From Candidatus Saccharimonadota bacterium (GTDB lineage Bacteria; Patescibacteriota; Saccharimonadia; Saccharimonadales; Saccharimonadaceae): a stretch of 47,768 nt of DNA. The stretch lies in contig JAFRLS010000036.1 of the NCBI GenBank assembly GCA_017431105.1, forward strand, positions 66,594 to 114,361. Direction: 5' to 3'. The notes below the pieces were generated by a model. That model had not been told where the DNA came from. It did not search any database and saw only the letters and a program-made list of their open reading frames with translations. Position 1 is the stretch's first letter, and every line of letters starts with the position of its first letter. The position numbers were made by a program, and so were the translations under genes. This document shows positions 1-47,768 of this stretch, piece by piece.

Positions 1-147
1 CAAACCGTATTCCCAGAAATCACTTTCGAAGATGCAGCTGTTCTCCATGGCCTTGAAGTAACATTTATAATTAAGAATGGTTCAAAGGAAGGAAGCACTA
101 AATTGCTAGAACTCTTCGGAATGCCGTTTGAGAAAGGAGATAAGTAA
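1..147 (+). CDS. rplE: Ribosomal protein uL5, C-terminal part (5' end outside window)
   Basis: Frame 1 is open from the first base to a TAA at 145-147 and gives the last 48 residues of uL5. The C-terminal pattern is recognisable: TVFPEI near the start and LLELFGMPF near the end, matching the family's final strand and the LLxxLGMPF tail. uL5 binds 5S rRNA and the central protuberance of the large subunit. The rpsN Shine-Dalgarno site (GAAAGGAG, about 132-139) lies inside its last codons, and rpsN starts one base after the stop, as in a normal spc operon. Upstream spc genes are presumably outside the window. Confidence 0.93.
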
Positions 148-148
148 G

Positions 149-418
149 ATGGCTAAGAAATCTGCTGTACTCCGCGACGAAAAACGACGCAAGATGTATG
201 AAAAATATAAAGCTAAACGTGCCGAGCTGAAAGCTGCTGGTGACCTAGAAGGTCTTCAGAAATTGCCACGTAATTCTTCGGTTACAAGACTTAAAAATCG
301 TGATATGCTTGATGGTCGTCCACGTGGTTATATGCGCCGCTTTGGACTTTCACGTATTAATTTCCGCGAAAAAGCCTCAAAAGGTGAAATCCCGGGTGTA
401 ACTAAGAGTAGCTGGTAG
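149..418 (+). CDS. rpsN: Ribosomal protein uS14, zinc-free type
   Basis: An 89-residue uS14 of the small-subunit head. The start at 149 is chosen because MAKKS is the classic uS14 N-terminus and GAAAGGAG lies about 10 bases upstream; the frame is open a little further upstream inside rplE but without a start signal. The C-terminus has the conserved [11 protein letters not shown] and ends PGVTKSSW. There are no cysteines, so this is the long zinc-independent (C-) form, not the 61-residue CxxC form usual in Firmicutes. It is followed after 15 bases by rpsH with its own GAAAGGAG site. Confidence 0.95.
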
Positions 419-433
419 GAGAAAGGAGAAAAT

Positions 434-835
434 ATGTCATTACAATCTACTGATCAAATTGCCGACCTCGTGACTCGCATCCGCAATGCGGTACTAGTTG
501 GCAAGACTGAAATCCTCGTTCCTACTTCAAAATTGAAGCAAGCAATCGTAGAGATTTTAGTAAAAAATGGTTATATTGCTTCTTACAAAATAGAAGAAGC
601 TTCACCAAGAGGTCTTCTCCATGTTGTGATTACGGAACCAGGAACCGTTGCGAAAATCAACGAGATCGCTAAGGTTTCTAAGCCAGGTCGTCGTGTGTAC
701 TCATCATCGGCAGACTTGCCAGTAATTAAGTCTGGTCGTGGTACTGTAATTGTGTCAACCTCGAAGGGTTTGATGACTGGTCGCGAAGCTAAGAGAAATG
801 GTCTTGGTGGCGAAATTTTAGTTCGTGTTTGGTAA
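434..835 (+). CDS. rpsH: Ribosomal protein uS8
   Basis: A 133-residue uS8, which binds the central domain of 16S rRNA. The N-terminal motif DQIADLVTRIRNA and the C-terminal block STSKGLMTGREAKRNGLGGE are diagnostic, and the length is normal. GAAAGGAG sits 6 bases before the ATG. In most bacteria rplF follows immediately; here a hairpin terminator and two surface protein genes (994-7807) intervene before rplF. Confidence 0.96.
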   Translation: MSLQSTDQIADLVTRIRNAVLVGKTEILVPTSKLKQAIVEILVKNGYIASYKIEEASPRGLLHVVITEPGTVAKINEIAKVSKPGRRVYSSSADLPVIKSGRGTVIVSTSKGLMTGREAKRNGLGGEILVRVW

Positions 836-870
836 TTTACCCTAAACGGAAGTTTGACCGCTTCATGCAA

Positions 871-904
871 AATATCACCATATATAATGTATGGTGATAT
901 TTTC
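871..904 (+). terminator. Intrinsic terminator after rpsH
   Basis: Perfect 12-bp inverted repeat, AATATCACCATA at 871-882 and TATGGTGATATT at 890-901, with a 7-base loop and T-rich flank. It closes the upstream half of the ribosomal block and separates it from the surface protein gene at 994. Confidence 0.8.
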
Positions 905-939
905 TATGTTTAGAAAATATTTTTTAACATAAACAATAC

Positions 940-968
940 TTGTTTTAGAAAAGCACAAACAATATAAT
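940..968 (+). promoter_or_regulatory. Promoter of first surface protein gene
   Basis: TTGTTT (940-945), 17-base spacer, TATAAT (963-968). The predicted start of transcription is about 975, followed by AGTGGAGGAA and the ATG at 994. Confidence 0.7.
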
Positions 969-993
969 TATTTATGTAAAAGTGGAGGAAAAA

Positions 994-3168
994 ATGGCAA
1001 AACATAAAGTGGCTTATGTTGGCTCAGCGCTAGCTGTGGTCCTAGGATCGGGGCTTTTAGCTTCAACTGGCGCATACGCTGATGTCGATACCTGTGTCTC
1101 TGCTGGGGCGTTGGCGACGGAGGGCTTCGTCGCGAATGCAGCAGAACTTGAGTACGTCATCCAGAGCGGCATAGCCGAGATTAAAATTGCAGAGGATTTT
1201 GCGATTAATTGTCAACCAAGCATTATGACAAATAGTTTGAAGATTGACCTTAATGGTAAATCTGTGGCAGCAAATGCAGATTGGGCACTCGATCTTGAGA
1301 CTGCCGGTAAAACCTTAACCATTGAAGATAGTGGCGATGGTGGTAGGATTGATTTTAATAATAAAGGGATCTGGATTGAAGGCGGCGCGAACTTAACTAT
1401 CAACTCTGGCATTATTAGCGTGGCTGAAGGTGTTGGTAGAGGCATTGTGTTTAGAGATGGTACGTTGACACTTGCTGGTGGTACAGTTACTGCCAACAAT
1501 GGTGTGTCGGAAGTTGCTGCTGATGGGACGGAATATTATTACCCGACGATCATAGCGTTGAAAGATGGCGCTAGGCCAAATATCGTAATTTCTGGTACCG
1601 AAATCATTGCTGCCAACGGTACAGCTTTGTCTGTAATTGATGGCACCGTAGCCATGACAGATGGTAGAATTACCGGTGGTAATGTTGGCGTGAATCTTGA
1701 CGATGGTGCAGAATTTACCATGAGCGGTGGCGATATTACGGCAAGTACATGGGTAGTTTCAGCCTATAATGACACAACATTCACTATGGATGGTGGTACA
1801 ATTACGACTACTGGTCCAGACAGTATTGGTGTATCTGGCAATGGTACTGCCGATCCAGCAAAGGGTAATTATGGTGGTAATGCTAGATTTAACTTGAACG
1901 GTGGTACGATTACGTCGAATGATCTTGGTGTCTATGCTCCACAAGTTGGTGGTGTAACTACTCTAGGTAGTAATTTGATTATCAATGCCACTAAATGTGG
2001 CGTAGAAGTACGTGCTGGTACTCTGAACGTGAATGGTGCTACTATTACGGTAGATGAAAATATTGATCCAATATTTAATCCAAACGGTAATGGTTCTACG
2101 GCTGAAGGTGTGGCTATTGCTGTAGCTCAACATACTACCGAACAGCCAATTGATGTAACAATTGGTGGTGGCGTTTTTACGGCCCCAATTGCGTTTGGCG
2201 AATCTAATCCACAGAAAAATGACGGGACGGCTGTCGATCAAATTACTTTGGCAATTCATGGTGGTACTTTTAATGCTACAAATGGCGATCCGGTGGTGGC
2301 CAGTGAAGATGTAGAGAAATTTATTGATGGTGGCGCTTTTAATAAATATGTAGAAACTAAATATATCGCGGATGGTTATAGGGCTAATTCGGTTTCTAAC
2401 GGCGCAACGTACGTAGTTTTACCGATTTCTAATACTGCCACCACAGATGATACTGGTGGCGAAAATGCTGATGAAAACCAGGAAGAACTCAATAGTGTAG
2501 CTCAGGATGTACTTGGCGCACTTTATAATAATTATAACGATTTAGTCGGTGATGAGCCTGTAGAGCTTACTTCTGATACTGGTACAAAGTTCTTGATTGA
2601 GCACCCAGAAGCTGCACGAGCGGCGTTAGAAAATGGACACACTATAGTTATGGCTTTGGATGGTCATGAAATTGACATAGATAGTTTAGGTGATGAAGAG
2701 AAGGCGGAGCTTGAAGCGATGCTTGAGAGTGGTATGGTGCCGTTCGGTTTACTTGACTACTGGATTGATTTAAATGAGACTGATGGAATTAGCTCTGGCA
2801 GTTGGCTTGGTGTAGTAACGGAGACTCCGAATGCCATAGAGTTTACCTATGATGTATCTATGGCTCCAGAATTGCCGGAAGGCATCACTCGTATTTGGAA
2901 AGTGATTCGTGTTCACGGGAATGATGTGGATATACTTGATGCGGAATATGATCCAGAAACGAAACTTGTATCATTTTTGAGTGATAAGTTTTCGGCTTTC
3001 GTGATTACATATACTGATATTGCTACCGCTCCATACACTGGTACGATGACTGTAATGGGGGCATCTGTGGTAAGCGCTTCACTTGCTACCGCAATCTCGA
3101 TTGGCGTGGTTACTTCAATCTTTAGCTTCATAGTTTTAGCAAGAAAACTTTACGCTAAGAAAGATTAG
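994..3168 (+). CDS. Sortase-anchored surface protein with beta-helix-like repeats (PYTG signal)
   Basis: A 724-residue exported protein. ATG 994 is chosen over the in-frame GTG at 982 because GTGGAGG is the ribosome binding site. Residues 1-29 are a signal peptide with probable cleavage at AYA|D. Residues about 60-480 contain many short G-G-T-I-T/DGGTIT-type turns spaced like the coils of a right-handed parallel beta-helix. After a spacer come an Asp/Glu-rich segment and a strand ending SDKFSAFVITYTD, then A-PYTG (680-683), a hydrophobic helix and a basic KLYAKKD tail: a complete cell-wall sorting signal. The next gene (3362-7807) has the same head and tail, so they are tandem relatives. Anchoring by the sortase at 46627 is inferred. 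Adhesion is likely but not proven. Confidence 0.85.
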   Translation: MAKHKVAYVGSALAVVLGSGLLASTGAYADVDTCVSAGALATEGFVANAAELEYVIQSGIAEIKIAEDFAINCQPSIMTNSLKIDLNGKSVAANADWALDLETAGKTLTIEDSGDGGRIDFNNKGIWIEGGANLTINSGIISVAEGVGRGIVFRDGTLTLAGGTVTANNGVSEVAADGTEYYYPTIIALKDGARPNIVISGTEIIAANGTALSVIDGTVAMTDGRITGGNVGVNLDDGAEFTMSGGDITASTWVVSAYNDTTFTMDGGTITTTGPDSIGVSGNGTADPAKGNYGGNARFNLNGGTITSNDLGVYAPQVGGVTTLGSNLIINATKCGVEVRAGTLNVNGATITVDENIDPIFNPNGNGSTAEGVAIAVAQHTTEQPIDVTIGGGVFTAPIAFGESNPQKNDGTAVDQITLAIHGGTFNATNGDPVVASEDVEKFIDGGAFNKYVETKYIADGYRANSVSNGATYVVLPISNTATTDDTGGENADENQEELNSVAQDVLGALYNNYNDLVGDEPVELTSDTGTKFLIEHPEAARAALENGHTIVMALDGHEIDIDSLGDEEKAELEAMLESGMVPFGLLDYWIDLNETDGISSGSWLGVVTETPNAIEFTYDVSMAPELPEGITRIWKVIRVHGNDVDILDAEYDPETKLVSFLSDKFSAFVITYTDIATAPYTGTMTVMGASVVSASLATAISIGVVTSIFSFIVLARKLYAKKD

Positions 3169-3170
3169 AA

Positions 3171-3199
3171 TTGACAATTTGCATAAAATATGTTATACT
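3171..3199 (+). promoter_or_regulatory. Near-consensus promoter placed before a terminator
   Basis: TTGACA (3171-3176), exactly 17 bases, TATACT (3194-3199), with TGT as an extended -10. It is among the best sigma-70-type matches in the window. It begins 3 bases after the stop of the first surface gene and points at the hairpin at 3214, so its transcript would be stopped after about 35-40 bases unless read through. Confidence 0.7.
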
Positions 3200-3213
3200 A
3201 AAGAAGTAGTATC

Positions 3214-3243
3214 AAAAATCCCCTCTGAGAGGGGATTTTTGGT
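3214..3243 (+). terminator. Intrinsic terminator between the two surface genes
   Basis: Perfect 12-bp stem, AAAAATCCCCTC (3214-3225) with GAGGGGATTTTT (3229-3240) and a TGA loop. It ends the first surface gene, and also lies directly downstream of the promoter at 3171-3199, so it could attenuate that promoter. Confidence 0.85.
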
Positions 3244-3253
3244 AAGAATTATC

Positions 3254-3282
3254 TTGTTTTTTGTATAGATGTGGTATATATT
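3254..3282 (+). promoter_or_regulatory. Promoter of second surface protein gene
   Basis: TTGTTT (3254-3259), 17-base spacer, TATATT (3277-3282). It gives a leader of about 70 bases that contains an AAGGAG site at 3294-3299 and a possible 12-codon open frame (TTG 3305 to TAA 3343) before the true SD GGAGG near 3348. Confidence 0.55.
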
Positions 3283-3361
3283 ATTATTAATAGAAGGAGT
3301 GTGTTTGGGTAGTTCGGTGGGGCCCGAGCTCGTTTTTAACTAACTATGGAGGAAAAAACGA

Positions 3362-6300
3362 ATGAATATAAAACTAAAATTTAAGCGGACGAGCTACATT
3401 GCGTCGGCATTAATTTTAATGCTCACAATGGTGCCAATTGTGCCAAGTAGTAGGACATATGCGGACGAATTACCAAGTTGTGCATCCGACGAAGCAACGT
3501 TGGTATCGTTAATGGCAAGCGCAGATAGTTTTAGCCTTTGCGACGACATTACAAAAACCAGTGTAGTAATTTCGAAAAATCTAGAAATTGATTTGGGCGG
3601 TCATACACTCTATAGCAAAGTATATATTAGTGAAGGAAACGTTGTTAGTATTCATGATGGCACGATTGACGCATCAGTAATTACTGACAATGCAGTGTTA
3701 AATAAAGGCACTTTGACGCTCACGAACGTAGACGTTGTGGCTATGGGTGGCCAAATGGCTGTAACTGGTAGTGGTGTTACGACTTTGGTTGGTGGTAGCT
3801 ATAGCAACAATGGAAGCTATGTGCTAAAGGCGAGTGGTGCTGGATATATAGTAGTAAAATCTGGTACAGTGAATGGTGGTTTAATTGGTGATGTTAGGGT
3901 TGAGGGTGGTATTTATACGGTTGATCCTTCTGCTAATGTTATGGTTGGTTACGCGGCTTATAAAAATGGTAGCAATTGGCGTGTGGAGACTAAATTGACA
4001 GATGGAGCGGGTGGTAATTTTAAATTTAATGTGAGCGAAATTAGAATTAAAGAAGGACAAATTTTATCGCTTGATGAAATCTCGGATTTGATTGATAGGC
4101 CGGCAGATTCTACGACTGGTTTAGCTTATTATGCTAATCCATCTGCAGGTGTGGCAGATATAAATTATAGTGGTAGAAATGCTAAGGGTACTGGCTTATT
4201 GGGGTTAAAAGAGGGCACAGTGAATTTTACTGTGCGCCCACTCTATGATACGAGCCTTAGGACTGATGCGCGTGTGATAGTCGAGTCTGGTTTGGTTGGG
4301 ATTAATGTTGATGATATTGCGGTCCTGCAAGAAGGCACCGCGCGTAAGGCTATTTCCAATGTGTATGATGGATCTGTGGCTTATCCGGAATATGTGACCG
4401 GTGTTACTTATGAAGTTGATACTACTAGCTTAGTTGATGGTTTAGAAGCGAGAATTAGTACTGCCGGTGATGAGTTGGTTGTTACCACTGGTAGAAATGC
4501 AAAGATTGCAGCTGGCGATTACACTGTAAGAGTAAAAGCTTTGAAAAATGGCGTAGATACCAATCTCTACAAAGACGTAAATGTAAGTGTAGGCGATGTG
4601 TTCACTGGATTTACAATAGAACAGGCAACTGATACAACGATTACTTTGGCTGAGAATGAGACGCTCGATTTAACATTATCTGATGCACAGACAATGGGTG
4701 ATATAATTGGCGTAGCTATTACGGATATTGCTGGCTCAAGTGACGTAGTGAGCGTAAGCGGTACTTCTTTAGTTGGCAATAAAAATGGTGCTGGCTCATC
4801 AAGCTATGAAATTACCGCTACTTATACAAGTGACAATGGTCACACTTATGATGTGAAACAAGTTTATACGGTAGAAGTAACTTCGGCCTTGCGTGCTATT
4901 GGCGTGCGTAATGCTGACGACAATGATTATTCTGGGCCGCGTTATGGTAATGAATCTGGTGAGACTGAGTTAACGATGAGTAATGGTGACGCTGCTGAAT
5001 TAAAAATTACAAAAGATTCTTATGATGCAGGTGTACGTAGTTATGAAGTGACTTCTGCCGACACTACGATTGCAGATGTTTCTTACAACGATGCGACTGG
5101 TGAATTTATCGTTCATGGTAGGAGTGTTGGTACGACAACTATTACAGCAACAGCGGCTCCAAGAGGTTTAACTATTCCAGTGAGCAAGACTTTTACGGTG
5201 GTAGTGGAACCAGTATTTGTATCATTTAATATTGATAGTCCATCAATTAGCCTGCTTGAGGGCGATACGATTCAAATTGGCGTGAATAATATCCAAGAAG
5301 CTGGAGTCGAGGATGCAATTAGTTGGAGCTATAGCGATTATGATAGTTCTATAGTTAGCATAAATACTGATGGCGTAGTAAATGGCTTAATGGCTGGTAC
5401 GACTAATTTCAAAGTGTCTGGTACTTTTACTACTCCAATGGGTCGCATAATTACGATTGAACGTCAAGGCACGATTGAGGTGTTACCGTTGCTTCGTTCA
5501 ATTACGACTGCAGAAAAATATTTTGTGGAGCTTGGCAGTGAAGAGGATTTAGCTATTACAGTTGATGATGCAAGAGTGACTCCTACGTACACTTACATTT
5601 CAGATAACGAGTCTGTAGCCGTGGTGGTAGATGGTAAAATCCAAACTCGTGGTGGCGGCAAGGCTACGATTACAATTAGTGCTACGAATAATGGTGTGAC
5701 GGTTTCTACGACTACGGACGTGTATGTTTATAAATACGCTACAGACGCGGAAGATAAATATTATACTGCTATTGGTGGCCAGGCTATAGAATTCAATATG
5801 AGTGAGGCCTACAATCAGGATTCAGTGTCTTGTAAAATTAGTGGTAATGATTGCGCAGGTGATCAAAACTTGAGTGTAGTGAAGGATGCTGATGGTAACT
5901 ATACGATTACTGCTAAAGCTGGTGCGAGGGCAAATACGTATCATTTGACTTTCACGGATAAAGTAGATGAAAGAACGATTGCCACTAAAAATATTGATAT
6001 TCATGTACACGAAGTATTAATTTCGGATGCAAGTGATAAATATCTGAAAGTGGGTGATGATTCAGCACGTATTACGGTGCGTGAAGCTAATGGCAATACT
6101 GGTCATGGCAGTATTATTTATAGGATTTACGACGTAGCTACCGGCAGTGAATCGGATGGAGTGACGGTCTCTAGACGTTCAAATAACTATACTTTGCGAG
6201 CTGCTAGAGCTGGACAGTATGAAATAAGATTTATCAATGTGGCGAGTTCTGGCGAGGAGGTAACTTCAAAGTCAGTGATGGTTTATGCGATAGACTTTAC

Positions 6301-7807
6301 GGTTAATGATACCGAATATTATATTACCGTAGACGACCATGAGCCGAAATTAGTTACGACGCTTAATGAATATTGGAACGAAACTTGGAAAGAAGATACT
6401 ACTGGATTTAAGATTACTAAAGATTCTGATACCGAATACTATTTCTGGCCGACTACAGCTGGTGCTGGCAACTATACATTAAGGTTTACTGCTTTAGTGA
6501 ATGGGGAAGTGAGAGACACTAAGTCTGTAATAGTACATGTCTATAAGATGGTGGCACCAACCGAAACCACTTATTATGGCCGAGTTGGAAGTACTTTTAA
6601 TGTGCGCGTGGCAGACGAAAATAGAGACGCTTACACTACGGCTGAAGTAATCGAAGGTAGTTCAGATGGATTGATGTTGATGAGGAATCCGCTAAATGGT
6701 CGCTTATTTAGCAATATGGTAGTGGCGCGTAATGCAGGTGAATATCGGGTGCGTTACGAAGATCATATGGCAAATGGTGCGGTAGCTGGTACATATGAAG
6801 CAAAATTTGTCATCATCAATGTTGTAGAAGAAACCTTATTGGTGGCTCAAGGTGATAAGATTGAGATTTCAGATAATGGTGATTATACTGTAAGCTTTGC
6901 TGAAGATGAAACTAGGAACGTGGAGCTAGAGATTAAGGACGGTAAAGCTGTATTTGATAGCGTAAATGTTCAACCTGGTAGATATAATGTTTCAATTATG
7001 CATGATTTTGAAGATGGTGCACGTGAAGTTATAAAAGAGACCACTGTAATAGTTTATAAGATTTCGGCTGATGGTAGCGATTTAACTGGTGTCACCGCGG
7101 ATACGGTAAAGAAATATCTTGAAGATTTGATGGCAAATGGTCGCATAGAAGATTTAATAGATGATAATGGAATTCTGTCGTTCTTTAGACTTTTGAATCT
7201 GTTAGGTGATGCCGATACTCAAGAAATCTTTGGCGATTATTTCGAAGGGTATGGTAGCTTAACTGGTCTTCGTGATGCATTGAACGATGGTGATGAGGTC
7301 ATTACTAAGATTGAAGTGAACGAAATTAATGATACTGTATCTGATGAAGATAAAGAAGCGATTTTAGGGGCGCTTGATGGTCTTGATGTGGCTCACGTAG
7401 GCTACTATGATGTGTCGGTATTGATGCAAGTGAATGGTGTAACAATTGGTAATTTACATAAATTGAGCGACAAAGCTGTCGTGGCTTTAGCCCTAACAGA
7501 AGACCCAGAGACTGGATATCTTCGTCAATATTTCGTTGTGCGCAAGCACAACGGCGAAGAAGCCGAACTATTAGAAGAAGGCGTAGATTTCTATATTGGT
7601 AGTGATGGTTGGATTTACGTTTTGTCTGATAGATTCTCGACTTTTGCAGTAGCCTATACGGACACCGTAGCTCCGGAGACTCCGGATACCGGCGTAAACA
7701 CCAATATTGAAGTTGGTGCGGCCCAAAGCACAATTGTGACTTCTATTATGATTATAATTTCTATTGTGACTTTGGCTGGTGCAGTAAAGTTTGCCAAAAA
7801 GCATTAA
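3362..7807 (+). CDS. Giant sortase-anchored surface protein with Ig-like repeats (PDTG signal)
   Basis: 1481 residues. A basic N-terminus and hydrophobic stretch end in TYA|DE, a signal peptide. Residues about 35-210 repeat the head of the neighbouring surface protein (short Cys-containing segment, then IDLGGHTL and beta-helix-like turns). Residues about 350-800 hold several Big_2-like Ig folds with the typical VSxxG-VxG-xxGTTxIT pattern. Residues about 800-1190 hold four or five further repeats, each starting with a YY/KY-type strand and ending AGxYxLRF...KSVxVxVY. The C-terminus has DRFSTFAVAYTD, T-PDTG (1441-1444), a membrane helix and KFAKKH. This makes a long, stalk-like wall-anchored protein, probably an adhesin. 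SD GGAGG lies about 10 bases before ATG 3362. A terminator follows at 7815. Confidence 0.87.
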   Translation: MNIKLKFKRTSYIASALILMLTMVPIVPSSRTYADELPSCASDEATLVSLMASADSFSLCDDITKTSVVISKNLEIDLGGHTLYSKVYISEGNVVSIHDGTIDASVITDNAVLNKGTLTLTNVDVVAMGGQMAVTGSGVTTLVGGSYSNNGSYVLKASGAGYIVVKSGTVNGGLIGDVRVEGGIYTVDPSANVMVGYAAYKNGSNWRVETKLTDGAGGNFKFNVSEIRIKEGQILSLDEISDLIDRPADSTTGLAYYANPSAGVADINYSGRNAKGTGLLGLKEGTVNFTVRPLYDTSLRTDARVIVESGLVGINVDDIAVLQEGTARKAISNVYDGSVAYPEYVTGVTYEVDTTSLVDGLEARISTAGDELVVTTGRNAKIAAGDYTVRVKALKNGVDTNLYKDVNVSVGDVFTGFTIEQATDTTITLAENETLDLTLSDAQTMGDIIGVAITDIAGSSDVVSVSGTSLVGNKNGAGSSSYEITATYTSDNGHTYDVKQVYTVEVTSALRAIGVRNADDNDYSGPRYGNESGETELTMSNGDAAELKITKDSYDAGVRSYEVTSADTTIADVSYNDATGEFIVHGRSVGTTTITATAAPRGLTIPVSKTFTVVVEPVFVSFNIDSPSISLLEGDTIQIGVNNIQEAGVEDAISWSYSDYDSSIVSINTDGVVNGLMAGTTNFKVSGTFTTPMGRIITIERQGTIEVLPLLRSITTAEKYFVELGSEEDLAITVDDARVTPTYTYISDNESVAVVVDGKIQTRGGGKATITISATNNGVTVSTTTDVYVYKYATDAEDKYYTAIGGQAIEFNMSEAYNQDSVSCKISGNDCAGDQNLSVVKDADGNYTITAKAGARANTYHLTFTDKVDERTIATKNIDIHVHEVLISDASDKYLKVGDDSARITVREANGNTGHGSIIYRIYDVATGSESDGVTVSRRSNNYTLRAARAGQYEIRFINVASSGEEVTSKSVMVYAIDFTVNDTEYYITVDDHEPKLVTTLNEYWNETWKEDTTGFKITKDSDTEYYFWPTTAGAGNYTLRFTALVNGEVRDTKSVIVHVYKMVAPTETTYYGRVGSTFNVRVADENRDAYTTAEVIEGSSDGLMLMRNPLNGRLFSNMVVARNAGEYRVRYEDHMANGAVAGTYEAKFVIINVVEETLLVAQGDKIEISDNGDYTVSFAEDETRNVELEIKDGKAVFDSVNVQPGRYNVSIMHDFEDGAREVIKETTVIVYKISADGSDLTGVTADTVKKYLEDLMANGRIEDLIDDNGILSFFRLLNLLGDADTQEIFGDYFEGYGSLTGLRDALNDGDEVITKIEVNEINDTVSDEDKEAILGALDGLDVAHVGYYDVSVLMQVNGVTIGNLHKLSDKAVVALALTEDPETGYLRQYFVVRKHNGEEAELLEEGVDFYIGSDGWIYVLSDRFSTFAVAYTDTVAPETPDTGVNTNIEVGAAQSTIVTSIMIIISIVTLAGAVKFAKKH

Positions 7808-7814
7808 CCAGAAT

Positions 7815-7853
7815 CGAAAAAGTAAAGGGGTGATGCTCTTTACTTTTTCGTAT
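7815..7853 (+). terminator. Terminator after second surface gene, overlapping rplF promoter
   Basis: Perfect 13-bp inverted repeat, CGAAAAAGTAAAG (7815-7827) and CTTTACTTTTTCG (7838-7850). The 3' arm contains the TTTACT -35 element of the next promoter. The T tract lies inside the arm, so termination strength is uncertain. Confidence 0.65.
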
Positions 7854-7867
7854 ATTTGTGCTATACT
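7839..7867 (+). promoter_or_regulatory. Promoter restarting the ribosomal block (rplF-rplR-rpsE-rplO)
   Basis: TTTACT (7839-7844), 17-base spacer, TATACT (7862-7867), preceded by TGC (extended -10). It lets the second half of the spc block be expressed independently of the inserted surface genes. Confidence 0.7.
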
Positions 7868-7897
7868 GGTAGAGATATTAACAATAAGGGAAAAGAT

Positions 7898-8434
7898 ATG
7901 AGTCGTATCGGAAAACAACCCATCGAAATTCCGGCGGGAGTGACAATTACGGTCGGCGACAAAGAGATTACTGTCGCAGGCCCAAAGGGTCAACTCATCG
8001 TCCCGGTGCAGCCGAATACCACTACAAAGGTAGAAGGCACTCAGGCGATTGTCACCCGTAAGGATGACGAGCCAAAATCTCGAGCTTGGCATGGACTCCA
8101 GCGCGCGCTTCTTAATAACGCCGTTGTTGGCGTGACCAAGGGGTACGAGAAAAAACTAGAAATTAACGGTGTAGGTTTCCGTCTATCGGGCGGTGGACAA
8201 GAAATCGAAATGGCACTTGGTTTTTCACATCCAGTGAAATACAAAGCTCCAGAAGGCGTCCAACTTACTACTAATAAAATGGAAATCACAGTGAGTGGTA
8301 TCGATAAACAGAAAGTCGGTCAAGTTGCCGCTGAAATCCGTAGCCTTAAGAAGCCAGAACCATATAAGGGTAAAGGCATTAAGTATGTGGATGAAGTAAT
8401 CATTCGTAAGGCTGGAAAGGCAGGGAAGAAATAA
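7898..8434 (+). CDS. rplF: Ribosomal protein uL6
   Basis: 178 residues starting [15 protein letters not shown], the family N-terminus. The start at 7898 is preferred over an in-frame upstream ATG at 7856, which lies in the promoter. The conserved C-terminal block [16 protein letters not shown] is present. uL6 sits near the base of the L7/L12 stalk and the sarcin-ricin loop. The stop codon overlaps the rplR start by one base (TAATG), indicating translational coupling. Confidence 0.96.
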
Positions 8435-8763
8435 TGAATAAGACTTTTAGAGCGAATCGTACTCGTGCGAAGATTCACGGTACTGCCGAGAGGCCACGCC
8501 TTTCTGTTCATTTTTCAAATCTTCATATTACTGCACAAATTATTGATGACGATAAGAAAACTACGCTTTGTTATGTCACTACAGTTGGTCAAAAATTGAC
8601 TGGCACTAAGACAGAAAAAGCTGCAAAAATCGGTGAGGAAATTGCTAAAAAGGCAAAAACCGCTAAGATTTCGAAAGTAGTATTTGATCGTGGTGCTAAA
8701 TTATATGCAGGCCGCATGAAAGCTTTGGCTGATGCTGCCCGCAAGGAAGGATTGGAGTTTTAA
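8434..8763 (+). CDS. rplR: Ribosomal protein uL18
   Basis: 109 residues. [20 protein letters not shown] matches the 5S-rRNA-binding N-terminal region (RxRxRxKIxGTxxRPRLSV), and [28 protein letters not shown] is the usual C-terminus with FDRG and the GLEF end. Slightly short for the family. It begins on the last base of rplF and ends one base before rpsE. Confidence 0.96.
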
Positions 8764-8764
8764 T

Positions 8765-9562
8765 ATGCCTGAATCTGAGAAAAAAGCCCCAAGAGTAATT
8801 AACAAGTCCGGCACTCTTAAAATGGATGACAAAGTTGCTGCTACTAAGGAAGTGCGCGACATTGCCGGTAAGAAAATGGATCGCAAGAATCGTCGCGATC
8901 GCGTTAAGGCTGAAGCTGGCCCGAAGGAATTTGATGAAATTACCATTGCGGTAGATCGTGTTTCTCGTACCGTGGCTGGTGGCCGCCGCATGCGTTTTAA
9001 AGCTTTGGTTGCAATTGGTAATCACAAAAACAAGGTTGGTATTGGCGTAGCTAAGGGTAACGATGTAACTACTGCAGTTGCAAAAGCTACCACTAAAGCG
9101 AAAAAATCAATGATTACCTTTAATATGAATGGAGAAACGATTTGTCACGAGACTCGTACTAAGACTACTGGTGCAGATGTATTATTGAAACCAGCTGCCC
9201 CTGGTACTGGTATTATTGCTGGTGGTACAGTACGTTCGATTATGGGTCTCACCGGTGTGAAGAACTTGATTTCTAAGTCGCTAGGTTCTACCAACAAGGT
9301 AAACATTGCTTATGCTGTGATTGAAGGTTTAAGGCAACAGGTTCCACGTTCAGAATGGACTGGCAATGCTGGTAAAAAAGCCGAAATGAAGATTAAAGCT
9401 AAGGTTGAGAAGCCAGCTGAAGTTAAGAAAAAAGCCGAGGCGAAGGTTGAAGAACCAAAAACAAAGCCAGTTGTAAAGAAGCCGGTAGCTAAAAAAGTTG
9501 CTGTGAAACCTACTGCTAAGAAAACCGTTGCGAAGAAACCTACTAAAAAGGAGACCAAGTAA
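8765..9562 (+). CDS. rpsE: Ribosomal protein uS5 with long Lys/Ala-rich C-terminal tail
   Basis: 265 residues, against about 165 in most bacteria. The core (about residues 55-210) is intact: VSRTVAGGRRMRFKALVAIG is the uS5 double-stranded RNA-binding motif, and the GTGIIAGGTVRSI segment follows. Residues 1-50 are a charged extension, and residues about 212-265 form a histone-H1-like tail of repeated KKP/AKK/TAKK units. Start at ATG 8765, 1 base after rplR; an in-frame upstream start inside rplR is rejected. rpmD (uL30), normally next, is absent; rplO starts on the last base of the stop. Confidence 0.95.
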   Translation: MPESEKKAPRVINKSGTLKMDDKVAATKEVRDIAGKKMDRKNRRDRVKAEAGPKEFDEITIAVDRVSRTVAGGRRMRFKALVAIGNHKNKVGIGVAKGNDVTTAVAKATTKAKKSMITFNMNGETICHETRTKTTGADVLLKPAAPGTGIIAGGTVRSIMGLTGVKNLISKSLGSTNKVNIAYAVIEGLRQQVPRSEWTGNAGKKAEMKIKAKVEKPAEVKKKAEAKVEEPKTKPVVKKPVAKKVAVKPTAKKTVAKKPTKKETK

Positions 9563-10023
9563 TGAAATATAATGATTTAGTAGTAGAAAAGAATACTCGT
9601 CCAGCGCGCAAAGGTCGCGGTATTTCAGCTGGCCAGGGTAAAACTGCAGGCCGTGGTACTAAAGGCCAAAAGGCTCGTACTGGTCATCGCAAGATGCCAG
9701 CAGGGTTTATGGGTGGTCAACGTGCTATTATGCAAGCAGTACCAAAGCTCAAAGGCTTTAAATCTTTCCATGCTAAGGCTGAAGTAGTTTACACTGATCG
9801 CTTAAATGATCTTAAAGGCAAGGTTGATAACTTTACTTTGGCAGAAAATAGTTTAATTTCGAGCCCATTTGCAAAAGTGAAAATCATTTCACGCGGTGAG
9901 CTTACTGCCAAGATTGAGCTTGAGACGCAATTTGCTTCCAAATCTGCCATTGAGGCGATTAAGAAAGCTGGTGGCTCGTTTAAAAAAGTTGCAATCCTAC
10001 AAAAAGCTAAGAAAGAAGCCTAA
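9562..10023 (+). CDS. rplO: Ribosomal protein uL15
   Basis: 153 residues. GRGISAGQGKTAGRGTKGQK is the Gly/Arg-rich N-terminal tail that threads into 23S rRNA, and GFMGGQ follows. It overlaps the rpsE stop by one base. secY, usually next, is about 35 kb away at 45222, so this gene is the end of the local operon, confirmed by the terminator at 10031. Confidence 0.95.
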   Translation: MKYNDLVVEKNTRPARKGRGISAGQGKTAGRGTKGQKARTGHRKMPAGFMGGQRAIMQAVPKLKGFKSFHAKAEVVYTDRLNDLKGKVDNFTLAENSLISSPFAKVKIISRGELTAKIELETQFASKSAIEAIKKAGGSFKKVAILQKAKKEA

Positions 10024-10030
10024 GTATTTA

Positions 10031-10060
10031 AAAATAACTCCCTAAGGGGAGTTATTTTTG
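10031..10060 (+). terminator. Terminator of rplF-rplO operon
   Basis: 12-bp stem AAAATAACTCCC (10031-10042) with GGGAGTTATTTT (10047-10058), loop TAAG, T tract. The extended -10 of the next gene begins within a few bases of it. Confidence 0.9.
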
Positions 10061-10069
10061 TGTTATAAT
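10061..10069 (+). promoter_or_regulatory. Extended -10 promoter of FKBP-like gene
   Basis: TGT followed by TATAAT (10064-10069), directly after the terminator T tract. No good -35 at 17 bases, since that position lies in the hairpin. Confidence 0.6.
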
Positions 10070-10091
10070 TAAGAGAAGTAAAGGAGTGTTT

Positions 10092-10814
10092 ATGGAAGAG
10101 AAAGAACTAAAAACTAGTCCGAAACAGCGGTTCTTAATTATTTTGATTGCGATAGTGATGTTAGGTTCAATTATTGCGAGTTATGCAGCGATTGTGATAA
10201 ATGGCGGCAAATCCGCTACTGACAGTTCTACCTCTACTATTAGCGAAGAAAAAGTTATGGCTTATGAAGAGGAATATAAGAATAAATTAAACGAATTAGC
10301 CGAAATAACAAAGGGTGATTTTGATAAGTTCATTCAGTATAAATCTCGAGTCACTGCCTATAATGAAACATCAGCCAATTCTGGTGGTGTTGAAACAACA
10401 GATTTATTAGTTGGTGATGGACGCACACTTGAGGACGGCGATAACGATTATCTTGCTTATTATATTGGTTGGTGTGCAGATGAGACGATTTTCGACTCCT
10501 CGCTTGATAGTACTACTAATCCTACAGCTTTCAAGAGTGCGCTCGATGCTTCACTTGGCATGATTGAAGGATGGGATATGGGTGTAATTGGTATGAACAT
10601 TGGCGGTGTACGCGAAATTACTATTCCAAGCGAACTAGCCTACAAGGATCAGAGAGAAATTTGTGGTGGCTACAATAAGCCATTAAAGTTTTTGGTGATG
10701 GCGGTAGCAAAGGAAGATCCATTAAAGACTTTGGCTGAGGAATTGGATTTAGCTTTCATGAAAGTCCAGTACGCCTACTACGGCATTGACTATGATGCTG
10801 AAATAGGTAGCTAA
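10092..10814 (+). CDS. Membrane-anchored FKBP-type peptidyl-prolyl isomerase (probable)
   Basis: 240 residues. ATG 10092 follows AAGGAG at 10081-10086 with a 5-base gap; a GTG at 10086 is part of that site. Residues about 15-40 form one membrane helix with a Lys/Arg-rich cytoplasmic end, so the rest should be outside. The C-terminal half (about 115-220) matches FKBP: a GWDMGVIGMNIGGVREITIP segment followed by SELAYKD, equivalent to the family's GMxxGxKRxxTIPPxLAYG, with a Cys-containing insertion and a closing LKFLVMAVA strand. Several FKBP active-site aromatics cannot be confirmed, so catalysis is inferred. A role in folding exported proteins would fit the surface-protein context. It has its own promoter. 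Confidence 0.75.
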   Translation: MEEKELKTSPKQRFLIILIAIVMLGSIIASYAAIVINGGKSATDSSTSTISEEKVMAYEEEYKNKLNELAEITKGDFDKFIQYKSRVTAYNETSANSGGVETTDLLVGDGRTLEDGDNDYLAYYIGWCADETIFDSSLDSTTNPTAFKSALDASLGMIEGWDMGVIGMNIGGVREITIPSELAYKDQREICGGYNKPLKFLVMAVAKEDPLKTLAEELDLAFMKVQYAYYGIDYDAEIGS

Positions 10815-10816
10815 TA

Positions 10817-10845
10817 TTGACTTTTTTAAGCATATGTGCTATAAT
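10817..10845 (+). promoter_or_regulatory. Strong promoter of three-helix membrane protein
   Basis: TTGACT (10817-10822), 17-base spacer, TGC-TATAAT (10840-10845). It is nearly the same as the promoters at 35872-35900 (+) and 30527-30555 (-). Confidence 0.8.
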
Positions 10846-10853
10846 ATAGAGTG

Positions 10854-10893
10854 TAGACTATCTCTTGATTGAGGTGGTCTAAGTATAAACCAC
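10854..10893 (+). other. Leader with two mutually exclusive hairpins
   Basis: TAGAC (10854-10858) can pair with GTCTA (10877-10881), and GTGGT (10874-10878) can pair with ACCAC (10889-10893); the two share bases 10877-10878. The leader of the gene at 10925 could therefore switch folds. Stems are only 5 bp, so this is weak evidence. Confidence 0.3.
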
Positions 10894-10924
10894 AATGATT
10901 AAAAAATCTAGGGAGGGTGGAATA

Positions 10925-11431
10925 ATGAGTCCATATTGTGGTCCGTTTTCGGTCGGTTTTAACTTCTGGATGGTGGTGGCGCCACTTTTAATGGTGGCTA
11001 TGGTGGTGTTCGAAGCGAGGAGCTATAGAATATTTCTGAAATCGCTCTATATCTATAGAACACACAATGATAAAGCTACTTTGATACTGTCCGGGTTATT
11101 CACGTTGCTCGTAACGACTATGGTTGTTGCAGAGTCGAGCGATGGGATTGTCCAATATTTCCATAACGGATTAGAAAAATATGAAAGTCCGTTTTGGTCT
11201 TATGTGGGCTTAGCTTTCGCTACGATAGTGGTGTTCATTGTTTATTGGGTAGCGCTTTTCTTTGTGGGAAAGGTTGCGGCTTATGCTAAACTTGGGTACC
11301 TTTGTGAAAAGAAACGACAGTTAGGAATCACGAGACGGCGTCAAGAAATGATACAAAGGATGAAACCTTTTGTTTTGCCGGAGAATCATTTTGCAGAAAG
11401 ATCGAAAAAGAAAGAGAACCCCCGGGTATAA
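10925..11431 (+). CDS. Three-helix membrane protein of unknown function
   Basis: 168 residues, not recognised. ATG 10925 is chosen because GGGAGGGTGG lies just upstream; an earlier in-frame ATG (10895) precedes that site. Hydrophobic segments lie at about 10-28, 55-75 and 98-122, with a strongly basic C-terminal tail (about 125-168, many Lys/Arg) that should be cytoplasmic. It has a strong private promoter and leader. The last codons form the 5' arm of its terminator, with the stop codon in the loop. Nothing around it fixes a role. Confidence 0.75.
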   Translation: MSPYCGPFSVGFNFWMVVAPLLMVAMVVFEARSYRIFLKSLYIYRTHNDKATLILSGLFTLLVTTMVVAESSDGIVQYFHNGLEKYESPFWSYVGLAFATIVVFIVYWVALFFVGKVAAYAKLGYLCEKKRQLGITRRRQEMIQRMKPFVLPENHFAERSKKKENPRV

Positions 11432-11449
11432 TACCCGGGGGATTTTCCT
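11419..11449 (+). terminator. Terminator containing the stop codon of the upstream gene
   Basis: Ten-bp GC-rich stem, CCCCCGGGTA (11419-11428) with TACCCGGGGG (11432-11441), and the TAA stop of the membrane protein gene as the 3-base loop, followed by ATTTTCCTTT. Confidence 0.88.
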
Positions 11450-11464
11450 TTATTAAAATGCTTG

Positions 11465-11493
11465 TTGTTTTTGGAAAAAAGTTATGGTATTAT
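11465..11493 (+). promoter_or_regulatory. Promoter for leaderless secreted-protein mRNA
   Basis: TTGTTT (11465-11470), 17 bases, TGG-TATTAT (11488-11493). The start codon of the next gene is 8 bases after the -10. Confidence 0.65.
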
Positions 11494-11501
11494 ATGAATA
11501 T

Positions 11502-12071
11502 ATGAAGGCAAAAAGAGCACTGCTAGTTATTAGTGTACTTGTGGGGTGTATCGTGTTGGCGCAAAGTGCGAGGGGAATTACTTATCAGTCGGAAACTACA
11601 GTAGAATTTACATTAAATTCGTCTAATACGCTGACTATATCTGGTGATGCGATTTTAGCTTTGGCACCTGGTACGTTTGGCACAAGTTCTAGTATAACTG
11701 TTGTTATGACTACTACTAATTTAACAGGCGCTAAATTAATGGCAGATGTTGGTAAAAATGAGAGTCCTTACGTAACTAATAATTTGGTTGGTACAAACGG
11801 GCATTTCACGAGCCTAGATTATCAGGCTAGTGGTTCAACGCCAGTAAATGCATTATTAGATAATTATTGGGGGTATTATACTACTACTTCTAGTGCCCTT
11901 TATGGGTTACCGCCCATCAATATTTTTTCTCCGAAACAATTGAAAATAATTAATACTAGCGGTTCGAACAGTACTAATTTTTCTATAGGCGCAAAAGCTT
12001 CGAGTACGCAGCCATCAGGTACTTATTTGAATTATGTGAATTTTACAATGGTGGCGAATCCTGCAACTTAG
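11502..12071 (+). CDS. Small secreted beta-rich protein, possibly WxL/pilin-like
   Basis: 189 residues. ATG 11502 is preferred over 11484, which overlaps the -10 element; the mRNA should be leaderless. Residues 1-25 are a signal peptide (KAKR then a hydrophobic core, cleavage near ARG|I). The mature part is Ser/Thr/Asn-rich and predicted beta; the end, PSGTYLNYVNFTMVANP, resembles the last strands of WxL-type and related surface beta-sandwich domains (PxGTYxxxVxxT). No cysteine and no sorting signal are seen, so it is either released or held non-covalently. The stop codon TAG abuts the ATG of the exonuclease gene. Confidence 0.65.
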   Translation: MKAKRALLVISVLVGCIVLAQSARGITYQSETTVEFTLNSSNTLTISGDAILALAPGTFGTSSSITVVMTTTNLTGAKLMADVGKNESPYVTNNLVGTNGHFTSLDYQASGSTPVNALLDNYWGYYTTTSSALYGLPPINIFSPKQLKIINTSGSNSTNFSIGAKASSTQPSGTYLNYVNFTMVANPAT

Positions 12072-13415
12072 ATGTTTGGTAAGAGTTTTTTCTTTTATGA
12101 TTTAGAAACGTCAGGTCTTAATCCGAGAACTGATCGTGTAATGCAGTTCGCGGGACAGCGGGTGGATATGGATTTAAATCCGATTGGTGAACCGGTAAAT
12201 CTCTTGGTAAAAATGACGGAGGATGCTTTGCCGAGCCCGTCGGCAATTGCTGTAACTAAGATTACGCCGCAACAAACTCTGCGAGATGGGATTAGTGAAA
12301 AGGAGTTCGCAGATTTTATAAATGAGAAGATTTTTACGCCGGATACAGTGACGGTTGGTTATAATACAGTGCGGTTTGATGATGAATTTATGCGGGCGCT
12401 TTTGTGGCGGAATTTTTATGATGCGTATGAGTGGGAATGGAAAGATGGGCGAAGCCGTTGGGATATGTTGGATGTGGTACGATTAACGCGGGCACTTCGG
12501 CCAGATGGTATCAATTGGCCATTTACGGAGGATGGCAAACCGACAAATCGTCTGGAACTACTAACCAAATTGAATGGTTTGTCGCATGAACATGCACATG
12601 ATGCGTTGTCTGATGTATATGCAACAATTGCGGTAGCAAAAATGATTCGCGAAAAGCAGCCAAAATTATTTGAATATTTGTTTAAGATGCGAGAAAAAAA
12701 TGCAGTGAAGAAATTGGTGAATTTGGATAATAAGCAACCATTCGTATATGCTTCGGGTCGATATTCATCCGAACATAATAAGACAACTGTGGCATTTCCT
12801 TTGACGAGCGGACGAAATGGAAATGTATTGGTCTTTGATCTTCGTTATAATTTGGAAGAACTTGTAGATGATAAATATTATCCGATTGTGAAGGAGCTAT
12901 GTTTTAACAAATGTCCGGCGGTAGCGCCGATTTCGGTGCTTGAAAATGGTGGTTGGGAAAAAATTGGCCTAGATAAAGAAACGGTCGAGAAAAACCTGGA
13001 GATTTTAAATAAGCATCCGGAATTTGCTGAACAAATGCGGCTAAAAAACGAAGAAGAAAAAGAATTTCCGAAAGCTTTGGAGCCTGAGGCGGCGCTTTAC
13101 GATGGGTTTTTAAATGATCGAGATAGAATCAAAGTGGCGGCGGTACGAAATGCGGAGCCGAATAAATTAGCCGATTTTCATCCGGGTTTTGATGATGAAA
13201 GATTGCCGGAACTATTATTGCACTATAAGGGACGAAATTTTCCGGAAACTTTATCAGAAAACGAAAATATAAGATGGAAAGAGTATAAAAAAGCGCGTTT
13301 GGAACGGCAGGCGCCGAAGTTTTTAGTAGAATTACAAAACGTATATGAAAAAGATGAATATATTGCGGAAGAATTAAAACTATATTTTGAATCACTTTTT
13401 GACACAGATTATTAA
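12072..13415 (+). CDS. sbcB: SbcB-like exonuclease I (3'-5' ssDNA exonuclease)
   Basis: 447 residues, close to the 475 of E. coli ExoI. DEDDh nuclease motifs: Exo I FFYDLETSG (D10, E12); Exo II around YNTVRFDDEFMR; Exo III HEHAHDALSDV with the catalytic His and Asp. The ExoI-specific NGLSHEHAHDAL context and the SH3-like/helical C-terminal region distinguish it from DnaQ or RNase T. It should degrade single-stranded DNA in repair and recombination. It starts directly on the stop codon of the secreted-protein gene (TAG-ATG) with no visible SD, so translation probably depends on coupling. Confidence 0.85.
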   Translation: MFGKSFFFYDLETSGLNPRTDRVMQFAGQRVDMDLNPIGEPVNLLVKMTEDALPSPSAIAVTKITPQQTLRDGISEKEFADFINEKIFTPDTVTVGYNTVRFDDEFMRALLWRNFYDAYEWEWKDGRSRWDMLDVVRLTRALRPDGINWPFTEDGKPTNRLELLTKLNGLSHEHAHDALSDVYATIAVAKMIREKQPKLFEYLFKMREKNAVKKLVNLDNKQPFVYASGRYSSEHNKTTVAFPLTSGRNGNVLVFDLRYNLEELVDDKYYPIVKELCFNKCPAVAPISVLENGGWEKIGLDKETVEKNLEILNKHPEFAEQMRLKNEEEKEFPKALEPEAALYDGFLNDRDRIKVAAVRNAEPNKLADFHPGFDDERLPELLLHYKGRNFPETLSENENIRWKEYKKARLERQAPKFLVELQNVYEKDEYIAEELKLYFESLFDTDY

Positions 13416-13420
13416 ACTTG

Positions 13421-13429
13421 TGGTAAAAT
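13421..13429 (+). promoter_or_regulatory. Extended -10 promoter of ldh
   Basis: TGG-TAAAAT (13424-13429) just after the sbcB stop. A TTGACA at 13399-13404 is present at a 19-base spacing. Confidence 0.55.
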
Positions 13430-13448
13430 GATATAAAGAAAGGTGGGC

Positions 13449-14363
13449 ATGGACAATAATAAGATTATGATTGTGGGGACTGGAAACGTAGGAGCGAGTA
13501 TCGCTTTTGCGCTTTTGAATCAACGAACGGCAGTAAATGAGATTGTCCTGACTGATATCATTGCAAAAGATGCTGAGGGTGAGGCTATGGATCTTGCGGA
13601 TGCTTTGGCGGTAGCACCGAGTTATGTAAAGATTAGTCGCGGCACTTATAGAGATGCAAAAGATTGCGATGTGGTAGTGATTACGGCTGGTGCTGCGCAG
13701 CGACCTGGCGAAACGCGAATGGAACTTTTGAAGAAGAACGTGAATATATTAAAAGGCATGATCGAACAAATTATGGCGAGTGGGTTTAACGGAATTTTCC
13801 TGGTAGTAACAAATCCGATGGATGTTTTGACTTACTTTACGTGGAAATTTTCTGGCTTGCCATACGAGAGGGTGATTGGTTCTGGTACGGTGCTTGATTC
13901 GGCGAGGCTAAAACAACGTGTAGCGAGTTATCTAAACGTAAATCCGAAATCGGTGCATGCGTATCAAATTGGTGAACATGGTGATTCGGAGTTTTCGGTT
14001 TGGTCGCTTGCTGATGTGGGCGGGCAGCAAGTGACGGAAATGTTGCCTGCAGAAGTTTTAAAAGGTATTTCGGAATTCGTAAGCGGAGAAGCTTATCAGA
14101 TTATTGAGAAAAAGGGTGCAACTTATTATGGGATTGCGACTTGTGTGGCGCAGATTTTGAATTGTATTTTAAATGACGAAATGCGGGTATTGCCGGTGTC
14201 GTCGTATGATAATTTTTCGGGGACTTGTTTTGGTTGGCCGTCTGTAGTGGGCAGAGCTGGTGTGGTAAGGCGACTGGATATTAAATTGTCTGAAAAAGAG
14301 GGGATTGCCTTGCAAAAATCAGTTAACGTGTTAAAAAAAGCGATAAAGTCTGTTAAAATATAA
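13449..14363 (+). CDS. ldh: L-lactate dehydrogenase
   Basis: 304 residues. NAD-binding GTGNVG near the N-terminus; substrate-specificity loop AAQRPGETR, with Gln at the position that is Gln in lactate and Arg in malate dehydrogenases; catalytic His in IGEHGDSE; the substrate-binding Arg in SARLKQR. It reduces pyruvate to L-lactate, regenerating NAD+, consistent with a fermentative reduced-genome bacterium. Start: ATG 13449 gives MDNNKIMIVG, but the GTG at 13443 is equally in frame and has better spacing from GAAAGG; the choice is open. Confidence 0.93.
   Translation: MDNNKIMIVGTGNVGASIAFALLNQRTAVNEIVLTDIIAKDAEGEAMDLADALAVAPSYVKISRGTYRDAKDCDVVVITAGAAQRPGETRMELLKKNVNILKGMIEQIMASGFNGIFLVVTNPMDVLTYFTWKFSGLPYERVIGSGTVLDSARLKQRVASYLNVNPKSVHAYQIGEHGDSEFSVWSLADVGGQQVTEMLPAEVLKGISEFVSGEAYQIIEKKGATYYGIATCVAQILNCILNDEMRVLPVSSYDNFSGTCFGWPSVVGRAGVVRRLDIKLSEKEGIALQKSVNVLKKAIKSVKI
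14351..14359 (+). promoter_or_regulatory. Extended -10 promoter inside the end of ldh
   Basis: TGT-TAAAAT (14354-14359) within the final ldh codons, 28 bases before the next ATG, which has a GAAAGGA site. Confidence 0.5.
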
Positions 14364-14386
14364 GTATATTTTGAAAGGAATAAAAT

Positions 14387-15130
14387 ATGGATCCAACAAC
14401 GAACCCAATACCAACGCCAGTGTCTGACCCGACGGTTACGCCAGGTGCAGCACCAGTAGTACCTGCAGCGTCTGTAGCGCCCGTAATGCCAGATCCGGCT
14501 TTGGTGGCTCCAACGCCTGCGCCAGTTGCACCGGCGGCCCCGGATCCAGCAGCGCCCGTTGCGCCGGCGGCCCCGGATTCATTAGTATCAGAGCCAGTTA
14601 TGCAGACTCCAGTCGAACCGGTAGCTCCGGCTGAATCATTAGGCTCGCCGGCAATACCGATGCCAGTTAATCCTGTCATAAATCCTGTTGCATCACAACC
14701 GGCTGCGCCGGTAAATCCTGTGTTTACGCCAACTGGTGGTATGGTTGCTGCGACTGATCCAATTACGATGCCAGCACCACCGAAGGCCCCAGATCCGATA
14801 GAGGAAGAGCTTAAAGCGCCATTTAAGGCAGCTGAACCAGTACCAGGTTCGATTGGTAGTGCAATTTCAATGCCGGCAGCAGAAAATGCAGGTGGTGAGC
14901 AGGCGGAAGTGAGCGCGGCCGACGTATTTGCTGGTTCTGGACAGCAGACGCCGAGTGTATCTTTTACGGATCCGGCTACGGTTGAAAATCCAACAAAGAA
15001 TTCTTCTGCTAAACCAGTCAAGAAAAAGACTAGCAAGACAACTTTAATAGCGTTGTTGATTGTGGCTGGTATGGTGGCAATAGCTTTAACTGTAGTTCTA
15101 TTGATACAATTAGGCATATTGTCGTTTTAA
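14387..15130 (+). CDS. Pro/Ala-rich tail-anchored membrane protein, unknown function
   Basis: 247 residues, not recognised. Residues 1-150 are low-complexity Pro/Ala/Val with repeated APVAPAAPD-type units; residues about 150-210 are more mixed; residues about 218-245 form one hydrophobic helix preceded by KPVKKKTSKT. There is no signal peptide. By the positive-inside rule the Pro-rich region should be cytoplasmic, with the helix as a C-terminal anchor. SD GAAAGGA lies 8 bases before the ATG. A long antisense open frame (14353-15117) exists because of the biased composition and is not considered a gene. Confidence 0.75.
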   Translation: MDPTTNPIPTPVSDPTVTPGAAPVVPAASVAPVMPDPALVAPTPAPVAPAAPDPAAPVAPAAPDSLVSEPVMQTPVEPVAPAESLGSPAIPMPVNPVINPVASQPAAPVNPVFTPTGGMVAATDPITMPAPPKAPDPIEEELKAPFKAAEPVPGSIGSAISMPAAENAGGEQAEVSAADVFAGSGQQTPSVSFTDPATVENPTKNSSAKPVKKKTSKTTLIALLIVAGMVAIALTVVLLIQLGILSF

Positions 15131-15148
15131 GATGATTTAGAATCAGGG

Positions 15149-15179
15149 GCGCCAGCAAAACTGGCGCTTTCTTGTTTTT
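15149..15179 (+). terminator. Terminator after Pro-rich gene
   Basis: GCGCCAG (15149-15155) and CTGGCGC (15161-15167), loop CAAAA, then TTTCTTGTTTTT. The T tract contains the -35 of the metG promoter. Confidence 0.9.
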
Positions 15180-15200
15180 GACTCAAAAGTATTGTAAAAT
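15172..15200 (+). promoter_or_regulatory. metG promoter (leaderless)
   Basis: TTGTTT (15172-15177), 17 bases, TAAAAT (15195-15200); ATG 15207 is 6 bases after the -10. Confidence 0.6.
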
Positions 15201-15206
15201 ATGTTT

Positions 15207-16622
15207 ATGAAAAATAAATATGTTACTACTGCGATTCCGTATGTTAATGGTGTACCACATATTGGGCATGCGGTGGATTACTGTTTGGCAGATACTTATG
15301 CGAGGTATCAAAGGCTAATCAATAATGAGGTACGTTTTCAGGTTGGTACGGATGAGCATGGTAATAAAATATTTCTGAAAGCAAAAGAAGTTGGTGTACC
15401 AGTTGAAGAATATGTAACTGTAAATTCAAAAAAGTTTCAAGATTTTATTGAATCGCTAGGTGTTTCATATACGGATTTTATTCGGACAACTGATAAAGAT
15501 CATGAACGACGTTGCCAGGAAATTTGGAACAAATTAAAAGATCATATTTATTTAGCTAAGTATGAAGGTTGGTATTGTACTGGTTGTGAGAGGTTCGTGA
15601 CTAGTAAAGAATACGACGAAAATCATGGCGTTTGTCCAGATCATCAAAAGGCATATGAAAAGTTAGAAGAAGAAAATTATTATTTTAGGATTTCAGATTT
15701 TAAGGAGCGGATTAAAACTGCAATTGAAACTGATGAGATGCTAATCTTGCCGGAGTTTCGTAAAAAAGAGATTTTGAAATTACTTGAAGATTCTCCAGAT
15801 GTTTCGATTTCGCGGCCGAAATCACAGTTGATGTGGGGTGTTGAAGTACCGGGCGATGATACGCAGGTGATGTATGTTTGGATGGATGCGTTATCTAACT
15901 ATATTACAGTGCTTGGGTATCCAGATAATCCGATTAATGATTGGTGGCCAGCAGCGGCGGAATTTGTCGGAAAAGACATTTTGCGTTTTCATGCAATTCT
16001 TTGGCCGGCAATGTTGATGGGGTTAGGTTTGCCGTTGCCAAAAGTTTTGGTGTCGCATGGTATGGTATTAGCGGATGGACAGAAAATGTCTAAATCAATT
16101 GGTAATGTAGTTGATCCGGTGGAAGTTTTAAATAAGCATGGTTTAGATGCATTTAGATACTTCTTTCTGCGACATGTTGATACTTTTGCGGATTCGGATT
16201 TTACGTGGGAGAAGTTTGAAAATGCTTACAATAATGAGCTTGCGAATGATTTGGGTAATTTAGTGCAAAGGTTAGCAACATTGGCGGCGAAAAACAATAT
16301 TGTAGTTGAAAATTCTGCTGATATAAATTTACCAAAAGATTATACGGATTTGATGGATAAGTTCGATTTTTCCAAGGCGTTTGACTATGTTTGGGAAAAA
16401 GTGCAGGGGATTAATCGTAAAATTGATGAAGAAAGACCATGGTCACTTGCAAAAGAGGGTGAGACAGAAAAACTTAATCAATGTATGAATGAATTAATAA
16501 ATGAACTTTTAGTTGCTAACAAAATGCTGGGGCCATTTATGCCAACAGTGGCTGAGAAAATTGCAACTATTTTTACCGATTTAATTGTGCCGCCAGAAGT
16601 ACCGTTATTCCCAAAGCAATAA
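15207..16622 (+). CDS. metG: Methionyl-tRNA synthetase
   Basis: 471 residues. Class I signature HIGH at residues 18-21 and KMSKSIGN around residue 296; FQVGTDEHGNKI marks the MetRS catalytic core. The connective region has WYCTGCE and a GVCPDH segment, which may be a zinc site with an unusual ligand set (CxxC plus C/H). The C-terminal tRNA-binding EMAP domain found in longer MetRS is absent. ATG 15207 is chosen over in-frame 15201 because the latter falls where the transcript should begin. It converges with the aquaporin gene. Confidence 0.95.
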   Translation: MKNKYVTTAIPYVNGVPHIGHAVDYCLADTYARYQRLINNEVRFQVGTDEHGNKIFLKAKEVGVPVEEYVTVNSKKFQDFIESLGVSYTDFIRTTDKDHERRCQEIWNKLKDHIYLAKYEGWYCTGCERFVTSKEYDENHGVCPDHQKAYEKLEEENYYFRISDFKERIKTAIETDEMLILPEFRKKEILKLLEDSPDVSISRPKSQLMWGVEVPGDDTQVMYVWMDALSNYITVLGYPDNPINDWWPAAAEFVGKDILRFHAILWPAMLMGLGLPLPKVLVSHGMVLADGQKMSKSIGNVVDPVEVLNKHGLDAFRYFFLRHVDTFADSDFTWEKFENAYNNELANDLGNLVQRLATLAAKNNIVVENSADINLPKDYTDLMDKFDFSKAFDYVWEKVQGINRKIDEERPWSLAKEGETEKLNQCMNELINELLVANKMLGPFMPTVAEKIATIFTDLIVPPEVPLFPKQ

Positions 16623-16655
16623 AAAAATAACTCCCTTGGCGGGAGTTATTTTTTA
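16623..16655. terminator. Bidirectional terminator between metG and aquaporin gene
   Basis: 14-bp perfect stem, 16623-16636 and 16642-16655, A-tract on one side and T-tract on the other, loop TTGGC. It sits between convergent genes and can serve both strands. Confidence 0.92.
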
Positions 16656-16663
16656 TGTGCGAA

Positions 16664-17617
16664 TTATTCTTCGCCAGTGAGTTTAGCAGTGAAATCTGAT
16701 AGGTAGAAACCTAATACGCCGCCAATCATTGGAAGCAAAGCGTAAATCGACAAAGCTTGGCAAATACCACCTAGAATTTCGCCGAAGTTTTCGCCAGCGG
16801 TTGGGAAAATCTGCAGCATCAAAGCGATGGCTGGGTTGAACACGAAGTTCCCAGACAAACTATTGATGAATACATATGACACAACGAAGCCGATGAAGAA
16901 CGCCAATGCAATACCGCCAGCTACTACGGCACTAAAAGTAAAGGCGCTACGTTTGTATTTGACTGCACGAGCAAAGAAGAACGCAATGATGATGGCGCCA
17001 AGTAATTCGACCATGGCAAAAATCCAGAATTGGCCTTCGCCAACAGCTGTCATGGTTGGGATATCATAGGCGGTTTCGCCACCAGCTAGATGGAATGAAT
17101 TAATAATGAGCCAGCCAAGCCAAGCACCAACGATTTCAGCGATGATATACATAACACCGCGAATGACTGACATGCGGCGAGATGCCATCATGCCGACTGT
17201 AACGATTGGGTTGAGGCAAGCACCTGAAAAGGCGTGCACCGCTACGTAGATAGCAATGATTGCAATCGAGTAGGTTGCGATATTGGCTGCACCTTGTGAG
17301 AAGGCACCGCTGATACCAGTGATTGTGAGTGCAAAAATTAGCATAGTCATGAGTAACGTACCAATGATTTCGCCAATTAGTGCGCCGTAAAATTTAGGGT
17401 TTTTGAAGACGGTCAAAACGCCTTCTTTTTCTTCATATTTTTTTGCAAAGAAGCCGCTGAGGCAGGATTTTTTCTTAGCCTTGACTTCTTCTTTCTCCAC
17501 CGTTTTAGTTTTAGGAGCCTCGGACACTGGTTTTACAGTAGTTTTCGCGGCAGTTTTCGGTTTCGTCGTTTTAGCCTTAGTAGACTTAGCCGACGTCTTT
17601 GGCTTTTTTGTTGCCAT
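16664..17617 (-). CDS. Aquaporin/glycerol-facilitator family channel with basic N-terminal extension
   Basis: 317 residues. Six membrane helices in two halves, each with the pore loop: GACLNPIVTVG (NPI variant of NPA) in the first half and FVFNPAIAL in the second. It should carry water or small neutral solutes. Unusual is the first about 65 residues: Lys/Thr/Ala/Pro-rich, resembling the tail of uS5 in this window, followed by a short Cys-containing segment before the first helix. AAGGAGG precedes the ATG by 6 bases. Which solute is carried cannot be told from the pore residues seen here. Confidence 0.88.
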   Translation of the reverse strand: MATKKPKTSAKSTKAKTTKPKTAAKTTVKPVSEAPKTKTVEKEEVKAKKKSCLSGFFAKKYEEKEGVLTVFKNPKFYGALIGEIIGTLLMTMLIFALTITGISGAFSQGAANIATYSIAIIAIYVAVHAFSGACLNPIVTVGMMASRRMSVIRGVMYIIAEIVGAWLGWLIINSFHLAGGETAYDIPTMTAVGEGQFWIFAMVELLGAIIIAFFFARAVKYKRSAFTFSAVVAGGIALAFFIGFVVSYVFINSLSGNFVFNPAIALMLQIFPTAGENFGEILGGICQALSIYALLPMIGGVLGFYLSDFTAKLTGEE

Positions 17618-17646
17618 TCTGACCTCCTTAAATTGATATTAATGTA

Positions 17647-17675
17647 ATTATAGCATACTTTAGATGTGTTATAAT
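17647..17675. promoter_or_regulatory. Overlapping divergent promoters (aquaporin / small membrane protein)
   Basis: Minus-strand TGC-TATAAT reads from 17655 to 17647; plus-strand TGT-TATAAT occupies 17667-17675. Each hexamer lies exactly where the other promoter's -35 would be, so the two promoters share the same DNA and only one polymerase can bind at a time. Confidence 0.75.
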
Positions 17676-17697
17676 AAAAAAGTTAAAAAGGAGTGGT

Positions 17698-17949
17698 ATG
17701 GCGGTAATTGTTAATAAAGAAAATGATAGAAACAATGAGCTTTCACGTCGGATAGATGCGGATTTGCGCGAGAAGATGTCTGGTAGTTCAAAAACTGTAG
17801 CTAAAAATGCAGATCCAGATTTTACAGAGGGTGCGGAATATATAAAAGATTTGAAGAAGACTGGAAAATTTGGGTGGGTATGGATTGTCTTGGTGGGGTT
17901 GGTATTAGTGATTTTGATTGCGTTGGGTTTGTCTTTGAACCAGAAATAA
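17698..17949 (+). CDS. Small C-tail-anchored membrane protein, unknown function
   Basis: 83 residues, not recognised. Residues 1-58 are polar and charged; residues about 59-80 form a single hydrophobic helix (WVWIVLVGLVLVILIALGL), ending NQK. No signal peptide, so the N-terminal part is probably cytoplasmic. AAAAGGAG lies 4-5 bases before the ATG, and it has its own promoter shared divergently with the aquaporin gene. It may pair with the large membrane protein that starts 43 bases downstream, but each has its own -10. Confidence 0.7.
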   Translation: MAVIVNKENDRNNELSRRIDADLREKMSGSSKTVAKNADPDFTEGAEYIKDLKKTGKFGWVWIVLVGLVLVILIALGLSLNQK

Positions 17950-17972
17950 GGTTTTGGTGTTATTAACATAAG

Positions 17973-17981
17973 TGTTATAAT
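17973..17981 (+). promoter_or_regulatory. Extended -10 promoter of large membrane protein
   Basis: TGT-TATAAT (17976-17981), followed by an ATG at 17993; leader of about 5 bases and no SD. Confidence 0.6.
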
Positions 17982-17992
17982 ATATATTATAT

Positions 17993-20900
17993 ATGGTTAC
18001 TAGTTTGGGCAAAAATAATCCATATAGAAAAATGGGTTCTGGTCAAGAAAGAATAGGACCAGGGTTTTTTCCTAATAAGAAAGATAATGAGCCGGGTGAA
18101 AATAGTGCAATAAGCGATGACGCAACTAGCAATTTGCGTTCAGCGGAAGATAGTGCTGGCGGTGAGGCACCAAAACGAACAGAGGATAGTTTAGATGGGG
18201 TGCGTGAAAATGAGGAGACTGCTGGTGGACTCTATACTGGCGATGGTAAGGGTGGCAGTGATGGTAAAAGCAAAGGTAATGGACCCCGGAAGCGTAAGTG
18301 GGCAATAGCGATGATATTTTTGTTTTTAGTTTTAGGAGTTGGTGGGACTTCATTTCTTGGTATTTCGTCTGAACTTGTTGCGTGGAAAGAAAATATTTAT
18401 TCAATGTTTGGGCAAAATAGTGCTGTAATAAGTAGACGTTCTAATCGTATAATGCAAAGTTTTCTAAGAACCAATTATGATACTACATCTTTTAATGGTA
18501 CTAAATTTAAAATTAGCTCCAAACTTACTAAAAAACTTAGAGCGAATGGAATCGATTATGTAGAAGTAGAAGATGCAGATGGGGCAAGATTGAGGATGCT
18601 TCTATACGAAGATGCAGATGGGCGCTATATACCAATAGTAGCGTCGGATAATGATGTCCAGAGGGTTAATGCTTTGGCTGGGGCAGAAATAGACATAGAT
18701 GGCGTTAGAGTTAGACTTGCCGATTCAGGTATGACTTTATCTGAGGCTAGAAGAACAAATATAAATGATTTTGATGTTAACTATGATACAGCAACGAGAA
18801 CTTTCACTGGCAAAATTGCCGGATGGTTTGACGATGTCGCTGATTCTATGTACAACAGGATAGTTGGCAGAAATGCTCGTAACCAGACTCATATTGATGA
18901 TCCAGATGAGGAGAGTGTGAATAAGATGCTTTTAGGTAATGTGAGCGAGGGTGTTGATGATAGCGACGTAATAGCTTTCAAGGAAGAAGAGTCGGATAAT
19001 GAAGAGGACTCTCCTACATATCGCAGAGCGGATACATCTGATGAGGTTGATCTTGGAAATGGCGAAAAGGTAACATTGGGTGAAATAGAATCTGAGAGTG
19101 GAAAGATATCTACCGATACTGATGTCCCCGATACTGAAGCCGTTAAGGCGTCGCTTGGGGCGCGAGCAAAAAAAGCGGCAATGATGAGTTCTACTGTAGC
19201 TTGCGGCGTTTTGAAGGGGTTAGGAGCTATTAGTGCGGCGGTTGGTGCTGTTCAAACTGCGAATGTCATAAGTTATGCGTCAAAGATTTTAGAAATGGCT
19301 GATCAAGTAAAGAATGGTGATGCAGATGAGACTGTTCATCTAGCAATGAATAGTTTAAATAAATCAACTAGAATTGATTTATATGATATGAATGGGGAAA
19401 AAGTTTCAGTAGAAGGTGCTGTTACGGAGGGAGCTGGATGGAATGCTCCTTTCTCTTCTACTAACATTGTGAATGAGGATGATCCAAGTGCATTGGTTAT
19501 GAATCGTGAGCTTGCCAACAAGAATGCCCTTCGTAATCTTGGTGGAGATTTTTTCGCAAGTATTGTTGGGGCTGTGGCTGGTTTTGGTGGTGGCGTTGCG
19601 GCATTTCGTGCCTGTAACGCTATTCAAGGACTTGCTGGAACGGTTAGCTTTATTGCTGATGTAGCGTCGCTATTTACATACGGGATTTCTAAGGTCGTAA
19701 AAGATACAATAAAAGGAGCGATAGAAGGATCGGCAATTGCCGGTGCTATGATTACTATATCATTAATAGTGGAAGCTATTACTCCTACACTTGCACATTG
19801 GTTCGTGAGTCAGTTGGGTAGTATATTTTTAGGAAAAACTGGTGGTTTTGCGTTGCTTAGTGGGGCACAGAATATCATGAATTCTAACTTGCAGATGTCC
19901 ACGGGTAGATATGCTGGCAGAGAGAATGCTATTGAGCTTTTTGCTTTGACTAAGGACGTCGAAAGAGAATGGGCGGCTTATGAGCGTGCTACCAAAAATC
20001 CGTTTGATGTAACTAGTAAATATACTTTTCTTGGGTCAATTTATAATGCTGTTTTACCGATTGCTAATATGTCCGGCAATACAATTACATCAATGGTTTC
20101 TTCAGTGGCTAGCTTAACAAACGATTCTGTCGTTGCGTTGGTCAGCCCATCAGTAAGTGCAGCAAGCGAAACAAATAAATTTGCGGCTTCGTTGTCTAGT
20201 GAAGGTAATTGTGGGTATCTCGAGTCGGTCGGCGTAACTGGAGATTTTGCCTGCAATAAATATGCTGGGGCTTATGTTGAAGAAATAGATACTGCATCGC
20301 CTGATGATATATATGTAAATATGCAAAATTATGGTAGTTTTGACGGAGAAGATTCGGATGGAAATCCGAAAATTAATGTAAATTCTGATTATGCAAAATA
20401 TATAGTTGCTTGCGTGTCGAGCGACACTCAACCAGGGACTATGAATGGGGCCGTACAAGGGTTTCTTACTGGAATAGGCAAAGGGATTCATGACAAGAGT
20501 GTTGTGGCAAGTGGTTTGGTAAACTTTGGCAGAAATTTTATCCCGTTTGAGGGTGCTTTAGATGCCGTTGAGGCTGGTGAGGAAGAAACAAACATAATGT
20601 GGAATAGTGGCCTAGCCTGCACAGGTAACACTGATGACGCTGCTTTCAACGAGAAAATTAAGAATTTTTCTATGTATAATTTAGACCAGCGTGTTTTGTA
20701 TAACATGGGTGTTATAGAAAATAATTCTACGGTTGCGTTTCTGGAAGATTATTACAAAGAAAATCCTTTGGATTATTCTTTTGAAGGGCGAATTGCAAGA
20801 ATTTCTGGAATGAGCAAAGAAGAAGTCGAGGAAACGTTGGCCCTGATTGAGTATTATAATTTTGTGGCGAATTATGATTCTGCGGCTCGTTACGCTTTTG

Positions 20901-21031
20901 GTGTGCCGGTCGTGGAAGAGCCGCATGAAGTTTTGTTTGATAATGATAATGTGGTGGCGGAAAACACATATATTATACTACTGAACGAGATATCCTTTGC
21001 GGATGTTAGAAATCGCAACTTTGTAGTATAA
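17993..21031 (+). CDS. Very large membrane/surface protein of unknown function
   Basis: 1012 residues, not assigned to a family. Residues 1-100 are disordered, Gly/Ser/Asp/Glu-rich with a basic end (GPRKRKW); residues about 103-125 form a membrane helix. Residues about 150-390 are soluble and acidic. Residues about 395-440 and 520-650 contain long Gly/Ala-rich hydrophobic stretches that could be membrane-inserted helices. The last about 300 residues carry most of the cysteines (NCGY, FACNKY, VACVSS, LACTGN), which suggests disulfides and an outside location. Large polytopic proteins near secretion systems were considered, but no secretion gene is nearby. Leaderless or nearly so. The pheS promoter lies over its last codons. 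Confidence 0.7.
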   Translation: MVTSLGKNNPYRKMGSGQERIGPGFFPNKKDNEPGENSAISDDATSNLRSAEDSAGGEAPKRTEDSLDGVRENEETAGGLYTGDGKGGSDGKSKGNGPRKRKWAIAMIFLFLVLGVGGTSFLGISSELVAWKENIYSMFGQNSAVISRRSNRIMQSFLRTNYDTTSFNGTKFKISSKLTKKLRANGIDYVEVEDADGARLRMLLYEDADGRYIPIVASDNDVQRVNALAGAEIDIDGVRVRLADSGMTLSEARRTNINDFDVNYDTATRTFTGKIAGWFDDVADSMYNRIVGRNARNQTHIDDPDEESVNKMLLGNVSEGVDDSDVIAFKEEESDNEEDSPTYRRADTSDEVDLGNGEKVTLGEIESESGKISTDTDVPDTEAVKASLGARAKKAAMMSSTVACGVLKGLGAISAAVGAVQTANVISYASKILEMADQVKNGDADETVHLAMNSLNKSTRIDLYDMNGEKVSVEGAVTEGAGWNAPFSSTNIVNEDDPSALVMNRELANKNALRNLGGDFFASIVGAVAGFGGGVAAFRACNAIQGLAGTVSFIADVASLFTYGISKVVKDTIKGAIEGSAIAGAMITISLIVEAITPTLAHWFVSQLGSIFLGKTGGFALLSGAQNIMNSNLQMSTGRYAGRENAIELFALTKDVEREWAAYERATKNPFDVTSKYTFLGSIYNAVLPIANMSGNTITSMVSSVASLTNDSVVALVSPSVSAASETNKFAASLSSEGNCGYLESVGVTGDFACNKYAGAYVEEIDTASPDDIYVNMQNYGSFDGEDSDGNPKINVNSDYAKYIVACVSSDTQPGTMNGAVQGFLTGIGKGIHDKSVVASGLVNFGRNFIPFEGALDAVEAGEEETNIMWNSGLACTGNTDDAAFNEKIKNFSMYNLDQRVLYNMGVIENNSTVAFLEDYYKENPLDYSFEGRIARISGMSKEEVEETLALIEYYNFVANYDSAARYAFGVPVVEEPHEVLFDNDNVVAENTYIILLNEISFADVRNRNFVV

Positions 21032-21032
21032 T
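21027..21032 (+). promoter_or_regulatory. -10 element of pheS-pheT (leaderless)
   Basis: TATAAT overlapping the stop codon of the preceding gene; pheS ATG is 7 bases downstream. No convincing -35. Confidence 0.55.
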
Positions 21033-21039
21033 ATAAAGC

Positions 21040-21996
21040 ATGCAAGAGCTCGAAAAATTAAAACTTGAATTAAAGAAATTAAATGCGGAATACGCAAAAA
21101 TTAAAGAAGTGCCAGCAGAGAAGCGTGGCGAGTTTGGGCGTGAGCTTAATGCGAAAAAGGCGGACATTTTAGAAAGAATGCGTCTAGCGGAGGAAGCGAT
21201 GATGGATGCGGAAGTGTTGCCACTTGATATCACGGCTCCATGTGCGCCAAATGAGTCAATACCCGAAACTTATTCAGTTTTTCAAGGTTCCAAGCATCCA
21301 TTAATGACTGAGCTTGATCGTGTGGTAAAAATTTATCAGTTGATGGGATTTGATGTAGTAGAATCGCGCCAACTTGATGATGAATTTCATATGTTTGATA
21401 GTTTGAATTTTGCGAAAGAGCATCCAGCACGTGATGGTTATGATACTTTTCGAACAGAAGAAGGTTTAATCCCGCCGGCACATACTTCTACCATGCAACA
21501 TCGAGTATTAAAAACATATCGAAATAAACTTGAAAAAGGTGAAGATATTGCCGTGGTGGTGCCGGGTAGAGTTTATCGAAATGAGGATGTGAATGCGACG
21601 CATGAGCACACATTTTACCAATGTGAAGGTGTATATGTCTCGAAGGCTTGCACCATGGGCGATATGCTAGGGATTTTACGAGAGTTCTTTGAAAAATATT
21701 ATGAACAGAAATTGAATATTCGAACACAGCCTGGATATTTTCCATTTACGGAACCGAGTCTAGAATTTATGATCGAAAAACCAAAGTCTTTGGGCGGTAA
21801 AAAGGGCGATTATTTGGAGATGCTGGGTTGCGGTATGATTCATCCAAATGTTTTAAAAATGGCCGGGATTAATCCAGAAGAATATCATGGATTTGCATGG
21901 GGCGGCGGGATTGATCGATTAGTGATGCTAAGGTATGGTTTGAACGATATGCGTTATTTCGAGTCTGGTAATCTTAATTTCTTAAAGGAGTTTTAA
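21040..21996 (+). CDS. pheS: Phenylalanyl-tRNA synthetase alpha subunit
   Basis: 318 residues. N-terminal coiled coil (about 1-55), then class II motifs: HPL near motif 1, the DTFRTEEGLIPPAHTSTMQH region with TSTMQ, motif 2 around PGRVYRNEDVNATHEHTFYQ, and motif 3 GFAWGGGIDRLVMLRYGL. It forms the alpha2-beta2 enzyme with PheT. The coiled coil is shorter than in most bacteria. pheT follows with no gap. Confidence 0.95.
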   Translation: MQELEKLKLELKKLNAEYAKIKEVPAEKRGEFGRELNAKKADILERMRLAEEAMMDAEVLPLDITAPCAPNESIPETYSVFQGSKHPLMTELDRVVKIYQLMGFDVVESRQLDDEFHMFDSLNFAKEHPARDGYDTFRTEEGLIPPAHTSTMQHRVLKTYRNKLEKGEDIAVVVPGRVYRNEDVNATHEHTFYQCEGVYVSKACTMGDMLGILREFFEKYYEQKLNIRTQPGYFPFTEPSLEFMIEKPKSLGGKKGDYLEMLGCGMIHPNVLKMAGINPEEYHGFAWGGGIDRLVMLRYGLNDMRYFESGNLNFLKEF

Positions 21997-24345
21997 ATGA
22001 GAATTTCTTTAAATTGGTTAAAAAAATATGTAAATATTCCGGTTCCGGATGAAGAGTTAGTGCGTTTAATTGGTGCGCGTTTGGTGGAAGTGGAAGGCGT
22101 GATCGATGAAACACATAAGTATGACAAGATTTATGTAGTGCGTGTAGAAACGGCAGAAAAAATTGAAGGTACACATTTGACACTTTGTCAAATTAACAAT
22201 GGTGGCGATGATTTGGTTCAAGTGGTTTGTGGGGCGCCAAATGTGAGAGCAGGGATGTTGGCAGCGTGGATTGCGCCGGGCGCAGTGGTCCCGGTGAGTG
22301 TACATGAAGATGCACCTTTTGTGATTGGTAAACGCAAGATGCTTGGCAAGTATGACTCAAATGGTATGCTAGCTGGAGCGGATGAGCTTGATTTTGGCGG
22401 TGAACATTCTGGCATTGTGGAAATTGATCCAAAAATGGCGCAACCAGGCGTGCCACTAGCGGATGTGTTTGGTTTGAAAGACCTAATTCTTGATATTGAA
22501 AACAAATCTTTAACACATCGTCCGGATTGTTTTGGAATTATTGGTTTTGCGCGCGAAGTAGCTGGGATTTTAGGCGAAAAGTTTAAAGAGCCGAGCTTCT
22601 TAATGAAGGAAGATACTTTTCCGGAAGGATTTTTCATTTATAACGATGAAAATAGTATTAAGAAAAAAGATTCTAGTATAAAAATAGATATTAAAGATCC
22701 TGCAATTTGTGGGCGTTACACGGTGGCAGTAATTAAAAATACTGAAGCGATGTTAGGTGAAGAAAAATATTTGACTCTGCGTGATACTTTACTAGCAAAA
22801 TCTGGAATGCATAAAATATCTAAAATTGTAGACGTCACGAATTATTTGATGCTTCTGACTGGACAGCCGCTACATGCATTTGACTATGATAAATTTTTGA
22901 AAGTTGGTGGTACCGAAAACCCGAATATTATTGTGCGTACGGCAACAGATGGTGAGAAATTAACGTTACTTGACGGCTCAGAAATTGTTTGTAATAAGGA
23001 TGACATTTTGATTACTTCAAATAATGTGCCGGTGGCTTTGGCTGGTGCGATGGGTGGTGCAAATACCGAAATCGATGAAAATACGCGACAAATTTTGATA
23101 GAATCTGCTAGCTTTAGTCTTTATAATTTGCGTAAAACTCAAATGAGTCATGGGATTTTCAGCGAGGCAATTACGAGGTTTACAAAAGGTGTTCCGACAA
23201 CCGGGACTTTTAATGTGTTGGCTGAAGCGGTGAAAGAAATTGGCGGTAAATCATTGGATTTCAATGATAATTGGCCAGATTATCATGGAGCACATGTTGT
23301 AAAAATTACAACAGACGAAATAAATAGTTTACTGGGTACTAAGTATAGTAAAGATCTAATTGTGAAGACTTTAGTGAATGTTGGTTTCATAATTGAAGCA
23401 AAGTCTGAAAATTTGGAAATTTGTGTGCCGACTTGGCGAACGGATATCCATATTAAAGAAGATATTATCGAAGAAATTGGACGTTTGCTTGGTTATGATA
23501 ATATTGAGCCGACATTGCCACGGCATGCGACAGCAGTACCGAATAAGATGTTACAATTCAAAACTGAAATTCGTGACATTATGAGTAAGTTCGGCGCGAA
23601 TGAAGTATTGACTTATAGTTTTGTGAGTGAAAGATTATTAGAAAAGGCTGGTTTAAAAGCAGAAAATTCTTATAAAATTGTAAATTCAATTAGTCCGGAG
23701 TTGCAATATATAAGGCAGTCGATCGTACCAAGTTTACTCGATAAGGCTTATACGAATCAAAAGATTCCGTTTGATCAATTTAGTTTGTTTGAAATTAATA
23801 AAGTTTATCAAAAAGCGTGGGGGATGGATGCTGAAGATGTGCCTGTAGAAAAAATGCGGATGGGTTTTGTGGTGGCTGAACGTAAAAATCCAAATACGCC
23901 GTACTACAAGGCAAAATTCTTTGCTGAAAAACTATTGGAAGAATTAAACATTGCAGTAAAGTTTTTGCCGTTAAAGAATAAGGACGCAGAAAGCTTGCCG
24001 TTTGAACCGAAGCGAGCAGCGGAGATTTGGGTTAACGATATTTGTCTTGGCGTAGTAGGTGAATTTAAGAATTCTGTGAGACATAGTTTCAAGTTGGCAG
24101 AGTTTTTGGCTGGATTCGAACTAGATGTGGATGCGATGTTGAATTTAGAGAAAAACAAGATTATCAATAATAATTTTGAAGTTAAAGACAAGCAAGATTT
24201 AACAATTACGACAACCGAAACTTATGGAAAAGTTTTAGAAAAAGTAAAAGATAAATATCCTAATGCCAAAATTACGCCAGTAGCGATTTATCAACCAGAA
24301 TGTACGAAAGAAAAAAATATTACTTTCCATCTAGAGTTTTATTGA
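21997..24345 (+). CDS. pheT: Phenylalanyl-tRNA synthetase beta subunit
   Basis: 782 residues, normal length. MRISLNWLKKYV start; tRNA-binding (EMAP-like) domain about 40-160 with the VVCGAPNVR motif; B3/B4 editing domain about 210-400; B5 domain; class II-like core; C-terminal ferredoxin-fold anticodon-binding domain ending in TFHLEFY. AAAGGAG lies in the end of pheS and the two genes abut, so they are cotranslated. Confidence 0.95.
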   Translation: MRISLNWLKKYVNIPVPDEELVRLIGARLVEVEGVIDETHKYDKIYVVRVETAEKIEGTHLTLCQINNGGDDLVQVVCGAPNVRAGMLAAWIAPGAVVPVSVHEDAPFVIGKRKMLGKYDSNGMLAGADELDFGGEHSGIVEIDPKMAQPGVPLADVFGLKDLILDIENKSLTHRPDCFGIIGFAREVAGILGEKFKEPSFLMKEDTFPEGFFIYNDENSIKKKDSSIKIDIKDPAICGRYTVAVIKNTEAMLGEEKYLTLRDTLLAKSGMHKISKIVDVTNYLMLLTGQPLHAFDYDKFLKVGGTENPNIIVRTATDGEKLTLLDGSEIVCNKDDILITSNNVPVALAGAMGGANTEIDENTRQILIESASFSLYNLRKTQMSHGIFSEAITRFTKGVPTTGTFNVLAEAVKEIGGKSLDFNDNWPDYHGAHVVKITTDEINSLLGTKYSKDLIVKTLVNVGFIIEAKSENLEICVPTWRTDIHIKEDIIEEIGRLLGYDNIEPTLPRHATAVPNKMLQFKTEIRDIMSKFGANEVLTYSFVSERLLEKAGLKAENSYKIVNSISPELQYIRQSIVPSLLDKAYTNQKIPFDQFSLFEINKVYQKAWGMDAEDVPVEKMRMGFVVAERKNPNTPYYKAKFFAEKLLEELNIAVKFLPLKNKDAESLPFEPKRAAEIWVNDICLGVVGEFKNSVRHSFKLAEFLAGFELDVDAMLNLEKNKIINNNFEVKDKQDLTITTTETYGKVLEKVKDKYPNAKITPVAIYQPECTKEKNITFHLEFY

Positions 24346-24361
24346 TAAATTATTAAGTTTA

Positions 24362-24370
24362 TGCTAAGAT
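24362..24370 (+). promoter_or_regulatory. Extended -10 promoter of ftsE (leaderless)
   Basis: TGC-TAAGAT (24365-24370); ATG at 24377 is 6 bases after the hexamer, at the predicted first transcribed base. Confidence 0.6.
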
Positions 24371-24376
24371 AAGCTT

Positions 24377-25147
24377 ATGATTCTTCTGGATAATGTGACG
24401 AAGAAATATCCGGGTGATGAGCACCCGGCACTGGATTCTGTGTCTTTACATATTGAGCCGAATGAGTTTGTCTTCTTGGTGGGTAAGTCTGGGGCGGGCA
24501 AGTCGACCTTAATGAAGATGATTACGAAGGAAGAATTACCTGATTCTGGTAAGATTATTATTGGTGGGATTGATCTGGATTATGTGAAAAAACGCCATAT
24601 ACCTGGATATCGTAGGCGACTAGGCGTTGTCTTCCAGGATTTTAAATTATTGCCACGTCGTACGGTTTATGAAAATGTTGCATTTGCACTTGAGATTGCC
24701 GGAATGAGTGGCAAGGAGATTCGTAGAACCGTACCGAAAGTTTTAGAATTAGTAGATTTATTGGATCAAGCTAAGAAGTTCCCGGATCAATTGTCTGGTG
24801 GTCAACAGCAGCGGGTTTCAATTGCACGAAGCGTGGCGAGACAGCCGAAGATCTTGATTGCAGATGAGCCGACGGCAAATTTGGACAAACTTACTACTCA
24901 GGAAATTATTGGATTATTGAAAAAAATTAATGATTTTGGTACGACAATTCTAGTGACAACTCACAATGAAAACATCGTGAATAATTTACAGAAGCGTGTA
25001 GTAACGATGCGGGATGGAAAAATCATTGACGATCAAAAGAATAATGGCGTCTATAAATTGGATGAAACACCAAAACCCAAAATGCCAGCAAGGGCAATCC
25101 AGACTCCAGGTCATGCTTTGAAACAGAGGAGGAGGATAATTCAATGA
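24377..25147 (+). CDS. ftsE: Cell-division ABC transporter ATPase FtsE
   Basis: 256 residues. Walker A GKSGAGKST (36-44), Q-loop VVFQDFKLL, signature LSGGQQQR, Walker B ILIADEPT, switch His in VTTHN. The sequence VVFQDFKLLPRRTVYENV is FtsE-like. About 30 extra C-terminal residues, basic and Pro-containing. With FtsX it forms an ATP-driven switch that activates a peptidoglycan hydrolase at the septum; such a hydrolase is encoded two genes on. It overlaps ftsX by ATGA. Confidence 0.95.
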   Translation: MILLDNVTKKYPGDEHPALDSVSLHIEPNEFVFLVGKSGAGKSTLMKMITKEELPDSGKIIIGGIDLDYVKKRHIPGYRRRLGVVFQDFKLLPRRTVYENVAFALEIAGMSGKEIRRTVPKVLELVDLLDQAKKFPDQLSGGQQQRVSIARSVARQPKILIADEPTANLDKLTTQEIIGLLKKINDFGTTILVTTHNENIVNNLQKRVVTMRDGKIIDDQKNNGVYKLDETPKPKMPARAIQTPGHALKQRRRIIQ

Positions 25148-26184
25148 CGACTGAAATCAAAACTCCAGATGTTGAGAAAGGTAGCTTGAAAAAAGCCGCC
25201 AAAAAAGGCTTAAAGACAATGCGAAAAACGCGTACTAAACATCCTTTGCGTGAGGAAGGGAGAATTATTAAATATGGTACGAGTGGTTTTGTGAGGAATA
25301 TTTGGTTGTCGACTGCAGCTACCGTAGTAATGGCAATTACATTAATAATTTTGTTTGTAACTGTTGTAGCTAGTGTAGTGTTAACTAGTACCGCTGAAAT
25401 GATGCGCGATAAAATAGATATCACGATTTATCTAAAGCCAAATACGTCGGAGGAGGTTTTGGATCAGTTGAAGGATACGATCTCTAGAGATAGTAACATT
25501 AAGAGTGTTGATTTGTCTACTTCTGAACAAGAATACGAAAAGTTTTTAGCTGAGAATGCGGATAGCAAAGAGATCATTGGTGTGCTTGATGATGAAATGA
25601 AAGAATTGATGATTTCCAAAATGCAGGCAACAATGAGGATTAAAGTTTACGATGTAGATAACCTTGATAGCATCAAAGGGATAGTTGAAAATGATGTAAT
25701 TTTTCAAAAAAATATTGATGACGAGATGGCGCCAACTTATGATGTGAACCAGGTGGAAATTGCCACTATTACGTCTTGGGCGCGAATCGCAAGAACTGGC
25801 GGTATGATTTTAGCGGTAGTTTTTCTAGTGATTTCGGTCTTAATCATATTTAGTACGATTAGGATGGCGATTTTCTCAAGGCGTGAAGAAATCTATATGA
25901 TGAAATTGGTGGGAGCGGATAAGAGATTTATCCGTGGGCCGTTCTTGGTTGAGGCAGAGATTTGCGGTATTATAGCTGGGATTATTGCGGCGACGGTAAG
26001 TTATTTTGGATTCATGTTGATGGCGCCAAAATTAACTGATTATGGCATTAATGTCGAATCCATTGTCGATGTATTAGAATCAAATCGATTAATCTTTGTT
26101 TATGTAATTTTCATGGCAATTGGCGTGATAATTGGTAGAATTTCAGCTAGACTTGCAGTTTCAAAGTATCTACATAAGACCTAG
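25144..26184 (+). CDS. ftsX: Cell-division membrane protein FtsX
   Basis: 346 residues. Cytoplasmic basic N-terminus (about 1-48), first helix about 55-80, extracellular domain about 85-210 with the VxxxYVxK-like motif degraded, then three helices near 225-250, 275-305 and 315-335, the FtsX topology. SRREEIYMMKLVGA is the conserved FtsX/MacB-like coupling motif that contacts FtsE. GGAGGA lies 6 bases upstream inside ftsE. Confidence 0.93.
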   Translation: MTTEIKTPDVEKGSLKKAAKKGLKTMRKTRTKHPLREEGRIIKYGTSGFVRNIWLSTAATVVMAITLIILFVTVVASVVLTSTAEMMRDKIDITIYLKPNTSEEVLDQLKDTISRDSNIKSVDLSTSEQEYEKFLAENADSKEIIGVLDDEMKELMISKMQATMRIKVYDVDNLDSIKGIVENDVIFQKNIDDEMAPTYDVNQVEIATITSWARIARTGGMILAVVFLVISVLIIFSTIRMAIFSRREEIYMMKLVGADKRFIRGPFLVEAEICGIIAGIIAATVSYFGFMLMAPKLTDYGINVESIVDVLESNRLIFVYVIFMAIGVIIGRISARLAVSKYLHKT

Positions 26185-26216
26185 AGTCTATAAATTTGCT
26201 ATTATATTGACGCTTA

Positions 26217-26225
26217 TGTTATAAT
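26217..26225 (+). promoter_or_regulatory. Extended -10 promoter of PcsB-like gene (leaderless)
   Basis: TGT-TATAAT (26220-26225); ATG at 26232, 6 bases later. Confidence 0.65.
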
Positions 26226-26231
26226 ATAAGT

Positions 26232-27413
26232 ATGACAATGCTTAAAGTCAAGAAGTGGTCGGTAAGGTTTGTAGTGGTAGTGGTTGTTGCGTTGCCGATT
26301 ATTATGGATGTCTTGATGGTGAACAATACACGTGGTTTGTCAAAAGCTTGCCAGAATAGTTCGGCTTGTATGGAGGCGGTTGCGAAAGAACAAGAGGCTA
26401 ATAGAAATGCAGCACAAGCTAGTTCTTCTGCTAATATGTTCCAGGCAAAAGTAAATGAATTAAATGCCGAGATTGCTAGAAAAGAGTTAGAAATTGCAGA
26501 AACTAAAGCCGAAGCGGACGCTTTAGCTAAAGAAATTGAAGAGACAGAAAAGAAACTTTTGTCAGAGCAGGAAGCTTTGGCAGAACTTTTAATAAACATG
26601 CATTTTGAGGGTGATTCAGAACCGATTACGATTTTAGCTGGTTCCAGTTCTATATCAGATTTAGCTGAAAAACAGGCTAGGGCTGAAGTTGTAAAACAGC
26701 AAATTGGTGCAACGGCGGCGAAAGTAAAAGCGGCTAAAGAAAAGTTAGAGGCTGACAAGGCTAGAGTAGAAGAGCTTTTGGAACAACAAAGAAATGCTAA
26801 AGCTGAGCTCGAATCAACTAGATCTGAGCAGCAAGAATTAGTAAGAAAATATCAAAACGATGCAGAATCTTATACAGAAGCGGCAAAAGCCGCCAAGGAA
26901 GCACAGCGGGCGGCCGAAAGAGCTGAGCAGGAAGCACATCCGGAACTTTATCGTGGTAGTGCTTATACCGGTGACAATACTTATCCGTGGCAGGCGGATT
27001 GTCCCGGTAGACAAGACGATTATATAACATATTGGGAGGATGCTTGGGGGGTGCATAAAATTGGTGGGTATGTTTGTGAATGTGTGAGTTATGCTGGTTG
27101 GAAAGCGTATGAAGCCTTTGGCGTAGCGCCAGCATGGGGGAACGCTTATAGCTGGGATGATCGTGCAAGAGCGCTTGGATATAGAGTTGATCATGAGCCA
27201 GCCGATAATACGATTGGACAGGCAGACGGATATCCGTATGGGCACGTATTTTGGGTGGAAAGTGTGAATTACGATGGTTCGATAAATGTTACGGAATATA
27301 ACAATGCCTACGCGACTTATTTATATTCTGGCAGCTCACATTATGGAGACTTTGGTTCACGACGGATTGCGGCGAGTGAGGTTTGGCAGTATAATTTCAT
27401 ACATTTTGATTAG
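26232..27413 (+). CDS. PcsB-like secreted peptidoglycan hydrolase (coiled coil + CHAP)
   Basis: 393 residues. Signal peptide/anchor about 8-30; long Ala/Glu/Lys coiled coil about 45-235, interrupted near residue 120-150; C-terminal CHAP domain about 250-393 with the catalytic Cys in CECVSYAGWK, the His in YGHVFWVESV and a Glu in NVTEYNN. The plan matches PcsB of streptococci, whose coiled coil docks on FtsX and is opened by FtsEX, and ftsEX lies directly upstream. It should cut peptidoglycan during septation. A separate leaderless promoter allows expression independent of ftsEX. Confidence 0.87.
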   Translation: MTMLKVKKWSVRFVVVVVVALPIIMDVLMVNNTRGLSKACQNSSACMEAVAKEQEANRNAAQASSSANMFQAKVNELNAEIARKELEIAETKAEADALAKEIEETEKKLLSEQEALAELLINMHFEGDSEPITILAGSSSISDLAEKQARAEVVKQQIGATAAKVKAAKEKLEADKARVEELLEQQRNAKAELESTRSEQQELVRKYQNDAESYTEAAKAAKEAQRAAERAEQEAHPELYRGSAYTGDNTYPWQADCPGRQDDYITYWEDAWGVHKIGGYVCECVSYAGWKAYEAFGVAPAWGNAYSWDDRARALGYRVDHEPADNTIGQADGYPYGHVFWVESVNYDGSINVTEYNNAYATYLYSGSSHYGDFGSRRIAASEVWQYNFIHFD

Positions 27414-27419
27414 CATTTG

Positions 27420-27428
27420 TGCTAAAAT
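27420..27428 (+). promoter_or_regulatory. Extended -10 promoter of ctpA (leaderless)
   Basis: TGC-TAAAAT (27423-27428); ATG at 27435, 6 bases later. A T-rich stretch and TTTTGATT occur upstream but no clear -35. Confidence 0.6.
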
Positions 27429-27434
27429 AAAGTA

Positions 27435-28628
27435 ATGGATAAGCAGAAGTGGGAAGAAAAAAAGACTAGCCTTGGTAATGCTATTATTATTGGTGCTGTA
27501 ATGGCGATTGTTGGCGTGATTATAGGCGCCAATTGGAGTAATTGGTTTGGTGGCTTTGCGCCATATCTTGGGATTGGTAATGTTGCTAATTCACAGGTAG
27601 ATTGGTCGCCATTGAATGAAGTATATAATCAGTTATCCAATACATATAACGGTGAACTTTCATCTGAAAAAATGATTGAAGGTGCCAAAAAGGGTATGGT
27701 TGAAGCGCTTGGCGATACTTACACGGTGTACATGGATGCCGAAACGAGCAGTGATTTTTATAACGACTTACATGGCAATGTAGGCTCTGGCATTGGTGTA
27801 GAGATGGGAATGCGTGATGGTTACGTAAGGATACTTAGAACCTTACCGGATAATCCGGCCAGAAAAGCTGGGATTTTAGCTGGAGATATTATCTATAAAA
27901 TTGATGGTGAGGAGGTTTGGTCACTTAGTTCGGAGGAGATTGCTAAAAAGGTACGTGGCGAATCTGGTACAGATGTGACTGTTACGGTCGTTAGAGATGG
28001 CGAGGAATTATCGTTTACTATGAAACGTGAGACGATTAATAATGTTTCAGCTTATATTGAAAGAGATGATTCGACTGCAATTATAACAATAACACGTTTT
28101 GATAATGATACCGGTACTTTGGTGCAGAATTTTGTGAAGGATTTTGCAAAAGATGGGATTAAAAAAGTTATTTTGGATTTGCGTGGAAATGGCGGTGGTT
28201 ATGTGTCGGCAGCACAAGATTTATTAAGCCTATGGCTAGATAATCAAAAGATTTTGACCCAAAAATCTTTACATTTTGGTGACACTACTACCAAGACTGC
28301 TAGCGGGAAAGCGGTTCTGAAAGATATGCCAACTATAGTATTAGTAAATGGTACGACAGCGTCTGCTTCTGAAATTGTAGCTGGTGCTTTACAAGATTAT
28401 GGAAAAGCTAAAATTGTGGGTGAGAAAACTTATGGTAAAGGTGTGGTACAAAGCCTATATGATTTATCTGGTGGCAGTACTTTAAAAGTAACGATTGCTA
28501 GTTGGTATACGCCGAATGATCGTTCAATCAATGGCGAGGGAATTACTCCAGATGTAGTAGTGGAAAGAACGTATGAAGATATTAATGCAATGCGTGACCC
28601 GCAACTAGATGCAGCGAAAGGTTTGTAA
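27435..28628 (+). CDS. ctpA: C-terminal processing protease, S41 family
   Basis: 397 residues. One N-terminal membrane helix (about 14-36) places the enzyme outside. PDZ domain about 115-195 (GSGIGVEMGMRDGYVRI...AGILAGDIIYKIDG), then the S41 core with ILDLRGNGGG, the catalytic Ser in TTASASEIVAGAL and the catalytic Lys in GEKTYGKGVVQ. Such proteases trim secreted proteins and regulate peptidoglycan hydrolases, which suits its position after the PcsB-like gene. Its stop overlaps the next start (TAATG). Confidence 0.92.
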   Translation: MDKQKWEEKKTSLGNAIIIGAVMAIVGVIIGANWSNWFGGFAPYLGIGNVANSQVDWSPLNEVYNQLSNTYNGELSSEKMIEGAKKGMVEALGDTYTVYMDAETSSDFYNDLHGNVGSGIGVEMGMRDGYVRILRTLPDNPARKAGILAGDIIYKIDGEEVWSLSSEEIAKKVRGESGTDVTVTVVRDGEELSFTMKRETINNVSAYIERDDSTAIITITRFDNDTGTLVQNFVKDFAKDGIKKVILDLRGNGGGYVSAAQDLLSLWLDNQKILTQKSLHFGDTTTKTASGKAVLKDMPTIVLVNGTTASASEIVAGALQDYGKAKIVGEKTYGKGVVQSLYDLSGGSTLKVTIASWYTPNDRSINGEGITPDVVVERTYEDINAMRDPQLDAAKGL

Positions 28629-29881
28629 TGAAAATCGTAATAGCTACCGCCGTGTATTATCCAATGATAAACGGTGTAGCAGTGTTTTCACATAATCTTG
28701 CTATGGGTCTGGCTATGCGTGGTAACGAAGTGATGGTACTATGTCCTAGCCAAACTGGTAAAAATTATACGCGTACGATTGATGGTGTTAAAACGGTATA
28801 TTTAAAATCGGTACAGGCAAAGGTTTATCCAGATCAAATTCATGATGTGCCACCGAAGAAAAAATTTATGGGGAAAGAGTGGCCAAGATTGCTATATAAA
28901 CATGGTTTTAGGATTTCGGTGTTTCCACAGCGAGAGATAAGAAAAGCGCTGAATGATTTTGAACCTGATGTGGTACATGTGCAAATTTCGGATCCAATTG
29001 GGCTTTCGGTAGTATCGTATGCGCGCAAAAACAATATACCAGTAGTAACTACTGAACATAATCAGCCAGAAGTAATAACCGATCCATTGGGGATACCTAA
29101 TTTTATGAAGAAGCCGGCAGATGCTTTACTTACAGCTTATTTGGTGAACCGTCAAGGTAAAAGTGACTACGTAACGATGCCGACTAAGTTGGCGATTCAA
29201 AAGTTTTTGGGCAGTAAAGAGTTTAACGTGCCAATAGAAGCGGTGTCAAACGGAGTAGATTTATCTTGTTTTAAGCCAGGGGAGGCGGATGCTGAGACTT
29301 ATAAAAAATATAATATACCAATGGACCATCCGATAGTCTTATACGTAGGGCGGGTGGATCCAGAGAAAAAAGTTGATTTAATAGTAGAAGCGTTTTCTTC
29401 GGTGATTAAGAAGATTCCGGATGCGATATTGGTGGTGGTTGGTGATGGAGTAGATAGGCTAAATCTAGAGAAAAAAGCACAAGAATTGAATATTTTTGGT
29501 TCAACGCGTTTTTTAGGACGTGTTATTCCGCCGGATCTATATGAGTTATATAAAATAGGTGATGTTTTTGCAACGGCAAGCACAATCGAAACTCAAGGAA
29601 TAGTATTGATTGAGGCCGCCGCTGCTGGATTGCCGTTAGTAGCAGTGGATGCTGGAGCGGTGGCGGAAGTTTGTATAAATAATGAGAATGGCTTTCTGGT
29701 GACACCTGGTGATGTTAGTGCGATAAGCAAATCTATTATTGCAATATTGAAAGACGATAAAATGCGTGGTGAATTTTCGCGAAATTCTATTAGGGTTGCG
29801 CATGAACATGATTTTGATAAAACTCTAGATAAGTTTATGGAAATTTATCGATACGTTGTAAAGGAAAAAGGCACCGTTTAA
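28628..29881 (+). CDS. GT4-family glycosyltransferase
   Basis: 417 residues, GT-B fold. N-terminal acceptor domain opens with ATAVYYPMINGVAVFSHNLA; the C-terminal donor domain has VLYVGRVDPEKKVDLIVEAF and the E-x7-E motif in ETQGIVLIEAAAAGLP. The sequence type (NGVAVFSHNLA, YARKNNIPVVTTEHN) resembles alpha-mannosyl/glucosyl transferases acting on lipid acceptors, so a membrane glycolipid or wall glycan is likely; the exact sugar cannot be read. Coupled to ctpA by a 1-base overlap. The stop codon lies within its terminator. Confidence 0.88.
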   Translation: MKIVIATAVYYPMINGVAVFSHNLAMGLAMRGNEVMVLCPSQTGKNYTRTIDGVKTVYLKSVQAKVYPDQIHDVPPKKKFMGKEWPRLLYKHGFRISVFPQREIRKALNDFEPDVVHVQISDPIGLSVVSYARKNNIPVVTTEHNQPEVITDPLGIPNFMKKPADALLTAYLVNRQGKSDYVTMPTKLAIQKFLGSKEFNVPIEAVSNGVDLSCFKPGEADAETYKKYNIPMDHPIVLYVGRVDPEKKVDLIVEAFSSVIKKIPDAILVVVGDGVDRLNLEKKAQELNIFGSTRFLGRVIPPDLYELYKIGDVFATASTIETQGIVLIEAAAAGLPLVAVDAGAVAEVCINNENGFLVTPGDVSAISKSIIAILKDDKMRGEFSRNSIRVAHEHDFDKTLDKFMEIYRYVVKEKGTV

Positions 29882-29893
29882 ACGGCGCCTTTA
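29868..29893. terminator. Bidirectional terminator between convergent genes
   Basis: AAAGGCACCGTTT/AAACGGCGCCTTT is a near-perfect 13-bp inverted repeat with one mismatch and the glycosyltransferase stop TAA at the centre. A good T tract exists on the minus strand, so it serves mainly the minus-strand gene at 29907. Confidence 0.75.
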
Positions 29894-29906
29894 GAGGGGG
29901 GAGTTG

Positions 29907-30470
29907 TTATATGATGCTTTCGATCATAGATTTCGCTTTTTCGAGATCTTTTAACTCGGATAGGGCATTTTTTTGATTTGTTAGACACTTGCGATATTCT
30001 CGTTTACAACACGAATGTGTTATCTTGCCAAATATTGTGCCTAGGAGCGCCCCAGCTGCGATGTATATTGTCGTAGCGATTAGCGTTGCCCCTACTGTTG
30101 TAGTCGGCCCGTATATTTTGAGCACGCCCATTATGGCGGCAATGATGCCGGCTATAACCCAAGCGATTGTGGCTATAGTAACGATAATGGGCCGGGCTTT
30201 CCTGAGACGACCAAGCTTCTTTATTTGATATGCGAGTTTGCTACGTTCTTTCTCGATTCTGGAATTGAGTGTTTTCAATGTTGCATTGGTGGCGATTTTG
30301 ATTCTGCCAGTTCTGGAAAGTTGTTCGCGTCTTTTTATTGATGACGTGAATAAAAGATCGATGCCTTCGTCTTTGTTTTCTTCTTTATCTTTGACGAAGA
30401 ACATTTTGCCTGTGGCTCCTTTTAGCTTCCCATTTTCATACCAGTAACTAGTTTCTGTAACTCTTCCCAT
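29907..30470 (-). CDS. Membrane protein of unknown function
   Basis: 187 residues, not recognised. N-terminal about 1-85 is basic and polar with a YWYENGKLKG motif similar to the MORN/antitoxin-like 'WYENGKLK' repeat (only one copy). Two hydrophobic helices at about 95-115 and 122-145 are separated by a short loop, then a Cys-containing basic stretch (SCCKREYRKC) and a C-terminal coiled-coil-like segment. AAAAGGAGG precedes the ATG by 5 bases, and a strong promoter lies at 30527-30555. It is flanked by leuS upstream and a convergent glycosyltransferase, neither of which suggests a role. Confidence 0.72.
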   Translation of the reverse strand: MGRVTETSYWYENGKLKGATGKMFFVKDKEENKDEGIDLLFTSSIKRREQLSRTGRIKIATNATLKTLNSRIEKERSKLAYQIKKLGRLRKARPIIVTIATIAWVIAGIIAAIMGVLKIYGPTTTVGATLIATTIYIAAGALLGTIFGKITHSCCKREYRKCLTNQKNALSELKDLEKAKSMIESII

Positions 30471-30526
30471 TTTTCCTCCTTTTAATGTGCAACTATTTTG
30501 CTCAAAGCAAAAACCCCTCTATTTGT

Positions 30527-30555
30527 ATTATAGCATATTTTATCTAAAAAGTCAA
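30527..30555 (-). promoter_or_regulatory. Strong promoter of minus-strand membrane protein gene
   Basis: On the minus strand TTGACT (30555-30550), 17 bases, TGC-TATAAT (30532-30527). The transcribed leader contains a TTTTGC-TTTGA-GCAAAA hairpin. Confidence 0.8.
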
Positions 30556-30566
30556 TATGTAGGGGG

Positions 30567-32819
30567 TTAGACGACGAGATTGAGTAATTTAGCTTTTTTA
30601 ATAAAAATGGTCTTTTTGATGCCGGATTCGGTGTATTTTTTAATTTTTTCGTCAGCAAGAGCAAGCGACTTAATCTTTTCTTCATCTTCAAGATCGTCTT
30701 GTGCGACTGTAAGCTTAGCGCGAAGTTTGCCATTGATTTGGACGACGACTTCTATTGTGTCGGAGAGGAGATATTTTTCGTCCCAGGTTGGCCATTTGTC
30801 ATCAGAATCTAATTTTTCGAGCATCTCAGAAGCGAGATGGGGGGCGAATGGTTTTAATAGTTTTGCGAGAGCAATTACATCTTCTTTGCTAGAACCGGTT
30901 TTATAAAGCTCATTGACGTATTCCATGAGAGCTGCAACTGCGGTGTTGAAATTGTAGCGATGAATATCGTCGGTGACTTTTTTGATAGTTTTATTACGGA
31001 TGATTATATTGTCTTGTCCGCTAGTGTTACTGAGCAAGTTGTAGCAGCGGTTAAGGAAGCGGTAGACGCCACCGACAGAACGGGGGTCCCAGGCGGCATC
31101 TTGGTCGTATGGGCCAATGAACATTTCATAAGTGCGGAGAGTATCGGCACCGTAGCCATCATTAATAACGTCGAGTGGATCGATAACGTTGCCTTTACTT
31201 TTACTCATTTTTTTGCCGTCTGGGGCGTTGATATAACCATTATAAAGTAGACGTTTGATTGGCTCACGGAACGGTAAATATCCTTCGTCGGCAAAGAATT
31301 TACACCAGAAACGGATGTAAAGTAGATGTGCTACTGCATGGTCGCCACCACAATAATAATCAATCGGCTCCCAATATTGGATAGCTTTTTGATTCCAAGC
31401 TGCATCTTTGTCATGCGGGGAAGCGTAGCGCCAAAGGTACCATGATGAACAGGCGTAACCATCAAGCGTATCGGTTTCGCGAGTCATTTCTTCGCCATCG
31501 ATGGTGACCTTGAGCCAATCTTTAGCCTTAGCGAGAGCAGAACGGCCAGTGTGATCTGGTTTATAATCTTTAACTTCTGGGATTAAGACTGGGAGCTGAT
31601 CTTCTGGAATGGGGTGTGGATTACCTTCTTTGTCATAAGCGATTGGAATTGGACAACCCCAATAACGTTGGCGGGAAATTAGCCAGTCGCGCATGCGATA
31701 AGTGGTCTTGGGTGTGCCGTAAAGATCACGGTCAACAAGTTCGGCTTCGATGATTGGTAAATCGAATTTCTCAGCAAATTCACGGTCACGTTCATCGTAG
31801 GCTGGTACGGCCATAATAGCACCAGTACCATAGCCGGCTAATACATAATCGGCAACATAAATTGGGATTTTTTCTTTGGTGGCTGGGTTGATTGCGTACG
31901 AACCAGTGAAAACACCGGTTTTTTCTTTGTTTTCCTGGCGTTCGATTTCGGATTTTTTAAGTGAATCGGCTTTATAGGCTAAAACCTTCTCACGAGTGTT
32001 GTCAGTGGTGAGGGCTTCGAGCGCAGAATATTCTGGAGCAACTACAAGGAAAGTTGCACCAAGAATAGTGTCGGGACGGGTGGTAAATACTCTAATTTTT
32101 GGTGCGCCGCCAACAACTTCAAAATCTATTTCAGCGCCAACCGAACGGCCAATCCAATTTTTCTGCATGGTTTTGATTTTTTCTGGCCATTCAAGATTAT
32201 CGATTTCTTCAAGTAATTCATCAGCATACTCAGTGATTTTGAAAAACCACTGTTTCATCTTTTTCTTTTCGACTTCGTGGCCACAGCGCCAGCATTTGCC
32301 GTTTTCGACCTGTTCGTTAGCGAGGACGGTTTGGTCTTCTGGACACCACCATTGATAAGATTCTTTTTGATAGGCTAAACCTTTTTTGTAGAGCTGTAAG
32401 AAGCACCACTGGGTCCATTTGTAATATTCTGGGTCAGAAGTGTTAATTTCGCGTGACCAATCAATGGCGTAGCCAAGGCGTTTGGCTTGCTTGCGGAAAT
32501 TAGCGATATTGGTTTTAGTAATTTCTTGTGGAGCAGTACCGGTTTTAATGGCGTAATTTTCAGCCGGGAGCCCAAAGGTATCATAGCCAAACGGACGAAG
32601 CACATTAAGGCCTTGTTGGCGATAAAATCTAGTTAAGACATCAACGATAGTAAAGTTACGAACGTGCCCAACATGAAGGCCGGCACCAGAAGGGTAGGGG
32701 AACATTTCAGCTAGGAACATCTTGGGTTGGTCTGGAACTTCAGTTGTCTTGAAGGCTTCCTCTTCTTCCCATCTTTTTTGCCATTTTTCTTCAATTTTGA
32801 GCGGTTCGTATCTATCCAT
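30567..32819 (-). CDS. leuS: Leucyl-tRNA synthetase, compact form
   Basis: 750 residues against about 860 in E. coli. Class I signature HVGHVRNFT and KMSKSKGN; editing domain present with TTRPDT and GTGAIMAVPAYDERD; zinc-like WCPEDQ...CWRCGHEV segment. The leucine-specific insertion that normally precedes KMSKS is absent: LLYNGYINAPDG leads directly into KMSKS, and the C-terminal domain is short. ATG 32819 follows the -10 by 8 bases, so the message is leaderless. Confidence 0.95.
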   Translation of the reverse strand: MDRYEPLKIEEKWQKRWEEEEAFKTTEVPDQPKMFLAEMFPYPSGAGLHVGHVRNFTIVDVLTRFYRQQGLNVLRPFGYDTFGLPAENYAIKTGTAPQEITKTNIANFRKQAKRLGYAIDWSREINTSDPEYYKWTQWCFLQLYKKGLAYQKESYQWWCPEDQTVLANEQVENGKCWRCGHEVEKKKMKQWFFKITEYADELLEEIDNLEWPEKIKTMQKNWIGRSVGAEIDFEVVGGAPKIRVFTTRPDTILGATFLVVAPEYSALEALTTDNTREKVLAYKADSLKKSEIERQENKEKTGVFTGSYAINPATKEKIPIYVADYVLAGYGTGAIMAVPAYDERDREFAEKFDLPIIEAELVDRDLYGTPKTTYRMRDWLISRQRYWGCPIPIAYDKEGNPHPIPEDQLPVLIPEVKDYKPDHTGRSALAKAKDWLKVTIDGEEMTRETDTLDGYACSSWYLWRYASPHDKDAAWNQKAIQYWEPIDYYCGGDHAVAHLLYIRFWCKFFADEGYLPFREPIKRLLYNGYINAPDGKKMSKSKGNVIDPLDVINDGYGADTLRTYEMFIGPYDQDAAWDPRSVGGVYRFLNRCYNLLSNTSGQDNIIIRNKTIKKVTDDIHRYNFNTAVAALMEYVNELYKTGSSKEDVIALAKLLKPFAPHLASEMLEKLDSDDKWPTWDEKYLLSDTIEVVVQINGKLRAKLTVAQDDLEDEEKIKSLALADEKIKKYTESGIKKTIFIKKAKLLNLVV

Positions 32820-32827
32820 GATGATAT

Positions 32828-32836
32828 ATTATAACA
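32828..32836 (-). promoter_or_regulatory. Extended -10 promoter of leuS (leaderless)
   Basis: Minus strand TGT-TATAAT, hexamer at 32833-32828, ATG at 32819. Confidence 0.65.
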
Positions 32837-32845
32837 TAAAATAGT

Positions 32846-32876
32846 GAAAAATGGGCGCATCTGATGAAGATGCGCC
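32846..32876 (-). terminator. Terminator after the 68-residue orphan gene
   Basis: Stem GGCGCATCT (32854-32862) with AGATGCGCC (32868-32876), loop GATGA; reading on the minus strand it is followed by CATTTTTCAC. It isolates leuS from the small gene upstream. Confidence 0.85.
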
Positions 32877-32881
32877 TGGGT

Positions 32882-33088
32882 TTATTGAGGATTTTCTTCT
32901 GCTATGTGCAAAAGATTGATCCATGTACTGAAATCACATGCTACTGATTTTACTCTGGACATGGTGGTTACCCAATTTGTGTACCCGTTAGACCAATCGT
33001 ATTTGTCGAGAGTATTTGTGATTTCTCTCCAATGTGCGAGGATTTTTTCTTTATCCTCTTTGCTGATTGGGACTTCCCCTGGTATCAT
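32882..33088 (-). CDS. Small cytosolic orphan protein
   Basis: 68 residues (MIPGEVPISKEDKEKILAHW...), not recognised; probably mostly helical, no membrane segment, one Cys, three Trp. It is considered real because on the minus strand it has GGGGGAGGTG 5 bases before the ATG, an extended -10 (TGA-TATAAT, hexamer 33143-33138) upstream, and its own terminator at 32846-32876. It may be a small regulatory protein. Confidence 0.65.
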   Translation of the reverse strand: MIPGEVPISKEDKEKILAHWREITNTLDKYDWSNGYTNWVTTMSRVKSVACDFSTWINLLHIAEENPQ

Positions 33089-33137
33089 TCGAACACCTCC
33101 CCCAATGTATTTTATTGATTTGTAGGGTAATGTTCAT

Positions 33138-33146
33138 ATTATATCA
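33138..33146 (-). promoter_or_regulatory. Extended -10 promoter of small orphan gene
   Basis: Minus strand TGA-TATAAT (33146-33138), about 50 bases before the ATG; divergent from the methyltransferase promoter at 33167. Confidence 0.55.
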
Positions 33147-33166
33147 AAGATTATTTTGCTGTAGTG

Positions 33167-33172
33167 TATAAT
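33167..33172 (+). promoter_or_regulatory. -10 element of SpoU methyltransferase gene (leaderless)
   Basis: TATAAT; ATG at 33180 is 7 bases downstream. Confidence 0.55.
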
Positions 33173-33179
33173 GTACTAG

Positions 33180-33686
33180 ATGGAAATGATTGTTGTGCTG
33201 CATAATATTCGCTCTACTTATAATGTAGGGGCGATTTTGAGGACTGCGGAAGGTTTTGGGCTAAAAAAAGTGATTCTGTCTGGTTATACTCCAAGGGTGC
33301 ATGATAAAAACTTATTACCACATTTGCGTGAAAAATTAGATCGTGAAATCCATAAAACTGCTCTGGGAGCAGAAAATATGCTAGAGATTTATTCATCTGA
33401 TGAGATATTTTCTCTATTGGATAATTTCCATAAAGATGGTTGGCAAATTGTAGGACTAGAAAATAATATTAGTGATGTACCTCTGTATAAATTGGGTAGT
33501 AAAGAGCTTAAAGATGTACTATCCAATAAAGCAATTTTGTTATTAGGGGAAGAAGTGAACGGTATAGATCATTCTCTTTATGATATAATTGATTTCTTTG
33601 TAGAAATCCCAATGAGTGGCAAAAAAGAGTCATTTAACGTGTCGGTAGCAGCTGGCATAGCTTTATATGGTATAATAAACTCATGA
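33180..33686 (+). CDS. SpoU/TrmH-family RNA 2'-O-methyltransferase
   Basis: 168 residues, a bare SPOUT catalytic domain without an RNA-binding extension. Motif 1 NIRSTYNVGAILRTAEGFG (N..R..N.G..RTA), motif 2 ILLLGEEVNGI, motif 3 VEIPMSGKKESFNVSVAAGI, which form the trefoil-knot SAM site. Small enzymes of this type include TrmL (wobble 2'-O-methylation) and rRNA ribose methylases; the target cannot be decided. It overlaps the glutaredoxin-like gene by ATGA. Confidence 0.9.
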   Translation: MEMIVVLHNIRSTYNVGAILRTAEGFGLKKVILSGYTPRVHDKNLLPHLREKLDREIHKTALGAENMLEIYSSDEIFSLLDNFHKDGWQIVGLENNISDVPLYKLGSKELKDVLSNKAILLLGEEVNGIDHSLYDIIDFFVEIPMSGKKESFNVSVAAGIALYGIINS

Positions 33687-33886
33687 TTAAAATCTATACG
33701 ACTCCAACTTGTGCGTATTGCCATGCTTTAATGGATTGGTTAGATGATTTAGGCGTGGAATACAAAGAAGTAAATGCTACAAAATATCCAGAAATAAATA
33801 GTGTGCCGGTGACCGAAATTGGCAATATTAGAATTCAAGGCTTCGATCGTCCAGCTATCAAAAAGGCCTTGAAAAACCTCCAATAA
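33683..33886 (+). CDS. Glutaredoxin-like protein
   Basis: 67 residues. Redox motif C10-A-Y-C13 and a cis-Pro in SVPVT, followed by GFDRPAIKKAL, which matches NrdH/glutaredoxin GxF. It is very short for a thioredoxin fold (some N- and C-terminal elements missing), similar to minimal NrdH-like redoxins. It likely donates electrons to a reductase or reduces protein disulfides. Translation is coupled to the methyltransferase. Confidence 0.85.
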   Translation: MIKIYTTPTCAYCHALMDWLDDLGVEYKEVNATKYPEINSVPVTEIGNIRIQGFDRPAIKKALKNLQ

Positions 33887-33897
33887 AATGATAAAAT
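33869..33897 (+). promoter_or_regulatory. Promoter of rpmF-nusB-Nudix-rnc group
   Basis: TTGAAA (33869-33874), 17 bases, TGA-TAAAAT (33892-33897), lying over the end of the glutaredoxin-like gene. Confidence 0.65.
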
Positions 33898-33928
33898 GAG
33901 GAAAATTATCTATTAACTAAGGAGCAAA

Positions 33929-34099
33929 ATGCCTGAACCTAAAAAACAGAGTAGCCCGCGAAAAACCGGTCTACGTCGTAGTCATCTACGACTAGAGCTG
34001 GCTCGAAGGGTTAATCGGACTTCTCCTGTAAAAGTCTTTGAGACCAAGAAGAAGACACCGAATCTTAAAGTAAAAACCGTTAAGAAAAAAGAAGCATAA
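33929..34099 (+). CDS. rpmF: Ribosomal protein bL32, zinc-free
   Basis: 56 codons. [20 protein letters not shown] matches the bL32 N-terminus (M-x-PKKxxSxxRxxxRRxH). The family's zinc cysteines are absent, replaced by a Lys-rich tail ending VKKKEA. AAGGAG lies 4 bases upstream. It ends one base before nusB, giving an operon with nusB, the Nudix gene and rnc; a bL32-rnc neighbourhood is common in bacteria, which supports the call. Confidence 0.85.
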
Positions 34100-34100
34100 A

Positions 34101-34628
34101 ATGGCTAGCAATCGACATTTAGGTAGAGTTATTGTCTTACAGAGCTTGTATGAGTATGAGCTGAGGACCCTCGCATCGGACCCAGAGGTCGATCTAGATA
34201 GGATAGTTGCAAAGAATATTGAGCCTTACGAGAAAGCGCTTGGTGATACTGAGTTTGTTTATAATTTAGCGCACAAAGTAACGGAAAATTTTGAAACACT
34301 GGATAAAGCGCTTCAACCAATGGCGCCAGAGTGGCCAATTAGTTCAATTGCGGCAATAGATAGGAATATCCTGCGGATGGGGCTATATGAGCTATCGGAG
34401 TGTCGGGATACCATCCCGCCAAAGGTAGCAATTAACGAGGCTGTAGAGTTAGCGAAAGCATTCGGATCAGACAATTCGTCGAAGTTTATCAACGGCGTGC
34501 TTGGAACTGCTTTCAAAGAGCTTGGTCTTGTGGAAGAGAGTAAAAATGAATCAAAATCAAAGTCCATCGGAGCCGATGGCAAGGAGATCACTGAAAGTTC
34601 CGGAAGCGCTGCCGACGGAAAGGATTAA
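34101..34628 (+). CDS. nusB: Transcription antitermination factor NusB
   Basis: 175 residues. All-helical NusB fold: [16 protein letters not shown] (helix 1), [21 protein letters not shown] and [30 protein letters not shown] are diagnostic. It binds boxA RNA with uS10 in rRNA antitermination. The last about 30 residues ([19 protein letters not shown]...) are a disordered tail encoded in the region that also encodes the start of the Nudix gene. Confidence 0.93.
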
Positions 34629-35121
34629 AGAGTCTCCTCTTAAGAAATTGACTTCGGTTGTTTTCCGTAAAAAGACGGCAATTCAGGAGATTGTACGCGA
34701 ACCAACTTCTGGTGGGATTGTTTTTCGTATGACACCAGATAAAAAAGATATCGATGTTTTATTGATTCAAGACTCTAAAGGGCGTTGGACGATCCCAAAA
34801 GGTCATATTGAGCCTGGTGAAACTGCTAAAATGACAGCGCGACGTGAAATTGAGGAAGAAACCGGATTGCGTAATGTGTCGGTGTTGTCTTGGCTGGGTA
34901 AAATACATTTTAAATATCGTCGGGCAGACAAATTAGTATTGATGACAACGCAAATTTATTTGGTACAGGCGTTAGATGATAAGGAAATGCCAATGGGTGA
35001 AAAATGGATGAAAGGCATTCAGTGGTTTCCATTTGCAGAGGCTTTGGATTTGATTGAATATGAAGATATTGAAAAATTAATGTTGATCGCAAAAAAGAAA
35101 ATTCGTGCAGGTGATATTTAA
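34546..35121 (+). CDS. Nudix hydrolase
   Basis: 191 residues from ATG 34546 ([10 protein letters not shown]), which has GGAAGAGAG upstream; ATG 34576 is a second possible start. Residues about 60-190 are the Nudix fold with a complete Nudix box [23 protein letters not shown] (G-x5-E-x7-RE-U-x-EE-x-G-U). PKGHIEPGE is typical of the diadenosine-polyphosphate/nucleoside-diphosphate hydrolase branch (Ap4A-type), inferred only. The first about 83 bases overlap the end of nusB in another frame. Confidence 0.87.
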
Positions 35122-35139
35122 ATATAAAAAGGAGGTAAA

Positions 35140-35847
35140 ATGGCACAAATTGATGTGACGCCATATCAAGAGTTTGCGAAAGAAAAATTAGGATTTGAAT
35201 TCCATGATATTGATTTATTGGTGACTGCGTTGACTCATCGTAGTTATATTAATGAACATAAGGCTACGGCGACTGAACATAATGAGCGTTTAGAATTTTT
35301 GGGTGATGCGGTTCTAGAGTTAGTTTCTTCAGATTTTTTATACAGAAATTATGACGAACCTGAGGGAATTATGACGGCTTTGCGAGCGGCTTTAGTTAGA
35401 ACAGAGTCGATTGGTGATGCCGGGAAAGAGTTAGGATATGAATCTTTGGTACGCTTATCTCATGGTGAGAAGAATGGTTCAGAACGGGCACACGATGTGA
35501 TTTTGGCGGATTGCTTTGAGGCGGTAATTGGGGCGATTTATTTAGACCAAGGTTATGATAAGGCTAAAGAGTTTATTTCGAAACATATTTTAGTAAAAAT
35601 TGACGAGATATTAGAAGAGGGTTCTTGGCGCGATCCAAAATCATATGTACAAGAATTGGCGCAGAAAATAGATGGCGTGACTCCGGTTTATCGGACTTTA
35701 AGGGAAGAAGGCCCAGATCACGATAAATCTTTTACGGTAGGGATTTATGTGGGGAACAAACTAATTGGTGAAGGTGTGGGCCATTCTAAACAAGAGGCTC
35801 AAACTGAGGCGGCGAGACAGGGTGTAAAAAAGTATAAACAGAGATAA
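35140..35847 (+). CDS. rnc: Ribonuclease III
   Basis: 235 residues. Catalytic signature NERLEFLGDAVLEL and the second acidic cluster DCFEAVIGAIYLDQGY; dsRNA-binding domain from about residue 165 (DPKSYVQELAQ to EAQTEAARQGVKKY). It processes rRNA precursors and dsRNA. AAGGAGG lies 5 bases before the ATG, 18 bases after the Nudix stop, so it ends the rpmF-nusB-Nudix-rnc group. Confidence 0.95.
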   Translation: MAQIDVTPYQEFAKEKLGFEFHDIDLLVTALTHRSYINEHKATATEHNERLEFLGDAVLELVSSDFLYRNYDEPEGIMTALRAALVRTESIGDAGKELGYESLVRLSHGEKNGSERAHDVILADCFEAVIGAIYLDQGYDKAKEFISKHILVKIDEILEEGSWRDPKSYVQELAQKIDGVTPVYRTLREEGPDHDKSFTVGIYVGNKLIGEGVGHSKQEAQTEAARQGVKKYKQR

Positions 35848-35871
35848 TTTGGGTTTAACACTAGCTTTATC

Positions 35872-35900
35872 TTGACTTTTTTGGTTTTTTGTGCTATAAT
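35872..35900 (+). promoter_or_regulatory. Strong promoter of orphan gene at 35958
   Basis: TTGACT (35872-35877), 17 bases, TGC-TATAAT (35895-35900); closely matches the promoters at 10817 and 30527(-). The leader is about 50 bases. Confidence 0.8.
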
Positions 35901-35957
35901 TAGAATGGTATTCTGTAGCTGCCAAGGATACTGAAAATAATCAAGGGGGTGACATGA

Positions 35958-36602
35958 TTGGCAGAGGAACTTAGAAGTGTTGAACAGATTATGGCTGAAC
36001 TCTTTGAGGGTTTACGGATTATCAAAAAGAATGGAACGAAGAAAGAAGAAGCTGCGCTCAAAAAATACGCCAAAGTTCGATGGGTCCAATTCGAAATTGA
36101 TTATTATCGAAACGGCGTCTTTCCACTCAGAGAAGTGATGGCACAAGCAAAAGTCTATTTCTCCAAGAGATTCTTGGACGGACAATTTATTGATCAAGTG
36201 AGCCAGGCTGAGTTCAATAAAGCCTATGATAGTCTTAATCATGCGGTTAAGGACGGCTGTCACGGACGGTGTTTCAGGTTGGTTGAAGAACTCAACGCGG
36301 CTCTGGATCGTGAAGGCGTTAAAACTGTAGAAAGGATCGAAAACTTTCTGGATTGGTTGACGTTTTATCCTGTAAAGAGAAAGGACTATGAGGGTAATCC
36401 AATAATGGAAAAACCTTACAATGTGCCGATTATTGACTTTAAAAACGACGAACATCTCGAAGGTTTTTATAAAGTTTGGAGAGGATATTATAAGAAGGGT
36501 ATCTTGCTTTCGATGCAGGAAGCTCGCGAAATATATTCAATCCTGGCTAAAGCAAAAAAATTACCCAAAGAAAGAAAATCTGTTCAGACTGAGGGCGGCT
36601 GA
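35958..36602 (+). CDS. Cytosolic protein of unknown function (TTG start)
   Basis: 214 residues, not recognised. TTG 35958 is chosen because AAGGGGGTGA lies 6-7 bases upstream; the nearby ATG (35954) is in another frame and stops after six codons. The protein is Lys/Glu-rich with aromatic residues (RWVQFEIDYY, FLDWLTFYPVKRKDYEG, FYKVWRGYYKKG), predicted mainly helical, with two Cys in a DGCHGRCF segment; no membrane helix. The stop codon lies in the loop of its terminator. A strong promoter suggests high expression. Confidence 0.75.
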   Translation: MAEELRSVEQIMAELFEGLRIIKKNGTKKEEAALKKYAKVRWVQFEIDYYRNGVFPLREVMAQAKVYFSKRFLDGQFIDQVSQAEFNKAYDSLNHAVKDGCHGRCFRLVEELNAALDREGVKTVERIENFLDWLTFYPVKRKDYEGNPIMEKPYNVPIIDFKNDEHLEGFYKVWRGYYKKGILLSMQEAREIYSILAKAKKLPKERKSVQTEGG

Positions 36603-36622
36603 GACCGCCCCCTTTTCTTTTC
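36593..36622 (+). terminator. Terminator containing the stop codon of the orphan gene
   Basis: GGGCGG (36593-36598) with CCGCCC (36605-36610), loop CTGAGA containing the TGA stop, then CCTTTTCTTTTCT. Confidence 0.88.
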
Positions 36623-36632
36623 TGAAAAAATA

Positions 36633-36641
36633 TGTTAAAAT
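36633..36641 (+). promoter_or_regulatory. Extended -10 promoter of rpsP
   Basis: TGT-TAAAAT (36636-36641), about 30 bases before the rpsP ATG. Confidence 0.6.
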
Positions 36642-36670
36642 GGCTTAGTTAATAATTTTAAGGAGAAAAA

Positions 36671-37090
36671 ATGCTCGCGATTCGCATGCAGCGTAATGGC
36701 CGGTCACATTATCCAACGTACCGGATAGTCGTCCAGGAAGCGCAGCGCCACCCACTTTCGGGTCGTGTTGTAGCTGAGGTCGGCAATTATAACCCTGCTA
36801 CCAAGGCTCTCACTTTAGATAAGGAAGCGGTGGAAAAATATCTTAAAAATGGTGCTCAACCAAGCTCACGTGTAGCAATCGTTCTAAAAAAGAACGGAGT
36901 AAAATTGCCAGCTTGGGTAAAGCTTGCTCCGAAGAAATCAGCAAAAGCAAAACACGCTGATAAACTTCGCAAGAATCAACCAAAGGAAGAGGCGCCAGTT
37001 GAGGCTCCAGCGGAGACTTCAGTAGAAGAAGTTGTTGATGCTCCAGTCGAAGCTCCCATAGAAGAAGCTGCTGAAACTCCAGCAGAGTAA
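36671..37090 (+). CDS. rpsP: Ribosomal protein bS16 with acidic C-terminal tail
   Basis: 139 residues, against 80-90 usual. Residues 1-80 are bS16 (MLAIRMQRNGRSHYPTYRIV, GRVVAEVGNYNPATK). The tail is Lys-rich to about residue 100 and then a repetitive acidic Glu/Ala/Pro/Val stretch (APVEAPAE, VVDAPVEAPIEEAAETP). AAGGAG lies 5 bases upstream. It is followed, as often in bacteria, by a KH-domain protein gene, but with a terminator between. Confidence 0.94.
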   Translation: MLAIRMQRNGRSHYPTYRIVVQEAQRHPLSGRVVAEVGNYNPATKALTLDKEAVEKYLKNGAQPSSRVAIVLKKNGVKLPAWVKLAPKKSAKAKHADKLRKNQPKEEAPVEAPAETSVEEVVDAPVEAPIEEAAETPAE

Positions 37091-37099
37091 TATGAAAAT

Positions 37100-37130
37100 A
37101 AAAATAGTCCTTTAATTAGGACTATTTTTT
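37100..37130 (+). terminator. Terminator after rpsP
   Basis: 12-bp stem AAAAATAGTCCT (37100-37111) with AGGACTATTTTT (37118-37129). The extended -10 of khpA starts right after it. Confidence 0.9.
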
Positions 37131-37131
37131 G

Positions 37132-37140
37132 TGCTATAAT
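37132..37140 (+). promoter_or_regulatory. Extended -10 promoter of khpA
   Basis: TGC-TATAAT (37135-37140), with its -35 position inside the preceding terminator. Confidence 0.65.
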
Positions 37141-37167
37141 TATAAAAATAACTAATTTGGAGAAAAT

Positions 37168-37581
37168 ATGGCTACTATTGACCAGCAATTCGTAGAATAT
37201 ATCGTAAAAACCCTAGTCAACAATCCGGATAAAGTTTCGGTGGAACGCAAAATTGATGAGAAAGGCGTACTTTTGTCTTTAACTGTGGATCCAGAAGATG
37301 TGGGGCGTGTAATTGGTAAACGTGGTGTAACAGCACAATCGATCAGAATGTTGCTTCGTGCTCTAGGTACCAAACAAGATGCTAGATATAATCTGAAAAT
37401 CGTGAACACTGACGAAGAAGGTGGTGTGCGCGAGTATCACGAAGAGGAAAGAGCTGAAGAAAAAGTTCCTGAAGCTGAGGTTGAAGAAAAAGATGAAGAG
37501 ATCGAAGAAGTGCCAGAATCCTCAGAACTTGCTGAAAAAACTCGTGCTGAGCTTGCTGATCTTGACGACCTTGATATTTAA
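37168..37581 (+). CDS. khpA: KH-domain RNA-binding protein KhpA, with acidic tail
   Basis: 137 residues, against about 75-80 in typical KhpA. Residues 1-80 are the type II KH domain with the GxxG loop in GRVIGKRGVTAQSIR. KhpA usually pairs with KhpB and binds many RNAs; here it follows rpsP as in many bacteria. Residues about 88-137 are a strongly acidic Glu-rich tail ending LADLDDLDI. SD TTTGGAG lies 6 bases before the ATG. Confidence 0.9.
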   Translation: MATIDQQFVEYIVKTLVNNPDKVSVERKIDEKGVLLSLTVDPEDVGRVIGKRGVTAQSIRMLLRALGTKQDARYNLKIVNTDEEGGVREYHEEERAEEKVPEAEVEEKDEEIEEVPESSELAEKTRAELADLDDLDI

Positions 37582-37590
37582 AAAAAGTAC

Positions 37591-37618
37591 TTGCATTTTG
37601 AAGCTACTTATGTATAAT
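37591..37618 (+). promoter_or_regulatory. Promoter P1 in the rpoB upstream region
   Basis: TTGCAT (37591-37596), 16 bases, TATAAT (37613-37618). It lies about 265 bases before rpoB and upstream of a terminator. Confidence 0.65.
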
Positions 37619-37624
37619 ATTTAG

Positions 37625-37722
37625 TAAGCTAACTAACTGCGAGTTTGCTTGTAAAACATTAATCAAAAGTTGAGAGTTTTATAAATGTCTAAAAAATCGT
37701 CTGCGTTGAGGCGATTTTTTGG
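37625..37722 (+). ncRNA. Candidate short RNA (or attenuated leader) upstream of rpoB
   Basis: The 302-base gap 37582-37883 holds no gene. A promoter at 37591-37618 and a terminator at 37691-37720 bracket about 97 bases with no plausible reading frame or SD. Internal pairings are weak (AAAAC with GTTTT, ACAT with ATGT). It is either a small RNA gene or an early-terminated rpoBC leader controlled by read-through. Confidence 0.45.
37691..37720 (+). terminator. Intrinsic terminator/attenuator before rpoB
   Basis: AAAAAATCGTCT (37691-37702) pairs with AGGCGATTTTTT (37709-37720) with one G-U pair, loop GCGTTG, T tract in the 3' arm. Confidence 0.8.
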
Positions 37723-37732
37723 TGGATTAGTA

Positions 37733-37761
37733 TTGAATTATTAAAAAGACTGTGATATATT
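37733..37761 (+). promoter_or_regulatory. Promoter P2 of rpoB-rpoC
   Basis: TTGAAT (37733-37738), 17 bases, TGA-TATATT (37756-37761); predicted transcript start about 37768. Confidence 0.6.
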
Positions 37762-37767
37762 TGAATA

Positions 37768-37883
37768 TAAGAAGTAGTGTGTCCTATTTTTGTAACTTGT
37801 GAGAGCTGGCGACTCTCTGGGGGAGGTAGGGCAGTAATCTTCGGCGCTAAGATTAATCAATAACACTAATAAAAAGAGGTAGA
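37768..37883 (+). other. Structured 5' leader of rpoB-rpoC
   Basis: About 116 bases. TGTCCT (37780-37785) can pair with AGGGCA (37828-37833), enclosing GAGAG (37801-37805)/CTCTC (37813-37817); a second hairpin TAATCTT (37835-37841)/AAGATTA (37849-37855) follows, before the SD AGAGG near 37876. A leader with three helices before rpoB suggests feedback control, but no known RNA family is recognised. Confidence 0.45.
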
Positions 37884-40800
37884 ATGGCTAAAACGCAAAA
37901 GTCCGGTGGAAGGGTATTTTTCACCGAAGGCGACCAGGCTCTTCCTATTCCTGATTTGATTGCTCATCAAAAGGATTCATGGGAAGACTTTGTCAAAAAC
38001 GGGCTGCGAGAAGTTTTTGCTGAGCTTAATCCAATTGACGATTATACTGGGCAAAAGTTATCACTCCGTTTCAAAGATTATTATTTTAAAGAACCAAAAG
38101 AGTCTGAGCAACTCGCAAAATATAACTTGGCAACCTACGAAGCTCCACTACATGTTCTAGTAGAGCTTGAAAATAAGGTGACGGGTGAGAAAAAAGAACA
38201 GGATATTTACTTTGGTGATTATCCATGGATGACTGAGCGCGCAACGTTTATTATTAATGGTACGGAGCGTGTAATCGTTTCACAGTTGATTCGTTCAGCT
38301 GGCGTCTTCTTTAATGCTGAAACGATTGGGTTGAAGCGATATTATGGTGCCAAGGTGATCCCGGGTCGTGGTGCATGGCTAGAATTCGAAACCGCTACGA
38401 ATGGTTCAATTAACGTGAAGATTGACCGTCGTCGTAAAATACCAGTTACGACTTTTCTACGTGCTCTTGGAATGACTAAATCCGAAATTAAAGATAGATT
38501 TAAGAATGTTGATACTGGCGAGAAGAAATATATCGATATTACGCTTGAAAAAGATACCACTTCGAGCCAAGGTGAAGCACTTCTAGAGGTCTATCGTCGT
38601 ATTCGACCAGGTGATTTGGCAACGGTCGAAAACGCTAAATCTATGATTGAGCGTATGTTCTTCGATCCAAAACGCTATGACTATTCAAATGTTGGTCGTT
38701 TTAAGATGAATCGTAGACTTGGTTTTGATACGCCAAACGATCCAAAGCATCGTACTTTACAGATGGAAGACGTGACGGCAATCGTAGCTGAAATTATTCG
38801 CTTGAATAATACGCAAGAGCCAGCGGACGATATCGATTCTTTGTCGAATCGTCGTGTGAAATTAGTGGGCGAATTGGTGCAGAGGCAATTCCGTTTAGGT
38901 ATGCTTCGTTTGCAGCGTAACATTCTTGATAGAATGTCAATGGCAAACCCAGAAGATGTGACACCATCACAACTTCTTAACTCAAGACCAGTAGTTGCAG
39001 CGGTGAAAGAATTCTTTTCTACCTCACAACTTTCACAGCTCATGGATGAAGTTAACCCATTTTCTGAACTTGCGCATAAGCGCCGCCTAAGCTCGATGGG
39101 CCCTGGTGGTTTAACTAGAGAGCGTGCTGGGTTCGATGTGCGTGATGCGCACCCAACTCACTATGGTCGTATTTGTACGGTTGAAACGCCGGAAGGTGGC
39201 AACGTGGGCCTCGTGCTTAACTTTGCAACTTATGCCAGAATTAATGAATACGGTTTTATTGAAGCGCCATACCGAGTCGTTAAGAATGGTAAAGTTACTG
39301 ACGAAGTAGTTTATATGGATGCAGACACCGAAAATGATATGGTGATTGCGGACGCATCGGTTAAGCTTGATAAGAATGGTAAGTTTGTAGAAGATTGGGT
39401 ATCTGCTCGTGTGCATGGAGCGCCAGCACAGGTAGAATCCAAGAACGTAACCCACATCGACGCTGCTCATAAGGAAATTTTGGGCGTATCGGCTGGTTTA
39501 ATTCCGTTTGTGGAGAAAAACCGTGTCGACCGTTCACTCATGGCTTGCGCTATGCAGAAACAAGCTGTGCCATTACTTAAGAACGATAATCCTGTGGTTG
39601 GTACTGGTATAGAGGGTGAAGTCGCTAAAAATACCTCACAACTAGTAACTGCTAGCGGTGCTGGCGTGGTGAAAAAAGCTGATGGTGAATCAATTATTGT
39701 GACTTATGATAAGGGTGGTGATCGTGAGTATAAATTACAACACTTTGAGAAAACCAATGATGACCGTTGTTACAACCAACGTTGTGTCGTAGCGAGAGGT
39801 CAGAAGGTTAAGAAGGGCGACATCCTAATTGAGGGTGCATCTATCAATAATGGCGAATTGGCGCTTGGTCGCGATCTTTTGGTCGCATTTATGCCATGGC
39901 GTGGCTACAACATGGATGATGCCATCGTGATTTCGAATCGTTTGGTTGAGGATGATACTTTAACTTCGATTAATATCAAGGACTTTGATGTAGAAGTACG
40001 TGAGACTAAGCTTGGTCCGGAACAAGTAACTAGAGATATTCCAAACGTTTCAGAACACTCTCTGAGACACTTAGGTGAAGATGGTATCGTGACGGTTGGT
40101 TCAGAAGTAAAGAACGGCGATATTTTGGTCGGTAAAATTACGCCAAAGGGTGAACAAGAGCTTAGTTCGGAAGAGCGTTTGCTTCGTGCAATCTTTGGTG
40201 AAAAAGCTAAAGATGTACGTGACACTTCAGTTCGTATGAACGGCTCGTCGACTGGTAAAGTGGTGGATGTACGCGTTTATACACGCGAACAAGGCCACGA
40301 ACTCAAAGCTGGCGTGTTAATGCAAATTAAAATTTTTGTAGCTGAAATGCGTAAGATTGGCGTAGGCGATAAGTTGGCTGGTCGTCATGGCAATAAGGGC
40401 GTAGTTTCACGCGTGTTGCCAGTAGAAGATATGCCATTTATGGCTGATGGTACGCCAATTGATATCGTACTTTCGCCAATGGGTGTGCCAAGCCGTATGA
40501 ATCTTGGTCAGCTCTTTGAGACGCATCTTGGTATGGCTGCAAAGGCACTTGGTTATAGAGTAGCGACTCCGTCATTCAATGGTGTGCCGGACGAAATAAT
40601 TAGTGATGAGCTTGAAAAAGCTGGCTATGCAAGAGACGGTCGCGTGCAGCTTTACGATGGTCTTACTGGTGAACCATTCAATGAACGTACTTCAGTTGGT
40701 GTGATGCATATGCTCAAACTTCATCACATGGTGGAGGATAAGATTCATGCTCGTTCGACTGGCCCATACACAATGGTGACTCAGCAGCCGCTTGGTGGTA

Positions 40801-41267
40801 AAGCACAGAATGGTGGTCAGCGCTTCGGGGAAATGGAGGTCTGGGCACTTGAAGCTTACGGTGCAGCTACCACTTTGCAAGAGATGCTTACAATTAAATC
40901 TGATGACGTTTACGGACGTGCAAAAGCTTATGAGGCAATTATTAAGCACGAACCAATCGAAGGTCCAAAGTTGCCAGAAGGTTTCAACGTTCTCGTAAAA
41001 GAATTACAGGGTCTTGGCCTCAAAGTGGATCTTTTGGATCATGGTGAAGCTGCAGATGCAGGCGATGTAATCGAAAAGACATCGCGTGAAATTGAAAAAT
41101 CAAAAGATGATCAATCGATTTATGATCAACATAAAAAAGATACCGCGCCGGAGATTGTCGACCTCGATGATGAAGAGGCGGAGGCAATGCTAGCCGAGGA
41201 GGGTATCGAAATAACGGAGGCGGACGAGCTGGATGACGGCACGGTTGACCTCGGAGAGGAGTTCTAA
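37884..41267 (+). CDS. rpoB: RNA polymerase beta subunit
   Basis: 1127 residues, compact (B. subtilis 1193). Recognised throughout: the rifampicin pocket SQLSQLMDEVNPFSELAHKRRLSSMGPGG with the susceptible-type residues at E. coli positions 516 (D), 526 (H) and 531 (S); TVETPEGGNVGLV; GYNMDDAIVIS; the C-terminal PLGGKAQNGGQRFGEMEVWALE. The last about 60 residues are an acidic extension. SD AAAGAGG precedes the ATG. rplJ-rplL, which often precede rpoB, are not here. rpoC follows one base after the stop. Confidence 0.97.
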   Translation: MAKTQKSGGRVFFTEGDQALPIPDLIAHQKDSWEDFVKNGLREVFAELNPIDDYTGQKLSLRFKDYYFKEPKESEQLAKYNLATYEAPLHVLVELENKVTGEKKEQDIYFGDYPWMTERATFIINGTERVIVSQLIRSAGVFFNAETIGLKRYYGAKVIPGRGAWLEFETATNGSINVKIDRRRKIPVTTFLRALGMTKSEIKDRFKNVDTGEKKYIDITLEKDTTSSQGEALLEVYRRIRPGDLATVENAKSMIERMFFDPKRYDYSNVGRFKMNRRLGFDTPNDPKHRTLQMEDVTAIVAEIIRLNNTQEPADDIDSLSNRRVKLVGELVQRQFRLGMLRLQRNILDRMSMANPEDVTPSQLLNSRPVVAAVKEFFSTSQLSQLMDEVNPFSELAHKRRLSSMGPGGLTRERAGFDVRDAHPTHYGRICTVETPEGGNVGLVLNFATYARINEYGFIEAPYRVVKNGKVTDEVVYMDADTENDMVIADASVKLDKNGKFVEDWVSARVHGAPAQVESKNVTHIDAAHKEILGVSAGLIPFVEKNRVDRSLMACAMQKQAVPLLKNDNPVVGTGIEGEVAKNTSQLVTASGAGVVKKADGESIIVTYDKGGDREYKLQHFEKTNDDRCYNQRCVVARGQKVKKGDILIEGASINNGELALGRDLLVAFMPWRGYNMDDAIVISNRLVEDDTLTSINIKDFDVEVRETKLGPEQVTRDIPNVSEHSLRHLGEDGIVTVGSEVKNGDILVGKITPKGEQELSSEERLLRAIFGEKAKDVRDTSVRMNGSSTGKVVDVRVYTREQGHELKAGVLMQIKIFVAEMRKIGVGDKLAGRHGNKGVVSRVLPVEDMPFMADGTPIDIVLSPMGVPSRMNLGQLFETHLGMAAKALGYRVATPSFNGVPDEIISDELEKAGYARDGRVQLYDGLTGEPFNERTSVGVMHMLKLHHMVEDKIHARSTGPYTMVTQQPLGGKAQNGGQRFGEMEVWALEAYGAATTLQEMLTIKSDDVYGRAKAYEAIIKHEPIEGPKLPEGFNVLVKELQGLGLKVDLLDHGEAADAGDVIEKTSREIEKSKDDQSIYDQHKKDTAPEIVDLDDEEAEAMLAEEGIEITEADELDDGTVDLGEEF

Positions 41268-41268
41268 T

Positions 41269-44200
41269 ATGGCTTGGATGGATAATTTCATTTCAGCTTC
41301 AGACTTTGACTCCATTAGGTTGTCGGTGGCAAGTCGCGACGACATCTTGAACTGGAGCTATGGCGAAGTCACAAAGCCAGAGACGATTAATTATCGTACT
41401 CAAAAACCAGAACGTGATGGTTTGTTCTGCGAAAGAATCTTTGGTCCAACTAAAGATATTAACCCGCACGATTCCAAATTAAAAGGGGTGCGTTCGCGTG
41501 AAGCAGCTGTAGATAAGGAAGGTAACCTTGTTACTAAATCAATTACTCGTCGTGAACGTATGGGTCACATTACTTTGGCAGCACCGGTGGCACATATTTG
41601 GTTTATGCGTGGTATTCCTTCTGCGCTTAGTTTATTGCTTGACATTACTGTGAAGAATATCGAAAAAGTAGTGTATTTTGCTACTTATTTGATGACCGAT
41701 GTCAAAGCTGAAGAAATCCAGAAGACTTTAGAAAGTCTTGAGTCGCAGACTAAAGCTGCAAGAGAAGCAATCGAAATTCGTTACAATAAAGAAGCGAAAG
41801 ATGATAAGGCTGACACGAAGGCTTTAGCTGAGGCGCGTACTAAAGAGTTAGAAGATCTTGATAATGATTATAGGGCTCGCAAGGCTTTGCTTGAGTCATT
41901 TAAAAAGGGTGGTGTGATTACGGAAGTCGAATATCGTAACTTACCAGAAGAATATGAAGATTTAATTACGGTAGAGATGGGCGCAACTGCTATTAAGAAG
42001 TTGCTCGACGAAATTGATTTGGATAAACTAATTAGTGAGTTGCGTAAAGAAGTTGCGGAGGCAAGAGGACAGAGGGAAAAGAAACTTCAAAAGCGCTTGA
42101 AGACTCTAGAAGGCATGCAGGCAGCTGGAATTAAGCCAGAGGATTTGATTCTCACGGTAATACCAGTGATTCCGCCGGATCTTCGTCCAATGATTGCGCT
42201 TCCAGGTGGTCGTTTTGCAACGTCTGATCTTAACGATTTGTATCGTAGAGTGATTAACCGCAACAATCGCTTGAAAAAATTAATGGATCTTAATGCGCCA
42301 GAAGTGATTTGTCGTAATGAGATGAGGATGTTGCAAGAAGCAGTCGACGCTTTGATTGATAACTCAGCCGCACATGGTTCAAGAGGTGCAAGTTCGACCA
42401 ATGGTCGTAGAAAACTCAAATCTTTGTCTGACCTTCTTAAGGGAAAGCAAGGACGTTTCCGCCAGAATTTGCTTGGTAAGCGTGTGGACTATTCCGGTCG
42501 CTCAGTGATTGTGGTAGGCCCAGAACTCAAACTCCACGAATGTGGTTTGCCAAAGCAAATGGCGCTCGAGCTATTTAAGCCATTTGTGATTTCGTGGCTA
42601 ATTTCACATGAATATGCTAACAATATTCGCGCAGCTTCACGTCTGATTGAAGCAAAAGAGACTGTAGTTTGGGATGCTCTGGATGAAGTGATTAAGGGTA
42701 AATACGTGCTCCTTAACCGTGCCCCATCTTTGCACCGTTTGTCAGTACAGGCCTTCCAGCCAAGGTTGATTGATGGTAAAGCTATTAAGTTGCATCCGCT
42801 CGTAGCATCAGGTTTTAACGCTGATTACGATGGTGACCAAATGGCAGTACATCTACCTTTGTCTGATGCCGCACAAGCTGAGGCGCGTGAATTAATGTCG
42901 GCGGAGAAGAATTTATTAAAGCCAGCTGACGGTGCTCCAGTGCTTGCTATTTATCAGGATGTGGTACTCGGTGCGTATTATCTAACTTACGACAAGCCGG
43001 GGACGGATCAAGGCGAGCCAAAGGCATTTTCTTCAGTATATGAAGCGGAAATGGCATATGATCAGGGTATCATTGCGCTACAAACTCCAATTCGTGTATT
43101 TGCGAAGAAAGAAATCCGTGATACAACTTTAGGGCGCGTAATCTTCAACGAGATTTTGCCAAAGGATTATCCATACGATAATTCAGTACAGACCAAGAAA
43201 CATTTATCTAAGGTGATGGCAAATATCTTTGATTTGTATGGTGCAGAAGTAATGGTGAAAACCGCAGATGATTTGAAAGATCTTGCGTTTGAATATGAAA
43301 CGATTGCTTCAATCTCAACCGCTAAGGATGACTACCCGACTTATGATGAAATTGATGATTTCATTGCAGAAGGTGACGCCAAGACGGCTTTGATTCAGCA
43401 ACAATATGATGATGGTCTTGTTACGGAAGAAGAGCGTCATAAACTCACGGTTGCTAACTGGCGTGATATTGATAAAAAGATTTCTGAATTCTTACAGGGT
43501 AAACTTTCAGAAATGGATACTGACATCGCTGTAATGGTGAACTCAGGCGCTCGTGGTAATATCTCGAACATTAAGCTCGCTTCAGCAGAAATTGGTATTA
43601 TGGTGGATATTAATAACAACGAAATTGAGCTTCCAGTAAAATCTTCGTACAAGAAGGGTCTTAACACCCTAGAATCATTCATCGCGACTCGAGGTGCACG
43701 TCAGGGCCAGGTATCAACGGCGCTGCGTACTGCAGATTCTGGTTATCTTACTCGTCGTCTCGTAGATGTGTCTCAGGATGTATTTACAACTGATGAAGAG
43801 GCTTATGATCCAGGATTTACGGTTTACAAGAATGAAAGTGAACTTTCTGGAATTAGCTTTGTGGCAAGAATTGCCGGTCGTTATACGGCTGAAGCGGTGC
43901 CTGGTTATCTTGAAGCTGATGAATTAATTACTAAAGAGATGGCTGAACAAATTGATGCCGATGAAAATATTGATTCAATCAAGATCCAATCAGTACTTTC
44001 TACGACTGCAGTTGACGGTGTACCGCGCAAAGCTTATGGTGTGGACATGTCTAAACGTGAATTAGTGGCAGCTAATGAGCCGGTGGGCGTGATTGCGGCA
44101 CAGTCGCTTGGTGAACCTGGTACACAGCTAACACTTGATACCAAACATGGCTCTGGTGTGGCTGGTTCTGGTGCAATTGCACGTGGTCTTCCTCGTGTGG

Positions 44201-45102
44201 AAGAGCTTCTCGAGGCTCGTACGCCAAAAGGTCAGGCCTATGTTTCGCCAATTGACGGTGTGGTGGAAGTTTGGGAAGATAATAATCATTATGTTGTGCA
44301 AATTACTCCACAATCTGGCGAAATTGAGCGTATTAAGCTTGATGGTCGTAAAGTTGCAGTAAAAGATGGCGAAAGTGTAAAAGCTGGTACAACTATCTTA
44401 AAGAAATCTGCTGATAAGCCAGCCGTTAAAGCAAAGCATGACGCAGTAGTTGAACTAGTAAAAGATGCTGTAATTTTGGTTGGTTCAGCAAATTCTACAG
44501 CTAGAGTTGAAATCCCTGGTGATGCGGAATTAGTAGTTAAATCAAATGATACCGTAGCTGCAGGTGATCGTCTCACGACTGGTTCTTTGAACTTGCAGGA
44601 TCTCCTAAAATATAAAGGCATTGAAGAGACTGAAAGATATATCATGAACGATGTCTTGAGCGTTTATTCTGCGCAGGGCCACGAGATTTCACCAAAGCAC
44701 TTGGAGATTTTGGTGCGCCAGATGTTCTCCCGCGTTCAAATTAATGATCCGGGTGATTCAGAATTTGTTTCTGGTGATATCACTTCAAAGGCTTCTGTGG
44801 TACAAGAAAACAAGAGGCTTGAAGCTGAAGGTAAAGAGCAAGCAACATACACCAACTTGTTGCTTGGTATTACAAAGGTTTCAATTTTCTCGGATTCGTT
44901 CTTGTCGGCAGCATCCTTCCAGGATACTACACGTGTGTTGATAAACGCTTCTATCAATGGTCGTGTCGATCATCTACATGGTCTTAAGGAGAACGTCATT
45001 ATTGGTCGTAAGATTCCAGTAGGTACTGGTGTAGCGCCAATTGAAGATTTTGAGACTCCAGATTCAAAAGAACCAACTGAAGAAGATCTCGAGAATCTTT
45101 AA
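41269..45102 (+). CDS. rpoC: RNA polymerase beta' subunit, zinc-site-less
   Basis: 1277 residues. ATG 41269 (MAWMDNFISASDFDSIRLS) follows GGAGAGGAG inside rpoB; an in-frame upstream start at 41233 is rejected. Active site NADYDGDQ (517-524) with the three Asp (Tyr for the usual Phe). Region 58-93 aligns with the N-terminal zinc finger but has no cysteines, and the second zinc cluster before GVIAAQSLGEPGTQLT also has none. Bridge helix starts TRGARQGQVSTALRTA (807-822) where most bacteria have THGARKGLADTALKTA. Trigger loop reads LTLDTKH (954-960) where most have LTMRTFH. There is an insertion of about 60 charged residues around 150-205 relative to B. subtilis. A terminator follows. Confidence 0.96.
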   Translation: MAWMDNFISASDFDSIRLSVASRDDILNWSYGEVTKPETINYRTQKPERDGLFCERIFGPTKDINPHDSKLKGVRSREAAVDKEGNLVTKSITRRERMGHITLAAPVAHIWFMRGIPSALSLLLDITVKNIEKVVYFATYLMTDVKAEEIQKTLESLESQTKAAREAIEIRYNKEAKDDKADTKALAEARTKELEDLDNDYRARKALLESFKKGGVITEVEYRNLPEEYEDLITVEMGATAIKKLLDEIDLDKLISELRKEVAEARGQREKKLQKRLKTLEGMQAAGIKPEDLILTVIPVIPPDLRPMIALPGGRFATSDLNDLYRRVINRNNRLKKLMDLNAPEVICRNEMRMLQEAVDALIDNSAAHGSRGASSTNGRRKLKSLSDLLKGKQGRFRQNLLGKRVDYSGRSVIVVGPELKLHECGLPKQMALELFKPFVISWLISHEYANNIRAASRLIEAKETVVWDALDEVIKGKYVLLNRAPSLHRLSVQAFQPRLIDGKAIKLHPLVASGFNADYDGDQMAVHLPLSDAAQAEARELMSAEKNLLKPADGAPVLAIYQDVVLGAYYLTYDKPGTDQGEPKAFSSVYEAEMAYDQGIIALQTPIRVFAKKEIRDTTLGRVIFNEILPKDYPYDNSVQTKKHLSKVMANIFDLYGAEVMVKTADDLKDLAFEYETIASISTAKDDYPTYDEIDDFIAEGDAKTALIQQQYDDGLVTEEERHKLTVANWRDIDKKISEFLQGKLSEMDTDIAVMVNSGARGNISNIKLASAEIGIMVDINNNEIELPVKSSYKKGLNTLESFIATRGARQGQVSTALRTADSGYLTRRLVDVSQDVFTTDEEAYDPGFTVYKNESELSGISFVARIAGRYTAEAVPGYLEADELITKEMAEQIDADENIDSIKIQSVLSTTAVDGVPRKAYGVDMSKRELVAANEPVGVIAAQSLGEPGTQLTLDTKHGSGVAGSGAIARGLPRVEELLEARTPKGQAYVSPIDGVVEVWEDNNHYVVQITPQSGEIERIKLDGRKVAVKDGESVKAGTTILKKSADKPAVKAKHDAVVELVKDAVILVGSANSTARVEIPGDAELVVKSNDTVAAGDRLTTGSLNLQDLLKYKGIEETERYIMNDVLSVYSAQGHEISPKHLEILVRQMFSRVQINDPGDSEFVSGDITSKASVVQENKRLEAEGKEQATYTNLLLGITKVSIFSDSFLSAASFQDTTRVLINASINGRVDHLHGLKENVIIGRKIPVGTGVAPIEDFETPDSKEPTEEDLENL

Positions 45103-45103
45103 T

Positions 45104-45177
45104 AACTGAATAGTATCACTCGGGGTTGAGTCCGATTTCGGAACACCCCGAGTTGATTATTATTCAGTTGTTTTTTA
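45104..45177 (+). terminator. Long bulged terminator after rpoC
   Basis: Three stacked helices: AACTGAATA (45104-45112)/TATTCAGTT (45161-45169), CTCGGGGT (45119-45126)/ACCCCGAG (45145-45152), TCCGA (45131-45135)/TCGGA (45138-45142), then a T-rich run that contains the secY -35. Confidence 0.85.
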
Positions 45178-45196
45178 TTGTTAGGTATGATATTAT
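45168..45196 (+). promoter_or_regulatory. Promoter of secY-sortase unit
   Basis: TTGTTT (45168-45173), 17 bases, TGA-TATTAT (45191-45196), overlapping the rpoC terminator tail. Confidence 0.65.
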
Positions 45197-45221
45197 TATA
45201 GGTAGTTATTCAAGAGGTTAT

Positions 45222-46649
45222 ATGCATTTCAAGACGATTTTCAAATCCTTAAAGAACAAAGACATGCTGAAAAGAGTGGGTATTATATTTGGTATTTTAA
45301 TAGCGTATAGGCTGCTAGCGCAAATACCAGTGCCGATGGGTGATGCTTCTACTTTTAAAGAAGCCGTGTCGAATTTGATGGAGAAATCGGATTTTTCAAA
45401 TTTCCTAAATTTGATTTCTGGTGGTGGTTTGGCATCATTTAGTATTATTTTGGTCGGTCTCTCGCCGTATATTACGGGTTCTATTGTGATACAACTTTTA
45501 ACTAAAGCAATTCCGTCACTTGAGGAGCTCTCCAATGATGGTGAATCCGGTAGGAGGAAAATTAACCAATGGACAAGAATGTTGACTGTTCCATTGGCGA
45601 TAGTGCAATCAATTGCTTATATATTTATTCTGTATCAGTCTACGGTTTCGGCTAATATCGCTTCTGATTTTACGCCAACGATGGGCGATTGGGCTTTGTC
45701 TGTAGTAGCAATGACGGCTGGTTCGGTTATATTGATGTGGCTTGGCGAGCTAATTACTGAGCAGGGTATCGGTAATGGTATTTCTACTTTGATTTTTGCT
45801 TCAATTATTTCACAGTTGCCAACTACGATGGCCTCACTTGGCACTGCGTTGTTTGATACCAGCGACGGAGCTTTGAATTTATTTGGTTGGTTAGAATTGC
45901 CGGTGAACCCAGTAGTATTTTGGATCATTCTCGGGTTTGCGGTTGCGATGCTGGTGGTAATTTACTTCCTAGTTAAGATAAATGAAGCACAGAGAATAGT
46001 TACGATTAACTATGCTAAACGCGTGCATGGTAATTCGTCTTATGGTGGGATTAAATCGATATTACCAATTAAACTTATTGCGGCAGGTGTGGTGCCAGTG
46101 ATTTTTGCGACAGCGTTCCTTTCTTTGCCGGCTTTAGTTGGTCAAGTAATCACTTCGGTTAACCCTGGTAATGAGTTCGGCGAATCGCTAGTTACAATAT
46201 TCTCGGCTCCTTCGGCAAATAACTTTGCGTCAATGTATCCAGATGGTATTACTGGGCGATGGTTTGTTTATCCAGCATTTTACTTTGTGTTAGTATTTGC
46301 ATTTACGTATTTCTATACCTCGATTATTTTCAATACAAAAGAGATTGCCGATAATCTACAAAAACAAGGTGGTTTTATTGAAGGCGTGAGGCCTGGTATC
46401 AAAACGGCTGAATACCTCGGCAAGGTCGTGAATCGCTTGAATCTATTTGGCGCTTTGGCACTAGGTTTGATTGCGATGTTGCCATTCATTACGGATTATA
46501 TATTTATTATAATTACGGGTGCTCCGATTGGCCTTTCAATCTCGGGTACTGGGCTTTTGATTGTGGTGACGGTGGCGTTAGAGAATCTCAGGTCGGTGGA
46601 TTCCCGGGCTCTAATGATAACTTACGATGATTTCCAAAATGAGTCTTAG
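45222..46649 (+). CDS. secY: Preprotein translocase subunit SecY
   Basis: 475 residues. ATG 45222 follows AAGAGG; the frame is open upstream to 45126 but that region is the terminator and promoter. Ten hydrophobic helices with the SecY blocks IAYRLLAQIPVPMG, GLSPYITGSIVIQLL (helix 2), GELITEQGIGNGIS (helix 5), NYAKRVHGNSSYGG (cytoplasmic loop), and FIEGVRPGIKTAEYL (loop 8/9). It forms the Sec channel that must export the surface proteins of this window. adk and map, the usual next genes, are absent; a sortase gene overlaps its end instead. Confidence 0.96.
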   Translation: MHFKTIFKSLKNKDMLKRVGIIFGILIAYRLLAQIPVPMGDASTFKEAVSNLMEKSDFSNFLNLISGGGLASFSIILVGLSPYITGSIVIQLLTKAIPSLEELSNDGESGRRKINQWTRMLTVPLAIVQSIAYIFILYQSTVSANIASDFTPTMGDWALSVVAMTAGSVILMWLGELITEQGIGNGISTLIFASIISQLPTTMASLGTALFDTSDGALNLFGWLELPVNPVVFWIILGFAVAMLVVIYFLVKINEAQRIVTINYAKRVHGNSSYGGIKSILPIKLIAAGVVPVIFATAFLSLPALVGQVITSVNPGNEFGESLVTIFSAPSANNFASMYPDGITGRWFVYPAFYFVLVFAFTYFYTSIIFNTKEIADNLQKQGGFIEGVRPGIKTAEYLGKVVNRLNLFGALALGLIAMLPFITDYIFIIITGAPIGLSISGTGLLIVVTVALENLRSVDSRALMITYDDFQNES

Positions 46650-47334
46650 GCTTAATGTGGGTTGGAAACAAATTGTAAAGTGGGTGGCGATAGCCATAGC
46701 GGCGATTTTATTGGCGGTGTTCTTTATAAGAGTAGCCTTGTGGGAAGGTTCATATTATCGTGAAAAAGAGGGTAGCGAAAGGGATGTTATTGCGGCTCAG
46801 CAGGAGGAAGAGGAAGAGGAATTAATAGAAGTAGAGCCGACCGAGGAAGAGGTAGTAGAATATGTCGTACCACCAGACCATCCTAGATATCTCACAATTG
46901 AAACATTGGGGATTTATAATGCAAGAATAATCCCGATGGGGGTGGGGGCGTATGGCGAACTAGATACGCCGAATAATATTTTTGATGTGGGTTGGTATGA
47001 GTCGTCTGGTATGCCTGGACAAGGCAAGACTATGTTGATAGATGGGCATAATGGTGGGCCACACGTGCACGGCGTTTTTAAAAATTTACCAGATTTGGGG
47101 AATGGTGATATTATAACGGTTGAGCGGGGCGATGGTTTAATCTATAGATATTCTGTAGTAGAAAATTATGAAATACCGATTGATGAGTCTGATTCGTATA
47201 TGTCTACCGCTATGCGTTCGCCGGAGGCTGGGAAAGAATCGATAACCTTGATTACTTGTTCGGGTGAATGGTCACAAGTGCAAGGAACCTATATGGCTAG
47301 ACAGTTTGTTCGAGCAGTGTTGGTTAGTGCTTAA
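46627..47334 (+). CDS. Sortase (transpeptidase) overlapping secY
   Basis: 235 residues from ATG 46627; ATG 46639 (MSLRLN) gives a shorter overlap of 11 bases and is equally likely. One N-terminal membrane helix (about 18-36), a Glu-rich linker (about 50-78), then the sortase barrel with the catalytic His in LIDGHNGGPHV, the catalytic Cys in LITCSGEW and the Arg in ARQFVRAV. It should cleave a PxTG-type signal between T and G and attach the protein to the wall. The two surface proteins at 994 and 3362 carry PYTG and PDTG signals. Class (E/F-like) is not certain. Translation is coupled to secY. Confidence 0.92.
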   Translation: MISKMSLRLNVGWKQIVKWVAIAIAAILLAVFFIRVALWEGSYYREKEGSERDVIAAQQEEEEEELIEVEPTEEEVVEYVVPPDHPRYLTIETLGIYNARIIPMGVGAYGELDTPNNIFDVGWYESSGMPGQGKTMLIDGHNGGPHVHGVFKNLPDLGNGDIITVERGDGLIYRYSVVENYEIPIDESDSYMSTAMRSPEAGKESITLITCSGEWSQVQGTYMARQFVRAVLVSA

Positions 47335-47351
47335 AATTTTTATTTTTACCC

Positions 47352-47380
47352 TTTACAAACTCTATTTTTCGTGATAAAAT
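47352..47380 (+). promoter_or_regulatory. Promoter of infA
   Basis: TTTACA (47352-47357), 17 bases, TGA-TAAAAT (47375-47380); ATG at 47394 gives a leader of about 7 bases. Confidence 0.7.
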
Positions 47381-47393
47381 GGGCTGGTAATTT

Positions 47394-47618
47394 ATGGCTA
47401 GTCAAAAGGAAGTGATTAAGCTCACAGGCACTGTTGTTGAGGCATTGCCAAATACCCAGTTTCGGGTTGAACTCGAGAATGGTCATGTTATTGTTGCCCA
47501 CATGAGCGGACGCATGCGAAAAAACTATATTCGTTTGGTTCCGGGTGACAGAGTCGAAGTTGAGTTAACCCCTTACGATCTTACAAAGGGCAGAATCAGC
47601 TTTAGGCTCAAGGATTAA
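47394..47618 (+). CDS. infA: Translation initiation factor IF-1
   Basis: 74 residues, full length, an S1-like OB fold: [58 protein letters not shown]. It binds the ribosomal A site during initiation. ATG 47394 lies 13 bases after the -10 with no SD, so the message is close to leaderless. infA-rpmJ is the normal order at the end of the spc block. Confidence 0.96.
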
Positions 47619-47626
47619 TATTAACG

Positions 47627-47709
47627 CTTTTAAGTATGTTTTTTACCAGACCTCAACGACAGAGGTAAAAAGCAGAAAATCATGCGAGTATGATTTTAAA
47701 ACTTAAAAG
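47627..47709 (+). other. Three-way-junction-like structured leader before rpmJ
   Basis: Outer stem CTTTTAAGT (47627-47635)/ACTTAAAAG (47701-47709). Inside, TTTTTACC (47640-47647) can pair with GGTAAAAA (47664-47671), or CCTC (47651-47654) with GAGG (47662-47665); and AAAATCAT (47676-47683)/ATGATTTT (47690-47697) is a perfect 8-bp hairpin. The SD AAGGAAAGGA follows at about 47715. It resembles a ribosomal-protein autoregulatory leader but matches none that is recognised. Confidence 0.5.
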
Positions 47710-47736
47710 TATAAAAGGAAAGGATATTTTGACACT

Positions 47737-47768
47737 ATGAAGGTACGTGCCAGTGTTAAAAAAATCTC
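47737..47768 (+). CDS. rpmJ: Ribosomal protein bL36, first 10 codons (runs off window)
   Basis: MKVRASVKKI is the bL36 N-terminus (MKVRxSVKxxC). The next codon is split by the window end, so the zinc ligands cannot be checked. SD AAGGAAAGGA lies unusually far away (about 12 bases). Position after infA is canonical. Confidence 0.88.
   Translation, partial: MKVRASVKKI

Follow-up and report, generated by a model that had tools for sequence, protein, structure and literature searches.

A class F-like sortase gene overlapping secY in Candidatus Nanosyncoccus

At one end of a stretch of 47,768 nucleotides of a Saccharibacteria genome, hereafter the window, the gene of the SecY channel runs into the gene of a sortase; near the other end, two large surface proteins with sorting signals are encoded among ribosomal protein genes. 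Is the sortase tied to the channel, and are these two proteins the ones that it anchors?

The source genome has 880 kb in 43 contigs (completeness 95.4, contamination 7.7) and belongs to the genus Ca. Nanosyncoccus, its closest named relative being Ca. Nanosyncoccus alces (NZ_PRLM01000001.1). The named relatives are mostly rumen or gut genomes, and the genomes compared here are for the most part metagenome bins. The ribosomal cluster of the window comes in two parts, with about 35 kb of other genes between them: rpsH, the two surface proteins, rplF, rpsE and rplO stand at its start, and rpoB-rpoC-secY-sortase-infA at its end (Table 1).

The sortase and its overlap with secY

The protein encoded after secY is a member of the sortase family, with a score of 63.8 bits against PF04203, whose cut-off is 26.6. 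The best of the class models is NF033748, for class F, but the score of 71.8 bits lies far below the cut-off of 166, and we therefore call the enzyme class F-like only. An AlphaFold model computed with 26 sequences (mean pLDDT 81.6, mostly above 90 in the domain) has a single long helix at the N-terminus and the barrel of a sortase. Foldseek matches it to sortases of classes D, C, E and A, with E-values from 1e-8 to 1e-10; the best matches are 4d70 (3.7e-10), 2xwg and 9iok, at 1e-9 to 1e-10. The His-Cys-Arg triad, here H141, C211 and R225, is invariant in Nanosyncoccus. The enzyme is thus predicted to be catalytically active, and its basic N-terminus should leave the catalytic domain outside: the product would be a single-pass membrane sortase held by its N-terminal helix.

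An earlier note on this DNA had the sortase begin 11 to 23 bases before the end of secY, and both start codons are indeed present: the ATG at 46627 gives an overlap of 23 bases, and the ATG at 46639 an overlap of 11. Only the second is regularly kept among relatives, in the context aATGAG(T/C)(C/T)TT, while the first is often missing; the start at 46639 is therefore the most likely one, and 46627 was dropped. Of 69 distinct Nanosyncoccus loci, 57 have the sortase start 11, 17 or 20 bases before the secY end, and 61–62 show an overlap, of 1 to 23 bases (one pair directly abuts). In the remaining loci and in other genera, including the sister genus g32, the sortase starts 1 to 4 bases inside secY or after a short gap.

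A stop/start overlap conserved in 61 of 69 loci is what one looks for in a translationally coupled pair. The sequence before 46639 holds no clear Shine-Dalgarno motif, which agrees with a start by reinitiation without proving it. The two genes very likely share one message, translation of the sortase may well be coupled to that of secY by reinitiation, and co-production of the two proteins is supported. Ribosomes finishing secY would go on to make the sortase and, given the overlap and the highly probable common transcript, the output of the enzyme would stay in step with that of the channel. An accessory SecY2 system was considered for this channel and rejected: TIGR00967, the SecY equivalog model, far outscores the SecY2 models with its 337 bits.

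The reading that we favour, at slightly better than an even chance, is that an active membrane sortase, coupled to the sole SecY of the cell, anchors proteins with PDTG or PYTG signals as they are exported. Probably inserted near SecY, the enzyme would cleave signals of this type and fix surface proteins to the wall on their exit from the sole Sec channel; we infer both its nearness to SecY and its match with these substrates.

Table 1. Features of the window, with positions counted from its first nucleotide
Feature	Position	Strand	Basis
rpsH, upstream border of the surface-protein insertion	434..835	+	
Surface protein A: signal peptide, C-terminal APYTG sorting signal (motif 3031-3042)	982..3168	+	
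Promoter-like TTGACA-17-TATACT before surface protein B	3171..3199	+	consensus match only
Surface protein B: signal peptide, Big_2 Ig-like repeats (weak), C-terminal TPDTG signal (motif 7682-7693)	3362..7807	+	
Terminator-like hairpin after surface protein B, 15 pairs	7815..7850	+	
rplF, downstream border of the surface-protein insertion	7898..8434	+	
secY (ATG at 45222), only SecY gene found in the genome	45222..46649	+	TIGR00967 337 bits, above cut-off; single match in own genome
Class F-like sortase, 231 aa from the conserved ATG	46639..47334	+	PF04203, NF033748, fold model, start-codon conservation
Overlap of secY end and sortase start, 11 bases	46639..46649	+	sequence; 61/69 distinct Nanosyncoccus loci overlap
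Catalytic His codon, H141 (numbered from 46627)	47047..47049	+	class-member alignment; invariant in genus
Catalytic Cys codon, C211 (numbered from 46627)	47257..47259	+	class-member alignment; invariant in genus
Catalytic Arg codon, R225 (numbered from 46627)	47299..47301	+	class-member alignment; invariant in genus
Promoter-like site before infA	47352-47380		consensus scan
infA, next gene after the sortase	47394..47618	+	blast of relatives

The secY-infA junction in relatives

The synteny search that the earlier note proposed finds the sortase beside secY in 29 of 30 loci of the genus, where a contig end truncates the one exception, and in each of the 42 named loci. Within the family, 37 genomes from 17 sister genera are divided: a sortase-fold gene lies between secY and infA in 18 of them, and is absent in 19. 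Outside the family, 18 loci sampled from 16 others of the order have infA after secY, in nearly all cases with nothing sizeable between them and never with a sortase; class F-like sortases of more distant families sit away from secY.

These loci also correct the expectation that adk and map usually lie after secY. The order secY-adk-map was found neither among close relatives nor in the 18 loci of the 16 other families, and the adk gene of the window genome is on another contig (C41). Since the other families read secY-infA without adk-map, the sortase was added to this junction and did not replace adk-map. The combination that the earlier note held to be damaging, secY-adk-map in close relatives and the sortase elsewhere, is found in its second half, in the distant families with class F-like sortases at other sites; its first half was not seen.

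On the SecY tree, the presence of the sortase at the junction requires at least four changes. In the sortase tree, 26 of 28 secY-linked copies stand apart from the class F-like sortases found elsewhere in the order, and the secY-linked copies of genera g37 and g42 are placed outside the main group, a position of weak support. The sortase tree suits a single relocation to secY within one family, a reading that g37 and g42 weaken. A class F-like sortase would have moved between secY and infA, and become coupled to secY in one family of Saccharibacteria, once or a few times. The SecY of one g42 genome (G226, L057) stands out in its tree by a branch of 3.05, very long and far in excess of those of its relatives.

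Relatives have further genes at this junction: one for a sigma-70 region 4 protein (L061:4547-5449), others for membrane proteins of unassigned function in g29 and g35 (L040:4534-5673, L050:5152-6132) and, in g28 (L039), one of 314 aa behind the sortase. Given these unrelated genes, the position of the sortase next to secY may be incidental: the junction would tolerate insertions in compact genomes, and the overlap would be a by-product of tight packing, with no link to SecY. The 19 sister-genus genomes whose gap has no sortase speak in the same direction. However, the sortase is never seen lost or replaced in Nanosyncoccus, and an overlap of 11 to 20 bases is kept in the 57 loci counted above despite the fast evolution of the gene, whose identity in the genus is 45–70% versus 70–92% for secY. 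We consider mere hitchhiking possible and, on balance, unlikely.

The catalytic residues tell a second story. All Nanosyncoccus copies keep the triad; the catalytic Cys is lost in 12 of the 18 secY-linked copies of sister genera, with F, S, P, Y, V, T, A or N in its place. The change is to F in G132, S in G163 and T in G211, and it comes with a second one in G193 (P, with His to Tyr), G186 (Y, with Arg to Ser) and G169 (V, with His to Tyr). All six g32 genomes have lost His, Cys and Arg; the triad is intact in six sister-genus genomes (G116, G128, G197, G158, G175 and G226). The dead copies have open frames of normal length, retain the membrane helix and still abut secY. In their only close pair, G167 and G173 (triad-less, 95% identity), dN/dS is 0.083, versus 0.032 for secY, and because of this value at least one dead copy, judging from one pair, is maintained by purifying selection.

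Loss of catalytic residues is also seen repeatedly in sortases of the order that do not adjoin secY. Locus L180:767-2673 (G048:C63) has class F-like sortases in tandem, one with an intact triad and one with Cys changed to Phe and His to Tyr; similar Cys-less copies are found in L185, L187, L188 and L190.

The position adjacent to secY may therefore serve more than the activity of an enzyme. Triad-less copies could be kept there because the protein has a non-catalytic role at SecY, such as binding or shielding emerging chains, with catalysis an ancestral extra that Nanosyncoccus retained. Repeated loss of the Cys by different substitutions, loss of the whole triad in g32, the retained frames and helices beside secY and the low dN/dS are what this account predicts. 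On the other hand, the dN/dS value is that of one close pair, the triad present in all Nanosyncoccus copies argues for catalysis there, and the dead genes of the five loci above indicate that loss is not tied to the site. We find this account improbable. Rather doubtful, too, is a version in which the sortase-fold protein coupled to the sole SecY is a translocon partner acting on chains that leave SecYEG, active in Nanosyncoccus and a selected, non-catalytic “pseudo-sortase” in the sister genera. A search of the open-access literature found no description of inactive sortases under selection.

Sorting signals, surface genes and other sortases

The PYTG and PDTG proteins reported by the earlier note in the spc block are there, between rpsH and rplF. 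Both have a signal peptide and, like other proteins of the genome, a C-terminal PxTG motif with a hydrophobic stretch and a positive tail: protein A ends in APYTG-TM-AKKD and protein B in TPDTG-TM-AKKH, so that the L of LPXTG is not kept. One claim made about them fails, and another is unsupported. They were said to share the ribosomal locus of the sortase, but lie 39–43 kb upstream of it in a split cluster, and not in the same operon; and they were taken as its likely substrates, but the genome encodes at least 13 detectable proteins with P[DY]TG sorting signals, spread over several contigs, and they are two of these. The signal is C-terminal in 10 of the 13 and internal in 3.

The genome-wide search was made by DNA pattern and covered two motifs, P[DY]TG and P[QKE]TG. 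Codons for the first have 20 matches, versus 9 for the backward pattern; P[QKE]TG has 31, and no sorting signal was found among the 30 that were read. PETG signals occur in relatives at rpsH-rplF. Proteins A and B have in common a C-terminal domain that none of the other proteins of the genome was found to share. In three proteins (L197:2939-4822, G000:C36; L265:2598-4547, G000:C41; L266:3684-6854, G000:C43), the PDTG/PYTG-TM-basic signal is near the N-terminus or in the middle, and the same reading frame goes on to encode another membrane helix and then a large region outside the cell. A cut at such a signal would anchor no more than a short N-terminal fragment, or leave the remainder held by its own helix.

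In seven relatives with rpsH close to rplF, the gap encodes one or two large surface proteins, most of which carry PxTG at the end; in the other sampled families the two genes are adjacent. Part of Nanosyncoccus thus favours this gap as a place for surface genes. In one g32 genome (G171), the gap holds a thymidylate synthase gene after rpsH (L267:7047-8012); between rplO and secY, the same genome encodes a surface protein of more than 1370 aa with VWA and DUF285 domains (L267:12891-17000), in which no C-terminal sorting signal was found.

The inserted surface genes, in the window as in relatives, are bordered by hairpins resembling terminators and by sites resembling promoters, all consensus matches. 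Joint expression with the ribosomal genes, secY and the sortase is therefore doubtful, and the surface genes look like separate transcription units. Clustering of substrates with the secY-sortase pair was rejected, since a search of about 700 kb around it in the 42 named relatives yielded no sorting-signal protein. The earlier note had proposed a module of channel, anchoring enzyme and substrates built into the ribosomal locus: what survives is the co-production of SecY and the sortase, and what does not is a self-contained module. Proteins A and B would still be likely clients, two of many, with their own expression.

The earlier note would have been refuted by several other sortases with better matched substrates. 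Other sortases do exist besides the secY-coupled enzyme, one or two in the window genome, of about 410 aa and class C/E-like, and they could serve the same signals. They (L001:1372-2586 and L002:1369-2598) lie on contigs C27 and C36, are close in the tree, and each stands beside a homologous gene; the neighbour is a membrane protein, PEGA-like by eye, and one contig has an integrase-like frame. They are possibly one core sortase seen twice in a mixed bin, given the contamination value above. A sortase of about 400 aa exists in nearly all genomes of the genus and family, even where the secY-linked copy is dead or absent. Genomes with a dead copy carry more sortases than those with an intact one (Mann-Whitney p 0.009, relatedness uncorrected), which fits a transfer of anchoring to other sortases.

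The core sortase could then be the one that anchors the PDTG/PYTG proteins, leaving the secY-coupled enzyme with a narrow or different client. Its near-universal presence favours this, but the signals, in a weak comparison at the level of patterns, follow the intact secY-linked copy: across 14 other Nanosyncoccus genomes, P[DY]TG codons number 141 and the backward control 87, while the six g32 genomes, which have a core sortase too, give 46 and 54 (Fisher p 0.011 between genera). At that same level, the counts agree with g32 having lost catalysis and clients together. This division of labour seems to us rather unlikely, and we keep the secY-coupled sortase as the enzyme that would anchor these proteins.

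Comparison with known systems

With class F sortases, as described by NF033748, the window enzyme shares a short length, an N-terminal membrane helix and the TLxTC and Arg motifs; it differs by its place in a secY operon and by a presumed recognition of PDTG/PYTG-like signals. SrtE of Thermobifida fusca (9iok), SrtD of C. perfringens (4d70) and SrtC-1 of Actinomyces oris (2xwg) have the same barrel and triad, at 20–24% identity. To our knowledge, no class E, D or C sortase is encoded with secY.

Sortases of the CPR family fam000526 are reported in more than half of CPR genomes, and we found there no mention of a tie to secY or of lost catalytic residues (PMC6744442). In the open-access literature searched on secY-sortase operons and on Saccharibacteria sortases, we found no account of the present arrangement, which bears on how these episymbionts build the surface that touches their host. 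A parallel is the secY operon of C. diphtheriae, which reads secY-adk-mapA-sialidase DIP0543-erfK DIP0544-infA (PMC524172). It has adk and map, a sialidase and an ErfK-type protein in place of a sortase, and no reported overlap with secY; as in Nanosyncoccus, a ribosomal operon includes genes that modify the surface or the wall, placed after secY and before infA.
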